A stretch of 64,000 nt of DNA from Enterococcus hulanensis (GTDB taxonomy: Bacteria; Bacillota; Bacilli; Lactobacillales; Enterococcaceae), in assembly GCF_005405485.1 (NCBI RefSeq), contig NZ_BJED01000005.1, forward strand, positions 134,580 through 198,579. The letters run 5' to 3'. How positions within the stretch are numbered: the stretch's first letter is position 1; each line of letters opens with the position of its first letter. The notes below the pieces were generated by a model. That model saw nothing but the letters and a program-made list of their open reading frames with translations. It had not been told where the DNA came from and did not search any database. Below, piece after piece: positions 1-64,000 of the stretch. A program made the position numbers and the translations under genes.

Positions 1-434
1 ATGTGCCGGAAGGAAAATACACGATCCCAATCGGTGTGGCCGATGTAAAACGCGAAGGAACCGATATTTCTGTTGTGGCAACAGGGATTATGGTGCATAA
101 AGCGCTAGAGGCGGCGGATATTTTAGCAGAAGAAGGTATCCAAATCGAAGTGGTCGATCCGCGCACCTTGGTACCGTTAGATAAACAAACGATTATTGAT
201 TCTGTTGTGAAGACAGGTAAAGCGGTCGTGGTGACTGAGGCAGTAAAACGCAGCGGGTTCAGTGCTGAGTTAGCAAGTGTTATCGCGGAAGAAGAATGCT
301 TTGATTTCTTAGACGCACCGATCATTCGTTTAGCCGGCCAAGAGATTCCGATGCCTTACCATCCAGAGCTTGAGAAGAAAGCCGTTCCTCAAGTGGAGGA
401 CATTGTTGACGCTTGTCGTGGATTGATGGCATAG
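1..434 (+). CDS. acoB: 2-oxoacid (acetoin-type) dehydrogenase E1 beta subunit, C-terminal part
   Basis: This is the C-terminal 143 residues of a thiamine-diphosphate-dependent dehydrogenase E1 beta subunit; the gene begins outside the window, and bases 1-2 end a previous codon. The transketolase C-terminal domain is plain: [15 protein letters not shown], the [13 protein letters not shown] motif and a C-terminal IPQVEDIV-like helix (VPQVEDIV). Together with E1 alpha it decarboxylates a 2-oxoacid or acetoin and hands the acyl group to the lipoyl arm of E2. E2 and E3 follow on the same strand. The wording resembles acetoin dehydrogenase E1 beta more than the main pyruvate dehydrogenase, but the substrate is inferred and a pyruvate or branched-chain enzyme is possible. 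Confidence 0.85.
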
Positions 435-580
435 GATGTCAGTCCAACTTTTTGCAGGACATTATGTGAGGAAAGATAAAAAAGTTCTAACAACGAATTA
501 AAAATCATTGATGTTTAGTTGGATGATATACGTGGCGAGAATCAGACTTATTTTTTCGGTCTTTGAAAAAATAAATACTG
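432..580 (+). repeat. dispersed structured intergenic element, copy in the E1beta-E2 gap
   Basis: The 169-bp gap inside this operon holds one copy of an element seen at four or five places in the window. It has a 5' arm TCCAACT (443-449) followed by a TTTTGCAG-like core, a 3' arm AGTTGGA (517-523) followed by TGATATACG, and a terminal hairpin (about 549-574, TTATTTTTTC paired with GAAAAAATAA). The two arms are perfectly complementary here, while other copies have different but still complementary arms. It could act in the mRNA as a processing or attenuation site. No coding potential is evident. Confidence 0.6.
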
Positions 581-603
581 AAAAACGAGATAGGAGTGAA
601 AAG

Positions 604-1821
604 ATGGCAAATGAAGTATTGATGCCGAAGTTGAGTTCTACGATGGATGTCGGAACGATCACGACTTGGCTGAAAAATGAAGGTGATTCCGTTGAGATCG
701 GCGAAGCGATTTTTGAGGTAATGACGGATAAAATTGCGATCGAAGTGGAAGCCTATGATGAAGGTATTTTACTCAAAAAATATATTGGCGACGGTGATAG
801 TGCACCCGTGAATTCAGTGATCGCCTACATTGGTGAGGCTGGGGAAGACGTTCCTGCGGATATGCCGAAAGCTGAAGCAGAAGCTGCCGAAGAAACAAAA
901 ACAGAGGAAGCAGCAGAAACAGTTGAACCAACTGATGCGACTAAAGAAACTACGGTCGCGACCACAAAAGTTCGAGCAACACCAGCAGCTCGGCGAATCG
1001 CCCGCGAAAAAGGCATCGATTTACAAACGGTCCAAGGAACTGGACCGAAAGGCCGAATCCAAGCGTTGGATGTAAAAGAATATCAAGCGCCCGCAGCGGC
1101 ACCCGCACAAAAAGCGGCTGAAGGCGAACTGATTCCGTGGAGCGGCATGCGTAAAGCGATCGCGGACAAGATGTCAGAAAGCAAGCATACGATCCCGCAT
1201 GTCACGATGAACGCAGAAGTTGATCTGACGAAGGTCATCGAGTTGCGAAAACAATTATTGCCGATGGTGGAAGAGCGTACAGATGAACGATTGTCTTTCT
1301 TGGAGATTATCGCAAAAGCGGCGATGGTCGCATTGAAAGCGTATCCTGAATTTAATGCTCATGCGTATGAGGATGGGATCAAGCGATTTAATCAAGTCAA
1401 TCTTGGTGTAGCGGTGGCCGTTGCTGACGGCTTAGTCGTACCAGTCGTAGAGCAGGCGGATCAAAAGGGTCTGAGTGATTTGACCGCAGCAGTAAAAGCG
1501 GTGACGAAGAAAGCCCGGAACGGTCAATTGCTGCCGACAGAAATGAGCGGCGGCACCTTTACCATCAGTTCGTTAGGCCGCAGTAAAGTTCAAACCTTTA
1601 ATCCAATCATCAATTTACCGGAAGTGGCGATTTTAGGAGTCGGCGGAAGCTATGAAAAATTAGTTGTCGAAGAGACACCGGAAGGACCGCAAGTAGCAAC
1701 GATCACCGCATTGAATTTATGTCTATCCTTTGATCATCGGGTCGCTGATGGCGCACCGGCGGCAGCCTTCTTGAGTATGATCGTTGAACTGCTGGAAAAT
1801 CCAATGAGCTTGTTGCTGTAG
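604..1821 (+). CDS. acoC: dihydrolipoyl acyltransferase (E2) of 2-oxoacid/acetoin dehydrogenase
   Basis: E2 core enzyme of about 405 residues that moves the acyl group from E1 to CoA. One lipoyl domain occupies residues 1-80, with the lipoylated lysine at about residue 43 in VMTDKIAIE. An Ala/Glu/Pro-rich linker follows, then a peripheral-subunit-binding domain ([16 protein letters not shown], about 120-160), and the catalytic domain carrying [11 protein letters not shown], active-site His at about 378. ATG 604 is preferred to an upstream TTG-like extension because AGGAGTG lies just before it and the lipoyl domain starts there. A single lipoyl domain fits acetoin-type E2. It lies 13 bp ahead of the E3 gene, and a dispersed element separates it from E1 beta. 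Confidence 0.88.
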
Positions 1822-1834
1822 AAGGAGACTGAAT

Positions 1835-3226
1835 ATGACGAAAAAAACAGATACAGTCGTAATTGGCGCGGGACCTGGCGGTTATGTGGCGGCCATTCGT
1901 GCGGCGCAATTAGGGCAAAAAGTGACTGTGGTAGAAGCGGAGCATATCGGCGGTGTATGTCTAAATGTCGGATGTATTCCATCCAAGGCCTTGATCACAG
2001 CGGGTCATCGCTATCAAGAAGCACAGCATTCTGATTTTCTAGGGTTGAGTGTAAAAGAGGCGAAGCTGGATTTTGCTAAAACACAACAGTGGAAGGACCA
2101 GCAAGTTGTTAAAACACTGACCTCTGGCGTTGGCATGCTGTTGAAAAAAAATGGTGCGGACGTTATTATGGGACGGGCCAAATTTACTGGACCCCAGAGT
2201 CTAACCATCACAACAAAAAATGGTGAAGAAAAACTGGAATTCAAACATGCAATCGTGGCAACAGGCAGCCGACCAATCGAGATTCCTGGTTTTGCTTTCG
2301 GCGGCCGCGTACTAGATTCTACCGGCGGACTGAACTTAAAAGAGATTCCGAAAAAGCTGATCATTATCGGCGGTGGAATCGTCGGCTCAGAGTTGGGCGG
2401 TGCGTATCGCAATCTTGGTTCAGAGGTCACGATTATTGAAGGTAGTCCGAATATCGTTCCGAATTTTGAAGCGGATATTCAAAAGATCGTGGCACAACGC
2501 TTTAAACAAAATGGCGTGGAGATTTTTACCGATGCAAAAGCTAAAAAAGCGGTGGAATCTGCAAATGGTGTCGCGGTAGAATTTGAGGTTAAGGGCAAAA
2601 CTCAAACCATCGAAGCAGATTATGTGATGGTGACAGTCGGTCGCAGACCCAATACAGAAAACTTAGGCTTGGAAAAAGCTGGCGTCAAACTCATGGAAAG
2701 AAACTTGATCAAGGTCGATGAGCAATACCGCACCTCACAAAAAACAATTTTTGCGATCGGCGATATCGTAGAAGGCTTGGCACTTGCTCATAAGGCAAGC
2801 TACGAAGCAAAGGTAGCAGCAGAAGTGATCGGCGGGAAAAATGTCGCGAAGGATTATCGCGCGATCCCAGCGATCTGCTTCACTGATCCGGAAGTGGCGA
2901 CAGTCGGCTATACTTTAGCAGAAGCAAAGGCAGAAGGTATCAAAGCCAAGACCGCGAATTTCCCGATGCAGGCAAATGGCCGCGCCTTGTCGCTGAACGC
3001 GACGGAAGGATTCGTCCGTTTGGTCTTTGAAGCAGAGACCGAATTAGTCTTAGGTGCTCAAATCGTTGGAGTCAATGCAAGTGATCTAGTGGCTGAGATT
3101 ACTTTAGCAATCGAATCCTATCTGACATTGGAGGATATTTCTCTGACGATCCATGGACATCCAACACTGTCTGAAATGGTGATGGATGCGTGCGAAGTTG
3201 GGCTGGGGATGCCGATTCATATGTAA
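1835..3226 (+). CDS. lpdA: dihydrolipoyl dehydrogenase (E3)
   Basis: FAD-dependent E3 of 463 residues, normal length, that reoxidises the dihydrolipoyl arm of E2 and makes NADH. Visible motifs in order: FAD-binding VIGAGPGGYVAAIRAA near residue 10, the redox disulfide GGVCLNVGCIPSK near residue 45, the NAD-binding IIIGGGIVGSELGG near 178, an FAD-site ATFAIGD-type motif (TIFAIGDI) near 308, and the C-terminal catalytic HGHPTLSEMV. Its ribosome binding site AAGGAG lies just after the E2 stop, so the genes are cotranscribed. A strong inverted repeat ends the operon. Confidence 0.95.
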   Translation: MTKKTDTVVIGAGPGGYVAAIRAAQLGQKVTVVEAEHIGGVCLNVGCIPSKALITAGHRYQEAQHSDFLGLSVKEAKLDFAKTQQWKDQQVVKTLTSGVGMLLKKNGADVIMGRAKFTGPQSLTITTKNGEEKLEFKHAIVATGSRPIEIPGFAFGGRVLDSTGGLNLKEIPKKLIIIGGGIVGSELGGAYRNLGSEVTIIEGSPNIVPNFEADIQKIVAQRFKQNGVEIFTDAKAKKAVESANGVAVEFEVKGKTQTIEADYVMVTVGRRPNTENLGLEKAGVKLMERNLIKVDEQYRTSQKTIFAIGDIVEGLALAHKASYEAKVAAEVIGGKNVAKDYRAIPAICFTDPEVATVGYTLAEAKAEGIKAKTANFPMQANGRALSLNATEGFVRLVFEAETELVLGAQIVGVNASDLVAEITLAIESYLTLEDISLTIHGHPTLSEMVMDACEVGLGMPIHM

Positions 3227-3235
3227 GTAAAACTA

Positions 3236-3290
3236 AATAGTCCTCATAAAGATGAATGATCTTATCAATCTTTATGAGGACTATTTTTTA
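3236..3290. terminator. bidirectional terminator between E3 and the permease
   Basis: An 18-bp perfect inverted repeat (3236-3253 with 3268-3285) with a 14-base loop is followed by a T run on the plus strand and preceded by an A-rich stretch, so it can serve both converging operons. Confidence 0.85.
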
Positions 3291-4622
3291 ATAGATGAAT
3301 GAACCAACAATGATGATAATAATCTCAGCAATCAAGGTTCCCATAAATACGGTAGTAAATGTTTGCTTGAAACCAGTCTTATGATTCAGTCCGGTCAAAC
3401 TCAAGAAGGTTAATAATACACCGCTTTGGGGAACGATTGTTAAAATATTTGAAGCCACAGCTGCAACCCGATGGATCATTTCTGGATTTAGTCCAGTCGA
3501 CAAATAGTATTCCGAGAAATTTGGCATTACAATTCCCAGTGCCCCTGAAGAAGACCCAGTAATTGCAGCCATTGATGAAGTTAAAACGGTTAAACTAATT
3601 AGTGGACTGCCTGGAATATTCAGGATTAAGTCAGAAAAAACTTTGAATCCAGGTGCGATCATTACGACTGCTCCGAAAGCTACAGCTGAAGATGTTGCGA
3701 ATATTGGACCAACAGAACCAGTAGCACCAACACTCATCGAGCCGATTTTATCTGGAATATAACGATAAAAAAGAATCAATGCTAACAAAATGCCGATGAT
3801 CAAGGCAACATAGATAATATTTTTTTTGATGAAATCATTTCCCAATACACTACCAGAAATCGCGATGATAACCAGAACGGTTAAAGGCATGATACTGGCA
3901 ATAAAGGCAGGTTGCTTGCGATTAGAAGTCTCTGTTTGTGCACCTGTAGTATAAGTAGAGAAGTTTTCACCTTTGGCTAAACTTTTCTTCAGTGTATGTT
4001 TCATATAAAACAAGCCGAAAATCACACAACCAATACTCCCCAAGATACTAGGCACAGCAGCAGCGGTAAGAGAAGTGTCTAAGTATTGGATCGGGATAAC
4101 ATTTTGAATGGCTGGGGTTCCTGGTAAGACAGTCATCGTAACGGTCGCTATTCCTAGCCACAAAGGAATCTGAATTAAATTCCAAGCAAGGTCCATTTTT
4201 TTGAATAGTGATTTTGCTAATGGTAAAACTGCGAACATCACGACGAACAAGCTGATGCCGCCATACGTTAGGATGCCGCTGATGATAAAAATAGCAACGA
4301 GTACACGGTAAGGATTATCATATCCGACTTTTTGTAAAATAAAATCGGCGATCGCAACGGTTGCGTTGCTGGCCTCCATTAATTTAGCTAATATAGAGCC
4401 AAGTAAAAAAATCGCGAAGTAATTCAAAATATAAGTGGATAATGCTCCCATATAATTGTTAGGTTGATTTCCCAACAGAGAAGTTACCACGTCCATTCGA
4501 TTCAACAAAACGACAATCAGCGTAGCTAAGGGAGCGGCAATGATAATATTAATTTCTTTTAGTGAAAAATAGATGATCGCAGCGACGCCTAGCAAGACGC
4601 CGATTGAACCAAGCATACTCAT
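3288..4622 (-). CDS. GntP-family permease, probable 3-hydroxybutyrate/short-chain acid transporter
   Basis: Integral membrane protein of 444 residues with about a dozen hydrophobic segments, organised like GntP-type permeases; the motif VLPGTPAIQNVIP in the middle and ITGSSSGALGIVMP near residue 350 are typical of this family. It is the last gene of the ketone-body operon, downstream of 3-hydroxybutyrate dehydrogenase, so uptake of 3-hydroxybutyrate (or another short hydroxy acid) is the natural inference. A perfect hairpin at 4647-4681 sits between it and the dehydrogenase gene and may lower its expression relative to upstream genes. The ATG is preceded by AAGGAGG. Confidence 0.8.
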   Translation of the reverse strand: MSMLGSIGVLLGVAAIIYFSLKEINIIIAAPLATLIVVLLNRMDVVTSLLGNQPNNYMGALSTYILNYFAIFLLGSILAKLMEASNATVAIADFILQKVGYDNPYRVLVAIFIISGILTYGGISLFVVMFAVLPLAKSLFKKMDLAWNLIQIPLWLGIATVTMTVLPGTPAIQNVIPIQYLDTSLTAAAVPSILGSIGCVIFGLFYMKHTLKKSLAKGENFSTYTTGAQTETSNRKQPAFIASIMPLTVLVIIAISGSVLGNDFIKKNIIYVALIIGILLALILFYRYIPDKIGSMSVGATGSVGPIFATSSAVAFGAVVMIAPGFKVFSDLILNIPGSPLISLTVLTSSMAAITGSSSGALGIVMPNFSEYYLSTGLNPEMIHRVAAVASNILTIVPQSGVLLTFLSLTGLNHKTGFKQTFTTVFMGTLIAEIIIIIVGSFIY

Positions 4623-4646
4623 GATTTTCCTCCTTCATAAAACTAA

Positions 4647-4681
4647 CGAGGGAAAACATTTCAAATTAATGTTTTCCCTCG
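4647..4681 (-). terminator. intra-operon hairpin before the permease gene
   Basis: A 14-bp perfect stem (CGAGGGAAAACATT and its complement) with a 7-base loop lies in the 67-bp gap. On the minus strand it is followed by TTAGTTTT, a poor T tract, so it is more likely an attenuator or mRNA-stabilising hairpin than a full terminator. Confidence 0.5.
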
Positions 4682-4689
4682 TCTGATGC

Positions 4690-5463
4690 TTATTGCGCAG
4701 TATAACCACCATCAAGTAAAACAGCTTGTCCAGTTACACCCTTTGCTTTATCGCTAGCTAAGAAGGAAACATAATCAGCAATTTCTTGAACATCGATCAA
4801 ACGTTTTTGCGGTACGAGCGGGTAAAGAACCTCCTCTAAAACATTTTCCAATGGAATGCCGCGTGTTTTAGAAAGGTCTTCAAATTGTCCACGAACTAAT
4901 GGCGTGTCAACATAACCGGGACAGATAGCATTTACAGTGATACCGGAATCAGCAGCTTCTAAAGCCGCGACTTTAGTTAGACCGACAATCCCATGTTTTG
5001 CAGAGTTATAGGCAGATTTTCCAGCAAAACCGATTACGCCATTGATGGATGCCATATTGATGACCCGCCCGTGATTTTGTTTTTTCATCGTTGGAAATGC
5101 TCGCTTAATTGCGATAAATGGTGCGACTAACATGACTTTTAGCATGAATTCAAATTTTTCAGTTGGAAAATCTTCGATCATTGCCACATGTTGTAAACCA
5201 GCATTGTTCACTAAAATATCTAAACGTCCATATTTTTCAACTGTTTGGTCGATTGCTGCATTGATTTCTTCTTCTTTTGTTACATCACAAACGATTCCTA
5301 ATGATTCGTGCCCTTGTTTATTATAGTTAGCCACTTGTTCATCTAATTTCTCTTTGTTGATGTCGGAGAATACAACGATCTTTCCTTCGTGTAAGAATGT
5401 TTCTCCAATTTGCTTTCCAATACCGCTAGCAGCTCCTGTTACGAATGTGACTTCTTTAGACAT
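4690..5463 (-). CDS. bdhA: 3-hydroxybutyrate dehydrogenase (SDR family)
   Basis: Short-chain dehydrogenase of 257 residues. The cofactor motif is [13 protein letters not shown] at about residue 8, NNAG at about 88, the catalytic Ser lies in [10 protein letters not shown] and the YNSAKHG motif supplies Tyr and Lys. The sequence [14 protein letters not shown] followed by a long substrate loop is characteristic of D-3-hydroxybutyrate dehydrogenases, which oxidise 3-hydroxybutyrate to acetoacetate with NAD+. Its start overlaps the end of the CoA-transferase B gene, showing translational coupling. The pathway context (CoA transferase, thiolase) supports the specific function over a generic SDR. 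Confidence 0.88.
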
Positions 5464-6115
5464 TTTGCATCTTCTCCTTATGAATGTTTTTGATTAGTGG
5501 GACTTCTGTAACTGCTTGAATTTCTTCAAATGTAAAATCTGGATAAATTTCTGTTACTTCAACACCTTCCGAAGTAACTCGGAAGACACCCATTTCTGTG
5601 ATGATTAGATCCACGATTCCTTTAGCTGTCAAAGGTAGGGTACAATTTTTCAAAATTTTTGGTGTTCCTTTGCTTGTATGCTCCATTGCCACGATAACCT
5701 TTTTTGCACCAATTAATAAATCCATAGCCCCCCCCATGCCAGGGACCATTTTTCCAGGTATCAAATAATTGGCGATATTGCCATTTTGATCCACTTGCAG
5801 TGCTCCTAAAACTGTTACATCAACGTGACCACCGCGAATGATTCCAAAAGACGTACTACTATCGAAAAATGCTCCTCCGGGTTGGATCGAAACAGGTTGA
5901 CCTCCTGCGTTCACGATCGTTGGATTGATTTCTTCTGGAACTGGTCCAAGACCAATAAAACCATTTTCAGATTGTAAGGTCACATGTATGTCTTCGGGAA
6001 TGTAATTGGCGACTTTAGTAGGCAGTCCGATCCCTAAGTTGACTAGTGAGTGATCGGTTAATTCTTGAGCGACCCTTTTAGCGATGCGCTCTTGCATTTG
6101 TTCTTTCGTCAGCAT
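5456..6115 (-). CDS. atoA: acetoacetate CoA-transferase subunit B
   Basis: Beta subunit (219 residues) of a 3-oxoacid CoA-transferase. The active-site Glu lies in [12 protein letters not shown] at about residue 50, and the NLGIGLPT motif is near residue 26. With subunit A it moves CoA to acetoacetate to form acetoacetyl-CoA. It overlaps the subunit A gene by 7 bp and the dehydrogenase gene by 8 bp, so the three are translated as a coupled set. The CoA donor (acetyl-CoA or succinyl-CoA) cannot be told from the sequence, so atoA/scoB naming is interchangeable. Confidence 0.9.
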
Positions 6116-6765
6116 ACTGCTCCTCCTTTAACAATATAATCAACAAAAATATTTGGTGTATGGACAAAAATTGGATCAATCGTGCCAATTGGAACGACTT
6201 TGCGAGCTTCAACAATGGTAGTTCTTGCATTTGCTGCCATAAGATGGTTAAAATTATTTTCTGAACCGGTGTATTGAAGATTGCCGGATTCGTCGGCAAC
6301 ATCTGCGAGAATCAATGCAACATCAGCTTTCAAAGGTTTTTCAAGCAGAAATTCGCGGTCATCGACATTCAAGACGGTCTTCCCCTCTGCAACTAATGTC
6401 CCGACCCCAGTCGGTGTCAAAAAGCCGCCTAATCCGTAAGCTCCCGAACGAATCTGTTCGATTAAAGTCCCCTGCGGTACCAGCTCAATCTCTGTTTCAC
6501 CTTCGTTCATCTGACGACCAGCTTCGCGATTCAAACCGATATGAGAAGCAATAATTTTATCAAATTGCTTATTTATAACCATTTTTCCGACACCTTTGTC
6601 GATCAACCCGGCATCATTACAAATCAACGTAAGATTTTTTACCCCTTTTTCCACGAGCGCATCGATTAGCGTTTCTGGAGTACCATTGGCCATGAATCCG
6701 CCGACCATCACGATATCTCCGTCATGAATCATCTCGATTGCCTTATTTAAATCAATTGTTTTCAT
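6109..6765 (-). CDS. atoD: acetoacetate CoA-transferase subunit A
   Basis: Alpha subunit (218 residues) of the CoA-transferase. It has the glycine-rich CoA-binding signature [21 protein letters not shown] at the N terminus and the internal [13 protein letters not shown] motif near residue 93. The start is preceded by AGGGAG-type sequence and the gene follows the thiolase gene by 19 bp. It forms the heterodimer with the next gene product. Confidence 0.9.
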
Positions 6766-6784
6766 TCTCCCTTATCCCTCGTTT

Positions 6785-7966
6785 CTATCTGTTCTTTACG
6801 ATTAAAGAAGTACCTTGCCCACCGCCGATACAAAGCGTAGCTAGGCCATAAGTGACTTCTCTGCGTTTCATTTCGTGTAATAGGGAAACCAATATCCGAG
6901 CTCCGCTTGCACCAATCGGATGACCTAGTGCGATAGCACCGCCGTTGACATTCACTTTGTCCGGATTCATTCCAAGCTCTCGCATGACACTAATCGCTTG
7001 AGAAGCGAATGCTTCATTAGCTTCGATCAAATCAATCTCATTTATCGTTAATGCCGCTTTGTTTAAAGCCTTTTTAGTTGCCGGAATAGGACCAGTTCCC
7101 ATTAGTTCAGGAGCAACACCTGCACTTGCATAGCTAACGATCTCCGCCAAAATTGGGAGATCCAATTTCTCTGCCTTTTCTCGACTCATAATTAAGACTG
7201 CAGCTGCGCCATCGTTAATTCCTGAGGCATTACCGGCAGTGACACTTCCGTCTTTCTTAAAAGCTGGCCGCAATTTTTGCAGTTTTTCGAAAGAGGTGCC
7301 TGCTTTAGGGTATTCATCTTTAGCAAAAATAATATCTTCACCACGGCGTTGAGGAATCGTAACCGGCACGATTTCTTCGGCGAAACGTTCTTGTTCCAAG
7401 GCTTCCGCAGCTTTCTTTTGACTGTCGGCAGCAAAGTGATCTTGTTCTTCACGAGAGATATTATAGTTTTCTGCGATATTTTCCGCAGTGATTCCCATAT
7501 GATAATGATTAAAGGCATCTGTCAATCCGTCGTTGGTCAATGTATCAATAATAGTTCCATCGCCTAAACGTCCGCCCCAGCGATGGTCCTTTAGTACATA
7601 AGGTGCTTGACTCATATTTTCAGTGCCGCCGGCGATAATTACGTCAGCATCGCCGCAAGCAATTGCTTGGATAGCTAATTCGACTGACTTCAAACCAGAT
7701 CCGCAGACCATATCTAGTGTAAAAGCTGTTTTATCAACAGGGATACCAGCATTGACAGCGATTTGTCTCGCTACATTTTGTCCAAGACCGCCATGAAGAA
7801 CGTTTCCGAAAATGACTTCATCTATTTCAGCAGGATCAATCTTGGATTGGGACAAAAGCTCTTTGACAACATGATTTCCTAAATCAATGGCTGAAATATT
7901 TTTTAATGTTCCGCCAAACGAGCCGATAGGTGTTCGTAGGGCAGAGGTGATGACAATTTCTCTCAT
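6785..7966 (-). CDS. atoB: acetyl-CoA C-acetyltransferase (thiolase)
   Basis: Biosynthetic/degradative thiolase II of 393 residues. The nucleophilic Cys is in [14 protein letters not shown] (about residue 88), the His in [21 protein letters not shown] (about 349) and the second Cys in LCIGGGQG (about 379). It cleaves acetoacetyl-CoA to two acetyl-CoA, or runs in reverse. As first gene of the operon it lies directly behind the cre-bearing promoter region shared with the LysR gene. Start ATG has AAGGAG upstream. The pathway context favours degradation. Confidence 0.92.
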
Positions 7967-7998
7967 GATAAATACTCCTTAAAATAATTTTATCTGAC

Positions 7999-8012
7999 TA
8001 AAAGCGCTTTCA
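7999..8012 (-). promoter_or_regulatory. cre (CcpA) site upstream of the thiolase operon
   Basis: On the minus strand the 14-mer TGAAAGCGCTTTTA agrees with the cre consensus TGWAARCGYTWNCW at 13 of 14 positions. It lies 33 bp before the thiolase start, where CcpA would block transcription, so carbon catabolite repression of ketone-body use is inferred. Confidence 0.7.
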
Positions 8013-8103
8013 ATCAATTCCATGGAAAGCATAACAAGAAACTAAGCATAATCAAAATAGCAAATTTTTAGCAAGGTATAAATTATTTTTATAGATTATT
8101 GTT

Positions 8104-8132
8104 TTGACATTTAGGGAAAGACTGCCTATTCT
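8104..8132 (+). promoter_or_regulatory. sigma-A promoter of the lysR gene
   Basis: TTGACA (8104-8109) and TATTCT (8127-8132) are separated by 17 bp, 35 bp ahead of the LysR start, with AGGAGG at 8155-8160 as ribosome binding site. Confidence 0.7.
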
Positions 8133-8166
8133 AAAAGCATGATGGAAGAGAAATAGGAGGAAAAAA

Positions 8167-9066
8167 ATGGATATAAAGCATCTTCGTTATTTTATATCGA
8201 TTGTGAATAACGATTTCAATTTGAGTCGAACTGCCCAAAATCTCTATATTTCGCAACCAACTCTAAGCATTATGATCAATGATTTCGAAAGTCGTGAAGG
8301 AACAAGCTTATTCAAACGAAATAATGGAAAGATCGTTGGATTGACTTACATTGGTGAGAAATATTATGATGATGCGCAAGAAGTTATAAAAAAATATAAT
8401 GAAATGCAGATGAATCTTCATGAGGCTGCTGATACAATGGCTGGCAGTATCACGATTGGCATCCCACCATTGATACTGTCTCTTATTTTTTCAACGATTA
8501 TGCCGAAATTAATTTTAGACAACCCTACGATTAACTTTACGATTAAAGAACAAGGAGCCCATCGCTTAAAAGGGGAGCTGCTTTTAGAAACAGTTGATAT
8601 TGCCGTCTTGCTTTCGCCAGAAGGGATTTCTCAAAATATTATCGATTCTTTTGAGATTCAGAGCTCCGAATTATCAGTATTTCTCTCACCAAAACATCAC
8701 TTGGCAAAACGAGAAATAATTGATTGGAAAGATCTTCACAATGAAAAAATCGCAATTTTTGATGAGAGTTTCATGATCCATCATTTATTCAAAGACGCGT
8801 GTGAGCGAAAAAATGTCTATACGAATACTATTTTAAAATCCAGTTCTTGGGATTTTTTACTAAACTCAATAAAAATCAACGAAGAGCTGCTGACGATTCT
8901 TCCATTGCCTATGGCAGATCAATATGCTTCTTCTGATTTTGTTGCTCGTCAAATGAGTGAACCGATTGTTTGGAAAGTCATGATCTGTCGGCTGAAGAAA
9001 AACAATTATACAAATACTGAAAACTACATCTATGATACATTGTTAGAATTATTTCAAGCTAAATAA
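8167..9066 (+). CDS. LysR-family transcriptional regulator of the ketone-body operon
   Basis: Protein of 299 residues with an N-terminal LysR winged helix ([29 protein letters not shown], residues 5-33) and a substrate-binding-like effector domain from about residue 90. It is divergent from the thiolase operon, the usual layout for a LysR activator of its neighbour. Effector and operator are not visible; acetoacetate or 3-hydroxybutyrate are inferred candidates. The gene is AT-richer than the upstream dehydrogenase genes. Confidence 0.85.
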
Positions 9067-9099
9067 AAAGGACTTGGCGGATGTCGTCAAGTCCTTTTT
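9065..9099. terminator. bidirectional terminator, lysR/proC
   Basis: Stem AAAAAGGACTTG / CAAGTCCTTTTT with an 11-base loop between two converging genes. Confidence 0.85.
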
Positions 9100-9117
9100 G
9101 GGATAAACAGCAATCAA

Positions 9118-9930
9118 TTATTTCTTCCCTAATTCCTCATCTTTACGGATCGTGGCATCGATGCCCTTGATCACGGTCGAGATAAAGGCGTTGTTCTCTA
9201 ATTCAACGATCCCTGCGACGGTCGTTCCTCCCGGCGAACTTACACGATCGATTAGTGTCCATGGATTTTCCTTGCTGTGAGCCAACGTATCGGCACTGCC
9301 TAGAACCGCTTGTGTCGCCATTTCTAAGGCGATGTCTTTTGGCAACCCATTTTTTACTGCGGCGCGAGCAATCGAATCAATGAATAAGAAGGTATACGCA
9401 GGCGAGCTGCCGGCGATGGCTGTGAAGATCGAGAAATATTTTTCTTCTAATGGCCATGCTTTGCCGACGGCGTTAAACAGGTCGATGATCGTTGCGACAT
9501 CTTCTTTTGTGGCGCTGGTATTTCCGCAAACGGCTGCGGCACCTTCACCCACCATCGCATTCATATTCGGCATCACTCTGACGATTCGGATCGGCTTATC
9601 TGTTTCAAATACTTCATAAATAGCTTCGGTACTTGTTCCGGCAGCGATGGAGACGATCAATGGATCATTTTGCAGGATCGCATCTTTTGCTTCCAGTAAG
9701 ACGCCTTTAATGACATTGGGCTTCACCGCCAAAATCAAGGTATCGACAGTTTTGATGACTTCCTGCGGATCATTCAACGCGTGAGCGCCGACCTTTTCTG
9801 CAAATGCTTGGACCTTTTCTGCTGAGATATCGTATAAATAAATGTCTCCTGGTTGGCTGAAGCCCTTTTGGACAATTCCTTCAACAATTGCGGATGCCAT
9901 ATTGCCGGCACCGATAAAACCGATTTTCAT
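9118..9930 (-). CDS. proC: pyrroline-5-carboxylate reductase
   Basis: Enzyme of 270 residues that makes L-proline from pyrroline-5-carboxylate with NAD(P)H. It shows the N-terminal Rossmann motif MKIGFIGAGNMASAI, the RVMPNMNAMVGEGA segment near residue 110 and the C-terminal signature SSPGGTTVAGI. ATG 9930 is chosen because AGGAGG precedes it and the protein then begins at the Rossmann strand; a longer reading adds 17 unconserved residues. It is monocistronic. Confidence 0.95.
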   Translation of the reverse strand: MKIGFIGAGNMASAIVEGIVQKGFSQPGDIYLYDISAEKVQAFAEKVGAHALNDPQEVIKTVDTLILAVKPNVIKGVLLEAKDAILQNDPLIVSIAAGTSTEAIYEVFETDKPIRIVRVMPNMNAMVGEGAAAVCGNTSATKEDVATIIDLFNAVGKAWPLEEKYFSIFTAIAGSSPAYTFLFIDSIARAAVKNGLPKDIALEMATQAVLGSADTLAHSKENPWTLIDRVSSPGGTTVAGIVELENNAFISTVIKGIDATIRKDEELGKK

Positions 9931-10099
9931 GCTAATTCCTCCTGCTGTGTGTGATTTTCTTTCTTTGATAAAGTGTTGCAATCAAATGTTTATTCTTTAA
10001 AAAGGTGGTACAATCAATAAATAAATTATATGCTGATCGTTACTTATTTAAAATAGTGTAGATAAAGAATAAAGTGTTTGATTCTAAGGTGGTGAGTAA

Positions 10100-11053
10100 A
10101 TGGATGTGACGACTGCACAGTATGCTGATTTTTATCAATTCTTAAACACCTTGGATTGCTACTTAGGTGATGATGGCCAAATGGTCGGCGAAGTTCAGCG
10201 TTTCGCTGAGAATCCGCGGCGGGAAATCGCCGCCTTCGTGACCAGAGAGACGAGTGCGCAAATTGCGGTGCCAGCTGATTTTATTCGGCTGCTGTATGTA
10301 ATGAAGGGGAATGTGAGTGTCCAGCTTGATGGCTTGGAAAAGACGTTGAATACGGGCGGGCTGATCATAGCTAATCGAGCAACGCCGCTTTCTTATCGTG
10401 GTGCCTTTGATGCTGAAGTGATCGTCTTTTATTTCAAGCCGAGTTATTTTTCAGAGTCATTGCTGGGGCAGTTTTTTGAAGAGCCGCAGCTTTATCGTTT
10501 TTTTGTGGAGGCGTTAAGTGATGAGTTTAGCGGGATCGCGCGTTTTCTGGTTTATGATTTTGCCAAGGTCACGGATGTTCATTTTTACGCGCTGCTGTTG
10601 TTAAAGCAAGTGGTCAAAATGGCTTACTTCAATAATAAAGTCACCAAATCGGCCTTCATACTTTTGATTGTGGAGATCAGTCAAGCCGAACCGGAGCGGT
10701 TGATCGCCAAAGACCGATTTGTCTCCAATGGACAGCTGACCGAAGAGATACTGGCTTATATCGATGCTCGGTTGGATCAGGTGACCTTAGAGGAGGTCGC
10801 GCAAAAATTTCATTTTCATCCGAATTATTTATCGAGTTTATTGAAGGAGAAGACGGGCCATTCGTTTACGGAGATCGTCTTGTTAAGAAGAATTGAGCGT
10901 TGTAAAAGCTATTTAGAACAAACCGATCTGACCGTTCAAACGATCGTGGAGCGTCTGGGCTATAAGGACAAAGCCTTTTTCTATAAGCGCTTTAAGCAGA
11001 TCGAAGGAGTCACGCCGCGTCAGTATCGAAAAATGCGAGAGGAAGAAAACTAA
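10100..11053 (+). CDS. AraC-family transcriptional regulator
   Basis: Protein of 317 residues. The N-terminal half looks like a cupin-type sensor (VPADFIRLLYVMKGNVSVQLDGLEKTLNTGGLIIANRATP). The C-terminal AraC double helix-turn-helix begins near residue 218: LEEVAQKFHFHPNYLSSLLKEKTGHSFTEIV and the second helix pair ending in DKAFFYKRFKQIEGVTPRQYRK. The ligand is unknown. The stop codon overlaps the start of the next gene (TAATG), so the two are cotranscribed. Confidence 0.88.
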   Translation: MDVTTAQYADFYQFLNTLDCYLGDDGQMVGEVQRFAENPRREIAAFVTRETSAQIAVPADFIRLLYVMKGNVSVQLDGLEKTLNTGGLIIANRATPLSYRGAFDAEVIVFYFKPSYFSESLLGQFFEEPQLYRFFVEALSDEFSGIARFLVYDFAKVTDVHFYALLLLKQVVKMAYFNNKVTKSAFILLIVEISQAEPERLIAKDRFVSNGQLTEEILAYIDARLDQVTLEEVAQKFHFHPNYLSSLLKEKTGHSFTEIVLLRRIERCKSYLEQTDLTVQTIVERLGYKDKAFFYKRFKQIEGVTPRQYRKMREEEN

Positions 11054-11361
11054 TGTATGAAGATATTTTTGCCGAAGTTCAGTTAACGGTTGTCGAACAG
11101 CCAATCGAATGGGTGGAGGAGCTGCCGCTGTATCGCGGTCATCTTAAAGAATTGCCTTTTATCACGGGAGAGGGTTCCTCGAAAAAAGCCATGTACCGCC
11201 AACTAGCGGAGCAATATCAGGAATATGCCGCGTTGAACCAAGTCGAGGACAAAGAGGAGGAAATGACTTCTTCCTTATTAACGGCGGATCAATTGTTGAA
11301 GTATTATGATGGCGAGACCTTTGACGGCTTTTCTTTGGGTGATTTATTGAAGGATAAGTAG
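11053..11361 (+). CDS. small hypothetical protein coupled to the AraC regulator
   Basis: Acidic protein of 102 residues whose start overlaps the regulator stop (TAATG) with AGAGGAAG as the ribosome binding site. The segment GHLKELPFITGEGSSKKAMYRQLAEQYQEY faintly resembles HicB-like folds (pseudo-catalytic RNase H strand and helix), but no partner toxin lies beside it and no function is assigned. Confidence 0.65.
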   Translation: MYEDIFAEVQLTVVEQPIEWVEELPLYRGHLKELPFITGEGSSKKAMYRQLAEQYQEYAALNQVEDKEEEMTSSLLTADQLLKYYDGETFDGFSLGDLLKDK

Positions 11362-11421
11362 AGCAAGTTTGTATACCTTTTCAAGCTTTTTCGCTAAACT
11401 AGATGAAAAGGAGCTGAAGCT

Positions 11422-11772
11422 ATGTCACCGATCGAAAAATATATCAATGATGCCGAGCAAGAGCAGCAGCCGATGCTGAAAGAAATCTACCAGCTTATCA
11501 AAGAAATGGTTCCGGCAGAAACAACAGAGAAAATTTCCTATGGGATGCCGACCTTTTATTTAACGGAGAACTTGGTTCATTTTGGCGCCATGAAAAAACA
11601 TTTAGGCTTCTATCCGACACCTAGTGCGATGGCGGCTTTTGAAGACCAGCTGAAAGACTATAAAACCTCAAAAGGCGCATTGCAGATTCCCTATAAGCAA
11701 GACTTGCCGACGGACTTGATCACGGACATGGTCCGCTTTCGACTGAAAGAAGTGGTGGAGAAAAATGCTTAA
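11422..11772 (+). CDS. DUF1801 (YdhG-like) protein
   Basis: Protein of 116 residues with the DUF1801 hallmarks EKISYGMPTFYL, HFGAMKKHLGFYPTPSAM and GALQIPY. Related proteins are described as frataxin-like iron chaperones, but the biochemical role here is not established. It overlaps the following VOC gene by 8 bp. Ribosome binding site AAGGAG lies before the ATG. Confidence 0.8.
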   Translation: MSPIEKYINDAEQEQQPMLKEIYQLIKEMVPAETTEKISYGMPTFYLTENLVHFGAMKKHLGFYPTPSAMAAFEDQLKDYKTSKGALQIPYKQDLPTDLITDMVRFRLKEVVEKNA

Positions 11773-12130
11773 AGAACTTGAGATCATGCTGTATGTCAAG
11801 GATGTCGCAGGCTCGGCCACCTTTTGGCAGGAAGGCCTAGGCGGAAAGATCATTTCCCAGCAAACGATGCCGGACGACTCTCTGCAAGTCACAGTCGAAT
11901 TATTCGAAGCGGTATATCTGGTCCTCTTCGATCGTGATTTCATTGAGAAATATTCGCCTGAGGTCGTCGATAACTTTCCTTCGTTACTATTGAAGGTGAC
12001 AGACTTGGACAATTATCATGAACGTCTGCAAAAGCTTAGTCCAACCGTGAACCCAATCACGGATCAGGGCGGAAGACGGCTGTTCAACTTCGCCGATCCA
12101 GAAAATAATTATTTTGTTTTGAGTGAATAA
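11765..12130 (+). CDS. VOC-family (glyoxalase/bleomycin-resistance fold) protein
   Basis: Protein of 121 residues, the usual length for a single VOC domain, made of two beta-alpha-beta-beta-beta units: LEIMLYVKDVAGSATFWQEGLG at the start and RRLFNFADPENNYFVLSE at the end. A terminal Glu/Asp typical of the metal site is present, but substrate is not predictable. It is translationally coupled to the DUF1801 gene. Confidence 0.75.
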   Translation: MLKELEIMLYVKDVAGSATFWQEGLGGKIISQQTMPDDSLQVTVELFEAVYLVLFDRDFIEKYSPEVVDNFPSLLLKVTDLDNYHERLQKLSPTVNPITDQGGRRLFNFADPENNYFVLSE

Positions 12131-12160
12131 CCTTCAAGCAATTGAAGGTTATTTTTTTGT
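12126..12160 (+). terminator. rho-independent terminator
   Basis: Stem AATAACCTTCAA / TTGAAGGTTATT with GCAA loop, followed by a T tract; it starts within the stop codon of the VOC gene. Confidence 0.85.
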
Positions 12161-12575
12161 CAGTCACGCTTTTCGCAGTATGAAACGTGAAAAAGTTAGT
12201 CACAAAGCTATCACCTTTTTCTGTGCAATCAGTTTAGCGTGATGATATGCGTACGAAAATAAGACATTTTTCCGATTTTAGAAAAATGTTTCTTTGTTTA
12301 TGAGTTAGCTGTCAGTCACATTTTCGCAGTATAAAACGTGAAAAAGTTAGTCACAAAGCTATCACCTTTTTCTGTGCAATCAGTTTAGCGTGATGATATG
12401 CGTACGAAAATAGGGACATTTTTTCGGTTTTAGAAAAATGTATCTTTACCCATGAGTTAGCTGTCAGTCACATTTTCGCAGTATGAAAGTGAAGAATATA
12501 GTCATTAGTATGCCGCCTCTTTTTTGCGCAATCAGTTTCAGAAGAATACTTCTTTACCTCTGAGCTAGCAGTTCT
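12161..12575 (+). repeat. tandem dispersed intergenic elements (two full and one degenerate copy)
   Basis: Three copies of a unit of about 150 bp follow each other at roughly 12161-12311, 12312-12463 and 12464-12575. Each begins at AGCTGTCAGTCA-like sequence and contains TTTTCGCAGTAT. The first two carry GATGATATGCGTACGAAAAT and a terminal hairpin (ATTTTTCC...GAAAAAT). In copy 1 the arms TCACGCT (about 12165-12171) and AGCGTGA (about 12236-12242) pair perfectly. Copies 1 and 2 are nearly identical; copy 3 has lost its 3' half. This explains most of the 592-bp gap; the rest (12576-12722) is AT-rich upstream region of the next gene. Confidence 0.75.
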
Positions 12576-12722
12576 TTATTGGAACTCATGGAATCCTTTA
12601 AAGTTTATAGGGCGAATATCATCAAACTATTACTGGATTTAAGTCAAATTCCTTGTGAATTGTTGTATTATCTTAAAAGGAAAAAGAGCTTTCATTGATT
12701 AATTTATTTAGAGGAGAGTATT

Positions 12723-13613
12723 ATGGTACAAATTTTGTTGGGGCTGCTAGGTGTCCTATTGGTTTACTATCTTTTTTATTTTGTTCGCGATTTGATCGCT
12801 GAACGTGGAAACTGGGGCGGCGGAAACTTTTTGGTTTCTGGTGTGATCGGTTTTATTACGGACGCGATGGATACGTTAGGGATCGGCAGCTTTGCACCGA
12901 CGACGATGCTGCTGGAAACGACTAAGCAATTAGACAATGACCGTCAATTGCCGGGGACATTAAATGTCTCACACACGGTTCCAGTAATTATTGAAGCATT
13001 TATTTTTATCACGGTAGTTAAAGTAGCACCGTTGACCTTGTTTTCATTAGTTCTTGCAGCGATCGTCGGTTCTTATGTCGGCTCGAAAACCGTCAGTAAG
13101 CTGCCTGAGAAAAAAGTGCAGTTTTATATGGGAATCGCGTTGATCGTCACTGCTGCATTGATGGCGTTAAAACAATTAGGATTGCTTGATTTATTAGGAA
13201 CAGGCAATCATTTAACTGGTTTGACTGGGATAAAATTGATCATCGGGATTGTCGGCAACTTTATTCTAGGCGCTTTGATGACGATCGGCGTTGGCTTGTA
13301 CGCGCCGTGTATGGCGATGGTTTACATGCTGGGCTTGAGTCCGTTGGTGGCTTTTCCTATTATGATGGCTTCTTGTGCGGGTCTGATGCCTGTTGCCGGA
13401 ACCAACTTTATTAAATCGGGTGATTATTCTCGCAAGGTCAGCTTGGCGATTACGATCGGCGGGATCATCGGTGTGATCATCGCGACACGCTTTGTTACTG
13501 GTTTGAATATGACTGTTTTAACATGGGTCGTGATCTGTGTTGTCCTTTATTCAGGTTTCACTTATATCCGTAAAGGAATGCACGTTGTTGCAGGTAATTT
13601 GAAGAAGTCCTAG
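12723..13613 (+). CDS. TauE/SafE (TSUP) family transporter
   Basis: Membrane protein of 296 residues with about eight hydrophobic helices in two inverted halves (GVIGFITDAMDTLGIGSFAPTT and the repeat GIVGNFILGALMTIGVGLYAPCM). TSUP proteins export or import sulfite, sulfoacetate or related small anions; the substrate here is not predictable. GGAGAG lies before the ATG. It is a single-gene unit ending in a strong terminator. Confidence 0.85.
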   Translation: MVQILLGLLGVLLVYYLFYFVRDLIAERGNWGGGNFLVSGVIGFITDAMDTLGIGSFAPTTMLLETTKQLDNDRQLPGTLNVSHTVPVIIEAFIFITVVKVAPLTLFSLVLAAIVGSYVGSKTVSKLPEKKVQFYMGIALIVTAALMALKQLGLLDLLGTGNHLTGLTGIKLIIGIVGNFILGALMTIGVGLYAPCMAMVYMLGLSPLVAFPIMMASCAGLMPVAGTNFIKSGDYSRKVSLAITIGGIIGVIIATRFVTGLNMTVLTWVVICVVLYSGFTYIRKGMHVVAGNLKKS

Positions 13614-13637
13614 AGAGAAATCTCTAGGCTTTTTTTT
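13609..13637 (+). terminator. rho-independent terminator
   Basis: Stem CCTAGAGA / TCTCTAGG with GAAA tetraloop and an eight-base T run; it overlaps the end of the TSUP gene. Confidence 0.9.
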
Positions 13638-13715
13638 AAAATCATTAAGCGTATCTGTTCAATAGCCGCGAGATGGCAGATAATAAGTGAAAGACTTTAC
13701 TGACAGGGAGAAAAT

Positions 13716-15272
13716 ATGGATCAGGAATTATTAATCATCGACTTGCTGTCTGCCGGGGAGCAGCTTTATAAACGCGTTCGGAAAAACCGACAAAAGAATC
13801 TGATTTCGGCTTTTCTGTTTTTGGTTGGCGCTTGTCTACTATTTTTTGGTATCGGCAGTTTTGTTTATCAACGTTTAGAGCTGCGAGTCCATTCGATCGA
13901 TAGCGGTTATTGGCTGCGGGGCTTTTATCATTTATCGCTAGTGTTGGGAGTCCTCAGTGTGGCAGCTGTTGCTGTTTTTTTCATCGTGAATGGGCTTCAA
14001 GGTATTCGTCTGCGGCGATCGTTTCAACGTTTTCTGGAGCGCTATGTAAAAAGGGCGGTGCAGTATCCTGTGATCTATCAGGATCGCGAGGCTTATTATT
14101 TGGCGGAGGAGGCGCGCAAGCCGTCGCTTCGTTTATTGAAATCGGATTGTCTTGAATTGACTACGACCTTTGATGGCGGAACGATTTATTTAGGCAATCG
14201 CCAAGAATTTTGGGGCTTTGCTTCTATTCAATTGTTTGTTTTGAATGGGGAACCGCCAGTATTGCCAGTGACCTTTCCAAAGGCACAGGGAATGAATCGG
14301 ACGTGGTCTTTGTTAGCGATCGGTCTGATTTTTCTCGGAGCTGTCGGAGTGTTTGCTTATGATGGGCTGACGCGTCATCAAAGACTTTACGGTGATACTT
14401 CTGAACCGATACAGCCAACGGCTTCAAGTGAAGCAGCGCCGCTGACTAGTGAGGATTTATTGACGCAGCAAGGGACCGCTCCAACGAAGAAAGTGAACCA
14501 AACAAATCATTTAGACTTGAATGAACAAACCCGTGAGCTTTATCTGACAACGGATGGCGGGACGACTTGGTCCTTTGTGCCATTGAAACCGGAATGGCTG
14601 CGTTCAGGCAGCTATTTACTGACGAGTGGCGAGATTCCGATGGGGTATTGGATGGATAAGACGTATGATATCTCAAAGGAGTTTTCTTGGTTTATTTATT
14701 CGGAAAACGAAAAGGACCTGTTTTTCTTATTCTCTAATGACAATGGCAAGACGTGGCAAAAATCACTCGTATCGGATATGGCCCAGAGAATTCGGTATCG
14801 GAAGGCTCAGTTTTTCGCGGATGGCAGCGGGGTGTTGGTGCATTCCAATGTATCGCCGGAGGTTTCCTCGGAAGGGTTGGAGATTTTTCAGACGAATGAT
14901 CAAGGAAAGACATGGCAGCGGAGCAACGGCACGACGATCGGACAGCCTGTTCAAAATGTCAGCTTCGTTAATCCAACGTTAGGGTTTGTTTCAACCAGAG
15001 AGCAGCTCTATTACACCAATAATAGCGGCAGCTCCTTCAAAGAAGCGGTGGTGACGATCCCGGCGGATTATCAGACAGGTGGTCTGGATCTTTTTCAATC
15101 GCCGAATGAAGTTACGCAGGTCAGCGCCAATCAGCTGGAGGCTAAATTCTATTTGTTGAAAATGCGCGGGATCGATCAGGGCAAGATGTTTGCTTGTTTG
15201 TATCGGTCTTCCGATAATGGCGAGACGTGGCAATTTATTGAGCAGCTGTCGCAGGTAGAGCAGAATGATTAA
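13716..15272 (+). CDS. membrane-anchored Asp-box (BNR-like) repeat protein
   Basis: Protein of 518 residues. Two transmembrane segments lie at about 27-50 and 70-92 and a third at about 195-215, after which the chain is probably outside the cell. The C-terminal part from about 270 contains repeated Asp-box motifs: TDGGTTWSF, NDNGKTWQKS, NDQGKTWQRS, NNSGSSFKEA and SDNGETWQF. Such repeats build beta-propellers seen in sialidases and in photosystem assembly factors, but the catalytic residues of a sialidase are not evident. Function is unassigned. AGGGAG precedes the ATG. Confidence 0.7.
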   Translation: MDQELLIIDLLSAGEQLYKRVRKNRQKNLISAFLFLVGACLLFFGIGSFVYQRLELRVHSIDSGYWLRGFYHLSLVLGVLSVAAVAVFFIVNGLQGIRLRRSFQRFLERYVKRAVQYPVIYQDREAYYLAEEARKPSLRLLKSDCLELTTTFDGGTIYLGNRQEFWGFASIQLFVLNGEPPVLPVTFPKAQGMNRTWSLLAIGLIFLGAVGVFAYDGLTRHQRLYGDTSEPIQPTASSEAAPLTSEDLLTQQGTAPTKKVNQTNHLDLNEQTRELYLTTDGGTTWSFVPLKPEWLRSGSYLLTSGEIPMGYWMDKTYDISKEFSWFIYSENEKDLFFLFSNDNGKTWQKSLVSDMAQRIRYRKAQFFADGSGVLVHSNVSPEVSSEGLEIFQTNDQGKTWQRSNGTTIGQPVQNVSFVNPTLGFVSTREQLYYTNNSGSSFKEAVVTIPADYQTGGLDLFQSPNEVTQVSANQLEAKFYLLKMRGIDQGKMFACLYRSSDNGETWQFIEQLSQVEQND

Positions 15273-15280
15273 GATATAAG

Positions 15281-15312
15281 AAAGCCGCATTTGAAAAAAT
15301 GCGGCTTTTTAC
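15281..15312. terminator. bidirectional terminator
   Basis: Stem AAAGCCGCATTT / AAATGCGGCTTT with T runs on both strands, between the converging Asp-box gene and siderophore-binding-protein gene. Confidence 0.88.
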
Positions 15313-15314
15313 TG

Positions 15315-16280
15315 CTATTCAAAGGCTTTATTGACATCCTCCAGCATCATTTTAGTCGATTCCAAACCACCGCCGCTTAGGTACCAAACGTCTGGCTGTA
15401 GGGAAATCACTTTTTTATCTTTGCCGGCAGTTGTTTGAGCGACTAGTTCATTGTCAGCGACATTATTATTGCTGTCATCGCCGCCGATTGCTTTTGTCCG
15501 ATCGACGACAAAGAGCACATCAGGGTTTTTGTCTAAGACATATTCGTAAGAAACACTTTGTCCATGAGTTGAAACTTTGATCGCATCGTCAGCTTCAGCA
15601 AAGCCGAAGGTATCATAAATGATCCCGAAGCGTGAATCTTTTCCATAGGTAGATAATTGTCCTTCGTTGACTAGGACAGTCAAGGCTTTGTCCTTGCTTT
15701 CTTCTGCTTTTGCTTTGGTTTCTTTGATGCTGGTTTCAAGGGCTGTTAATTGTTTTTTCGCTGCTTTTTCTTTGCCGAAGATTTGGCCTAATGTTTCAAC
15801 ATTTTGTTTGATAGAGTTCCAGGTATCGGACGTATCCACTGCTAGGTACATCGTTGGCGCGATTTCCTTCAGCTGATCTAAGAAGTCGCTTTGACGACCA
15901 GAGATAATGATCAAGTCAGGCTTCATTTGGTTGATTTTTTCTAAATCAGGCTCCTTGATTCCGCCGGCTGAGTCGACTTTTTTGTAATCTTCCAAATAGG
16001 CTGGCAGGTTATCCGTTGCTGCACCCACGATTTTGTCGCCGACACCTAAAGCGTCCAAGGTATCTAGTGAGCCGTTATCGAAAACGACGACTTTTTCAGG
16101 ATTCTTAGGGACGGTGATTTTACCGTTCGAGTCATTGACCTCGATCGTTTCCTCTTTGACTGTGCTGCTTGTTGCGGCTTTTCCAGTCGAATCGCTGGTT
16201 CCTTCATTATTCGTTGAGCCGCAGCCGGCCAATCCAATCCCCAGCAATACCACAGATAATCCAACTATATATTTTTTCAT
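15315..16280 (-). CDS. yclQ: siderophore ABC transporter substrate-binding lipoprotein
   Basis: Lipoprotein of 321 residues with lipobox LAGC (residues 17-20 in GIGLAGCGS) and a FecB/FhuD-type periplasmic-binding fold split by a long helix: VVVFDNGSLDTLDALGVGDKIVG, PDLEKINQMKPDLIIISGRQ and PDVLFVVDRTKAIGG. It closely follows the layout of YclQ-type receptors for petrobactin-like catecholate siderophores, but ligand is inferred. It is last in the operon, 72 bp after the ATPase gene. Confidence 0.85.
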   Translation of the reverse strand: MKKYIVGLSVVLLGIGLAGCGSTNNEGTSDSTGKAATSSTVKEETIEVNDSNGKITVPKNPEKVVVFDNGSLDTLDALGVGDKIVGAATDNLPAYLEDYKKVDSAGGIKEPDLEKINQMKPDLIIISGRQSDFLDQLKEIAPTMYLAVDTSDTWNSIKQNVETLGQIFGKEKAAKKQLTALETSIKETKAKAEESKDKALTVLVNEGQLSTYGKDSRFGIIYDTFGFAEADDAIKVSTHGQSVSYEYVLDKNPDVLFVVDRTKAIGGDDSNNNVADNELVAQTTAGKDKKVISLQPDVWYLSGGGLESTKMMLEDVNKAFE

Positions 16281-16352
16281 GTTTGTTTCCTCCTAATTTA
16301 TAATTAAAGATCTCATTGGTGAATGAGTCTATTACCAAAAGTTAGCTGTTGC

Positions 16353-17111
16353 TTAATTGAAATACATGCAGAAGCGTTTGCCGTCCAGCTCACAGATTTT
16401 AATCTCCATGTCGTACAGAGCATTCAAAATGTGGGGCTGGATCATTTCTTCCATTGTTCCATGGGCGAAAATCGCTCCATTTTTCATCGCCACGATCTCA
16501 TCGGCGTAGGTCGCCGCGAAGTTGATGTCGTGAATTACCAGCAAAATGGTTTTATGCTCTTCCTCCACCAAACGTCGCAGGGTCTTCATTAGCTGGACCG
16601 CGTGATTCATGTCTAAGTTGTTCAAGGGTTCGTCTAATAAAATGTATTCCGTATCTTGCGCTAAGATCATCGCGATGTATGCCCGCTGTAGCTGACCGCC
16701 GGATAAGGTGTCGATCATCTCGTCGGCCATTTCGACTAAGCCGAGCTTTTCCAAAGCATAGTCGATCATGTCTTGATCCTCTGCGGTCATCCGGCCTTTT
16801 GAATAAGGGAAGCGGCCAAAGCCGACGAGTTCACGTACGGTGATGCGCAGATTGACGCCGTTGCTTTGCTTTAGGATCGATAATTTCTTGGACAGTTCAT
16901 TGGAGCGCCAAGCCTTTACCTCATTGTGATCGAGATAAATTTGACCGGCATCGATTGAAATCAAGCGGCTGATCATCGACAGCAGCGTACTTTTGCCAGC
17001 ACCGTTTGGTCCGATAAAGGCGGTTAGCTTTTCTTCTGTGATGGGCAGGTTGACCTCGGAAATCACTTTTTTCGTACCGTAATTCTTGGATACTTCATTA
17101 AGAACGATCAT
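16353..17111 (-). CDS. yclP: siderophore ABC transporter ATPase
   Basis: ATP-binding protein of 252 residues with Walker A GPNGAGKST (about 33-41), Q-loop ILKQSNGVN, signature LSGGQLQRA (about 137) and Walker B EYILLDEPLNNLD. It energises the two-permease importer encoded just upstream and overlaps the second permease gene by 4 bp. Confidence 0.92.
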   Translation of the reverse strand: MIVLNEVSKNYGTKKVISEVNLPITEEKLTAFIGPNGAGKSTLLSMISRLISIDAGQIYLDHNEVKAWRSNELSKKLSILKQSNGVNLRITVRELVGFGRFPYSKGRMTAEDQDMIDYALEKLGLVEMADEMIDTLSGGQLQRAYIAMILAQDTEYILLDEPLNNLDMNHAVQLMKTLRRLVEEEHKTILLVIHDINFAATYADEIVAMKNGAIFAHGTMEEMIQPHILNALYDMEIKICELDGKRFCMYFN

Positions 17112-18076
17112 TTTTGCCGCCTTCTCTCATAAATAATTTTCCAGATAAAGTACAGACCGCCGACAAATTGCGTTACGACACTGACGGTTGTCCTTAAATG
17201 AAAGACTTGTTCGACTAAAAATTGGCTGCCGACCAAAAAGATGATTCCCAGTAAAATCGCGGTGGGAAACAAATAGCTGTGGCGATAAGTCGGCATCAGC
17301 TGATAACTGATATTCGCGACAATAAAGCCTAAAAACGTGATCGGGCCAACTAACGCGGTCGCTGTTCCGGTTAACAGGCTGACTAAAAACAAGATCAGGA
17401 TCTGAAATTTATTTAGTGAGATCCCAAGATTCGTCGCTTGATCGCCGCCTAAATGCAGGACATCCAGATAACGATTGGCAGCGAACAAAATGACGGAGCC
17501 CAGTAAAATGATCCCAGCCGCTAAGCCTAGATGCGTAGTATTGATATTGCCGAAGCTGGCAAACAGCCGACCTTGCAGCAAATCGTATTCATTCGGGTCC
17601 ATCATCACCTGCAGGAAGTTGCTGGTACTGCTGAATAAGGTTCCGAAGATCATTCCCAGCATCAGCAGAATAAATAAATCATTTTGCCGCCGCTGCAATA
17701 AAAGCTTAGCTAATACCAAACTCAAGAGCGCCATCAAAAAAATACTGATCAAAAAGGTAGAGGTCTGTTCCTGCGAGAGCATCTTGACTCCGCCCACGAT
17801 AAAAAACAGCAGGGTTTGGATCAATACATATAAGGAATCCAAGCCAAGGATATTGGGTGTTAAAAATTGGTTTTGGGTCAGAGTCTGAAAACTGACGGTG
17901 GCCATTCCAGTCGCCAGCGCTACCAGTATGAAGGCCGCGACCTTTTTCCCCCGCAGCATCCAAGCAAACTGAAAGTTGCCATACGTGTTATAGGTCAAGT
18001 AAAGCCCGCATAAGAGTACAGCGCTGAACGCAAGAACGATCAGCAGCAGTTCTTTTTTGGCAAAAGAAATTTTCAT
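17108..18076 (-). CDS. yclO: siderophore ABC transporter permease 2
   Basis: FecCD-type permease of 322 residues with about nine transmembrane helices. The coupling region GLDSLYVLIQT and the GPITFLGFIVANISYQL segment, typical of the cytoplasmic helix that contacts the ATPase, are present. It overlaps both neighbours by 4 bp (ATGA junctions), so the four-gene importer is translationally coupled. Confidence 0.9.
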   Translation of the reverse strand: MKISFAKKELLLIVLAFSAVLLCGLYLTYNTYGNFQFAWMLRGKKVAAFILVALATGMATVSFQTLTQNQFLTPNILGLDSLYVLIQTLLFFIVGGVKMLSQEQTSTFLISIFLMALLSLVLAKLLLQRRQNDLFILLMLGMIFGTLFSSTSNFLQVMMDPNEYDLLQGRLFASFGNINTTHLGLAAGIILLGSVILFAANRYLDVLHLGGDQATNLGISLNKFQILILFLVSLLTGTATALVGPITFLGFIVANISYQLMPTYRHSYLFPTAILLGIIFLVGSQFLVEQVFHLRTTVSVVTQFVGGLYFIWKIIYERRRQK

Positions 18077-19020
18077 GCGCGCTTCCTCCTAACCAATAAG
18101 TAAATGAAGATCACACTGCCTACGATTCCCACTGTCAAGCTGACTGGAACCTCGTATGGCGCGATGACGATCCGCGAAAGAATATCGCAGGCCATCAAAA
18201 ACAGACTGCCGCTCAATGCGGTGATCCAGAGATTCTGCTTTACATGGTCGCCGTAAATCAAGGAAACGATATTCGGCACGATCACGCCTAAAAAAGGGAC
18301 GGTGCCTACCATGATCAAAACTAATCCGCTGGCCGCAGCAACCAAACCAATCCCAAGCAGCTGAGTCAAACGATAATTGACCCCTAGATTGACCGCCACA
18401 TCTTCACCTAGCCCGACGATTGTGAAGAAATAGGCAAAAAAATAAATGATAAAAAATAGCGGGATCGTCAGATACAACAGCTCATAGCTGCCTTTAGCTA
18501 CTAGTGAAAAATTTCCCTGCAGCCAAGAAGACATGTTTTGGATCAATTGAAACTGGTAAGCAAAAAAAGTCGCAACGGAACCGACGATATTGCCGAACAT
18601 CACGCCTAACAAGGGCAGAAAAATCGGGTCTTTGTTTGGCAGCAGCCGACTTAACCCCAAAAAGATCAAGGTGCCGAGAAAGGCGAAGGCAAAGGCGGCC
18701 AAGGTTCGGATCAATGTAGAGGCATTCGGCAAAAAGAGCATGACCAGCAAAATACCTAAGCGAGCACTATCCATCGTGCCGGCTGTTGTCGGTGAAACAA
18801 ATTTATTTTGAGTCAGATGCTGCATGATCAGACCGCAGATACTCATCGTCGCACCAGCCAAAATCAAGCTGACGGTCCGAGGCACGCGGGTAGTAGCAAG
18901 GATCAGCCACTGTTCTGGATCACCATGAAATAAAGCCTGCAGCATCAAATCTTTTACTCCGATAAAAATAGAGAGAGCGCTTAACAAACATAAAACAAGC
19001 ACGATTCCTTTCTTATTCAA
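18073..19020 (-). CDS. yclN: siderophore ABC transporter permease 1
   Basis: FecCD-type permease of 315 residues; RVPRTVSLILAGATMSICGLIMQHLTQNKFVSPTT near residue 45 is the classic family signature, and VPFLGVIVPNIVSLIYGD is the ATPase-coupling segment. It is the first gene of the operon, immediately behind a near-perfect Fur box. Confidence 0.9.
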   Translation of the reverse strand: MNKKGIVLVLCLLSALSIFIGVKDLMLQALFHGDPEQWLILATTRVPRTVSLILAGATMSICGLIMQHLTQNKFVSPTTAGTMDSARLGILLVMLFLPNASTLIRTLAAFAFAFLGTLIFLGLSRLLPNKDPIFLPLLGVMFGNIVGSVATFFAYQFQLIQNMSSWLQGNFSLVAKGSYELLYLTIPLFFIIYFFAYFFTIVGLGEDVAVNLGVNYRLTQLLGIGLVAAASGLVLIMVGTVPFLGVIVPNIVSLIYGDHVKQNLWITALSGSLFLMACDILSRIVIAPYEVPVSLTVGIVGSVIFIYLLVRRKRA

Positions 19021-19041
19021 TCACTCACCCCTCAGTTAATT

Positions 19042-19060
19042 GATAATGATTATCATTCTC
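19042..19060 (-). promoter_or_regulatory. Fur box of the siderophore importer operon
   Basis: GATAATGATTATCATTCTC matches the 19-bp Fur consensus at almost every position. A candidate promoter on the minus strand (TTGTTT, 18-bp spacer, TATATT) lies just upstream (19066-19095), so Fur would cover the transcription start. Iron-repressed expression is inferred. Confidence 0.88.
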
Positions 19061-19246
19061 TCTGAATATAAAGTTTAGGTGAAAAGCAAAACAAAAGCAA
19101 GTTATTTTTAAATGATATTTTCAATAAAAATGACGACATCAGGGGCGGGTTTCGCGGATTCGCTTATTATCATAGGGTTTGTATCAAAGATATTTGCTGC
19201 AAAACTTATTTTATTCAATTGTGTAGAACTGAATTTATTAAAGAGC

Positions 19247-19280
19247 AAAAAAGACTAGGAATTTCTTCCCAGTCTTTAGC
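19247..19280 (-). terminator. terminator of the DUF4177 gene
   Basis: Inverted repeat AAAGACTAGG / CCCAGTCTTT with an A-rich left flank gives a T run after the stem on the minus strand, just past the DUF4177 stop. Confidence 0.7.
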
Positions 19281-19290
19281 TAATACTCAT

Positions 19291-19491
19291 TTATTTTTCT
19301 TTTCTGAAGGTTACGAGAATCGCACTTCTGGTCGCGATAACATTGGGCATATATGAATGGGTGACAAATTCCCAGCCTTCATTGGCCCGACTGTTGATCA
19401 AATCATCCAAGTGATCTAAATCCCCCGCACTGGCACTATCCTTAAACCATTTCACGGATGTTTCTAATACTTCGCTTTTGTAAGTCCACAT
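19291..19491 (-). CDS. DUF4177-like small protein
   Basis: Protein of 66 residues starting MWTYKSEV, with the DUF4177 pattern of a short beta-hairpin, a helix carrying LDDLINSRANEGWEFVTH and a closing strand ILVTFRKEK. The start at 19491 is set by AGGAGG 8 bp upstream; longer readings have no ribosome binding site. Function unknown. Confidence 0.75.
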   Translation of the reverse strand: MWTYKSEVLETSVKWFKDSASAGDLDHLDDLINSRANEGWEFVTHSYMPNVIATRSAILVTFRKEK

Positions 19492-19622
19492 ACCTAACGC
19501 CTCCTTTTTTATCATTATAGAATGGAAAAAAGGCAGCAGACGGGAATTGAAAGGATTGTTTCTAAAATAGACGGTGCAGCTGTAAATCACTATGTTTATA
19601 TGTAAAAAAAGAAACTATAGTT

Positions 19623-19997
19623 TCAGACGGATTCGCTATCTCTATCAGTCAGCATTTTTTGATAAGTCGCTTGTTTAGCTTCCAAAAAGGTCAGATGCTC
19701 ATCGATTTTTCTTCTTTCTGCTAACAGGCGGTTTCTTTGAGCAGCTAAAAGCTTCATGCGCTTTTCGATGGTCTGATCGCCTTGGCTGCGCAGCTGCGAA
19801 TATTTTTTGATTGTTTCTAGTGGCATACCGGTCTGCTTCAGGCGATATATGAAGCGCAGCCACTCGATGTCCGCGTCGCTGTATTCACGATAGCCGCTTT
19901 TATTTTTAGCCGGAGTGCTGATTCCCAGTTCTTCATAGTAACGCAGCGTGGGGATGCTAAAGCCGATCATTTTTGACACCTCGCTGATTTTATACAT
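19623..19997 (-). CDS. MerR-family transcriptional regulator
   Basis: Protein of 124 residues with an N-terminal MerR winged helix (MYKISEVSKMIGFSIPTLRYYEELGI) and a C-terminal coiled coil for dimerisation (about 80-115). It lacks a clear C-terminal cysteine metal site, so it more resembles aldehyde/redox-responsive MerR proteins. It is divergent from a carboxymuconolactone-decarboxylase-like gene whose promoter has the 19-bp spacer MerR proteins need. ATG 19997 follows AAGGAG. Confidence 0.88.
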   Translation of the reverse strand: MYKISEVSKMIGFSIPTLRYYEELGISTPAKNKSGYREYSDADIEWLRFIYRLKQTGMPLETIKKYSQLRSQGDQTIEKRMKLLAAQRNRLLAERRKIDEHLTFLEAKQATYQKMLTDRDSESV

Positions 19998-20038
19998 TGC
20001 TTTTCTCCTTACTTGTGAAAATTTTTTAACAGAAGCAC

Positions 20039-20069
20039 TTGCTGTCAAGTCCACTTGATAGTTTATAGT
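20039..20069 (+). promoter_or_regulatory. MerR-type promoter with 19-bp spacer
   Basis: TTGCTG (20039-20044) and TATAGT (20064-20069) are 19 bp apart, and the spacer holds the dyad CAAGTCCACTTG. This long spacer plus dyad is the hallmark of a promoter that a MerR protein twists into an active form. Confidence 0.75.
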
Positions 20070-20098
20070 ACTTTACCATAAAGGAGGCAGAGACTGCT

Positions 20099-20476
20099 AT
20101 GAGTGATAAAAGAATGGAACAAGGCATCAAGAATTTGAACATGATCGATGGTGAGGCTGGCGAACGGGTGATTCAGAATCTTCAGGATATCGCCCCAGAG
20201 GTTGGCCGTTATATTTTGGAGTTTGCCTTTGGCGATATCTATAATAATGAGACGCTGTCTTTTAGGGAACGGGAGATCATTACGATCACGAGTCTTTTGA
20301 CGCAGGGGGATACTAAAAATCAGCTGATGGTGCATATCAATGGTTCGCTGAATGTGGGGCTTACGGAAGAGGAGATCATTGAGGTGTTTACCCACTGTAT
20401 TCCTTATGTCGGTTTTCCGAAGGTTTTAAATGCAATTACAGTAGCCAAGAGTGTTTTTGCTGAAAGAAACGCTTAG
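20099..20476 (+). CDS. carboxymuconolactone decarboxylase family (AhpD-like) protein
   Basis: All-helical protein of 125 residues with the family pattern EREIITITSLLTQGDTKNQLMVHINGSLNVGLTEEEI. Only one cysteine (THCIPYVGF) is visible, not the CxxC of AhpD peroxidase helpers, so a decarboxylase-like or unknown activity is likelier. AAGGAGG precedes the ATG. It is probably controlled by the adjacent MerR protein and lies ahead of an SDR gene with its own upstream dyad. Confidence 0.8.
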   Translation: MSDKRMEQGIKNLNMIDGEAGERVIQNLQDIAPEVGRYILEFAFGDIYNNETLSFREREIITITSLLTQGDTKNQLMVHINGSLNVGLTEEEIIEVFTHCIPYVGFPKVLNAITVAKSVFAERNA

Positions 20477-20501
20477 TCGGAGACGCAATTTTCACAAGCT
20501 A

Positions 20502-20541
20502 TTGACATTCCCCTACTATCTTAGGTACCGTTAGTATAGTA
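20502..20541 (+). promoter_or_regulatory. candidate promoter/operator of the SDR gene
   Basis: TTGACA at 20502-20507 is followed by an imperfect inverted repeat centred on GGTACC (20524-20529), with flanking ACTATCTTA and GTTAGTATAGT arms. Spacing to a -10 is not canonical, which would suit a MerR-activated promoter, possibly the same regulator; this is tentative. Confidence 0.45.
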
Positions 20542-20573
20542 CCAATGAATACGCTATCAAAGAAGGAGGAGAA

Positions 20574-21347
20574 ATGTATATGTTTGATTTAAATGGAAAA
20601 GTAGCAGTGGTAACAGGTGCAAGCAGCGGGTTAGGTCGGGATGCGGCGATCGCTTATGCGCAGGCTGGTGCGGATGTAGTTTTACTGGCTAGACGTTTGG
20701 AACGGTTAGAAGAAGTCGCAGAAGAGATCAAAAAGATCGGGCGCGATGTGTTGGCGATCAAAATGGATGTCACAGATGAAGAAAATGTCAAAGCCGGAAT
20801 TCAACAGGCTTATGATCACTTTGGACATCTGGATATTCTGCTGAACAATGCGGGAATCGCGGTGCGCGGCGGTGTTGATTCCTTAACCGTGGAAGACTTT
20901 GACAAGTCCATGGATGTCAATGTGAAGGGAATTTTCCTAGTCAGCAAATACGTAGTGAAACACATGATGGACAATAACTACGGACGAATCGTCAATGTCG
21001 CTTCGATCAACGCGGTCATGGCGGACAAGGATGATGTGTTCATTCGTCATTCATACAATGCCAGCAAAGCAGCAGTTTTAGGACTGACAAAAGGAATGGC
21101 AGCCAGCTATGGGAAATACAACATCACTACCAATGCGATCGGACCAGGCCTGTTTGAGTCTGAAATGACAGAAGACACCTTGTTCAAATCAGAAGACTTC
21201 TTAAACCTATACCAAGGCTTGAATCCAATGAGCCGTCCAGGCAAACATGGGGAATTAAATGGTACGATCCTCTACTTCTCAAGTGATGCGTCCAGCTATA
21301 CGAATGGGCAATTCATCGTAGTTGATGGCGGGATGTCGATCGTTTAA
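20574..21347 (+). CDS. SDR-family oxidoreductase
   Basis: Short-chain dehydrogenase of 257 residues: VTGASSGLGRDAA near residue 14, NNAG near 91, catalytic Ser in NVASINAVMA and YNASKAAV. Substrate is unknown; it resembles gluconate/3-oxoacyl-type SDRs. Two ATGs (20574 and 20580) lie 4 and 10 bp after AAGGAGG, so the start is uncertain by two residues. Likely part of the MerR-controlled module. Confidence 0.85.
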   Translation: MYMFDLNGKVAVVTGASSGLGRDAAIAYAQAGADVVLLARRLERLEEVAEEIKKIGRDVLAIKMDVTDEENVKAGIQQAYDHFGHLDILLNNAGIAVRGGVDSLTVEDFDKSMDVNVKGIFLVSKYVVKHMMDNNYGRIVNVASINAVMADKDDVFIRHSYNASKAAVLGLTKGMAASYGKYNITTNAIGPGLFESEMTEDTLFKSEDFLNLYQGLNPMSRPGKHGELNGTILYFSSDASSYTNGQFIVVDGGMSIV

Positions 21348-21360
21348 GCAAAAAATTCGG

Positions 21361-21393
21361 GGCACTTTCTCAACGCGAGAGAGTGCTTTTTTT
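21361..21393 (+). terminator. rho-independent terminator
   Basis: Stem GCACTTTCTC / GAGAGAGTGC followed by seven T. Confidence 0.88.
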
Positions 21394-21477
21394 GATTTAT
21401 AAATTACTGTCCTCATTTGCTGTTATGTTTGCTACAATCAATAGGTGATAAATACTGAGAGAACAGGAAGGGTACAA

Positions 21478-23013
21478 ATGAAAAATTGTCCAAATTGTGG
21501 TCATGAAAATTTGGCTGATGCGCGTTTTTGTGAAGAGTGCGGGCAGCCATTTGCCATAGAAGTTTCCGAAGAGCCAGTCATTGCGGAAGAGGAGCAGCAG
21601 GAGCTGGAAAAGAAACGCTTCTGTCCAAATTGCGGCGAGTCCATTCCGGCAGACGCTGATTTTTGTCCGAATTGCGGACATCCGTTAAAAGCAGCGGTGC
21701 GTCCGGCAACTACGGTGAGAAAGCCGTTATCAAAGAAACAAAAAATCGCAATCGGTACGGGAGCTGCGATCGTAGTGCTGCTAATCGGCGGTTTTCTGTT
21801 CAGCCGTCATTATTACAGCTATCCGCAGCAGTTGAGCCGCTTGGAGCAAACCTTCAAAACACAAGATCCGGAAAAAATCGCGGAGGTCGTGACTTCGGAG
21901 GACCCTAATTACCAAGTATCGGCGGCCAATCTGAAAAAATTTGTCAGCTACTATCAAGAAAGCAGCCATAAAGCCGATTTTGCTGATTTTTTGACGGATC
22001 TGAAAACAAATCCCAGCCATTTGTCAGACTTCTCACTTCAAACCAAGGGAAAATATCTAGGACTATTTCCACGCTACCAGTTGGTGATCCAGCCGGTCTA
22101 TCTGACAGTTACGACCGATCAAGCTGGCATGGCGCTGTCGTTAGATGATAAGAAATTAGCGACCTCTAAAGGAAGCAACTACCAGACGACTTGGGGACCG
22201 CTAACACCGGGCAGCTATCAGGTCGAGGGGAAATTAGACAACGAGAAATCAGTCTCTAAGCAAGCGTTGATGCGCTACAATAACCCTGAGTTTGAGACAA
22301 ACAGTCATGTGACTATCAATCTGCACAAGATTTCTTTTAAAGTTACGTCGAATGTCGACGGAGCGAAGGTTTTGCTGAATGACAAGGAAGTCGGAACGAT
22401 CGAAAAAGGGCAGGCAGAGATCAAAGATGTCGTTTGGCATCAGGGAATGGAGGTCCAGCTGACCTTCAAAGCAGCCAGCGATCAGCTGAAAAGCGATACG
22501 TATCAAATCGCAGCATCTGAATTTTCGGCGGATGATTATGATGAAGACAGCTATGCTTCAGCGATCAATCTAGATTTTGACCATGTTCAATCAGCGGCAG
22601 ATGTTCAGAATTTCTTGGACAGCCTGTACAACGATCTGTCGGGTTATACTTCGAGGTACGGTGCTTTCGGTGCAGCGCAAAAGAGCGAACTGGCGGAGTA
22701 TTTTGTTAATGGTCTGAGTAATGCGGATGAAAAGGACTTCGAGAAATTCATCAATGATATTCGTACCAGCGGCAAGAAATCACGGGTCGATGCCAAAGCC
22801 AAAGTCGAATCGGTCAGCATGACCGGCAAAGATGTCTACACTGTTCAATACTTGATTTATTACGATACCGTCTACACTGATGATACGGATGACGTGAGTG
22901 AAGTCTTCCGCTATAAGAAGGCCACGCTGCGCTATGACGAAGACGAAGCAAAATTCCAGATCGACAACCTCGGAGGAGCAGAGAACTTTGAGAGAGTCAG
23001 CGGAGGTGCATAG
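21478..23013 (+). CDS. TcaA/YvbJ-like membrane protein with two zinc ribbons
   Basis: Protein of 511 residues. Two zinc ribbons at the N terminus (CPNCGHENLADARFCEECG and CPNCGESIPADADFCPNCG) are cytoplasmic; one transmembrane helix (about 96-114, IGTGAAIVVLLIGGFLF) follows, and the rest is extracellular. The outside part contains TcaA-like domains, including PGSYQVEGKLDNEKSV and a PEGA-like FKVTSNVDGAKVLLNDKEVG segment. Relatives in staphylococci affect cell-wall antibiotic susceptibility; that role here is inference. Start 21478 is set by GGAAGGG and the first zinc ribbon. Confidence 0.8.
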   Translation: MKNCPNCGHENLADARFCEECGQPFAIEVSEEPVIAEEEQQELEKKRFCPNCGESIPADADFCPNCGHPLKAAVRPATTVRKPLSKKQKIAIGTGAAIVVLLIGGFLFSRHYYSYPQQLSRLEQTFKTQDPEKIAEVVTSEDPNYQVSAANLKKFVSYYQESSHKADFADFLTDLKTNPSHLSDFSLQTKGKYLGLFPRYQLVIQPVYLTVTTDQAGMALSLDDKKLATSKGSNYQTTWGPLTPGSYQVEGKLDNEKSVSKQALMRYNNPEFETNSHVTINLHKISFKVTSNVDGAKVLLNDKEVGTIEKGQAEIKDVVWHQGMEVQLTFKAASDQLKSDTYQIAASEFSADDYDEDSYASAINLDFDHVQSAADVQNFLDSLYNDLSGYTSRYGAFGAAQKSELAEYFVNGLSNADEKDFEKFINDIRTSGKKSRVDAKAKVESVSMTGKDVYTVQYLIYYDTVYTDDTDDVSEVFRYKKATLRYDEDEAKFQIDNLGGAENFERVSGGA

Positions 23014-23014
23014 G

Positions 23015-23046
23015 AAAAGGGATGCCATGATCGGCATCCCTTTTTT
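23015..23046 (+). terminator. rho-independent terminator
   Basis: Stem AAAAGGGATGCC / GGCATCCCTTTT with a T run. Confidence 0.9.
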
Positions 23047-23546
23047 ATATGCTCAAAAAACAATTGGCTGATAAGGATAAAATTCTAATTATAAGAAAGT
23101 AACTAGTTGTTTTTTGCTCAAATAAAGAAGAAAAAAACTTTTTTTGAGATTGATATTGGTGCGATTGTTCCATAGTGAAGTATTCCTTAAAGAAAACTTA
23201 AGATGATAATAATGGCTATTTACTGAAAAGCGATAGTGGGTCGATACAAGCGTGCAATATATGCAGATTATAAACACTATAAAATAGAAAGTAATTTTAT
23301 TGTCTCCATTGAAAAACATCAATGAATAATAAAGTTTTAAGAAAGATAATCTTTTTTAAAATGACATCATTACTGTCGGGTTATTTGTGTTTTGCAAAAT
23401 TATAAATTAACAAAAAACGATTTATAGACTGTGTAAAATCAATATAAAAATGTCCGTTATAATTTAATTATCATTTTTCAGAATAAAAATATAAAAAACA
23501 AGTATTTGGTATGTTAGGCTGTAAAACGTGAAGGAGGTGAGAAGAA
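23047..23546. other. AT-rich gap before the surface-protein cluster
   Basis: About 500 bp of very AT-rich DNA with no convincing gene on either strand. A possible -10 (TATAAT, 23458-23463) lies about 85 bp before the first surface gene but lacks a good -35, and AGGAGGTGAG at 23531-23540 is the ribosome binding site of that gene. Confidence 0.5.
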
Positions 23547-26204
23547 ATGAGGAAACACAGAATTATTTCTACATTATTATTATTTACCATATTATTACCA
23601 AGTATGAGTGTTTCTGTAGCTAACGCAAACGAGGTGACTAAATCTTCGGTCATTACATCTAAAGAATCCGAATTAGGCAAAATAAGTGATTTAGAGGTTT
23701 CTGACAATAGTGCGACCAAAGCTGCGGGCGGCAGAGATACGGAAAGTTTCGACTCTGAAACAGAAACAACTGAAACGACGGAAAGTTCTAATGAGAAGAC
23801 AGAAACAACCGAAAGTACTGAAACTGAAGAGAAGGATGCAGAAGTAAAAGAAGCCCAGATTCAACCACAAGCACTTGGGGAGGCGCTAGTTGATTCGTGG
23901 GCTGATTTTGTTACTGCTATTCGCGATGAGACTGTGACTAAGATTATCTTGACCGGAAGCTTTGAGAATCCGAGTGATATTGATGCTCAGCTTTCCAGTT
24001 ATGTACGGAAAAATGATTTAGAAATTGATGGTCAGGATTTTCGTGTGGATTTTAAGTCCACTTCGATTTATTTGGGACAGCCGAGTAATGCGCTTGGAGC
24101 ATTCCATATGCATGATATTGTCTTGAACCAAAAATATGGATTAGGACCTTCAGAAGATATTGTCGGTACAAGACTAAACTATCCGAATGGTGGTAAATGG
24201 ACGTATCGCTTCGGTAATATCACGACAGAGCCGGGCGTTAAGCGGTTAGCCAGAGCCTCTCATTCAGAAGTGACTGTTTACGGCGAGATGAACATTGATA
24301 CGCGTGGAGAAAACTTTTACTTAGGTAGTTTGATTATGGAGGATGGCACGAACTATAAAGGGAATGTCAATGATAATAATTATTCAGTTTTTTGGTATAA
24401 CGTGCCAGCGAGTGCAACTTCAACTGGTGCATCCAAAGAATTTACGATTGGAAAAAATTGTCGTGTCGATGTCGGACAGACACAAACAGCCGGTCGAACT
24501 TATCCGGCGGTTTTTGATAAGTACCTAGCGCTAACCGTTGGCGAGAACAGCGTCTTTAATGTTGATATGCCTGGTAATGCGGTTCGTTTTGATACAGATG
24601 GTTCCGGGATGACAATCAAAAAGGGCGCCATTGTAAACCTGACGAGTAAACAGACAGCTGGTTCGATCGTAGCTTTTAGTGATGATAATACGTATCTAAA
24701 AGCTGAGACAGGCAGCTTCTTTTATGTCATTGGAAACAGTAACCAGCCGTTGATCAATTTATCAGCGGATGCATTGGGAACGGGTAATATTGCTAGAACG
24801 GGGAACAGCTTTGTTTTAGATAGTCCAGCTCAGTATGACTTACGAAACTTGAATGATAGTAAAACGGCAGTGAATTTAGCGTACAACAATCGTGCGGACA
24901 ATACATTTACTATTCTGGATTCAGATATTGATTTGTGGAATGTTGGTGTCCCTGTTTTAGGACCATCTAGTGAAGTCTATGCAAAAGTACCTAGTTTACA
25001 AGTCAACGGAAGCGGAACAAAAGAGGTTGTCGCTACATCTGTTACAGGATTGGATCAATTTAAGCAAGCGAAGTATCGGCGGATTTCGGGGATGAATCAG
25101 GAGCCAGAAATTGAGTGGCTGCCGATTACTGATGCGGATAAGACCTTGAGAGGTCGAGTGGTTATTGGTCAAGTCCCAGATAATAATGGGTTAGTAGGTG
25201 GAGAAATTACCTACATCCCAGTCTACGCGTCTAAAAATCAAGCAAAGGTGACACTAACTGACACATATGGCAATGTCAGAACGGATCTGATGACCGATGA
25301 AAACGGATACATTCATTATACGGATATCAGTAATCCTGTTCAGTTTCAAAAAGCCGAAGAGATTGTCTCCGGGATCGCTGAACGCGGTCCGTGGATAACC
25401 CCCACGCCGATAGAGACGACTGTCATTGACGTAACACCACCAGAACCCGCTAAAGTAGATCATGCGGATGGCATCCAAAGCATTACTACTAAGCTAACGG
25501 GAACTGGGGAGCCAAATAGTATTATAACACTAACCTTGAACGGTACACCAACAACAATTCCTGCGGTGGTAGTCGGCGCAGACGGTAAATGGGAGATCGA
25601 TATTTCGAGCTTGAATTTAGTTATGGGCGACGTTATTCAGTTCTTTTTACAAGACCAAAGCGGTCTGATTACAGAACTAGAACCTGCTGAACGACCTAGC
25701 ACGAATGATGCAACCGGAAATATCAATCCTGCAGCCGATATGAACTATCGCGATGCAACCTTTAAGGAAGGGACGAAGATTACTGTAGTCGGGGTCTTGT
25801 CTTTAGTGACGATTCCTGATGGACTAGAGTTTGGTGATAATCTCGTGTCAAATAAGACCGAAAATTATCGTCCGGCCGTTAATGGCGATCTAGTTGTTTC
25901 AGATACTCGCGGTGGAGCTAAAAAACCGTGGCGATTAACCTTGAGTCAATCGGAAGTGCTGAAGAATGGATCGATTTCACTTGAAGATGCGTTGTATTAC
26001 AAGTCTCAATTAGGAGAAATGCAGATTACAACTGTTTCTCAAATAGTGGAATCAGATACATTTGCTTCTGATGGGTCGAAAGATATTTCAGCAACTTGGT
26101 TAGGCGATGAGGGCTTTAAACTAACAGTCCCAGTCGAAAAACAACGAGTTGGTGATTATTCAGGAAAATTGTTATGGAAATTAGAAGATGTCCCAGGAAA
26201 TTAG
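23547..26204 (+). CDS. cscC: large WxL-domain surface protein (CscC-like)
   Basis: Secreted protein of 885 residues. A signal peptide ends near VANANE (residue 28); a Ser/Thr/Glu-rich region (about 60-115) is followed by a pectate-lyase-like beta region (about 120-480), an Ig-like unit with LTGTGEPNSIITLTLNGTP (about 650) and a C-terminal WxL domain. Both WxL motifs are present: KPWRLTLSQ and LLWKLEDVPGN at the end. WxL domains bind peptidoglycan non-covalently. It is the first gene of a csc-type cluster. Confidence 0.85.
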   Translation: MRKHRIISTLLLFTILLPSMSVSVANANEVTKSSVITSKESELGKISDLEVSDNSATKAAGGRDTESFDSETETTETTESSNEKTETTESTETEEKDAEVKEAQIQPQALGEALVDSWADFVTAIRDETVTKIILTGSFENPSDIDAQLSSYVRKNDLEIDGQDFRVDFKSTSIYLGQPSNALGAFHMHDIVLNQKYGLGPSEDIVGTRLNYPNGGKWTYRFGNITTEPGVKRLARASHSEVTVYGEMNIDTRGENFYLGSLIMEDGTNYKGNVNDNNYSVFWYNVPASATSTGASKEFTIGKNCRVDVGQTQTAGRTYPAVFDKYLALTVGENSVFNVDMPGNAVRFDTDGSGMTIKKGAIVNLTSKQTAGSIVAFSDDNTYLKAETGSFFYVIGNSNQPLINLSADALGTGNIARTGNSFVLDSPAQYDLRNLNDSKTAVNLAYNNRADNTFTILDSDIDLWNVGVPVLGPSSEVYAKVPSLQVNGSGTKEVVATSVTGLDQFKQAKYRRISGMNQEPEIEWLPITDADKTLRGRVVIGQVPDNNGLVGGEITYIPVYASKNQAKVTLTDTYGNVRTDLMTDENGYIHYTDISNPVQFQKAEEIVSGIAERGPWITPTPIETTVIDVTPPEPAKVDHADGIQSITTKLTGTGEPNSIITLTLNGTPTTIPAVVVGADGKWEIDISSLNLVMGDVIQFFLQDQSGLITELEPAERPSTNDATGNINPAADMNYRDATFKEGTKITVVGVLSLVTIPDGLEFGDNLVSNKTENYRPAVNGDLVVSDTRGGAKKPWRLTLSQSEVLKNGSISLEDALYYKSQLGEMQITTVSQIVESDTFASDGSKDISATWLGDEGFKLTVPVEKQRVGDYSGKLLWKLEDVPGN

Positions 26205-26212
26205 GTGAGTAA

Positions 26213-26629
26213 ATGAAACGATTATTGATAAAAGGATTGCTAGTAGGGATACTTCTATTTATCGCTAAACCTGCCTTTGCGGCAGAAGCGAACTATGATA
26301 GTAATGGCGTCACAACTTTTTATGGAGAGTATGAATACCCTAAAGACGATCCTAAGGAAGAGCCTAAAGAAGATCCTAAAGGGGAAGAACCTGGAAAAAC
26401 TGAGGAACCTGGTAAAGCTTCTTCAAGTAATAGAACACAGGGAACTGCACCAGCAACGACAGCTAATCAGTCGAGAAGTTTACCGTCTTATAAGGGAGAA
26501 GGAAAAATCCTCCCAGCAACTGGTGATACTTCAACTTTTCTGACATCCTTGATTGGGTTTGCCTTGCTAACACTAGTATTTTTTAAATTAAAGGAGGGCG
26601 AGAATCCTGAAAAAAATTCAATCATTTAG
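26213..26629 (+). CDS. cscD: small LPXTG-type cell-wall protein (CscD-like)
   Basis: Protein of 138 residues with a signal peptide (cleavage near AFAAEA), a Lys/Glu/Pro-rich spacer (about 45-70) and a sortase motif LPATGDTS followed by a hydrophobic helix and a charged tail. It starts 8 bp after the large WxL gene and its end overlaps the next WxL gene by 23 bp. Such small LPXTG proteins are standard members of csc clusters and may be anchored by the sortase encoded at 30297. Confidence 0.85.
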   Translation: MKRLLIKGLLVGILLFIAKPAFAAEANYDSNGVTTFYGEYEYPKDDPKEEPKEDPKGEEPGKTEEPGKASSSNRTQGTAPATTANQSRSLPSYKGEGKILPATGDTSTFLTSLIGFALLTLVFFKLKEGENPEKNSII

Positions 26630-27332
26630 TTTTCTCCTCCTAGCCTTTTTATTATTGGTCTGTGGAACAGCAGTTCATGCAGCAGACGATACAGAAACAC
26701 ATTTGGGTTATCAAGAAGGTGGAGGAATCACGATCAAACCACTTGATCCATTGGGTCCAGAGCCGACGAAACCAGTTGAGCCGATCGACCCAACTGATCC
26801 ACTAGGACCGCCGGCAGGTACTGGCGGCAGTCTGTCACTCGATTTTGCTTCGAGCTTCCAATTTGGAAATCAAGCAATTACTACGAGTAATAGAACGTAT
26901 TATGCACTGGCGCAAGAATATACCGATTTTGACGGAATAAAGAAAACTGGCCCGAACTATGTTCAGGTCTCAGATGTCCGCGGAACTGGTAAAGGCTGGC
27001 AGTTAAGTGTGAAACAAAATGGACAATTTCAAACCGCAGCCGCACAGGAATTATCTGGCGCCGAATTGGTTTTGAAAAATGGCGAGATGGTTTCGAATCT
27101 TTCCAGCACCTATGCACCGACTGCCACTGACACGATCACATTGCCGTTGTCAACGGAGATCGATGTTATTAACGCTGAGACAGACAAAGGAATCGGCACG
27201 TGGTTGTATCGGTTTGGCTCTGACGAAACAAGTGGAGGAAACTCAGTCCAATTAACGGTTCCCGGCAAAGCGGTAAAATACGCAAAACAATATCAGACTT
27301 CATTAACTTGGAGTTTAAAAAATGTACCATAA
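26607..27332 (+). CDS. cscB: WxL-domain surface protein with apparent CTG start
   Basis: Protein of about 241 residues. A complete signal peptide (KKIQSFSFLLLAFLLLV, then AVHAADD) is encoded in frame only if translation begins at CTG 26607-26609, which lies 8 bp after a perfect AAGGAGGG; no ATG, GTG or TTG fits. The next in-frame start (TTG 26655) would delete most of the signal peptide. A Pro-rich stretch (about 35-60) precedes the WxL domain with GKGWQLSVKQNG and SLTWSLKNVP at the end. It lacks the usual terminal GN. The start overlaps the LPXTG gene. Confidence 0.8.
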   Translation: MKKIQSFSFLLLAFLLLVCGTAVHAADDTETHLGYQEGGGITIKPLDPLGPEPTKPVEPIDPTDPLGPPAGTGGSLSLDFASSFQFGNQAITTSNRTYYALAQEYTDFDGIKKTGPNYVQVSDVRGTGKGWQLSVKQNGQFQTAAAQELSGAELVLKNGEMVSNLSSTYAPTATDTITLPLSTEIDVINAETDKGIGTWLYRFGSDETSGGNSVQLTVPGKAVKYAKQYQTSLTWSLKNVP

Positions 27333-27345
27333 AAGGAGAAATAAT

Positions 27346-28125
27346 ATGAAAGCAACTAAATTAATAGCAGTCGCAACATTAGCGGCATTATCACTTTCAA
27401 CAGTTGGCGGTGTGGTATCTCACGCAGCTGGAGCTGAGTATGAATCAAATGGAGCTGTGGAATTTATTCCAAACACTGATCCAACCGATCCAGTCGATCC
27501 AACTGATCCTGATCCCAACAACCCGGTTGAACCAATCGATCCAACTGATCCAACTGGACCAAATCCTGGGACAGCCGGACCATTATCAATCGACTATGCT
27601 TCATCACTAGATTTTGGTTTGAACAAAATTTCTAATATGGATGAAGTTTACTACGCTCGAGCGCAGCAGTTTTCAGATGGCCGAGCAGCGACAGGCAACT
27701 ATGTCCAAGTCACTGATAAACGCGGGAACAATGAAGGCTGGACGTTGAAAGTTAAACAAAATGGTCAATTTGCTGCTGCAAGCACGTTGAATGATACCTT
27801 AACAGGTTCTGCGGTTTCATTGATTGACGCTGCTGTAGACAGCAAATCAACCGCTGTCTTCCCAACTGCTGCTGCAACGATTGATTTAGATCCAGCAGGT
27901 GCAGAAAGCTTAGTAATGTCAGCCAAAGACGGCGAAGGTAACGGAACATTCGTTGATGTTTGGGGAGACGTAGAAACAGTGAAAGAAACAGATAGAAATG
28001 GTGTTGAAGTAGACGCTGAAGTAAACAAAGCAATCACATTGTCTGTACCAGGCAGCACACCTAAAGATGCAGTGAAATACAGCACGTTGCTGACATGGAG
28101 CTTATCAGACGTACCAGGCAACTAA
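27346..28125 (+). CDS. cscB: WxL-domain surface protein
   Basis: Protein of 259 residues with signal peptide (cleavage near SHAAGAEYES), a Pro/Asp repeat region (NTDPTDPVDPTDPDP, about 40-75) and a C-terminal WxL domain: EGWTLKVKQNG and LLTWSLSDVPGN. The ATG at 27346 follows AAAAGGAG. It is paralogous to the genes on both sides, consistent with duplication within the cluster. Such proteins coat the cell wall and bind peptidoglycan through the WxL domain. Confidence 0.9.
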   Translation: MKATKLIAVATLAALSLSTVGGVVSHAAGAEYESNGAVEFIPNTDPTDPVDPTDPDPNNPVEPIDPTDPTGPNPGTAGPLSIDYASSLDFGLNKISNMDEVYYARAQQFSDGRAATGNYVQVTDKRGNNEGWTLKVKQNGQFAAASTLNDTLTGSAVSLIDAAVDSKSTAVFPTAAATIDLDPAGAESLVMSAKDGEGNGTFVDVWGDVETVKETDRNGVEVDAEVNKAITLSVPGSTPKDAVKYSTLLTWSLSDVPGN

Positions 28126-28134
28126 TCCAACATA

Positions 28135-28420
28135 AAAAAGGATGTCAGTTTGCCAGTTTTACTTCTTGCTTTGGCAAGTTAGTAAAATGGTATGCGCAAT
28201 GACAATCAGATTCATTTTTCCGGGTTTTTGGAAAAATAAATTCTTTAAAATGAAAAAGGATGTCAGTTCCTCTTTTCGCAGTGTGTTTCATACAAAAGCA
28301 AAATGAAAAATAAAGCCTGTTCTCGCTATGGAAGTTTAGTGGAATGATATACGGCTTGAAAATCAGACTTATTTTTCCGGTTTTTGGAAAAATAAATTCT
28401 TTAAAATGAAAAAGGAGAAT
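28135..28420 (+). repeat. two tandem copies of the dispersed intergenic element
   Basis: Two copies, about 28135-28255 and 28256-28420, lie between two WxL genes. Copy 1 has a long hairpin: TTTTACT (about 28157-28163) and TTGC pair with GCAA and AGTAAAA; the corresponding hairpin at 63830-63856 has changed both arms together. Both copies end in a hairpin around TTTTTCC...GGAAAAA and the same TTCTTTAAAATGAAAAAGGA tail, which places a ribosome-binding-like GGA next to the following gene. They fill the 300-bp gap completely. Confidence 0.75.
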
Positions 28421-28425
28421 CAACC

Positions 28426-29163
28426 ATGAAAAAAATTAATTCTTTAGTATTAGCAACGGCGATTTTAGCTGGGATTACTTTAGCACCGGCAGCAACGTTA
28501 GCCGCAGGCGGCGGCGAGTATCCTTCAAATGGGATCATCACATTCACACCAAACACGGACCCGACTGATCCAAAGGACCCGTTAGATCCTGAAAGTCCAG
28601 CAGAGCCTGAAGATCCTACCGATCCAACGGGGCCTTCTCCAGGTACTCCGGGGGATTTATCAATCGATTATGCTTCAAGTTTAGACTTTGGTACACAAAA
28701 AATTACTTCTCAAACACAAGTATACAAAGCTAAGGCGCAAAAATATTTGGATAAAGACGGCGTAGCAACAACTGGCCCGAACTATGTCCAAGTTACTGAT
28801 AATCGCGGGTTAGAAGAGGGTTGGACATTACAAATGAAACAAAATGGTCAATTCGAAACAGCTGAATCAGAAGAATTAACTGGAGCAGCCGTAACCTTCA
28901 ACAATGGTCATGTGGTCACTGCGTCAAACTCTGCAAGTCCGACTGGTCAAGCGACGATCACTGCTGATCCTTCAGGCGCGTTACAAGACGTAATGTCAGC
29001 TAAAGATGGCGAAGGCGCTGGTACTTACCTGTTTGATTGGGGTACTGATGCAGTAACTGGTGCAAATAGTATTGAATTGAGTGTACCAGGATCGACAACA
29101 AAATATGCTAAAAAATATTCAACAACGTTTACTTGGGCTTTAACAGATACTCCAGGGAACTAA
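28426..29163 (+). CDS. cscB: WxL-domain surface protein
   Basis: Protein of 245 residues with signal peptide (LAPAATLAAGGGEY), a Pro/Asp-rich linker (about 40-75) and the WxL domain with EGWTLQMKQNG and FTWALTDTPGN. The core resembles the gene at 27346 so closely that a recent duplication is likely. The ribosome binding site AAGGAG is provided by the end of the upstream dispersed element. Confidence 0.9.
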   Translation: MKKINSLVLATAILAGITLAPAATLAAGGGEYPSNGIITFTPNTDPTDPKDPLDPESPAEPEDPTDPTGPSPGTPGDLSIDYASSLDFGTQKITSQTQVYKAKAQKYLDKDGVATTGPNYVQVTDNRGLEEGWTLQMKQNGQFETAESEELTGAAVTFNNGHVVTASNSASPTGQATITADPSGALQDVMSAKDGEGAGTYLFDWGTDAVTGANSIELSVPGSTTKYAKKYSTTFTWALTDTPGN

Positions 29164-29179
29164 TTAAAAAGATGCTGAA

Positions 29180-29210
29180 GAAGGGATGTTGCAAAACATC
29201 CCTTCCTTTC
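29180..29210 (+). terminator. hairpin between WxL and DUF916 genes
   Basis: Stem GAAGGGATGTT / AACATCCCTTC with GCAA tetraloop, followed by CTTTC, a weak T tract; probably an attenuator that sets more WxL than DUF916 protein. Confidence 0.6.
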
Positions 29211-29227
29211 GCTGGAAGGATAACTCT

Positions 29228-30313
29228 ATGATGAAACACAGAAAATTTGCACTGCTATTATTTTCGATACTAAGCTGTTTAACGATCGCGTCACCAAGCT
29301 TTGCCTCTGAGTTCAATTTTGCGGTCACACCGAAAGCTTCGGAGAATCAAATTGATAAGAACAAGACGTATTTTGATCTATCATTAGCACCGAACCAAGA
29401 AGATACCTTAACGGTCGACCTGCGAAATGATACGGACAAAGAAGTCGTGGTGGAAGCGCAGATCAGCAGTGCCAAGACGAATGGAAATGGTGTCGTTGAA
29501 TACAGCGAAAATAAACTCAAAAAAGATAAATCACTCAAATATGATTTGAAGGATTATGTTGAAGCACCTAAAGAAATCAAGCTGGCACCTAATACGGCGG
29601 CGGAATATAAAGTGAAAATACATATGCCTAATGAAAAATTTGATGGCGTAATCGCTGGTGGAATCACCTTTAAGGAAAAAACAACGGACAAAACGAGTGA
29701 TTCCTCTGATGATCAAAAAGGAAAAGGCTTAGCAATCAAAAATGAGTATTCGTATGTTGTTGCCTTGTTGATGCGGCAAACAACGCAAAATGGCGATCCT
29801 GACTTGAAATTGCTGGGAGTCAAGGCCGATCAGCGAAATGCGCGGAATGTGATTCAAGGAAAGCTGCAAAATCCTAATTTCACCTATTTGAACCAATTAG
29901 CAGCAAAAACAGTGATTACCAAAAAAGGCAATGGCAAGGCACTCTATACAAATGAACAAACTGGGATGCAAATGGCACCAAACACGAACTTTGACTTGTC
30001 TGTTCCTTTGAATGGGGATCGCTTAAAGGCTGGAAAGTATACGATGAAAATTGAAGCCTATGGTCAAAAAGATCAAGCAGGCACTCACAGCTTCAAAGAA
30101 AAAGACAGTGAAAAGGCCGAAAATTATCGTTATCAATGGTCGCTGGAAAAGGACTTTGAAATCAAATCTGACGTAGCCAAGAAGCTGAATGCTTCGGATG
30201 TAACGATCAAGAAGGATTATACGTGGGTGTATATCTTAATCGGGATTCTCTTATTGTTGCTGATCATCGTGTTATTGGTATGGCGCAAGAAAAAAAATGA
30301 CAAAAAAGAGTAG
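29228..30313 (+). CDS. cscA: DUF916/WxL-interacting membrane protein (CscA-like)
   Basis: Protein of 361 residues with a signal peptide (cleavage near SFASEF), a DUF916 beta domain (FDLSLAPNQEDTLTVDLRNDTDKEVVVEAQIS), a WxL-interacting second domain (about 180-300) and a C-terminal transmembrane helix followed by WRKKKNDKKE. It holds WxL proteins at the membrane or wall. The start at ATG 29228 follows GGAAGG and gives a clean signal peptide. It overlaps the sortase gene by 17 bp. Confidence 0.88.
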   Translation: MMKHRKFALLLFSILSCLTIASPSFASEFNFAVTPKASENQIDKNKTYFDLSLAPNQEDTLTVDLRNDTDKEVVVEAQISSAKTNGNGVVEYSENKLKKDKSLKYDLKDYVEAPKEIKLAPNTAAEYKVKIHMPNEKFDGVIAGGITFKEKTTDKTSDSSDDQKGKGLAIKNEYSYVVALLMRQTTQNGDPDLKLLGVKADQRNARNVIQGKLQNPNFTYLNQLAAKTVITKKGNGKALYTNEQTGMQMAPNTNFDLSVPLNGDRLKAGKYTMKIEAYGQKDQAGTHSFKEKDSEKAENYRYQWSLEKDFEIKSDVAKKLNASDVTIKKDYTWVYILIGILLLLLIIVLLVWRKKKNDKKE

Positions 30314-31058
30314 ATTCAGTCTCATACTGATCTACTGTATAGCGATTTTTCTTTTGTTTTCCCCTTATCTGAAACAAGCGGTCCTTATTTTTCAAACACA
30401 GGACGTCACGATTGAACGAACGAAAACGATCGGTGCGCTGGAGGAGGTTCCGTTAGAAGCGGTTCAGCCGCCAGATTTAGCGGATACGCTGGCATTTGAA
30501 AAAAAGCAAATCTTTCAGGCGATCGGTCAGATCATTATTCCTAAAGTGGCGATCGGCTTGCCGATTTTCCCTGGATTAGACAACCAGCAGATGCTGGTAG
30601 GGGCCGGTACGTTGTTTCCGGAAAGAACAGTTGAAGCACATAATATGGTGGTGGTCGGACATCATTTGGGGCGAAACAATTTGTTATTTGGCAAGCTGCT
30701 GGAGGTAACGGTTGGGGATGATCTTTATCTAGAGTATCAAAACGATTTTTATCATTATACCGTGACCCAAACCAAGCTCATCCAGCAAACAAATATTCAG
30801 GTCACAGATGATAAAAACAGCACTGAGATAACCTTGATCACTTGCGACAAACCGACTCAAACCCAGCAGCGCTTTATCGTCAAAGGCAAGCTGACAAAAA
30901 CTCCGGATAAAAAGACCAAGCAAAAAGTATTGCTGCAGAAAGAAACAGTGCAAATAAAGAATCAAAAGAAAGATAGGTATTACTGTATTGCTATGATCGT
31001 TCTTTTACTCCTCGCTCTTTTGATTGGGATAAGAGTAATCTACAAGATTAGTGAGTGA
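30297..31058 (+). CDS. sortase of the surface cluster
   Basis: Sortase of 253 residues with membrane helices at both ends (about 10-27 and 226-245), as in class C enzymes. The catalytic His is in VVVGHHLG (about 122), the Cys in TLITCDKP (about 183) and the Arg in QQRFIVKG. It would join LPXTG proteins such as the product of 26213 to the wall or to each other. A class A assignment cannot be excluded without a lid-region comparison. The gene overlaps the DUF916 gene. Confidence 0.88.
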   Translation: MTKKSRFSLILIYCIAIFLLFSPYLKQAVLIFQTQDVTIERTKTIGALEEVPLEAVQPPDLADTLAFEKKQIFQAIGQIIIPKVAIGLPIFPGLDNQQMLVGAGTLFPERTVEAHNMVVVGHHLGRNNLLFGKLLEVTVGDDLYLEYQNDFYHYTVTQTKLIQQTNIQVTDDKNSTEITLITCDKPTQTQQRFIVKGKLTKTPDKKTKQKVLLQKETVQIKNQKKDRYYCIAMIVLLLLALLIGIRVIYKISE

Positions 31059-31079
31059 AACGGTGGAAGGCGTGATGAA

Positions 31080-31661
31080 ATGAAAAAAATATTAAAGAGT
31101 TCTCTGGTACTGGCGATGGGAACATCGTTTTTCCTATTTTCAAAGCAAGGATTTGCAGAAACAGTCATTTATAATCCTATGAATCCGTATCAAACGGCCA
31201 CTCCGATTCCAAACGATGACAATGAGACAAGCAATAGTTTGTCCAGTTCAGAGGAAACGGTTGCCAGTTCAGCGGAAGAATCGGAAACGTATGATTCTTT
31301 GGAAGATGATGAGCCTAAGACCACAAAAGCTGTCACAGCAGATCAAAGCAGCAATGGAGTAGGCTTCTTGCTACCTGAAGAGAGACTGGAACCAAGGAAA
31401 GAAACAAGCAGCCTTCCATTGAACAATCCTTATCTGACGAAATTAATCGTACGGCCTAAAAATCAAGTCTTAATGTTAGACGATGACTTCTTTACACAAA
31501 CGACTGTGTTACCGTCGCTGCCAGAAAGCGGTAGCGGAGCGGGTTCCTCAAATGATTATGGGGACATTGCCTTAAGTGCTTATTTATTATCGGGGATTGT
31601 ACTTTACGGGGAAGCAAACGGTCAATTTGACACAGAAATGAGTGATTATTTTGCTAGATAG
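31080..31661 (+). CDS. secreted acidic protein with LPESG motif
   Basis: Protein of 193 residues with a signal peptide (cleavage near GFAETV), an acidic Ser/Glu-rich region (about 45-90) and, near the C terminus, LPSLPESGSG followed by a short, only moderately hydrophobic segment (DIALSAYLLSGIVLYG) and an uncharged tail. This looks like a degenerate sortase signal, but it lacks the basic tail. Not recognised as a family. It lies between the sortase and the Mga-like gene and overlaps the latter. Confidence 0.6.
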   Translation: MKKILKSSLVLAMGTSFFLFSKQGFAETVIYNPMNPYQTATPIPNDDNETSNSLSSSEETVASSAEESETYDSLEDDEPKTTKAVTADQSSNGVGFLLPEERLEPRKETSSLPLNNPYLTKLIVRPKNQVLMLDDDFFTQTTVLPSLPESGSGAGSSNDYGDIALSAYLLSGIVLYGEANGQFDTEMSDYFAR

Positions 31662-33081
31662 TTTATTGGCAAAAGAAGAATGGAGAAAGTATCAGCTGTT
31701 AAAGCGGTTGGAACGCAGTCCGTATTTTTCTTTAACGAAAAAAGAGATGATGGATCAATTGGAAATATCTAACTTCGTGCTTAAAAGCATGATCGACCAG
31801 TTGGTGTTGGATTTAGAGAAATATGGATTAGCGCAGGAGATCCATGTGTTTTTGGAAGATCCGTTCATTCAATTGGAAATTACCGGAACAGCCAGTTCGG
31901 AAACACTCTTGGAAAAATATGTGGAAGAATCCATCAGCTTCCAGCTTTTATTAAGCGCTGTGCTAGGCACTTTCAGGTCGCTGAATGAGTTTTCGGAAAA
32001 AGCTTTGATCAGTTATCCGCTGGCTCGAAGCAACTATAAGCAATTGAATAAATATCTAGCCGCTTTTAATTTTAAGATAGATAAAAAATTCCGCTTGATC
32101 GGCGACTGTGAAAAAAATTTACGTTTATTTTTGACCGAATTATTCTCGCGAATCTATAAAACGGATTTTAGTATTTTTAACCAGACCGATAAAAGTTTTG
32201 TTGAAGGCAGGCAAGTATATCTGCTAATGACGGGGATGACTGTCCATCAGAAAATCAATTTGCAGCAATATCTCTATATTACTGATTTGAGAATTCAGCA
32301 GCAAAAATATGTTGAAGATCAAGAAAAAAGCTGCTTACTAAGAGAAAATATCCAAGAAGAAGCTGAGAACTCTTTCTTTCGTCGTGTACCTGAGGGTTTT
32401 CGTGAAGCGGAGGTGATCGCTTTTTTACGATATTACTATTCTCGTTCGGAGGATCTCGCGATCGGGTTAAAATTGACTGAAAATGAACAAATCATCGATT
32501 GGAGTCAAAAGCTGTTAGCGGGACTGCTGCATCATTTTCCTAATTTAACGGGATATTCGGAGCATAAAAATGTTTTTTTAAGACGAAGCTGCTTATTGCA
32601 TTTTCAATTGATGGAAACCAGTTAAGCCTATGAAGAGTTACAGCCCGAAATGAATATCCTTTATTTCCAACAAACGTATCCAAAAGTCTTAGTCTTTTGT
32701 AAAAAATACATCAATGATTTAAAGGATACTGATTTAGGTCTGTTCAAAAAGAAGAAACAGGTTCTTTTCCACTATTTGTTTTTTATCTTAGAGTCATTTC
32801 CTAAGATAAACTTGTTAGAGATGATCTATATCTATGTCGACTTTTCTTTTGGAAGTTCGTACAACAAATTTATCGTGGAGAATCTAGACTTCTTTCATAT
32901 TGCTGGTGCCGAAGTGGCGGACGAGCTTGAATCATCAGATATTATACTAACGGATTCTAGAGATTTAGGGGAAAAATATAAGAAGGATTATGTTGTCTGG
33001 TTAGCCCCGCCGCGTCCATTAGATTGGGCGAATCTAGGTCAAAAAATAAGTAATAAAAGAGCTGAAAAAAAGCCGATTTGA
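31651..33081 (+). pseudogene. Mga-like transcriptional regulator interrupted by an in-frame stop
   Basis: The 5' part (about 324 residues) begins LDSLLAKEEWRKYQLLKRLE with two helix-turn-helix-like segments and PRD-like domains typical of Mga/AtxA-type regulators. A TAA at 32623-32625 ends it, but the same frame continues without interruption (AYEELQPEMNILYFQQ...) to 33081 with an EIIB-like C-terminal region ending VVWLAPPRPLDW. One base change would restore a protein of about 476 residues, the family size. TTG 31651 is preferred to GTG 31642 because GAGTG precedes it. The truncated protein may still bind DNA. It is beside the surface cluster that it would regulate. Confidence 0.75.
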
Positions 33082-33209
33082 AAAACACAGGAGATTAGAA
33101 CGGAAAATAGTTGAATTTACTACTTTTGAACGTTGAGAATAGCTGATCATCAACACTATTTCGTTTAGAAATTTGCATTTAAGGTTTTTCATAAAATATG
33201 GAGGAAAAA

Positions 33210-33923
33210 ATGAATCAAGTACTGTTATTATCCAAAAATCTTTTTACCGATCATCCTTTGGAATTTAAACTGAATAAGTTAAATTATGAAGTCTTTCTTT
33301 CCACTAGTTTGTTAGAACAATTGCAATATGGAACAGCCGGCATTGGCATTTTAGGTCACTTCCAGTTTGTCATTATAGGAAAAACGGTAGACAACAAAGA
33401 ATTAAGAATTTTAATTGATCGATTAGCGAGGTATTCCTTTACTTTTTTAAGAGAGGTCGAGGTCGAACCAGATCATGACAAACAAGAATTTTTAACTGAA
33501 CTGGGCTTTCATGGCTATCTCAATGAAAATGAGAGTATCGAAGAAATTAGAGAACGAATGGTGCTGGCACAAGAAGCTCAGGGCGATAGAAAGGATTCGC
33601 AGCCATCGAATGATTCAACAGAGCCGATTTTCCCAGTAAGAAAAGCGATGGAAAACTATTTGCTTCCTCAAGCATCTCTTTCGAAAACAGAAAAAAGAGT
33701 GCTGAATTTATTGTTGGAGGCCAAAGGAAAAGCTATCAGCCGGGAAGAATTGTGTCAGAAGTTATGGACATTAGGCCCGACGACGTCAAATAAAAATCAA
33801 TTGTCTTATTTGATCAGTAAAATTAAGAAGAAGCTGCCTCAAACTGATTTCTATGACAAAACTATCATGACTATTTGGGGCGAAGGCTACAAAATAATGC
33901 CGTCCTTTTACGAAAAAAATTAA
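33210..33923 (+). CDS. winged-helix (OmpR/PhoB-type) orphan regulator
   Basis: Protein of 237 residues. The C-terminal 90 residues form an OmpR-type winged helix: LSKTEKRVLNLLLEAKGKAISREELCQKLW and LSYLISKIKKKL with a terminal GEGYKI hairpin. The N-terminal part resembles a receiver in length but has no acidic phospho-acceptor pattern, so it is probably not phosphorylated. ATG 33210 is chosen since GGAGG (33201-33205) lies before it. Its place behind the surface cluster and the broken Mga-like gene suggests control of the cluster. Confidence 0.75.
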   Translation: MNQVLLLSKNLFTDHPLEFKLNKLNYEVFLSTSLLEQLQYGTAGIGILGHFQFVIIGKTVDNKELRILIDRLARYSFTFLREVEVEPDHDKQEFLTELGFHGYLNENESIEEIRERMVLAQEAQGDRKDSQPSNDSTEPIFPVRKAMENYLLPQASLSKTEKRVLNLLLEAKGKAISREELCQKLWTLGPTTSNKNQLSYLISKIKKKLPQTDFYDKTIMTIWGEGYKIMPSFYEKN

Positions 33924-33947
33924 GAGGCCTAGTTCAGGCCTCTTTTT
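33922..33947. terminator. bidirectional terminator
   Basis: Stem AAGAGGCCT / AGGCCTCTT with a T run, between two converging genes. Confidence 0.88.
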
Positions 33948-33957
33948 GATACAAATA

Positions 33958-34968
33958 TTAATAGCATTTCGCGCAAGGTGTCAGGCCTCGATTTTGAGCT
34001 TCTTCTAGTGTGGCAGGTGTGTAAGTTCCGTTTCCGCATTTATGGGTGTGATACTTGCTGCCGGTCGGCGTGACATAGACGGTCTGGCCTTGTGCAGCTT
34101 CGGCGGCTTGGGCTTGCTGCTGTGCTTGAGCCTCTGCTTCCGCTTGCACTTGGGCCGCCGCGGCTTGTTGAGCGGCGGCTTCTTGAGCGATTCGTTCCTC
34201 TTCGGCCTTCTTGGCCGCTTCCGCTTCTTCTGCTAGCCGTTTTTCTTCGGCTTTTCTAGCTGCTTCTGCTTGTTCTGCCGCGCGCTTCTCTTCGGCTTCT
34301 TTGGCCTCTTGCTCTTTTTTCAGCCGTTCTGCTTCGGCTTTTTTCGCCGCTTTGATTTCGGCCTGCGCTTTTTTATATTCATCAGCGGCTGTTTGGTTAT
34401 AGCCTTTGCCTGCTTGCGCATAGTTTTCGATAGCCCAAATATTGCGGCTTTGCTCTTTGGCTTTTTCCTCGGCTTTTTTGATTTTATCAAGGTATTTCGT
34501 GTTCTTTCCCTTGGTGCTGCGGGCTACTGCCAGGCCTTCATTCGCTAATGTTTCTTGAACCAATTTTCCGTCGGCCCAAACATACACCAGTTCACGTTTT
34601 TTACTATCGCGTTTCGCGCCTTTGTCGTATTCTATCTGAATTTTTTCGGCATTTTTCAAAATTTCTTTTGTTCGATCCTTGGCTTCTTGAGCATAAGGAT
34701 TTTCTTTTTTGAGTTCAGGTGCCTTGATCAGCAAATATTTTGCAGTGACGGTTTTACCATTTTTCAATTTGAACCGCGTGGTATCCCCATCAACATATTT
34801 TTTGACTTTGACGGTGACCTTTTTATTGGCAGTTCGTTTGATTTTGACCGTTTTTTCCGTCTTCGATTTCGCTGCCTCTACCTGATAATGCTGTGTAGGG
34901 GCGGCAAATAGAAAACTAACTAAAACCGCGAATGTTACCCCAAGCTTTACCCCAATCCTTTTTTTCAT
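33958..34968 (-). CDS. secreted staphylococcal-nuclease-like protein with coiled coil and Cys-rich tail
   Basis: Protein of 336 residues. A signal peptide (about 1-32) is followed by an SNase domain (about 45-185): VDGDTTRFKL matches the first metal site, but the usual R...DTPE catalytic loop reads AKYLLIKAPEL, replacing the catalytic Arg by Lys and the metal-binding Asp by Lys; the second Arg (KRELVYVWADG) is kept. An Ala/Glu/Lys-rich coiled coil (about 200-285) and a C-terminal HTHKCGNG...CAKC motif follow. It may be a non-catalytic wall or nucleic-acid-binding protein. Start ATG 34968. Confidence 0.8.
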   Translation of the reverse strand: MKKRIGVKLGVTFAVLVSFLFAAPTQHYQVEAAKSKTEKTVKIKRTANKKVTVKVKKYVDGDTTRFKLKNGKTVTAKYLLIKAPELKKENPYAQEAKDRTKEILKNAEKIQIEYDKGAKRDSKKRELVYVWADGKLVQETLANEGLAVARSTKGKNTKYLDKIKKAEEKAKEQSRNIWAIENYAQAGKGYNQTAADEYKKAQAEIKAAKKAEAERLKKEQEAKEAEEKRAAEQAEAARKAEEKRLAEEAEAAKKAEEERIAQEAAAQQAAAAQVQAEAEAQAQQQAQAAEAAQGQTVYVTPTGSKYHTHKCGNGTYTPATLEEAQNRGLTPCAKCY

Positions 34969-35332
34969 TTAAAGCCCTCATTCTTTCCACTCTCTATAAA
35001 TAATATTTTTGAACATTTGTATAATTAAATAATACTATATTTCTCTGGTTATTTTTATAAAAAACACAAAAATAGTTTATAGCGAAATTTTGTCGCTTAA
35101 AAAAACTAAAACATTTTTTTATCTAATAAATCCAGTAATAACTATGACGGGAAAAACTACTTTACATATAGAAGCAATATCTTAAGAAATGGGCTTGAAA
35201 ATGCAATTTTCTTTCGCGAAAATTAAAAAGTTGGGTAAATTTAGTGTTATTTAAGAGTTATAATAAATAAGTGGAGTTAAAAAAATATAAACATTATGGA
35301 ACCTTATTTTGGGTTAGAAGGAGAGAACACTT
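34969..35332. other. AT-rich divergent intergenic region
   Basis: About 360 bp between the nuclease-like gene and an unknown gene in the opposite direction. It must hold the promoters of both, but no pair of boxes stands out. AAGGAGAG (35318-35325) is the ribosome binding site of the downstream gene. No small gene is convincing. Confidence 0.4.
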
Positions 35333-36403
35333 ATGCAAACAAAACCATTGTCACAGATCACACTTTTCACTATGGGGCGGGCGAATCTGGAGAAGCGCCT
35401 GGCGAAATTTTACGAAGATTCTTCCGATGCGGATTCGACGCTTCAATATTTGGTGGCGGTGCTGGTTCGGCAATGTTTGTGCATCAGTGATTTCTCGGAT
35501 TTTTGCGGGGATTTGGTTCGGGAGATCCTTTTATTTGCGGAGCCGTCAGATGTGCTGCGGAAGCTTGCTCCGTTGTTTCGGGCGTCCTTTACATCCGGCA
35601 AAGAATGGGAAACGGTTACTCGCCGTCTCTATAAAAATAAGAATGAATATCATCGCTACAATAATCGTGTGAGTGATAATAAGAAGTATTTATTTAGCAG
35701 CACAACGCCACCCGAAAAAATGGATGGCCAATATAAAGTCGTCTCGACCTTTGAGGATGCAGTGGGGAAGATCCATACGTGGAGCTTACGAGATGCCGAC
35801 TCGAAATCTTCCGGAATGAAAATCGATGCGGCGTTAGAGCTGCTGTCGTCTTTGACGATCTTTGAAAAGGACGGCATCCGCCGTTTTGTTAAGTTGGAAA
35901 ATTCCGATATCTTCAACTGCACTCGCTATCCGAAAGTCAGACATGGAGTGGTCTTGGAGACGTCTGATCAAAATTCGGTGGTGGAAGAGTCTCCAAGTCA
36001 AACTCCAGCACAGCAGCCAGCAGCTTTCGACTTCAGCAACCTGAGTGATGCAGAAAAACTCGCATTAGTGAAAATGCTTTTACCAGAAGGAATGGTGCTG
36101 ACAGACGCTCGGATGACGGAGCTTGGAGATGAAACCAAGTCCGAAAGTCCTGTCACCATCGAACAAAAGGCTGAACCAAACAGCGCTGGATCAACTTCGG
36201 CAGTCAAAGAAAAACCAAAAGCCGAAAGCAAGAAGCCCGCAGAAATTCCCGTACACAAGAAAAACTCCTATTCCAACTACCAAAAGCCGAAAAGTGAGAA
36301 ACAGAAAAAGCGCGAGGAAAAGGACGATCTGATGATGAAAAGAGAAAAAGGCAAGGGCGGGGTTGGAAAAAAGAAAGATCGAAAACGCAATCGAAGGAAA
36401 TAG
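35333..36403 (+). CDS. hypothetical protein with strongly basic C terminus
   Basis: Protein of 356 residues that I do not recognise. Residues 1-200 look globular and mostly helical (ANLEKRLAKFYEDSSDADSTLQYLVAVLVRQCLCISDFSDF; later MKIDAALELLSSLTIFEKDGIRRFV). A proline/glutamine-rich linker follows, and the last 100 residues are highly charged, ending KGGVGKKKDRKRNRRK, suggestive of nucleic acid or ribosome contact. It starts after AAGGAG and lies next to the CRISPR island without being obviously part of it. Confidence 0.65.
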   Translation: MQTKPLSQITLFTMGRANLEKRLAKFYEDSSDADSTLQYLVAVLVRQCLCISDFSDFCGDLVREILLFAEPSDVLRKLAPLFRASFTSGKEWETVTRRLYKNKNEYHRYNNRVSDNKKYLFSSTTPPEKMDGQYKVVSTFEDAVGKIHTWSLRDADSKSSGMKIDAALELLSSLTIFEKDGIRRFVKLENSDIFNCTRYPKVRHGVVLETSDQNSVVEESPSQTPAQQPAAFDFSNLSDAEKLALVKMLLPEGMVLTDARMTELGDETKSESPVTIEQKAEPNSAGSTSAVKEKPKAESKKPAEIPVHKKNSYSNYQKPKSEKQKKREEKDDLMMKREKGKGGVGKKKDRKRNRRK

Positions 36404-36802
36404 GTTGCGTTGATTGAGGATGTTTTTGGTGAAATAGAAATTAAAAAAAATGGTACCTTACGAGGGTTTATTTGTTGTGGAGAAAATCACTTTAGGAGGT
36501 CATAAATAACTGAGCGACCATACAATATCTTGCGGATAATTGTATGGTTGTTTGGCGTTCGAATGTATAACCACATTTAATGAAAGGCGAGCTGATGATA
36601 GATTACTATGGTCGGTTTTGTCGATCTGTCGACCATAATTAAGTGGAAAAACCTGTAGTTACGACAGCAACAGATAATAGTTGATAGAAAAAGATTTTCT
36701 CTGAAAGAGATTGTTATGTTTGATGAGTGGTAAGAGAGTAAAGTTGCGATCGACAGAAAAGTGCTACTAAGACCGCGTGGTTACAGGTATAATTTAAGAC
36801 GG
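36404..36802 (+). promoter_or_regulatory. leader of CRISPR array 1
   Basis: No gene is evident. The proximal part has CTGTCG at 36626-36631, TTACGACAG at 36659-36667 and CGACAG at 36751-36756, the last ending 46 bp before the first repeat; TATAAT at 36788-36793 lies 9 bp before the repeat without a recognisable -35. The same sites at the same spacing occur in the other two leaders. Farther upstream a hairpin (ACCATACAAT 36517-36526 with its complement 36539-36548) and an AGGAGGT with no ORF behind it (36494-36500) are seen. Confidence 0.75.
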
Positions 36803-37464
36803 GATCAAAATATAAAAGAGTGGAATGTAAATACTGTAAATGATCACAAGTATGTGTTACTGAATCAATCAAAATATAAAAGAGTGGAATGTAAATTTTC
36901 GAGGTGCCAGAGATCGACACAGCGCCCAAATGATCAAAATATAAAAGAGTGGAATGTAAATGTTTCACCAGCAAAACCAGCAGCCGCTGTTTTCAATATC
37001 AAAATCTAAAAGAATGGAATGTAAATTCTTGATTAGTGAAGTTTCTGTTCACCGCTAAAGTATCAAAATATAAAAGAGTGGAATGTAAATGTCATTGCCT
37101 ATGAACTCGGCTACATTACTTTTTCATCGAAATCTAAAAGAGTGGAATGTAAATCCTGGATCAATCGATTTCAAAATATCCTTAATGGAATCAAAATCTA
37201 AAAGAGTGGAATGTAAATGAACCATGAAACGAGAATTTACAACAACTCGCAAAGATCAAAATCTAAAAGAATGGAATGTAAATATCGGTAAGGTGTCCGA
37301 AGTTGGTGAGATCGTCTACATCAAAATCTAAAAGAATGGAATGTAAATGGAATTGATTCGATAGCTTTTTTTGCAGCAGCATAAGATCAAAATCTAAAAA
37401 TAGAAGTAAAGACCATGTAGTAGCCCTAAGGTATTTAGTCAAATCTAAAACGAGATAAAATAAA
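36803..37464 (+). CRISPR. CRISPR array 1 (nine good repeats, decayed distal end)
   Basis: Repeats of 29-30 bp ending GTGGAATGTAAAT or ATGGAATGTAAAT start at 36803, 36867, 36932, 36997, 37061, 37125, 37189, 37254 and 37319, with spacers of about 34-36 bp. Degenerate repeats follow at 37385 and about 37438. The 5' half varies: ATCAAAATATAAAAG in repeats 1, 2, 3 and 5, ATCAAAATCTAAAAG in the others. The loss of repeat identity at the distal end confirms the leader is at 36560-36802. The repeat type fits subtype I-B. Confidence 0.95.
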
Positions 37465-37466
37465 AA

Positions 37467-37513
37467 AGCAGATTATATATAGCTTAATAGCTAAGTATAA
37501 TCTACTTTCTTTT
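37467..37513. terminator. bidirectional terminator after array 1
   Basis: An 18-bp stem with two or three mismatches (37467-37484 with 37489-37506), loop TAAT, then TTCTTTT. It would end array 1 transcription on the plus strand and also the mini-CRISPR RNA that approaches on the minus strand. Confidence 0.8.
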
Positions 37514-37589
37514 ATCCAATAATTTTTAGATTTTTGAAAATCAAAGTATTACTTATTTACATTCCAATAGTTTTAGATTCAACTCGTAG
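37509..37589 (-). ncRNA. mini-CRISPR, CreR/CreA-like guide RNA candidate
   Basis: On the minus strand a well-kept repeat (37555-37580, with the intact end GGAATGTAAAT that forms the crRNA handle) is followed by a 23-base spacer (37532-37554) and a degenerate second repeat (about 37511-37531, ATCTAAAAATTATTGG). A candidate promoter lies just before it: TTTACT (37618-37623) and TATCAT (37594-37599), 18 bp apart. The terminator at 37467-37506 lies behind it. The guide partly matches DNA next to the cas operon promoter. Two repeats, one short spacer and partial target match are the hallmarks of CreA/CreR RNAs. Confidence 0.6.
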
Positions 37590-37593
37590 TTTG

Positions 37594-37623
37594 ATGATAT
37601 CATTTTTATCATAAAGTAGTAAA
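37594..37623 (-). promoter_or_regulatory. candidate promoter of the mini-CRISPR RNA
   Basis: On the minus strand TTTACT (37618-37623) and TATCAT (37594-37599) are 18 bp apart, 13 bp before the first repeat of the mini-CRISPR, so the RNA would begin close to that repeat. Confidence 0.45.
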
Positions 37624-37664
37624 TGATTCTCTCCGATATTAATCATCTTCTAAACTCCTATATT

Positions 37665-37684
37665 AAATCTAAATATTACTTAGG
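37665..37684 (-). promoter_or_regulatory. partial protospacer of the mini-CRISPR guide
   Basis: Read on the minus strand, CCT (37684-37682) precedes AAGTAATA (37681-37674), which equals the first eight bases of the mini-CRISPR guide; positions 10, 11 and 13-17 also match, giving 15 of 17. It ends 11 bp before the -35 of the cas operon promoter. CCT is a functional PAM in some I-B systems. Bound Cascade here would hinder RNA polymerase. Confidence 0.55.
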
Positions 37685-37694
37685 TTAAAAAATA

Positions 37695-37723
37695 TTGACA
37701 AAGCACGATGATACTATTATTCT
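37695..37723 (+). promoter_or_regulatory. probable cas operon promoter
   Basis: TTGACA (37695-37700) and TATTCT (37718-37723) are 17 bp apart, the same box pair as the lysR promoter at 8104. No other good promoter is seen before cas6, so the upstream small gene and all cas genes are probably read from here. Confidence 0.65.
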
Positions 37724-37781
37724 AATAGTATACAATTCCGATGGTTACCATAGAATCAACATCAAGCTAGGAGGGATGGTT

Positions 37782-38329
37782 ATGGATTTTTCAAAATAAA
37801 TCAGTTTTTATGGTTGTTTCTGATTTTTGTGATACTTAAAATTTTATATAGTATTACCAGATTTGTATATAAGAGCTACTTTAAAGATAAGTTGAATAAG
37901 AGAATGTTTATATCGCAAAATGGAGAGCTGTGGTTGCGGGTCAAATATAAAGATAACAAACTAAATAATCTAAAAACTATTAATAAAGAAAATGAAAAGT
38001 ATAAACTTTATAATGAAAACCAAAACTGTAGATTAGGAAAAGGAACCATTTACATTGATAGAAACATGGGATCAATACAAGTCACTACCGGAAAAGGCGT
38101 TGCTTATCAGAACATAGGAGAGTGTACCTTTTTAACTAAAGTACAACGATATAAGGACTTAATGATAGGTGCGGGTATTTCAGAAGAAGATATTAAGGCA
38201 GTAGCTTTACATCCAATGGACGTTGATGTAAGAGAATCATTTTTAAAGAAATACGGAATAGAATTAGCAAAAATTATGGTAGATGTTGCTGGAAATACAG
38301 TTAGTTTGATATCACTTTTGAAAAAGTAA
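37782..38329 (+). pseudogene. membrane-anchored unknown protein before cas6, frameshifted near its start
   Basis: AGGAGG (37770-37775) and ATG 37782 open a frame that stops after MDFSK at 37797-37799. The next frame reads GFFKINQFLWLFLIFVILKILY..., so one extra T in the T run at 37787-37791 would give MDFFKINQFLW... and a protein of about 183 residues. It has one N-terminal membrane helix, a basic stretch and a soluble domain (LGKGTIYIDRNMGSIQVTTGKGVAYQNIG) ending LISLLKK. A TTG at 37814 in the open frame has no ribosome binding site. Family not recognised. It could be a true loss, phase variation, slippage or a sequencing error. Confidence 0.6.
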
Positions 38330-38341
38330 ATTTTAACGAGA

Positions 38342-38365
38342 AAATCTAAAATAATGGAGGTAAAC
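38342..38365 (+). promoter_or_regulatory. degenerate CRISPR repeat containing the cas6 ribosome binding site
   Basis: AAATCTAAAATAATGGAGG followed by TAAAC resembles the array repeats over most of its length, but GGAATG has become GGAGG, a good Shine-Dalgarno 8 bp before the cas6 ATG. Cas6 binds such repeats, so it might bind its own leader mRNA. The alternative is a leftover repeat put to use. Confidence 0.5.
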
Positions 38366-38367
38366 TA

Positions 38368-39129
38368 ATGCGTTTCAAAATTAATTTAGAGATTGTTTCA
38401 CCAAATGAAGTAGCAGAGATACCGATCAAGTATCAATCTATCTTTCTATCATTATTAAAACGCGGATTAGAAAATGCAGCACCGGAAGTCTATAAAGAAT
38501 TATATGAAAAAAATAAAGAAAAACTATTTTCCCAGGCAGTCATTTTTAAAGGTGCAAAATTTGAAAAAGATAGAATCTTACTTCAAACACCAACAATTAC
38601 TTACTTATTTTCAACGCCCAAAGCCGATTTAGCGATGGCTGTATACAATGCTTTTATTCATTTAAAAGAAATGAAAGCGATTCCTTTTGTGGGCGGGCTA
38701 AAAATAAAAGTTAAATCAGTATCAACCATTTATCAAGAGACAATCACCGAGAAGCAAGTTGTTTTTCAAGCGGTGTCCCCCATCTTAGCAAGAGATCATA
38801 ATCGTGAAACAAGGAAAGATTGGTTTTTAGATTTTTCTGATGAGAAATATGAAGGCGTATTGAAACAAAATTTGATTAACCGTTTAGTTCCGGAAATGGG
38901 AAGAGGGGTTCGGTTTGACATTGAGAATCTAACAATCAAGCCACTAAACATGAAAAAGACCGTAACGAAAGCCTACGAAAAATTCTACCAAGGAGCGATT
39001 GGCACGATTGAACTAACCGGAGAACCTTACCTGTTGAATGCGATTCGTGATGTCGGCTTAGGTTCTAAAACTGGACTTTATTTTGGGTACTTAAACCAAG
39101 TAGCGCAAGGTGGTGAGCAACGTGACTGA
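38368..39129 (+). CDS. cas6: CRISPR-associated endoribonuclease Cas6 (type I-B)
   Basis: Protein of 253 residues that cuts the precursor crRNA at the 3' side of each repeat and, in I-B systems, remains with Cascade. It has two ferredoxin-like halves (MRFKINLEIVSPNEV at the start) and the C-terminal glycine-rich loop GLGSKTGLYFGYL (about 231-243) that defines Cas6. The ATG lies 8 bp after GGAGG in a repeat-like leader. The catalytic His is not obvious; H38-like residues are missing, but Cas6 catalytic sites vary. It overlaps cas8b by 8 bp. Confidence 0.92.
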   Translation: MRFKINLEIVSPNEVAEIPIKYQSIFLSLLKRGLENAAPEVYKELYEKNKEKLFSQAVIFKGAKFEKDRILLQTPTITYLFSTPKADLAMAVYNAFIHLKEMKAIPFVGGLKIKVKSVSTIYQETITEKQVVFQAVSPILARDHNRETRKDWFLDFSDEKYEGVLKQNLINRLVPEMGRGVRFDIENLTIKPLNMKKTVTKAYEKFYQGAIGTIELTGEPYLLNAIRDVGLGSKTGLYFGYLNQVAQGGEQRD

Positions 39130-40793
39130 GCGTATGCTAAAAGATAAAATAGAATTTCGTTTAAATTCGTGGATGGAGAATGCAGCGGTTTGCGGGTTGG
39201 TGAATATTCTTGGTGAGGACAAGGTCACAATCAAAGAACAGAGTGTAGAAGTACCGTTAGAAGAATTACGGAATTTTGAAGAGAGCTATTTTTCATATTT
39301 TGCGACTCAGTATAAGAAGTTGTCCTCATTAAATAAAGTATTCGCTTATGAGGATGAGATGAATCGCCACCAACAAGAAGACTTTTCTCACTTTGATCAA
39401 AAAGATTATGAGCAGCTGCAAAAATATCTTGCTGATTTGAAACGGTATGGAGAAAGTAATAGTTATCTTGCTGTTTATCCATTGATTGATTCTGCTATTG
39501 ATATTGTTTCGTTAATTAAGCAAGCAAAAGTTGAAAAACTAAAAAAAGGCGAATTTGATCAAGCTCGTGAACAGGTTATTGAGCGGGTAAAAAGAATCTA
39601 TCAGATACTAACTCAGATCTTTGCTTACTATCATCGTGAAGATGTGCAGCGCTATTTAGCAGCTAAAATTCAAATTTATTCAGTTATCAACAAAGGCTAC
39701 AACGATGTTTCTTTTTTGAATCGACAGGAAAGTAAGGGTGATTTTTTCGAGAAGTATCATGATTATTTCGTTGAATCAATGTTTTCCTATTTAGAAGAGA
39801 ATCATGAAAAGGATAAATTGTCTTGTACAAACTGCGGACATCCAATAAAAAAAGGCGATATTTCGTACAGCTTCATCAATCAAGCGGGGTACGATGCAAA
39901 TCGAAAGCAAAGCAATGCTTGGGATTTCACGAATGATTTGTTTATGTGTCCAGTCTGCCGCTTAATGTACACCTGCATTCCTGCTGGTTTTACGTATGTC
40001 TATAATCAAGGGATGTTTGTAAATGATAATCACTCGGTAAGGACTTTGCTCAATGTAAATACGGGTATTCGTCTAAATGTGCTAAGTCTGAACAAAACTG
40101 AGGTAAAAGCGATCGATACCTATGCTGCATTGATTCGTACCTTACAAGATTCGATGAATCGACAGACACATCGTGAGCTGCAGGATATCCAAGTAGTGCG
40201 TTTTGAAAATGAACGTTATTACTTTAATCTTTTGCCCAAACATATTTTAAAAACGATTAATAAATCAAAGGAGCAACTGCCAGAATTATTCAATGCAGGT
40301 TTTTCTTTAAACGGTGAGTATCGAAACCTCTATAAAGAAATAATTACTCGATTAATGAACAATACGAATTTATTTTCACTGATTTATCAGGTATTGCGAG
40401 CAAAAGGTACTGGCGGACAAGTTTATGCAAATACCTATCACATAATGAAAATGATCGAAATCAATCAAAAATTTTTAGAGGAGCTGATTCATGTGGAAGA
40501 GTTAACATCAGAAATGCTAGACAAGATTCGACGTGATGGTTATTTCTTGAAAAAGGAATACGCAAATAAGAATAAAGCAGATTCCATTGGCCTTAGATTA
40601 TTGAATGCATTAAAAGCGAACAATAAAGACGCATTCATGGATATGCTGCTAAACAGTTATATGTATTTAAATAAAAAAGTTCCTAAATACTTTACAGACA
40701 TTTTTTTGGATGATGAACAATTTAAAACGATTGGGTATTGTTTCGTTACAGGAATGATCGGAGAAGCTTACAAATCTGAAGGGGGAAATGATA

Positions 40794-40801
<8 letters not shown>
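39122..40801 (+). CDS. cas8b: Cascade large subunit Cas8b (Cst1-like)
   Basis: Protein of about 559 residues. A four-cysteine zinc finger (CTNCGHPI near residue 238 and CPVCRLMYTC near 282) in the first half is typical of Cst1/Cas8b large subunits that read the PAM in I-B Cascade. GTG 39122 is preferred over GTG 39110 because AAGGTGG lies 6 bp before it; it overlaps the cas6 stop. No HD or helicase motifs are present. Its stop overlaps the cas7 start by 8 bp. Confidence 0.85.
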
Positions 40802-42420
<1,619 letters not shown>

Positions 42421-42428
42421 GAGGAACT

Positions 42429-44705
42429 ATGAGCGATCAATTTTGGGCAAAATCATCTGGAGAAACCATCGTTCATCACACGCAGCAGCTATTAACCAAC
42501 TATGACCAAATAAGAGATTATTATCCGGAGATTCCAGTGAATTGGGATCTCCTTCGTCTTATTTGCCAGTATCATGATCTTGGAAAAATGAATCATCTGT
42601 TTCAGGAGAAAATTCGAGAAGGTGTAATGAGAAAAGAGGGAGAGATCCCTCATGCTTTATTGAGTATTGCCTTTTTTCCAATTAAGCAGCTCAGGGAACA
42701 TTATTCACAGGGCGAGTTAAAAGCAGCGGTCTATGCGATTGCACTACATCATGAACGAAATTTTTCTCAGATTGAAATGGATCAATACAAGCATGAGATA
42801 GCCTTGTTAAAAGAACCTGCCGAAAGTTTTTTATTCGAGGAGATAGGATTAAGTAAACCCATCGATATAAAACGGCCATCGGTAAAATATTATTCACTTA
42901 AACATAAGCTAAGTAGTGGTGATGAATGCTTTGGAGATTACGTAAAATTAAAGGGATTACTGAATCGTATCGATTATACCGCTAGTGGTGGTTATAAAAT
43001 AGAATATCCGGCAGACTTTCTAAATAAAAATATGCCGAAAGTACGTGAAAGCTGGCGGGAAAAACACTCTGATCCTTCGATTGATTGGAATGAGATGCAA
43101 AAATATGTGCAGGTTCATCAAGAAGATAATCTCATTGTTATTGGACAGACTGGTCTAGGAAAAACGGAAGCCGGTTTATTGTGGATCGGAGATAATAAAG
43201 GGTTCTTTACCCTACCGTTACGTACGGCGATCAATGCCATTTATGAGCGTATTCGTAAAGGGATCAGTGATGAAGATAAGTATCAAGAACAAGTTGGAAT
43301 CCTACATTCAGATAGTTTAGCCGTTTTGTTAGCAGAGCAAGAAGAAAATAAGGAAGTGGAACTAGATCAATTAGAAAGCTATCTTACTGAAACGCGCGGG
43401 TGGTCATTACCGCTAACCATTACTACATTGGATCAAACGTTTGATTTTGTATATCATTACGCCGGTTTTGAACAAAAGCTGGCGACTTTTGCCTATTCAA
43501 AGGTTGTGATCGATGAGATTCAGATGTACTCTCCAGATTTGTTGGCGTATCTGATTAAGGGACTGAAAGAGATTCAAGATTTTGGCGGGAAATTTTTAGT
43601 GATGACAGCGACATTGCCGCCATACCTTTTGGATCTTTTCGAAAAAAGAGGATTGAATTGGAAAATGAACGATCAACCTTTCTTGAATCAAGGATTATTG
43701 GAACGTCATCATCTGCAAATTTTAGAAGAAGGCATCTCTGCAGAGACTGTTGCAGAATTGTATCACTCAGGGAATTTATTGGTGATCTGCAACACGGTTC
43801 GCAAAGCAAAAGAAATCTATCAAGAATTGCAGAAGTTGGTTGATGATGTACCAATTCATTTGATCCATAGCCAGTTTATTCGTAAAGATCGGCAGGATAA
43901 AGAGAGCGCTATTCAGAAATTTGCTGATGAAAAACAAGTAGGTATCTGGGTAGCAACTCAAGTTGTTGAAGCGTCATTAGATATTGACTTTGATTTGTTA
44001 GTAACAGAGCTCTCTGAATTAAATGGATTGTTCCAGCGAATGGGGCGATGTTATCGGAAGCGACCATTAGCTGAATGCAAGCAGCCAAATGTTTATGTGT
44101 TTGATGGCGGCGAAAATGTGACCAGCGGAATCAGCAACAGCGAACAAGCGGTAGTTCATCAAGAGATATTTAGTTTATCGAAGGAAGCGTTAAGAAAAAA
44201 AGGAACAGGGATTTTTCACGAATTAGACAAGATGAGTTTGATCGAACAGACCTATACAACAGAAAAAATGAAGTCAACAGCATATTATGAACGAATAGAG
44301 ACAATGCTGCATTGGCTGTCAGCGATTGAAGATGATAATAAAAATCCTGCGGAAGTGCGGAAACTTTTCCGAAATATCCAAAGTCGAAACATTATTCCCG
44401 AAAGTGTCTACACAGCGTTTAGAGGAGAGATTGATGATTGTATAAGAATTCTTTCATCCAGTTTAAGAGAGTTGGAATCAACAGACGAAAAAAATCTGCG
44501 AATGTTTAAGCGAAAAAAGAAAGCGGAGCTAGAAAATTATATGATGGCGATCCCAGAGTGGCTCTTTAGAAAATGCCTTAAACAAAATCAAGTTCGTTGT
44601 GAGCAAATCGGTCGTTTCGATCAAATCTTTTTCGTTGAAGGAAAATACGAGAGTGAAATAGGCTTCCAAGTATTGAAAGGAGAGGAAGAAAGCAACTTCT
44701 TCTAG
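42429..44705 (+). CDS. cas3: CRISPR-associated nuclease-helicase Cas3
   Basis: Protein of 758 residues, full length, with an N-terminal HD nuclease (HHTQQLL, YHDLGKMN, PHALLS and ALHHER, residues 12-110) and a superfamily 2 helicase: Walker A GQTGLGKTE (about 240), DEIQ (about 361) in place of DEAH, MTATLP (about 390), and motif VI QRMGRCYRK (about 537). It is recruited to Cascade-bound DNA and degrades it. AGGAGG precedes ATG 42429. All key motifs seem intact, so interference should work. Confidence 0.95.
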   Translation: MSDQFWAKSSGETIVHHTQQLLTNYDQIRDYYPEIPVNWDLLRLICQYHDLGKMNHLFQEKIREGVMRKEGEIPHALLSIAFFPIKQLREHYSQGELKAAVYAIALHHERNFSQIEMDQYKHEIALLKEPAESFLFEEIGLSKPIDIKRPSVKYYSLKHKLSSGDECFGDYVKLKGLLNRIDYTASGGYKIEYPADFLNKNMPKVRESWREKHSDPSIDWNEMQKYVQVHQEDNLIVIGQTGLGKTEAGLLWIGDNKGFFTLPLRTAINAIYERIRKGISDEDKYQEQVGILHSDSLAVLLAEQEENKEVELDQLESYLTETRGWSLPLTITTLDQTFDFVYHYAGFEQKLATFAYSKVVIDEIQMYSPDLLAYLIKGLKEIQDFGGKFLVMTATLPPYLLDLFEKRGLNWKMNDQPFLNQGLLERHHLQILEEGISAETVAELYHSGNLLVICNTVRKAKEIYQELQKLVDDVPIHLIHSQFIRKDRQDKESAIQKFADEKQVGIWVATQVVEASLDIDFDLLVTELSELNGLFQRMGRCYRKRPLAECKQPNVYVFDGGENVTSGISNSEQAVVHQEIFSLSKEALRKKGTGIFHELDKMSLIEQTYTTEKMKSTAYYERIETMLHWLSAIEDDNKNPAEVRKLFRNIQSRNIIPESVYTAFRGEIDDCIRILSSSLRELESTDEKNLRMFKRKKKAELENYMMAIPEWLFRKCLKQNQVRCEQIGRFDQIFFVEGKYESEIGFQVLKGEEESNFF

Positions 44706-44714
44706 GTGATAATA

Positions 44715-45203
44715 ATGAAGATTACTGGAAATATGATCAACTATTACTTCGTATGCCAAAGAAAGCTGTGGCTATTTTCCCAGGGACTTCAATATGAAGA
44801 GGAAAATGAAAATGTCCAGTTAGGAAAGCTATTGGATACTAGCAGCTATAAAGATAAACGGAAGCAAATCATGTTGGATGGAACAATCAATATTGATTTT
44901 CTAGAAGAGTGGAAAGTCCTGCATGAAGTTAAAAAGTCACGTGCTATTGAACCTGCCGCCATTTGGCAACTAAGATACTATTTGTACTATTTGCAAGAAA
45001 AGGGTGTTCCTGTAGAAAAAGGCTATATTGATTATCCGAAGCTCAGGGAGCGGCTAGAAGTAACTTTGGACGAGGAAAAAAAGAATGAGTTAGAAGAAAT
45101 TATTGAAGCCATTGAAACGGTGGTCACTCAAAATGACGCGCCAAAAGCTGAAAAAAAGAAACTCTGCACAAAGTGTGCGTATTACGATTATTGTTTTATT
45201 TAG
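44715..45203 (+). CDS. cas4: CRISPR adaptation nuclease Cas4
   Basis: Protein of 162 residues, the size of type I Cas4, a PD-(D/E)xK nuclease with a 4Fe-4S cluster. It has an N-terminal Cys (YYFVCQRKLW), nuclease residues in GTINIDFL and LHEVKKSRAIEPAAIWQLRYYLYYL, and C-terminal CTKCAYYDYC supplying three Cys. It selects spacers with a proper PAM. ATG 44715 follows AGGTGA; a GTG at 44706 overlaps the ribosome binding site. Confidence 0.92.
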   Translation: MKITGNMINYYFVCQRKLWLFSQGLQYEEENENVQLGKLLDTSSYKDKRKQIMLDGTINIDFLEEWKVLHEVKKSRAIEPAAIWQLRYYLYYLQEKGVPVEKGYIDYPKLRERLEVTLDEEKKNELEEIIEAIETVVTQNDAPKAEKKKLCTKCAYYDYCFI

Positions 45204-45215
45204 GAGGTGTGCAAA

Positions 45216-46205
45216 ATAGAAAGTTACTATTTATACTCTAACGGAACGTTGAGCCGAAAAGACAATGTTGTTCGAATGGAAACACCGGATGGCCGCAGGA
45301 AAGATCTAAAGATCGAGATGACGCGAGATATCTATTTATTTGGTGAGGTTACAACGAATACAAAGTGTTTAAACTATCTTTCAGAAATGAAAATCCCTGT
45401 TCATTTTTTTAATTATTATGGTTATTACACAGGAACCTTTTATCCACGTGAGAAAAATGTATCTGGGAAGTTACTTGTCCAACAAGTTTGTTATTCCGTT
45501 GAAGAAGAGAAACGAATTGTTTTGGCAAAACAATTTGTAGATGCTGCGACAGCGAATTGTTTACGTAACTTGCAATACTACCGTCGTCGAGGAAAAGAAG
45601 TCGAAACACAGATTGCCGATATGGAGGCTGTTAGAAAGAGAATTCCGCGCGCAGATGAAGTAGATGAACTTATGGGGTTAGAAGGAAACATCCATCAAAT
45701 CTATTATAGTGCTTGGGAAACAATTTTTAATGATGAGGTAGAGTTTAAGTCGCGAGTCCGCCGTCCGCCAGATAATATGGTCAATGCTCTAATCTCGTAT
45801 TTGAATATGTTGACTTATAGCGCGTGTTTATCAGAGATTTATGTTAGTCAGCTCAATCCTACAATCAGCTACCTTCATAGTAATTCTGAACGGAGATTCT
45901 CATTATCTCTGGATATTGCAGAAATTTTTAAACCGTTGATTGTTGATCGCTTAATTTTTTCTGTGATCAATAAAAAGATTATCACTGAAAAAGACTTTGA
46001 ACAGGGATCAAATGGAAACTATTTGAAGCAAAGCGGACAACAAAAGATATTACGTCAGTTTGATGAACGTTTAAATAAAACGATTCGTCATCGAGAACTT
46101 AAAAGAAATGTATCTTATCGAAAATTAATGCGTTTAGAATGCTACAAATTGATTAAACACCTAATGGGTGACAAAGAATACGAACCTTTTAAAATTTGGT
46201 GGTGA
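45216..46205 (+). CDS. cas1: CRISPR integrase Cas1 with apparent ATA start
   Basis: Protein of about 330 residues that inserts spacers with Cas2. The usual Cas1 beginning (ESYYLYSNGTLSRKDN) starts one codon after ATA 45216, which lies 8 bp after a perfect AGGAGG (45202-45207). The only standard start in frame, GTG 45207, overlaps this ribosome binding site. Catalytic residues are present: Glu in LEGNIHQIYYSAWE (about 160), His in YLHSNSERRFSLSLDIAEIFKP (about 225) and Glu in IAEIFKPL. The start could still be GTG with 3 extra residues. Confidence 0.9.
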   Translation: MESYYLYSNGTLSRKDNVVRMETPDGRRKDLKIEMTRDIYLFGEVTTNTKCLNYLSEMKIPVHFFNYYGYYTGTFYPREKNVSGKLLVQQVCYSVEEEKRIVLAKQFVDAATANCLRNLQYYRRRGKEVETQIADMEAVRKRIPRADEVDELMGLEGNIHQIYYSAWETIFNDEVEFKSRVRRPPDNMVNALISYLNMLTYSACLSEIYVSQLNPTISYLHSNSERRFSLSLDIAEIFKPLIVDRLIFSVINKKIITEKDFEQGSNGNYLKQSGQQKILRQFDERLNKTIRHRELKRNVSYRKLMRLECYKLIKHLMGDKEYEPFKIWW

Positions 46206-46210
46206 AAGTG

Positions 46211-46492
46211 ATGTATGTAATTCTAGTCTATGATATTTCTTTAGAAGATAAAGGAGCTCGTGTATTAAATCGAGTATTTAAAATCTGTAAAAAATATTTG
46301 AGTCATGTACAAAAATCAGTTTTTGAAGGAGAAATCACGCCAGCAAAACTAATGAAATTAGAGCAGGAATTAAAAGAGTATGTTCGTGAAGACCTAGATT
46401 CAATCCTGATTTTCAAAAACTCAAATAAAAAATGGCTAAAAAAAGAATATATTGGAATTGATGGAACAGAAATGGTATCGAATTTCTTTTAG
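46211..46492 (+). CDS. cas2: CRISPR adaptation protein Cas2
   Basis: Small ferredoxin-fold protein of 93 residues beginning MYVILVYDIS, with KYLSHVQKSVFEGE and DSILIFKNS. It bridges Cas1 dimers in the spacer integrase. ATG 46211 follows GGTGGTGAAAG; 15 additional in-frame bases upstream are not conserved. It is the last cas gene, and its stop is only 9 bp from the first conserved box of the array 2 leader. Confidence 0.95.
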   Translation: MYVILVYDISLEDKGARVLNRVFKICKKYLSHVQKSVFEGEITPAKLMKLEQELKEYVREDLDSILIFKNSNKKWLKKEYIGIDGTEMVSNFF

Positions 46493-46676
46493 GTGTATAT
46501 CTGTCGATGGTCAATCCCCTTAAACACCTATTGTTACGACAGACGTCCAAAAATATTGATATAAAAAGACTTCTTTCTTGGTAAGTGTTATTGAAGTTGG
46601 AAAAACTCAATGGATTTTTGAGATCGACAGAAACGAGTCTAAAAAGCCTGCTATTTCAATGTATAATAAATACGGG
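46493..46676 (+). promoter_or_regulatory. leader of CRISPR array 2
   Basis: It contains CTGTCG at 46501-46506, TTACGACAG at 46534-46542 and CGACAG at 46625-46630. The spacing between the first two and from the third to the first repeat (33 and 46 bp) is the same as in the other two leaders. TATAAT (about 46662-46667) lies just before the first repeat. Confidence 0.8.
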
Positions 46677-48540
46677 GTCTAAATCTAAATATAGTGGAAT
46701 GTAAATGACAGAAATGGTTATGCCGATTGTTCTTCGTTCGGTCTAAATCTAAATATAGTGGAATGTAAATAAAAGCACCGACTGAAAAACGAATCAGACG
46801 GCACTTGTCTAAATCTAAATATAGTGGAATGTAAATGAGCTTTTCTAGCTTCTTTCATGGTTCCAGAACTTGTCTAAATCTAAATATAGTGGAATGTAAA
46901 TAACTTACCAAAAAAGGAGAATGACTTAAATGAATGAGTCTAAATCTAAATATAGTGGAATGTAAATAGGTGATCGTTCGCTCGTCAACGTATTCCAGCT
47001 TATGTCTAAATCTAAATATAGTGGAATGTAAATCAAACAATGTTAAAGCATATTTGGCAGCTATCGAACGTCTAAATCTAAATATAGTGGAATGTAAATT
47101 TAGGTGTTGCACCTTCAAGGATATGGTGTTACACGTCTAAATCTAAATATAGTGGAATGTAAATAGAGATTCACATCCGGACCGGCAAGGATATGCAGTC
47201 GTCTAAATCTAAATATAGTGGAATGTAAATGAAGTAATTGAGCCTGTCGAAGCACCAGCAACGACGTCTAAATCTAAATATAGTGGAATGTAAATGTATT
47301 TATCGATCAACTCGAGCAGGAAGGTTTCTCTGTCTAAATCTAAATATAGTGGAATGTAAATACGATTGAAGCGATCCACGGTTCTCATTGCTAACTCGTC
47401 TAAATCTAAATATAGTGGAATGTAAATTGTTTTAAATCAGAATTAACTCTTGCTGCCTTCAAGTCTAAATCTAAATATAGTGGAATGTAAATAAATGTCC
47501 TTGATCGAATTGAACCAATTCAAATAATGTCTAAATCTAAATATAGTGGAATGTAAATGTGTTTGTTGATAATGCTGAGTCTGTCAATGATCTCGTCTAA
47601 ATCTAAATATAGTGGAATGTAAATTGTCTGTTGTAGATTTCAACAAAGCGTTTCTTTGCTGTCTAAATCTAAATATAGTGGAATGTAAATATCGAAGATA
47701 ATGCTTTAGTGATTCGGACAGAAGGGTCTAAATCTAAATATAGTGGAATGTAAATATCACAGCATATTTTCGTACAACGAATTGTTTTCTGTCTAAATCT
47801 AAATATAGTGGAATGTAAATACATTTCCGACGGTCGATTTAAAAGAATCTGTAGGTCTAAATCTAAATATAGTGGAATGTAAATAGCATAATAAAGGTAG
47901 GCACCTACACCTTGTCCTCAGTCTAAATCTAAATATAGTGGAATGTAAATAAAGCAAAAATCCCGCCAATGATCATAACGATTACGTCTAAATCTAAATA
48001 TAGTGGAATGTAAATTCTATAACGCAAGATTTCCAATTTCTCGAAGCAAGTGTCTAAATCTAAAAATAGTGGAATGTAAATGTGGATGATGAATTGATTT
48101 ATTCTGCTGCTGATATGTCTAAATCTAAATATAGTGGAATGTAAATAAATCTTTTCAGTGGGACTTAATGGACATTGCCGGTGTCTAAATCTAAATATAG
48201 TGGAATGTAAATTAGCTTGAGATTTTGTCAGTAGATCGTTTTCCATGTCTAAATCTAAATATAGTGGAATGTAAATGCAACAACAGTTAAAGTTCCTGTT
48301 ACTTCTTTACCGGTCTAAATCTAAATATAGTGGAATGTAAATAATTTTCCCTGTTGGTGAAGTGTATTTTTTAGCCATGTCTAAATCTAAATATAGTGGA
48401 ATGTAAATTCAATTAGTGATTGCATCAGGAAGCTTCCAGCGTTGTCTAAATCTAAATACAGTGGAATGTAAATTTCTGTACGCTTGCTAGTTGCGAAAGC
48501 AGGTCGAAGGTCTAAATCTAAAATCAATGGAATAAGAAAT
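46677..48540 (+). CRISPR. CRISPR array 2 (29 repeats, 28 spacers)
   Basis: Thirty-bp repeats beginning GTCTAAATCTAAATATAG and ending TGGAATGTAAAT recur every 64-67 bp from 46677 to 48510, with spacers of 34-37 bp. They are nearly invariant: the repeat at 48052 has AAAAATAG, the one at 48444 has AAATACAG, and the last (48510-48540) is degenerate (CAATGGAATAAGAAAT). It is the longest and most uniform array and lies directly behind cas2, so it is likely the most active for acquisition. No two spacers looked identical by eye. Confidence 0.97.
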
Positions 48541-48573
48541 TATTTATCAGTAGTTTAAAAGGGAGTGTAAATA

Positions 48574-48921
48574 GTGAATAGAGAACAAGAGACTGAAAAA
48601 CAAAAAGTTGTCTACATATTACCGTCCACGGCAGTAAGTGCGCCCATGAGCCGAATGTTTGTTTTGTCTCAATATCGGGAGCCGCTCAAAAGAATGCAGG
48701 TCTGTTTTGGCGAGCAGTATCTAGTTAAGTCGGATTTTTCAGATAATATAAAGAATTTTCAAGACGATACCATTTATTTGATTCCTGAGCAATTTAGAAA
48801 TGTGTTGAATATGGAAAAAATTGCGAAAGGAATTATGGTGCCTTCGAATATTTTTTCTGATGAAGTTTTAAATGATTTGCGTCGTAAGGTCGCTGTTTTT
48901 CAGATACGACGACCGATCTAA
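48574..48921 (+). CDS. unknown small protein between CRISPR arrays 2 and 3
   Basis: Protein of 115 residues starting at GTG 48574, beginning NREQETEKQKVVYILPSTAVSAPMSR. The pattern looks like a small alpha/beta fold: strands VVYILPS, TIYLIPEQF and KVAVFQI. Its ribosome binding site AAAGGGAG sits in a repeat-like segment (48553-48573, TTTAAAAGGGAGTGTAAAT), and the gene is followed by another repeat remnant (48916-48952). I do not recognise the family. The location suggests a CRISPR accessory or passenger gene. Confidence 0.65.
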   Translation: MNREQETEKQKVVYILPSTAVSAPMSRMFVLSQYREPLKRMQVCFGEQYLVKSDFSDNIKNFQDDTIYLIPEQFRNVLNMEKIAKGIMVPSNIFSDEVLNDLRRKVAVFQIRRPI

Positions 48922-48952
48922 AAGAGTAGGTATAAAAACAGTAAAATGTAAA
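48916..48952 (+). repeat. repeat remnant after the unknown gene
   Basis: GATCTAAAAGAGTAGG and, 10 bp later, GTAAAATGTAAAT match the two halves of the array 3 repeat with a short insertion between. Confidence 0.5.
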
Positions 48953-49012
48953 TGATTGTTTCAGTATTAGGTGAGAAGACATGAAAACAAAAACGAAGGA
49001 TGACGGAAAGCT

Positions 49013-49558
49013 ATGAATAAGACTCTAGATAAGATTGAACGTTTAGTATTAGATGCGGAAGATAAAGTGGTTCGTGATTTTCTAATTGAGTTATTAAAGC
49101 GGGACAGGGAGTTGGCACAACGCTTTACTAGACGCATCTCGTCAAAGATTACAGAAAATGATGTACGGCAACTAGAACGCAGAATTGACAAAGTTATTCA
49201 TCGGCATGCGGGGTATGAAAATTATCTCGAATATGATCAAATAGAGAAATTTGTAGCTGATTTAATGATGCTCATTACTGAAGAAATCGGTCCTTTAGTA
49301 AAGAAAAAAGCAAATCTTGCGGCTTTTAAATTAGTGAATTACATTATATTAGAAGTTAGAAAAGTTGATATTGATGATTCAGAAGGAGAATTGTTTGAAG
49401 TGTCTTCTGAGTGTCAATATATTTGGGAAGACATTCTTAAAAATGCGACAACGCAGGAAAAAGAGAATATGTATCTCTGGTTTAAAATACAACTAGACCA
49501 GTATAAATATTATTTTGGTTATTCTGAGATAGAAGTAATTTGTGAGAAATACTTTTAA
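49013..49558 (+). CDS. unknown helical protein between CRISPR arrays 2 and 3
   Basis: Protein of 181 residues, predicted to be almost all helical (TLDKIERLVLDAEDKVVRDFLIELLKRDRELAQRF; later IEKFVADLMMLITEEIGPLVKKKANLAAFKLVNYIILEV). The phrase VDIDDSEGELFEVSSECQYIWEDIL recalls helical-repeat regions found next to SWIM zinc fingers in Firmicutes, but no zinc finger is present. ATG 49013 follows GGAAAG. It is followed by the array 3 leader. Function unknown; position suggests an accessory to the CRISPR system. Confidence 0.65.
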   Translation: MNKTLDKIERLVLDAEDKVVRDFLIELLKRDRELAQRFTRRISSKITENDVRQLERRIDKVIHRHAGYENYLEYDQIEKFVADLMMLITEEIGPLVKKKANLAAFKLVNYIILEVRKVDIDDSEGELFEVSSECQYIWEDILKNATTQEKENMYLWFKIQLDQYKYYFGYSEIEVICEKYF

Positions 49559-49816
49559 AGGTTGCGAGATATGTTAGAAGCATGATAATAAAACATATAC
49601 TAGTTTTAGACGGACGGGAGTTTGTTGGCAATAATTAATCTGTCGACCTTAAAAACATAGAAAATCCCATAGTTACGACAGCATTAAAAAAACATTGACA
49701 TAGAAAGGCTTCCTCAGATGAATCGTGTTATTTTTGATTAGTAATTGGGGAATAGACTAGAGATCGACAGAAAAGTGTCATTAGGACCTAGTAATTATTG
49801 GTATAATTTAAGGCGG
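49559..49816 (+). promoter_or_regulatory. leader of CRISPR array 3
   Basis: It carries CTGTCG (49640-49645), TTACGACAG (49673-49681) and CGACAG (49765-49770), then TATAAT (49802-49807) 9 bp before the first repeat. The spacing is identical to array 1, and the last 50 bp are closely similar to those of array 1. Confidence 0.8.
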
Positions 49817-50300
49817 GATCTAAATCTAAAAGAGTGGAATGTAAATTGTTTAGCCTAGGCGGACAAGTGATCCCATTAAAAATCTAAATCTAAAAGAGTG
49901 GAATGTAAATCGACTTAAGTGGCTTCCCACCTTTTGTGACGGCTTCATCTAAATCTAAAAGAGTGGAATGTAAATTGCATTTCTTCAAAGGTTTTAAACT
50001 CCATCATTTTCATCTAAATCTAAAAGAGTGGAATGTAAATCAAGAAAGAGCTGACTGGATCACTAAGCAATTCAATATCTAAATCTAAAAGAGTGGAATG
50101 TAAATGTGATTGCAGTTATCCGCTGAGCAGTGGAAACAACAGTCTAAATCTAAAAGAGTGGAATGTAAATAAAGTTATTGAAGATGCTACCTTTGATGCA
50201 ACCTTCATCTAAATCTAAAATAATAGAATAAGAATTTCAAATGAATATGGTCTTAGTGGTCGCCGCCAGTCATCTAAACCCAAAACCACTGGAATACTCT
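49817..50300 (+). CRISPR. CRISPR array 3 (six good repeats, decayed distal end)
   Basis: Repeats beginning ATCTAAATCTAAAAGAG and ending TGGAATGTAAAT start at 49817, 49881, 49946, 50011, 50076 and 50141. Degenerate repeats follow at 50206 (TAATAGAATAAGAATTT) and about 50271 (CATCTAAACCCAAAACC). The repeat is intermediate between those of arrays 1 and 2. Spacers are 34-36 bp. The terminal copies mark the old end. Confidence 0.95.
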
Positions 50301-50319
50301 CCTTCACCAACCCAACCTC

Positions 50320-50353
50320 AAAACACCGTCCAACTTGGATGGTGTTTTCTTTT
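50320..50353 (+). terminator. terminator at the end of the CRISPR island
   Basis: Stem AAAACACCGTCCA / TGGATGGTGTTTT with one mismatch and ACT loop, then TCTTTTCC. Confidence 0.75.
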
Positions 50354-50434
50354 CCTCACAACTTCTCTCCGAAATCCTCCTGAACTTTGCTAAAATTAAA
50401 CATAGAACAATTATTTTTCACAAGGAGAAAACCG

Positions 50435-51136
50435 ATGCAAGAGAAAATCAAGGTATTGGTCATAGATGATGATCAGGAGCTTTGTTCCATTATTGAACGC
50501 TACTTAAAAAATGCGGAGTATGAGGCGCAGTTTGCTCATACCGGGGCTGGCGGGTTGAACATGGCGCTGACAGGTGAGTATCACTTGATCGTATTGGATA
50601 TTATGCTGCCGCAAATCGACGGGCTGAGTATTTTAACGGAGATTCGCAAACAGAGTGTGGTGCCGGTCTTGATGCTGACGGCAAAAAATGAAGAGGCGGA
50701 CAAGATTCGCGGGCTGCAGCTGGGGGCGGATGATTATTTGACGAAGCCTTTTAGTATGGCGGAGCTGATGGCACGGATCGATTCGTTGGTGCGGCGGTAC
50801 ACAACGTTTAATCGTTCGACAGCGGGTTTTAAGTCGTTAACGTTAAAACATTTATCCTTCGATACGCAGACGCGGATCGTTTTATTAGAGGGGCAAGCGT
50901 TGGAACTGACGGGAAAAGAGTTTGATCTTTTGTATTTTCTGGCTGCTCATAAAGGGCAGATTTTCACTAAGCGGCAAATCTATCAGCAGGTTTGGGGCGA
51001 GGCATATGCGTTTGACGACAACAACATCATGTCTTTTATCAGCAAGCTGCGAAAGAAGATTGAGCCGGATATCGCGGAGCCGTTCTTTATTCAGACTGTT
51101 CGCGGTGTCGGCTATCGTTTTAATCAGGAGGGATAA
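50435..51136 (+). CDS. OmpR-family response regulator
   Basis: Protein of 233 residues. The receiver shows the acid pocket VIDDDQEL, the phospho-acceptor Asp in LIVLDIMLPQIDG (about 54) and the Lys in DDYLTKPFS (about 104); the C-terminal winged helix has LTGKEFDLLYFLAAHKGQIFTKRQIYQQVWG. ATG 50435 follows AAGGAG; longer readings are not conserved. It pairs with the kinase 3 bp downstream and likely controls the BcrAB-type ABC exporter that follows. Confidence 0.92.
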   Translation: MQEKIKVLVIDDDQELCSIIERYLKNAEYEAQFAHTGAGGLNMALTGEYHLIVLDIMLPQIDGLSILTEIRKQSVVPVLMLTAKNEEADKIRGLQLGADDYLTKPFSMAELMARIDSLVRRYTTFNRSTAGFKSLTLKHLSFDTQTRIVLLEGQALELTGKEFDLLYFLAAHKGQIFTKRQIYQQVWGEAYAFDDNNIMSFISKLRKKIEPDIAEPFFIQTVRGVGYRFNQEG

Positions 51137-51139
51137 GAG

Positions 51140-52045
51140 ATGATGGTACTGAGCAGTATTTGTATCTTATTGGCTTTAACTTGTCTGTATTTAACTGACC
51201 GCCTACGGAAGAACAAACAGCAGATCGCACAAGCGATGCTTGTTTTGGAGGATATCGGTGAGGGAAATCTTGATCGGAAACTGATTATTGAAGAAGGCTC
51301 GGATGTGGCTGAGCTTTGCTTTCGCTTCAATACGATTGTGACCGATCTCAAGCAGCAGCTGAGCGGGCTGCAGGTTTCGGAAAATGAGTACCGCAAGCTG
51401 ATCACTAGTTTGTCCCACGATGTTCGTACACCGTTGGCTTCCTTGATTGGTTATTTAGAGGCCATCAATGATGGTTTGGTGACAGCAGAGGAGCAGCAAA
51501 AGTATCTGCATTCTTGTCAGGCAAAAGCCTTTGAGTTAGAAAAGTATATCGACACGCTTTTTGAGTGGGTCAAGCTTGAATCAGGGGAACGCCGTTATCA
51601 ATTTGAAACGGTCGATGTTTGCGAGCTGCTGCGGGAAATCGTTAGTGATTGGATTCCGCGAATGGAAGTGCAATTTGACTATGAAATTCAGATTCCTGAA
51701 AAGGAGCTTTATTGCAAAGTGGATACGGCGGCATTTCGCAGGATCGTCGACAACTTATTGGAAAACAGCTTAACTCATAGCCAAGGAAACAAGATCAGCA
51801 TTCAACTAACAGAACAAAATCAACAGGTACAGCTTGAGATTGCAGATAATGGCAAGGGCATCGCGGAGCAGAATCTGCCGCAGATTTTTGAGCGGCTGTA
51901 TAAAGAGGATCAAGCTCGCGGCTCAAAGGGAAACGGCTTGGGGCTGGCGATCGTTCGAGAATTGGTCGCGGCCCATCAAGGAGAAATCAGTGTTCGCAGC
52001 AAATTAGGCGCTGGCACCCGATTTTTCGTAACACTGCCTGAATAA
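51140..52045 (+). CDS. sensor histidine kinase
   Basis: Short kinase of 301 residues with one N-terminal membrane helix (about 2-19), a HAMP-like linker, the phosphorylated His in SLSHDVRTPL (about 96), the N box DNLLENSLTHS, and ATP-binding DNGKGI and GNGLGLAI. It has no sensory loop, so like other kinases of this group it may sense through the neighbouring ABC transporter. It forms a system with the regulator upstream. Confidence 0.9.
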   Translation: MMVLSSICILLALTCLYLTDRLRKNKQQIAQAMLVLEDIGEGNLDRKLIIEEGSDVAELCFRFNTIVTDLKQQLSGLQVSENEYRKLITSLSHDVRTPLASLIGYLEAINDGLVTAEEQQKYLHSCQAKAFELEKYIDTLFEWVKLESGERRYQFETVDVCELLREIVSDWIPRMEVQFDYEIQIPEKELYCKVDTAAFRRIVDNLLENSLTHSQGNKISIQLTEQNQQVQLEIADNGKGIAEQNLPQIFERLYKEDQARGSKGNGLGLAIVRELVAAHQGEISVRSKLGAGTRFFVTLPE

Positions 52046-52123
52046 ACCAGAAAAAAACAAGGATTCGGCAAGGTTAGGGCAAGGTCTCGCTGCTATGCTA
52101 GAGGTATAGAAAGGATGGTCGCT

Positions 52124-53044
52124 ATGGAACAGTTTATTGTAAAAACCGCAGCGTTATCGAAGCAGTACAACGATCAGTTAGTGGTCAAGGATGTGTCGAT
52201 GGCAATCCCCAAAGGAAAAGTCTATGGACTCTTGGGTCGCAACGGCGCGGGAAAAACGACGATCATGAAAATACTTTTAGGTCTAGCAGGAGCAAGCGCC
52301 GGTGAAGTATTGTTATTTGGTCAATCACCGAATAAGCATCCCGAAGTATATTCGCGGATTGGAAATATCATCGAAACCCCAAGCTTTTATCCCTATTTAT
52401 CAGGTCGCGAAAATCTAAAGGTCTTCTCTAAGCTGAAGGGGCAGGTCCAAAAAAACAGCGTGGAGAAGGCTTTGAAGCTGGTTGATCTGACGCAGGCTGA
52501 GCATAAGCGCTTCGCCAATTATTCATTAGGTATGAAGCAGCGGCTGGGGATCGCCAATGCGTTGATGAATGATCCTGAATTATTGATCCTAGATGAACCG
52601 ACTAACGGCTTGGACCCCATCGGCATCGCTGAAATCCGCAAACTATTGAAGGAATTGACCGAAGTTCATGGGAAGACGATTCTGATTTCTAGTCATCAGC
52701 TGTCGGAGATCGAGCAAATCGCAGATATCATCGGTATCTTGCATAACGGCGAGCTGCTGGAGGAATGTGATCTGGAAAAAATTGCCCAGCACAATCAGCG
52801 TCATATCAGTATTACCGTCTCGGATATCCATCAAGCAACGCGGTTATTGGAGGAAAACTTGCACCTGACCAATTATACGATGGACGGCAATAATACGATC
52901 AAGATTTTTGATTTTTCCTTTGAACCGCAAGAAATCAATCGCATATTTGGAAAAAACGGCATCGAGGTCTCCAGCCTGTTTATCGGCTCAGTCAATTTAG
53001 AAGAGCATTTTCGTACGATTACGGGAGGTGTTGGCATTGCGTAA
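52124..53044 (+). CDS. ABC transporter ATPase (BcrA-like)
   Basis: ATPase of 306 residues: Walker A GRNGAGKTT (about 40), signature YSLGMKQRLGIA (about 140), Walker B LLILDEPTNGLD and a C-terminal extension of about 85 residues, as in bacitracin/lantibiotic exporters. ATG 52124 follows AAAGGATG; a second ATG at 52115 overlaps the ribosome binding site. It overlaps the permease gene. With the two-component genes it forms a typical antimicrobial-peptide resistance module; the substrate is not known. Confidence 0.88.
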   Translation: MEQFIVKTAALSKQYNDQLVVKDVSMAIPKGKVYGLLGRNGAGKTTIMKILLGLAGASAGEVLLFGQSPNKHPEVYSRIGNIIETPSFYPYLSGRENLKVFSKLKGQVQKNSVEKALKLVDLTQAEHKRFANYSLGMKQRLGIANALMNDPELLILDEPTNGLDPIGIAEIRKLLKELTEVHGKTILISSHQLSEIEQIADIIGILHNGELLEECDLEKIAQHNQRHISITVSDIHQATRLLEENLHLTNYTMDGNNTIKIFDFSFEPQEINRIFGKNGIEVSSLFIGSVNLEEHFRTITGGVGIA

Positions 53045-53762
53045 GGTGATTTCTGCTGAATGGATGAAATTGAAGCGCAATCGGATCTTCGCTGTTTGTT
53101 CGCTGCTGACCTTATTTGCCTCGGCGTTTATGGTGTTTAAGGACTTGGTTATCGTTGAGAGCCCCATCGAAGACTATCGTTTCTGGCTACCAACGGTCTA
53201 TCTAGTTGTTGGGGCACTGCTGTCGATCATGAGCGGGTTCATCATCACGTTCTTGCTGCAGCGAGAATATGAAGACCGCACCATCAATAATGTATTGACC
53301 GCGCCAACCTCCAGACTGCGCTTTCTTTTAGGAAAATTAGCGATTTGGCTGATTTGGTATGTCGGAACCTTGATCGGGGTCGTGATCATTTATACGATCG
53401 GCGGCTGGCTGATTTATCCGGATACTTTTGGTTTAACAGGAACCAAAAGCTTAGTAACAACACTTCTAAAATATTGTCTATTGGCTTTTGTCGCTGCGAT
53501 CCCGTTATTAACGGTGAGTGTCATGCAGCGAAAAGTGTTCTATCCAACGATCATGATCGCCTTGGCTTTTACCGGAATCCAAATGTTTGCGGTTAATATG
53601 CCCTACAAATTTGCCCGGATCATTCCTTGGTCAGCAGTGGTGGTTCAAAGTTTAGCTGAGCTGCCCTTTAAAGATGATCTGATAACCCTTGGAAGCATCT
53701 TTTTGACGGGGATCATTGGTTTTGTGGCAGCTTATTGGCTGTTTAAGAAGCAGGATTTGTAA
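53037..53762 (+). CDS. ABC-2 type permease (BcrB-like)
   Basis: Membrane protein of 241 residues with six hydrophobic helices (for example FAVCSLLTLFASAFMVF and LPTVYLVVGALLSIMSGF). TTG 53037 is the likely start, 8 bp after GGGAGG, giving MRKVISAEWMKLKRNR; the GTG at 53028 overlaps the ribosome binding site. It is the transport half of the exporter whose ATPase gene it overlaps. Confidence 0.85.
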   Translation: MRKVISAEWMKLKRNRIFAVCSLLTLFASAFMVFKDLVIVESPIEDYRFWLPTVYLVVGALLSIMSGFIITFLLQREYEDRTINNVLTAPTSRLRFLLGKLAIWLIWYVGTLIGVVIIYTIGGWLIYPDTFGLTGTKSLVTTLLKYCLLAFVAAIPLLTVSVMQRKVFYPTIMIALAFTGIQMFAVNMPYKFARIIPWSAVVVQSLAELPFKDDLITLGSIFLTGIIGFVAAYWLFKKQDL

Positions 53763-53910
53763 GGATTTTGATTTTAGTCTGTACAAGATTGACTGAAAGA
53801 TGCCATACTTATAGATAAACGAAGAGAGAAACTGCCGTTTAAGACAGAGATAATGGCAACGACGGAAGGAAGATTGTGCAGGTTTAGCTCTACGAACTGA
53901 AGGAGGAGTT

Positions 53911-54294
53911 ATGAAAGATTCTGTGATGCAGCAGCGGATCGAAACGTTTAAGGCGTTTGGCGAGACGCTAAAGAGTGCGAAGGTTTATTTTCGCGAAGAT
54001 TGGGAAGTGTTTTACTTTGATTTGCAGGGCAAGATGTTTGGGATGATGAGCAATCAAGCGAGTCAGGATGCCATCATTACCTTGAAAAATCTGCCGGAAA
54101 AAAATGAAGAGCTGCGGGAAATCTATGCGGGGATAGTGATTCCGGGATATTATACGAACAAAAATCATTGGAACTCGATCAAGCTGGCCAGCGATGAATT
54201 GCCGGATGAGGCCATCAAGCAACTGATCGAAACGTCCTATCGGTTGGTCTATCAAAAGCTGACGAAAAAGCAAAAAGCTGAAATCGAAGAATAA
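53911..54294 (+). CDS. MmcQ/YjbR family protein
   Basis: Protein of 127 residues with the MmcQ/YjbR double-wing DNA-binding fold pattern: FYFDLQGKMFGMMS, GYYTNKNHWNSIKL and IKQLIETSYRLVYQKLTKKQK. Members are common but uncharacterised. GGAGGAG precedes the ATG. It is monocistronic and ends in a terminator shared with the converging gene. Confidence 0.8.
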   Translation: MKDSVMQQRIETFKAFGETLKSAKVYFREDWEVFYFDLQGKMFGMMSNQASQDAIITLKNLPEKNEELREIYAGIVIPGYYTNKNHWNSIKLASDELPDEAIKQLIETSYRLVYQKLTKKQKAEIEE

Positions 54295-54295
54295 A

Positions 54296-54330
54296 AAAAT
54301 GGCGCTGCAAATTATGCAGCGTCATTTTCG
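54296..54330. terminator. terminator between converging genes
   Basis: Stem ATGGCGCTGCA / TGCAGCGTCAT with one mismatched pair, A and T runs on both sides. Confidence 0.75.
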
Positions 54331-54605
54331 TTCTTTTTTTCTGACCAATGCAGCGCAAGGTAGTATCCTGTGATACCCATACCAATTAAAAAGCAGGCGG
54401 CATCGAAGCTGTTCACGTCTGGTTTGAAGAGCGCAAAGAGGATCACGACGATCAGCCAATTTGCTATCCCCCATAAAACATTTGTGGAGGCAGAAGCCGG
54501 TTTTTTCCAAGGCACGTCCCATTTTTCAGCAGTAATGCCTTTGACAAAGTGGGGAACACCGTTCGCAAACAGCATACCCAAAACGATACAAATAATTGAA
54601 TCCAT
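54312..54605 (-). CDS. small hypothetical membrane protein
   Basis: Protein of 97 residues with three hydrophobic segments (IICIVLGMLFANGVPHFV, NVLWGIANWLIVVILFALF, FLIGMGITGYYLAL). Not assigned to a known transporter family. GGGAGA lies before the ATG. Its end lies in the shared terminator. Confidence 0.75.
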   Translation of the reverse strand: MDSIICIVLGMLFANGVPHFVKGITAEKWDVPWKKPASASTNVLWGIANWLIVVILFALFKPDVNSFDAACFLIGMGITGYYLALHWSEKKNENDAA

Positions 54606-54825
54606 TGTAATCTTCTCCCTCTGATGTGTTCACCCAGTAGTATACCTCTTTCCGAAATATTTTTCTGCCTATTTTTGAAATAAATTCTTGAAAGCTGAGC
54701 AGAGGATTTAACAGTTATCAGATTTTGATGTTAAGGTAGAAAAAGAAATGACAGCAGGTCTAACGAACTTCGGATCATAAAGACTGAATGATACGTTAGG
54801 CTTATAAAACAAGGAGGAATTGCTG

Positions 54826-55665
54826 ATGAAAGCACCATTGATTACGATGAATGACGGGCATCAGATACCGGCGATCGGCTTAGGTACGTATCAGATTCGC
54901 GGAGGAGCGGGACTTGATCAAGTCTTGACGGCGATCCAAGATGGCTACCGTCTGTTAGACACCTCCACCAATTATGACAGTGAAGGAATCGTAGGCGAGG
55001 CGATCCGCCGTTCCGGGATTCCCCGTTCTGAATTTTTTGTAACAACGAAATTACCTGGCAAGTACCATCACTATGAGGATGCCTTGATGATGATCCAAGA
55101 ATCCTTATTCCGAATGGGACTGGATTATTTTGATTTGTACTTGATCCATTGGCCGTTGCCAAAACGCGGATTATACGTAGAAGCGTGGCAAGCTTTAGTG
55201 ACGGCGCAAAAACTAGGTTTGATTCGTTCTATTGGAGTTTCTAATTTTGAGCCGGAGCATTTAGACAAAATCATTGAGGAAACAGGTGTGTCACCTGCGA
55301 TCAACCAAATCGAGCTCCATCCTTATTGGGTGCAGGAACGTATGGTGAAGGCCAATGAAGAACGCGGGATCATATCTGAAGCGTGGAGTCCCTTAGGCCG
55401 CGGCAGCGATGCGCTGAAGGAAGCTGTAATTACTGAATTAGCTGAAAAATACGAAAAGAATCCGGCACAAATTATTTTGCGCTGGCATACTCAACGCGGG
55501 ATCATTCCGATTCCTAAATCACGCAATCTGCTGCATCAACGGGAAAATTTAGACATTTATGATTTTGAATTGACGCAAACAGAGATTGAACGAATCAATT
55601 TGCTGGAAAAAGCGGATGGGCGGATCGAAGGTCAAGATCCTAATGAATACGAAGAGTTCGATTAA
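54826..55665 (+). CDS. aldo/keto reductase
   Basis: NADPH-dependent reductase of 279 residues: catalytic Asp and Tyr in LLDTSTNYDSEGIVG (about 44-50), Lys in VTTKLPG (about 75), His in LIHWPLP (about 108) and the coenzyme motif IPKSRNLLHQREN near 233. The substrate is unknown; related enzymes reduce glyoxal and similar aldehydes. ATG 54826 follows AAGGAGG. The upstream gap holds a CTAACG/CGTTAG inverted repeat (about 54759-54798) that may be part of its control. Confidence 0.9.
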   Translation: MKAPLITMNDGHQIPAIGLGTYQIRGGAGLDQVLTAIQDGYRLLDTSTNYDSEGIVGEAIRRSGIPRSEFFVTTKLPGKYHHYEDALMMIQESLFRMGLDYFDLYLIHWPLPKRGLYVEAWQALVTAQKLGLIRSIGVSNFEPEHLDKIIEETGVSPAINQIELHPYWVQERMVKANEERGIISEAWSPLGRGSDALKEAVITELAEKYEKNPAQIILRWHTQRGIIPIPKSRNLLHQRENLDIYDFELTQTEIERINLLEKADGRIEGQDPNEYEEFD

Positions 55666-55826
55666 GAGCATAGATGATTTTCCGCCAACTTTAACAAAAA
55701 AATAAGCTAACTGGACATATTTCTTTGCTAAAAGAAAGAATATTTGATAATAATTAATTTTTCATTCAAAAACGTTTTCACTTGTGGCATACTGAAAAGT
55801 AAGAAGATGCTTCAAGGGAGGACGCA

Positions 55827-56144
55827 ATGAAAAAAGTAGTGGCACTGGTTGGTGTGTTGGCGGCGGCGTTTCTAATCTTTTGGTTTGTTCAAAAGAATGA
55901 CGTTGCAGTCGAAGACAAGTCGACGCCTGACTTTTCTCAGACAGAGCAGGTGGCGCCAAATGAAGATTTTTTCACGAATCGTGATTTGAATGAGCTGGAT
56001 CAGGTAAACTATCCGCGCCATAAGGAGCTGATGGATGATCTGACTGGTGAAGAAAAATTAGTAAGAAAATCTACGCAAAAAGAATTCGTCGGAGCAAGGG
56101 CCAATGAAGACGGTCTTTCTTGGACGGGCTATTTCGAAAAGTAA
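55827..56144 (+). CDS. hypothetical membrane-anchored protein
   Basis: Protein of 105 residues with one N-terminal membrane helix (VVALVGVLAAAFLIFWFV) and an acidic, polar exterior containing DVAVEDKSTPDFSQTEQVAP. Not recognised. It has GGGAGG upstream and ends in a strong hairpin. Confidence 0.7.
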   Translation: MKKVVALVGVLAAAFLIFWFVQKNDVAVEDKSTPDFSQTEQVAPNEDFFTNRDLNELDQVNYPRHKELMDDLTGEEKLVRKSTQKEFVGARANEDGLSWTGYFEK

Positions 56145-56183
56145 AAAACGTTTTGATCGTTTAGCGATCAAAGCGTTTTTTTT
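56143..56183. terminator. bidirectional terminator
   Basis: Stem AAAACGTTTTGATCG / CGATCAAAGCGTTTT (one mismatch) with T runs on both strands. Confidence 0.85.
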
Positions 56184-56193
56184 CGTTCTATTT

Positions 56194-56838
56194 TTATAAA
56201 TTCACCTGACGAAAGCGTTTAGCTGAAACTTTGTAGGCTCCCCACATCGCGACGACATAGATCAGAACTCCCGCTGCTAAAATTGGCAGCTGTTTGAGCT
56301 GACCAGCGAAGGTGACGGTATCCAGCCAAGCCAGCATCGGAAAGTGGACACTAACTTCGACGATGATCGCAAGAACGGTTGCGAAGAATAGTCCTTTTAA
56401 AAAAGAGGTGCCAACCTTATAGACTGTCTGAAAATAACTAGTTAAAAAGATGAAATTAAAGCAAGCAAAGATCATCAAGCCAAAGCCGTAAAAGGCAACA
56501 TTCGCTTCGATCCCGACCGGATTAGGCAGGGAGAATAAGCGCAGCCGTAAAAAGGCAAAGGGGATAGAAAACACGATCGTCACAAGCTGCGATACCAGCA
56601 GCACCAGCCATTTGCCTAAAACAACTTCGGACCTTTTCAGCGGCAGCAGAGTGGTGTAATAGATATCATTGGTTTCCCGTGTATACATCAAATTAACGAA
56701 ATTCCCGATCAAGCTGAAGAGAAAGACCATCATATAAGGGTAGCCAGGAATCAGGACAAGCGGCCCCATCAAGGCAAAGATAAATAAGTTGGGATGGGCT
56801 GCTAAACGAAGCTCCTTATAAAGTAAATTAGAATTCAT
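56194..56838 (-). CDS. ABC-2 type permease
   Basis: Membrane protein of 214 residues with six hydrophobic segments (for example LFIFALMGPLVLIPGYPYMMVFLF). ATG 56838 follows GGAGGGG; longer frames overlap the ATPase gene. It is the transport half of an exporter whose ATPase lies just upstream and overlaps by 11 bp. The substrate is unknown. Confidence 0.8.
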   Translation of the reverse strand: MNSNLLYKELRLAAHPNLFIFALMGPLVLIPGYPYMMVFLFSLIGNFVNLMYTRETNDIYYTTLLPLKRSEVVLGKWLVLLVSQLVTIVFSIPFAFLRLRLFSLPNPVGIEANVAFYGFGLMIFACFNFIFLTSYFQTVYKVGTSFLKGLFFATVLAIIVEVSVHFPMLAWLDTVTFAGQLKQLPILAAGVLIYVVAMWGAYKVSAKRFRQVNL

Positions 56839-57574
56839 AATGTTTCCCCTCCATTCGCACCATGATGTCTTCGAGGCTAAGCATCGCCGTTTCATCTGGC
56901 CGTTTCAGTTTTTGGAAATACGCGATAAATTCCTGTTTAGGAGCCTCTTTGACTAATTTCCCCTCTTTGATATAAACGATCGCATCCGCACATTTTTCCA
57001 GATCGGAGGTAATGTGGGTGGAGAAAAGAATACTCTTATCCCCATTTTTGACGATTTGCAGGAAGATCTCGATCAGCTCATCTCGCGATACCGGATCGAG
57101 TCCGCTGGTGGGTTCATCGAAAATAAATAATTTTGCTTGGTGAGAAAGGGCTAAGGCGATTAAATATTTCACCCGCATCCCCGCCGAAAGCTCCTTGACC
57201 TTTTTATTCGGATCTAAGGAAAACAATTTTAGAAATTTTTGATATGCTGCTTCATCCCAATCGTCATAAAATCGTTTCGTGACCATCGTGATATCTTTGA
57301 GCTTCTTCTCTTTATAAAAATCGATCCCGCCTAAAACGACACCGGTCTTTTGCTTGCAGCTCTGCTCGTTTTCCAAAAAGTTTTTTTCAAACATCGTGAC
57401 TTTTCCATGATCGACAGGGATCAGGTTCAATAAAGCTTTTAAGATGGTGGTTTTCCCAGCCCCATTGACGCCGATCAAACCAATAATCTTTCCCGCCGGT
57501 ACTTGAAAGCTGACATTTTCCAATGTGAATGTCGGGTAATTTTTCGTAAGCTCCGTTACTTCCAGCAGGTTCAT
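56828..57574 (-). CDS. ABC transporter ATPase
   Basis: ATPase of 248 residues: Walker A GVNGAGKTT (about 37), signature KELSAGMRVKYLIALAL (about 130) and Walker B LFIFDEPTSGLD. It is similar to YtrB/BcrA-type proteins of cell-envelope-stress modules. Its first base overlaps the stop of the regulator upstream, so the operon is regulator-ATPase-permease. Confidence 0.88.
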   Translation of the reverse strand: MNLLEVTELTKNYPTFTLENVSFQVPAGKIIGLIGVNGAGKTTILKALLNLIPVDHGKVTMFEKNFLENEQSCKQKTGVVLGGIDFYKEKKLKDITMVTKRFYDDWDEAAYQKFLKLFSLDPNKKVKELSAGMRVKYLIALALSHQAKLFIFDEPTSGLDPVSRDELIEIFLQIVKNGDKSILFSTHITSDLEKCADAIVYIKEGKLVKEAPKQEFIAYFQKLKRPDETAMLSLEDIMVRMEGKHYEF

Positions 57575-58038
57575 CAGGATTCCTCCTTATGGTCAAAATA
57601 TGACTCGAACATATTTCCTGTTCGTTCCATAAATACCTTACTATCAACTAGCGCGAGACCCGAGGTTGCCGGATCTGTGTCGCCTAGCACCACTAGAGTA
57701 TCGCCCGTTTCAATATTGAACAGGTCACGAGCTTTTTTCGGCAGGACGATCTGACCGCGGGTACCTACGGGAACGATGCCGAAGATATGCTTGCCGGCAG
57801 GACCAATAGGCAGCCCCGCTTCTTCTTGATTGTGCCGGATCAAATCGGTCAAAGTCACATCATAAAGAGTTGCCAGAGCATCACATTTCAGTACATCAGG
57901 TAAAGAATCTCCATTCTCCCATTTAGCGACCGCTTGGCGCGAGACATCCAATCTTTCTGCCACGTAATCCAGTGACCAATTATTTCGATTTCTTAACGAC
58001 CGCAAGTTGCTGGCAATCGGACTATTCTGATTATTCAT
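57574..58038 (-). CDS. XRE helix-turn-helix and AbrB-domain fusion regulator
   Basis: Protein of 154 residues with two DNA-binding parts: an XRE helix-turn-helix (NLRSLRNRNNWSLDYVAERLDVSRQAVAKWENGDSLPDVLKCDALATLYDVTLTDLI) and a C-terminal SpoVT/AbrB swapped-hairpin domain (IVPVGTRGQIVLPKKARDLFNIETGDTLVVLGD). It likely represses its own ABC operon. ATG 58038 lies 9 bp from AGGAGG; a TTG nine bases earlier is in the spacer. Confidence 0.85.
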   Translation of the reverse strand: MNNQNSPIASNLRSLRNRNNWSLDYVAERLDVSRQAVAKWENGDSLPDVLKCDALATLYDVTLTDLIRHNQEEAGLPIGPAGKHIFGIVPVGTRGQIVLPKKARDLFNIETGDTLVVLGDTDPATSGLALVDSKVFMERTGNMFESYFDHKEES

Positions 58039-58047
58039 ACTTTTCAA

Positions 58048-58323
58048 CCTCCTTAATTACACTTTAGCTTAACTGATCAAAAAATAGAACCAACCAAATA
58101 TGACGAAATTGGTTAGCTTTGGTTACGTGATAGAAGACAAAGTTCTTGTTAATGGCTGCATCGGAATTTTAGGAATTGATCGGCCAAACTTTTGCTTGTG
58201 AATCGTTCGTGAAGAGTTGCGAATGCTTCACGCTTTTTTGTACATAACTGTACAAGCAGGGTGAAGGACGAAATCCAATAGAGAACGTACAATAAATATT
58301 GAAGTCAAGAAAGGGATGTTCGA
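58048..58323. other. intergenic region with possible small RNA terminator
   Basis: The region between two divergent genes holds, at about 58092-58127, an inverted repeat (AACCAACC...GGTTAGC...GGTTA) that could be the operator of the fusion regulator, and at 58189-58227 a terminator-like stem CGTGAAG / CTTCACG followed by CTTTTTT on the plus strand although no gene precedes it. AAGGGATG before 58324 is the ribosome binding site of the next gene. Confidence 0.45.
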
Positions 58324-59649
58324 ATGAAAAAAAGTGTATTGTTGGTTTGTTCGATAACACTAGCGGCATTTGCGGCACCAGCCTTTACTCAGGCAGAAGA
58401 GACCACGGAAAGTACGACAATAACCACAAGCAGTACGGCGCTAGAAAACGAAAGCGCTGAAAGCGTTCTTTCGACCGAAACACCAGCAGCTGCGACACAA
58501 GAATCGTCTGCGGATCAAAATACAGCCGCCACCACGCAACCGCAAACAGCAGTTGTGAATGGAGAAGTAGTAGAGCTGGAACCGCCTCATAAAGAGGGTC
58601 AGGCTGAAGCAAATGCGACTCAAGCACCAAAAGAAGAATTAATCGAGGGAAATGCCCGCAGCTTTAGAGCTGCCGCGGCATCCGTTCCGATGTACCGCCT
58701 ATACAATCCAAATAGCGGCGAGCATTTTTATACGAAGACCACCAGCGAGCGGGATCACCTGCGCTCGGTCGGCTGGCGTTATGAGGGAATCGGCTGGCAG
58801 GCACCGACTGGCGGAAATCCTGTTTATCGCTTGTATAATCCGAATGCGGGGGATCATCATTATACGTTGAATGCTGGCGAACGGGATCATCTGAAAAAAG
58901 TTGGCTGGCGTTATGAAGGAATCTCTTGGTATTCGCCAAGTTCAGGTACTCCCTTATATCGCTTATATAATCCAAATGCAAAAGCCGGCGCGCATCATTA
59001 CACACCGATTACCTCTGAACGAGACCAGTTGAAAAAGGCTGGTTGGCGTTATGAGGGGATTGCCTGGTATGCGGTGGGCAGCGGACAGCAGAGCTATGAG
59101 GATTACCGCTTGTTAGGCGTGAAAAACTACAATCAATATGCTTTGGGAGCACCAAGCGGCTGCGAAGGGGCATCCCTGCTTCAAGCATTGCAATATAAAG
59201 GGAAAATCACGAATTGGAGTCTGCGTTCCTTCTTAAACACGATTCCGAAATCATCGAATGGCAATCCCAACAGTGGATTTGTCGGTTCGCCTTTTGTGGA
59301 GAATTCGTACACCTATTCAGCGATCTATCCGGCGCCATTGACCACTTGGGGGCAAAAATACGGCAATGTTCAAAATATTTCCGGCAGCTCGATGAATACC
59401 CTGATCAACGAAGTGAAAAACGGCAATCCCGTCGTGGCATGGGTAACGATCAATTTCCAACCGATTCGTTGGGGGAATTGGAGCTTTGGCGTTGCGGCCA
59501 ACAACAATCATGCAGTTACCTTAGACGGCTTCAATAAAGCGGGCAATCAAGTCCATGTGTCTGACCCCATCAGCGGTTCATACTGGTTGAACCGGACGAC
59601 CTTCGAGAATATCTACAATGCTAGAAAATACGCGGTAGTCGTTCGTTAA
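58324..59649 (+). CDS. secreted C39-like peptidase with three SLAP/DUF5648-type repeats
   Basis: Protein of 441 residues. After a signal peptide (about 1-24) and a Thr/Ala/Glu-rich linker (to about 115) come three repeats of about 42 residues: MYRLYNPNSGEHFYT...GWRYEGIGW, VYRLYNPNAGDHHYT and LYRLYNPNAKAGAHHYT, as in wall-binding DUF5648 modules. The C-terminal C39-type peptidase has the Cys in APSGCEGASLL (about 280), His in NNHAVTLDGF (about 396) and Asp in VHVSDPISG. It probably cleaves a surface peptide or crosslink. No sorting signal is present. Confidence 0.85.
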   Translation: MKKSVLLVCSITLAAFAAPAFTQAEETTESTTITTSSTALENESAESVLSTETPAAATQESSADQNTAATTQPQTAVVNGEVVELEPPHKEGQAEANATQAPKEELIEGNARSFRAAAASVPMYRLYNPNSGEHFYTKTTSERDHLRSVGWRYEGIGWQAPTGGNPVYRLYNPNAGDHHYTLNAGERDHLKKVGWRYEGISWYSPSSGTPLYRLYNPNAKAGAHHYTPITSERDQLKKAGWRYEGIAWYAVGSGQQSYEDYRLLGVKNYNQYALGAPSGCEGASLLQALQYKGKITNWSLRSFLNTIPKSSNGNPNSGFVGSPFVENSYTYSAIYPAPLTTWGQKYGNVQNISGSSMNTLINEVKNGNPVVAWVTINFQPIRWGNWSFGVAANNNHAVTLDGFNKAGNQVHVSDPISGSYWLNRTTFENIYNARKYAVVVR

Positions 59650-59662
59650 AAGTGAGCAAAAT

Positions 59663-59690
59663 AAAAAAGCGGCGCAAGCCGCTTTTTTTA
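59663..59690. terminator. bidirectional terminator
   Basis: Stem AAAAAAGCGGC / GCCGCTTTTTT with a GCAA loop. Confidence 0.9.
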
Positions 59691-59691
59691 T

Positions 59692-59907
59692 TTACCCTCC
59701 GCCCATTAGGAAGTCAAGGATATTCCAGCCGTCAGAAGTTTCTCCGCGGTAAAGCTCTGTGTACCCGCATCGTTTACAACTGATGGTAGTAAATTTTTTG
59801 TTTTGAACATCGAAAATCTTCGCAAAGTTTCCGCCAGTCGCTTGGAACTGATCGGATGTATAATGCTGCGACCCGCACTTATCACAAACGTATTGTTTCC
59901 TTTCCAT
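59692..59907 (-). CDS. small zinc-ribbon protein
   Basis: Protein of 71 residues with two Cys pairs, CDKCGS (about 6) and CKRCGYTELY (about 46), and the C-terminal DFLMGGG typical of a family of nucleic-acid-binding-like zinc ribbons. ATG 59907 follows GGAGTGGG. Function unknown. Confidence 0.8.
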   Translation of the reverse strand: MERKQYVCDKCGSQHYTSDQFQATGGNFAKIFDVQNKKFTTISCKRCGYTELYRGETSDGWNILDFLMGGG

Positions 59908-60054
59908 TATTCCCACTCCTTTATATAAATTAGTTTCTTATTGCTTTAAATTATAGCAAATCCAGCGCCGCGGACATCCGTCTTTAGGAGTATCTATTAA
60001 AATATTTTTTGACAAGGCTCGCTTTTTTTGGTTAAATAAGAACATACGTTCGTA

Positions 60055-60120
60055 TAAAAGGATGGCAACTTCCTTTTTCGCAGTTTGGTAAGTACAACGT
60101 TACCTCTAGCATTTTAGAAA
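60055..60120 (+). repeat. possible short copy of the dispersed element
   Basis: AAAAGGATGGCAACTTCC and TTTTTCGCAGTTTG resemble the 5' part of the elements at 12161 and 63661. The downstream arm and terminal hairpin are not clear. Confidence 0.4.
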
Positions 60121-60137
60121 ATAAGGAGTGATTTTCG

Positions 60138-61433
60138 ATGGAACTGGAAAGAAAAATAGAAATTTTAGCCGAATCTGCGAAATACGATGTTTCCTGTTCC
60201 AGCAGCGGCGTTGAAAATAATACACGGCCGGGAACAGTCGGCAGCACGCAGGTTTCAGGGATCTGTCATTCGTTTACACCGGATGGCCGATGTGTGTCCT
60301 TATTGAAGCTGCTCTTTACCAATGCGTGTATTTTTGATTGCCATTACTGTATCAATCGGAAATCCAACGCTATTCCCCGAGCGACCTTCACGCCGCAAGA
60401 AGTGGCGGATTTAACCATGGATTTCTATATGCGCAACTATATCGAAGGGCTGTTCTTGAGTTCGGCAATCATTAAAAGTGCGGACTACACTTGCGAGCTT
60501 TTGATTAAGACCTTGAAAATCTTGCGCGAAGAAAAAGGCTTTCGCGGGTACATCCACGTCAAGGCGATTCCCGGTGCGGATGAAAAATTGATCGAGGAGT
60601 TAGGCTTTCTGGCAGACCGTATGAGCGTCAATGTCGAACTGCCTTCCCGCGAAAGTCTAAAATTGCTGGCTCCGGATAAAGATCCGTTTGACTTATACAA
60701 ACCCATGAAGCAGATTACAACGGTAAAGAAAGAACAGGAATTTTTACCAGCGGTTCGGCGCGGACCGAGCTTCGTGCCGGCCGGCCAGTCAACGCAGATG
60801 ATTATCGGAGCCAGTCCTGAGAGTGATCGTTCGATCGTGAAGATTTCAGAGAATTTGTATCAAAAATATCAATTGAAGCGGGTGTACTATTCGGCGTATA
60901 TCCCAGTCAATCAGGATAATTTATTGCCAGCGGTAACTACCGAGCCGCCATTGCTGCGGGAGCATCGCTTGTATCAGGCCGATTGGCTGCTGCGCTACTA
61001 TAAATTTACGGCCGATGAGATTTTATCAGAGGACAAGCCGAATTTTAATCTCTATCTTGATCCTAAAGCCAATTGGGCGGTGCAAAACTATCAGCGCTTC
61101 CCCGTCGATGTACAGACCGCAAGCTACGATCAGCTGCTGCGAGTCCCGGGGATCGGCCCAAAAAGTGCGCAAAACATCGTAAAAGCACGAAAATATTATC
61201 GGCTGCATCTGACGGATTTAAAAAAATTAGGGATCGTGATCAAACGGGCGCAATACTTCATCGCCTGCAATCACGAGACACCTGCGGGCTTGATCAAAGA
61301 CCCAGAGTGGATCATTACTTCTTTGATCTCCTCAAAGCAATATCAAGTATTGAAGAAACACAACACACAATCAACCAGCGAACAGCTGTCATTGTTTGAT
61401 GTGGAACGGTTTGAACATGCAAAGAGTAGGTGA
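60138..61433 (+). CDS. radical SAM protein with helix-hairpin-helix, putative DNA modification/repair
   Basis: Protein of 431 residues. The 4Fe-4S SAM motif is CIFDCHYCINRK (CxxxCxxC, about 69-76). The C terminus holds a helix-hairpin-helix (LLRVPGIGPKSAQNIVKAR, about 336) that binds DNA. This pairing belongs to a family described as putative DNA modification/repair radical SAM proteins, usually next to a DUF4130 gene, which follows here. AAGGAG lies before the ATG. The reaction is not known. Confidence 0.85.
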   Translation: MELERKIEILAESAKYDVSCSSSGVENNTRPGTVGSTQVSGICHSFTPDGRCVSLLKLLFTNACIFDCHYCINRKSNAIPRATFTPQEVADLTMDFYMRNYIEGLFLSSAIIKSADYTCELLIKTLKILREEKGFRGYIHVKAIPGADEKLIEELGFLADRMSVNVELPSRESLKLLAPDKDPFDLYKPMKQITTVKKEQEFLPAVRRGPSFVPAGQSTQMIIGASPESDRSIVKISENLYQKYQLKRVYYSAYIPVNQDNLLPAVTTEPPLLREHRLYQADWLLRYYKFTADEILSEDKPNFNLYLDPKANWAVQNYQRFPVDVQTASYDQLLRVPGIGPKSAQNIVKARKYYRLHLTDLKKLGIVIKRAQYFIACNHETPAGLIKDPEWIITSLISSKQYQVLKKHNTQSTSEQLSLFDVERFEHAKSR

Positions 61434-61438
61434 GTAAA

Positions 61439-62185
61439 ATGCGAGAATCAGCGGAGCATTGGGAGTATGATGGGAGTTTTCTAGGATTTATGACGATCGT
61501 GGACCGCAGCTTTCGCGCGCAAAAATTCCCGTCTTTGATTCTTTCACCGGAAACCGCGGTAGAAAGTTTGTTTTTGACGGAGTGGATCGCAACCGATGCT
61601 GTGCGGGGCGAAAAAATTTATCGCAGGCTGCGGCAGCGACTGCGGCCGGAGAATTTTTTGTTTATTCAAAATGGTTTCTACGCGACCCTCGAAGGCAAAG
61701 AGCGCTACTTGTTAGACGCTATCGAGATCGCCCTGCAGACCAAAGATTTATTGGAAAATCATTTAGGACATCCCTCGATCTTGGCATTACGAAAAAGCAT
61801 TCGAACTCTATTAGGCGAGAACCATGCCTTGACAGGCTTTGTCCGATTTGAATATGTCGGAGACGTACTATTCAGCAAAATCAATCCAAAGCATTATGTG
61901 ATGCCGTATCTTTGTCCCCATTTTGCGGAACGTTATCCGCAGGAAAAAATCATGATCTATGATGAGACCCATGAGCTATTGGGAATCATCGATCATGGGG
62001 ATATCCATTTAATGGAAAATACCAGCTGTCCAGAATTTGCCGAGGCGAGTAACGAACAGGAGATTCGCCAGCAATGGAAAACTTTTTTACGAGCCGTTAC
62101 AATCAATGAACGAGCAAATTACGTAGCGCAACGCAATCATCTGCCCCTGCGTTTTCGTGGGAACATGACCGAGTTCAAGGCTTAG
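61439..62185 (+). CDS. DUF4130-type DNA metabolism protein
   Basis: Protein of 248 residues of the family that accompanies the radical SAM/HhH gene. It has WEYDGSFLGFMTIVDRSFRAQKFPSLI at the start and a C-terminal half (FVRFEYVGDVLFSKINPKHYVMPYLCPHFAERYPQEKIMIYDETHE) related to uracil-glycosylase-like or nuclease-like partners. ATG 61439 follows AGGTGAG and lies 5 bp after the upstream stop. Function is inferred from association. Confidence 0.75.
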   Translation: MRESAEHWEYDGSFLGFMTIVDRSFRAQKFPSLILSPETAVESLFLTEWIATDAVRGEKIYRRLRQRLRPENFLFIQNGFYATLEGKERYLLDAIEIALQTKDLLENHLGHPSILALRKSIRTLLGENHALTGFVRFEYVGDVLFSKINPKHYVMPYLCPHFAERYPQEKIMIYDETHELLGIIDHGDIHLMENTSCPEFAEASNEQEIRQQWKTFLRAVTINERANYVAQRNHLPLRFRGNMTEFKA

Positions 62186-62546
62186 GCAAGTACACACCTT
62201 TTTGAGCGAGATTGGTCAGACATTCTTCCAGATAGGCATCGTTGTGTTCGGGATATAACGGATGGGTAACCGGCAACGGCTCGTTGACCTTCAGTGGAGG
62301 CAGCATCTTCCCACGATATAACGGGTTGTACCACAAGGGATCAGGTGTATAGCCCCGCCGCTCCATTTCCCTCATGACCAGTAAATGAAATTGGAACAGC
62401 TTATAGTAAGGATGGGTAAAGACGTAATCGACCGTCGCGTGTTTCTTCCCCCAGCCTTTGCCGCGCAACGCCGCTATTTCACGATGCTGTCCTAACAGCT
62501 GCTGGCGAGGGAGCAAGGGGATCAGTTTTTCATGCCAAAGCCGCAT
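62175..62546 (-). CDS. pyrimidine-dimer DNA glycosylase-like protein
   Basis: Protein of 123 residues with the pattern MRLWHEKLIPLLPRQQLLGQHREIAALRGKGWGKKHATVDYVF, matching the family of T4 endonuclease V-like glycosylase/AP lyases that start repair of UV dimers. It converges on the DUF4130 gene (11-bp overlap of the 3' ends). A third DNA-repair-like gene in a row. Confidence 0.78.
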   Translation of the reverse strand: MRLWHEKLIPLLPRQQLLGQHREIAALRGKGWGKKHATVDYVFTHPYYKLFQFHLLVMREMERRGYTPDPLWYNPLYRGKMLPPLKVNEPLPVTHPLYPEHNDAYLEECLTNLAQKGVYLPKP

Positions 62547-62684
62547 ATTTTTTCCTCCGTTCTTGTTTCAATCAATTTTTCCATAAATCGCCAGCGCTGA
62601 CGAATGATTTGCTTGAAGGGCTTTGCTTTTATGATTTTTCCGTTCTGATTTATAATAGGATTCATTAGGAAGCGAGTGAATCAC

Positions 62685-63641
62685 ATGGAAGAGAAAAAAA
62701 CACAAGGCTCGATGGCGGTTCTGGCAGCGCTGTTTGCTAATGTGCTGGTAGCGGTCAGTAAATTTATCGGCTATATGCTCAGCGGCAGCGCGGCGATGAT
62801 GAATGAAAGTATCCACAGTGTGGTGGATTGCAGTAACCAAATTCTACTATTATTTGGCGATCGCCGGGCGGCCCGCGGACAAAGCGAGCTCCATCAGTTC
62901 GGTGAAGGACGTGCGAAATATTTTTTTAGTACGATCGTAGCCACGATGCTATTTTTCGGCGGGGGCGCATTAGGTATTTGGGAAGCGGTAGAAAAATTAT
63001 TCCATCCCAGCCATGAAGTAGCCAACCCCTTGATCGTATTAGGGATCTTAGCTTTCGGCATCTTAGTCGAAGGAAGCTCTTTGCGAATAGCCGTCAAAGA
63101 AATTCGCGAACTGAACACAGAGAAGCTGCCTTTATTCAAATTTTTACACGAAAGCCGCCACAGTGAAATCTTGATCATTTTCACGGAAGATTTCTGTGCG
63201 GTGATCGGTCTAGTGCTGGCAATCATTGGGACAGTGTTGACGATGGCTACGGGCAATCCGATGTTTGATGCCTTGAGCGGATTATTGATCGGAATGATGC
63301 TGCTGTTTGCTTCGATCTTTTTAGCGCGAGAATTTTACAGCCTAATCATTGGAGAAAGTGTTTCTAAAAATGATTTGGATAAAATCCAAAATGCCTTCAA
63401 ACGAGCGGAAGTCAAAAAAGTGATCGACATCAAAACAGTCCACTTAGGCCCAACGGAAGTCATGATTGCCGCAAAAATCGACATCGCCGATTCTTATGAA
63501 GGCGTCAGTTATGATGTGGTCAATCAAATCGAGCGGGTGATCCGCAAGGCCTTACCAGATAAAAAAGCCTACATTTATATCGAAACCGACGAATACGATC
63601 CAGACTACGATCGAAAACGCAAAAAAAAATCGGACACATAA
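62685..63641 (+). CDS. cation diffusion facilitator (CDF) metal transporter
   Basis: Protein of 318 residues with six membrane helices, a metal site in SAAMMNESIHSVVDCSNQ (about 34-51) and FCAVIGLVLA on helix 5, and a cytoplasmic C-terminal domain (IKTVHLGPTEVMIAAKIDI). It exports Zn2+, Fe2+ or Mn2+; metal not predictable. GTG 62676 is less likely than ATG 62685, since AGGAAGCGAG lies 7 bp before the latter. A TATAAT (about 62652) precedes it. Confidence 0.88.
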   Translation: MEEKKTQGSMAVLAALFANVLVAVSKFIGYMLSGSAAMMNESIHSVVDCSNQILLLFGDRRAARGQSELHQFGEGRAKYFFSTIVATMLFFGGGALGIWEAVEKLFHPSHEVANPLIVLGILAFGILVEGSSLRIAVKEIRELNTEKLPLFKFLHESRHSEILIIFTEDFCAVIGLVLAIIGTVLTMATGNPMFDALSGLLIGMMLLFASIFLAREFYSLIIGESVSKNDLDKIQNAFKRAEVKKVIDIKTVHLGPTEVMIAAKIDIADSYEGVSYDVVNQIERVIRKALPDKKAYIYIETDEYDPDYDRKRKKKSDT

Positions 63642-63661
63642 CCCCCTTGTGCCCGATTTTT
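63625..63661 (+). terminator. rho-independent terminator
   Basis: Stem AAAAATCGGACACA / TGTGCCCGATTTTT, overlapping the end of the CDF gene. Confidence 0.85.
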
Positions 63662-64000
63662 GCGAGTCCAACTTTTCGCAGTTAGTTAAGTTCTGATAAC
63701 GTAGCTACATAATAAATTAAGCTACAGTGACAAGACGTTTAGTTGGATCGTATGCGAAGTGAGGTTAAAAATATTTTCCGGTTTTTGGAAAATATTCACC
63801 TTTTCATCGAAGTAGCTGCCAGTTCTACTTCCTGCTTTAGCAGGATAGTAGAATGGTATGCGTACGAGAATAGTTTCATTTTTCTGTTTTTTTAGAAAAA
63901 TGATTACCACACCCGGAGCTAGCTGCGAGTCCAACTTTTCGCAGTTAGTTAAGTTCTGATAACGTAGCTACATAATAAATTAAGCTACAGTGACAAGACG
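63661..64000 (+). repeat. tandem dispersed intergenic elements at the window end
   Basis: Three units: about 63661-63810, 63811-63923 and 63924 to the window end. The first 77 bp of units 1 and 3 are identical. Unit 1 has arms TCCAACT (63667-63673) and AGTTGGA (63741-63747); unit 2 has a compact hairpin (TTCTACT, CCTGC with GCAGG, AGTAGAA). All have the TATGCG core, and a hairpin of the ATTTTTC...GAAAAAT or ATTTTCC...GGAAAAT type. Tandem order matches the cluster at 12161. Confidence 0.75.

Follow-up and report, generated by a model that had tools for sequence, protein, structure and literature searches.

Adjacent to the type I-B cas operon of Enterococcus hulanensis, a mini-array (37580-37510) is found which, judged by its sequence, is probably a CreR-type guide gene whose RNA would steer Cascade to repress its own cas operon. 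Positions refer to the window, i.e., the whole stretch of 64,000 nucleotides that was analysed. Among the lines of sequence evidence that point to this reading, the comparison with relatives is the strongest.

Anatomy of the Mini-Array

The mini-array is located on the minus strand, with CRISPR array 1 on one side and the cas operon on the other (Table 1). Its first degenerate repeat, psiR1, agrees with the comparison array repeat at 18 of 27 positions and in the handle at 8/8; read from the minus strand, its 3' end is ...TTGGAATGTAAAT at 37555. When copies in the genome were counted at up to three mismatches, one was found on the minus strand (the psiR1 copy) and 27 on the plus strand. The second repeat, psiR2, begins with ATCTAAAAATTATTGG at 37531. 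Thus far, the earlier note's description of a minus-strand repeat, a 23-base guide and a degenerate second repeat was confirmed by direct reading, with the end of psiR2 at 37510. The locus combines anatomical features of two known systems, namely two divergent degenerate repeats with the handle kept in psiR1 (8/8, vs 3/8 in psiR2), as in CreTA, and a degenerate-repeat mini-array that adjoins the cas operon and could, by its anatomy, yield a crRNA-like RNA, as in CreR.

Two further elements had escaped the earlier note. One is a small minus-strand ORF with a ribosome-binding site; the other is a hairpin after psiR2 (37511-37462), with a predicted stability of -23.3 kcal/mol (z -7.19) that was equalled by 0 of 200 shuffles. 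A simple terminator scan of the region listed no terminator, this hairpin included.

Table 1. Features of the mini-array region and of the neighbouring cas operon (window positions).
Feature	Position	Strand	Remarks
CRISPR array 1	36805..37403	+	convergent with the mini-array
Terminator-like hairpin and T-rich tail	37462..37511	-	predicted 3' end of the guide RNA; overlaps the psiR2 tail
psiR2, second degenerate repeat	37510..37531	-	AATCTAAAA part retained; handle bases degraded, 3/8
Guide AAGTAATACTTTGATTTTCAAAA	37532..37554	-	23 bases, vs 34-37 for the 43 array spacers of the window
psiR1, first degenerate repeat	37555..37580	-	last 8 bases ATGTAAAT intact; 5' handle of the predicted guide RNA
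29-codon small ORF, AGGAG upstream	37557..37646	-	stop codon inside psiR1, in repeat GGAATGTAA
Predicted guide-RNA promoter, TTTACT, 18-base spacer, TATCAT	37594..37623	-	TG ahead of TATCAT; consensus match only
Target (protospacer)	37659..37681	-	good match 37681-37665; mismatches at guide positions 9 and 12
Weaker promoter match, TTGTCA, 17-base spacer, TAATAT	37673..37701	-	9/12, near chance; -10 inside the target
CCT in PAM position	37682..37684	-	CCN PAM supported by protospacers and C. difficile literature
Predicted cas-operon promoter, TTGACA, 17-base spacer, TATTCT	37695..37723	+	10/12 consensus
First gene after the promoter	37776..38329	+	N-terminus hydrophobic (by eye); stop soon after ATG; open from TTG 37814
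Type I-B cas operon, cas6-cas8b-cas7-cas5-cas3-cas4-cas1-cas2	38368..46492	+	predicted regulated genes

Target Site and Predicted cas Promoter

Directly after the CCT, and on the same strand as the guide, the target reads AAGTAATATTTAGATTT (37681-37665). Guide positions 1-8 are matched contiguously, followed by 10-11 and 13-17, which amounts to 15 of 17. The 8-base seed match, the CCT, the 15/17 count, the two mismatches and the TTGACA nearby had all been claimed before and hold upon direct reading. TTGACA occupies 37695-37700 and TATTCT starts at 37718; the gap between the PAM and TTGACA is 10 bp. Although the pair is the best plus-strand promoter candidate within 36400-38400, promoter matches of all grades on both strands number 15 versus 11.2 (sd 3.1) expected, so that the match is not proof; the cas and the guide promoters are predictions from consensus matches whose number is near chance. 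Within the target, TAAATCTAAATAT (37664-37676) is identical to 13 bases of the array-2 repeat; by this likeness, an old repeat is a possible origin of the target.

In 5000 dinucleotide shuffles of the guide, 15/17 was never attained at any CCN site of the 795-bp region (p 2e-4), and 12 was the highest number of matches that any of the 43 real array spacers had at these sites. When the seed run is counted instead, with positions 6 and 12 ignored, a score of 8 results for the guide (p 0.005) and of 10 for the top array spacer; since the run of the spacer exceeds that of the guide, the seed run alone is not decisive. In the regions of two relatives, an array spacer of the window ties with the guide of that region, at 7 by the seed-run measure (L009) and at 11 by the match measure (L007r). 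The pattern CCN-AAGTAATANTTNGATTT has a single occurrence in the 4.74-Mb genome. Given the shuffles, this single occurrence and the cross-locus control described below, a chance match was rejected.

The PAM assignment was examined with protospacers of the genome's arrays. CCN flanks five of eight, including all three with 30 matches, which carry CCG (L020, 30/35), CCC (L021, 30/36) and CCA (L025, 30/36). Among the five weaker ones, CCN is present in L026 (CCG, 28/36) and L023 (CCA, 26/36), while three do not fit (L022, GTA, 28/36; L024, GTA, 26/36; L027, GAA, 24/36); the weak hits are perhaps no genuine protospacers. No match of array 2 to plasmids was obtained, and three of the five spacer-seed scans of viral contigs were without any match. 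Arrays 2 and 3 showed matches to Klebsiella phages. For the type I-B system of C. difficile, the available part of PMC6079278 gives CCA and CCT as the commonest PAMs, with CCC, CCG and TCA being frequent. The earlier proposal that CCT is a plausible I-B PAM agrees both with the three best protospacers and with these printed motifs, as far as that part of the source goes.

Comparison with Relatives

The window belongs to a family of 14 loci which we take to be Enterococcaceae. By hand, a mini-array was located at most 1.5 kb before cas6 in eight of these 14 loci, and none was seen within that distance in the other six (L003, L050/L011, L014, L004/L012, L017, L018). For seven of the eight, the own region contains a CCN-flanked target, matched at 15/17 in the window and L019, at 14/17 in Enterococcus raffinosus, L016r and L005r (11 contiguous in the latter), and at 12/17 in L006 and L007r. 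Several first mismatches coincide with the positions that are free in CreA: they fall on positions 6 and 12 in L006 and L016r, on 6 in L007r, and on 12 in L019 and L005r, and the L006 and L007r guides, mismatched at 6, are matched throughout 1-5 and 7-11. By the match measure without positions 6 and 12, shuffle p values are 2e-4 for the window, L009 and L019, 4e-4 for L005r, 2.8e-3 for L006, 3.2e-3 for L016r, 1.3e-2 for L007r, and 0.83 for L010. The handle pattern varies in this eight-locus table, with both L006 repeats keeping 6/8.

When every guide was paired with every region, the own cells of seven loci gave seed runs of 7-16, and no off-diagonal cell went beyond 6 apart from one, the L005r guide on the L010 region, with 12; if all matches are counted, 12 of 15 is attained in some off-diagonal cells, the same value as in the own cell of L006. 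The L010 guide has no nearby target, and none with a CC PAM in its 19.9-kb region. Upstream of the L010 cas6, a CCT-GTATATTTTTT site is present, which is the target of the L005r guide and is unmatched by L010's own; the guide-target pair of L010 may have come apart.

The Cas6 of the window is 87% identical to that of E. raffinosus N17, and the mini-arrays of the window and E. raffinosus share 73% identity over 91 bases and, at that level of similarity, look orthologous. The two loci differ in the guide as well as in the target, and within each of them the guide continues to match its target, as selection on pairing predicts. Of the ten seed bases (1-5, 7-11), nine are matched in either case, with the mismatch at position 9 in the window and at 8 in E. 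raffinosus. From the PAM to a TTGA-type -35 match, the distance is 10 bp in the window and 9 bp in E. raffinosus, where an equally scored alternative promoter match overlaps the target.

A blind scan extended the comparison to 36 regions of about 1.5 kb before cas6, comprising the 14 from the window's family and 22 from further relatives, for which 42 places were listed and 12 of them left out. Every base run after a handle-like octamer was taken as a guide candidate, and a hit was defined as a CCN site elsewhere in the region with 10/10 matches at positions 1-5 and 7-11, or with 9/10 and at least 13/17. Own-region hits were obtained for 13 of 36 regions (nine with 10/10 and four with 9/10, the window among the latter), versus 39/1260 in the cross-locus control; base-shuffled regions gave 2/180 with 10/10 and 4/180 with at least 9/10 and 13/17. 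Once flanking repeat motifs were demanded on either side, a candidate was left in 16 of 36 regions, and the own target was present for 13 of these 16, compared to four of 560 cross pairings; L010, L066 and L067 have mini-array candidates without a target in their own region. The corresponding Fisher p of 1e-20 is optimistic, because the handle and repeat motifs were picked after the first eight loci and some genomes look like close kin; as these apparent kin are among the 22 genomes, the loci are not fully independent. The contrast of proportions, not the p value, is the point that carries weight. A comparison of mini-array, target and promoter in related genomes had been suggested in the earlier note, and its outcome supports the CreR-like reading put forward there: guides differ by lineage, and 13 of 16 candidates find a match at their own site.

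Among the relatives, some loci show peculiarities of their own. In L004/L012 (E. hermanniensis), cas6 is in two pieces through a stop or a frame change, and no mini-array was seen ahead of it. L038 has a repeat-like stretch 2.2 kb before cas6. A second mini-array copy at 5264 of L039 was dropped as a likely assembly chimera with adaptor-like flanks; in positions 5000-5600 of this Enterococcus sp. 10A9 scaffold, the second cas6-upstream copy is flanked by CTGTCTCTTATACACATCT, presumably adaptor-derived.

Predicted Mode of Action

According to the CreR-type reading, the guide RNA would start near 37588 and end at the hairpin, and would be trimmed by Cas6 to the 8-base handle plus the guide. Cascade loaded with this guide would bind the target and leave it uncut, owing to the incomplete match and the short guide, and would obstruct RNA polymerase. 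Once Cascade is drawn off by regular crRNAs or by phage inhibitors, repression would ease and more Cas protein would be made. As the predicted promoters of guide and cas operon point away from each other on either side of the target, the guide may curb its own transcription too. The target is situated outside the -35/-10 core, and blocking may, thus, be weak; the seed mismatch at position 9 of the window may be offset by the matches at 13-17.

Alternative Readings

A wider version of this scheme assumes a joint switch, in which Cascade at one site between divergent promoters would hold down the cas operon, the membrane gene at its head and the transcript of the guide itself. In that case, a continuum would run from CreR to CreTA-style addiction modules, and the locus would be such a module in which the toxin has decayed and the guide has been retained. 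We consider this version unlikely. Counted toward it are small hydrophobic ORFs that hold the position of the membrane gene in other genera. Such ORFs, 47-67 codons in length, are found between target and cas6 in L053, L061, L063 and L071, where they have a ribosome-binding site and encode hydrophobic segments; those of L061 and L063 resemble each other, none of the four has a Pfam match, and by their make-up they are candidates for regulated membrane peptides. The same scan listed none in L006, L007 and L057.

These small ORFs would also suit an antitoxin guide of the CreTA/CrePA kind, with Cascade silencing a toxin encoded either by the 29-codon ORF (37646-37557) or by the membrane gene before cas6, a reading we regard as quite improbable. 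The 29-codon ORF, with its ribosome-binding site and with the -10 of the weak promoter in the target, has a CreTA-like layout; however, inspection by eye did not show it in E. raffinosus, and, also by eye, it contains no consecutive ATA or AGA/AGG codons, i.e., the rare tandem codons of CreTA. Both observations weaken the case for a CreTA toxin in this ORF, which is perhaps incidental. Regarding the membrane gene, its early stop speaks against a toxin, as does E. raffinosus, in which no ORF of 100 codons holds this position; the open part gave no KilA-N, the typical protein toxin of CrePA, in a Pfam scan. A protein search with this gene returned only the window's own protein. Moreover, only about 26-92 bases separate the target from cas6 in L005r, L016r, L019 and L077, which leaves little room for a toxin gene and favours cas regulation. 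Of the "CreR/CreA-like" label in the earlier note, the CreR-like part is supported by the cross-locus contrast (13/16 vs 4/560); for CreA in the strict sense of a toxin's antitoxin, no toxin is recognised.

Degraded repeats in AT-rich sequence, the 13 bases overlapping the target that are identical to part of the array-2 repeat, and the L010 guide without a nearby match would all fit the defunct remains of a former CRISPR array whose promoter match arose by chance. The guide shuffles, the single genome occurrence and the contrast between own and cross pairings speak against such a relic, of which it is also not expected that targets are still matched while guides turn over; we rate this reading as very improbable. 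Finally, a self-targeting spacer or a Racr-like anti-CRISPR RNA that occupies Cas6 or Cascade and regulates no promoter is scarcely credible, for although binding to Cas6 and Cascade is expected of a repeat-like unit that stands apart from an array, this unit adjoins the cas genes and its own target, and its guide part, beyond the repeat alone, tracks the region across lineages.

Relation to Known Cascade-Guiding RNAs

The primary source on CreR, a cas-regulating crRNA-like RNA, is reportedly Liu et al. 2023, Cell Host Microbe 31:1481. As described in the available parts of PMC12737573 and PMC12948488, CreR represses its own cas promoter and senses both crRNA load and anti-CRISPRs, and it is already in print as widespread. 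As a rule, CreR has no toxin gene coupled to it; at the window locus, the small ORF and the disrupted membrane gene are close by, neither of them a recognised toxin. Common to CreR and the window locus are a crRNA-like guide beside the cas operon with a partial match to the operon's own promoter region and Cascade-mediated autorepression, which is predicted here. Unlike CreR, the window locus belongs to a type I-B system of Enterococcus and relatives, with a CCN PAM, minus-strand orientation, a target upstream of the predicted -35 box and a seed mismatch at position 9. By title, no CreR work in Enterococcus was among the matches listed, a search for CreR and Enterococcus as whole words gave only papers that are unrelated by title and abstract, and no literature on Enterococcus raffinosus type I-B CRISPR was found.

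For CreA, Cascade with a two-repeat guide is described to repress a promoter through a seed of positions 1-5 and 7-11, with 6 and 12 free, and single changes at critical seed positions of Haloarcula CreA abolished function (available part of PMC8501985). Its psiR1 keeps the Cas5-binding handle and its psiR2 largely loses it, according to the accessible portion of PMC9458426. The window locus resembles CreA in its two degenerate repeats, in the handle being in psiR1 only and in pairing with positions 6 and 12 free, but differs in its lack of a recognised tRNA-sequestering toxin ORF, in having the cas operon as its predicted regulated unit, and in matching 9/10 seed bases. With CrePA, in which Cascade and a crRNA-like RNA repress a promoter (PMC12737573, in the part available), it shares this type of promoter repression, again as a prediction; unlike in CrePA, there is no KilA-N match and the gene behind the promoter has an early stop. 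Racr, a solitary-repeat anti-CRISPR RNA (PMC10651486, in the portion at hand), is a solitary unit from a virus or mobile element; the present unit has array 1 on one side and the cas genes on the other.

On the grounds of sequence, effector-level sensing by guide RNA is now also predicted for type I-B systems in Enterococcus and in further genera of the same order. The finding also provides 13 natural guide-target pairs; since they differ in sequence, the pairing rule of a CCN PAM and a seed of 1-5 plus 7-11 with 6 and 12 free is testable by swaps. If the CreR-type reading is true, cas expression in these bacteria would go up under phage inhibitors that act on Cascade.

CRISPR Arrays of the Window

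By script count, the three arrays of the window comprise 9, 28 and 6 spacers of 34-37 bases each, 43 in total. The leader-like stretches of arrays 1 and 3 (36624-36832 and 49638-49846) are 74% identical. Arrays 2 and 3 are separated by two ORFs (48574-49558), the second of which has a weak match to the PADLOC candidate family PDC-S62 (E 2.9e-4).
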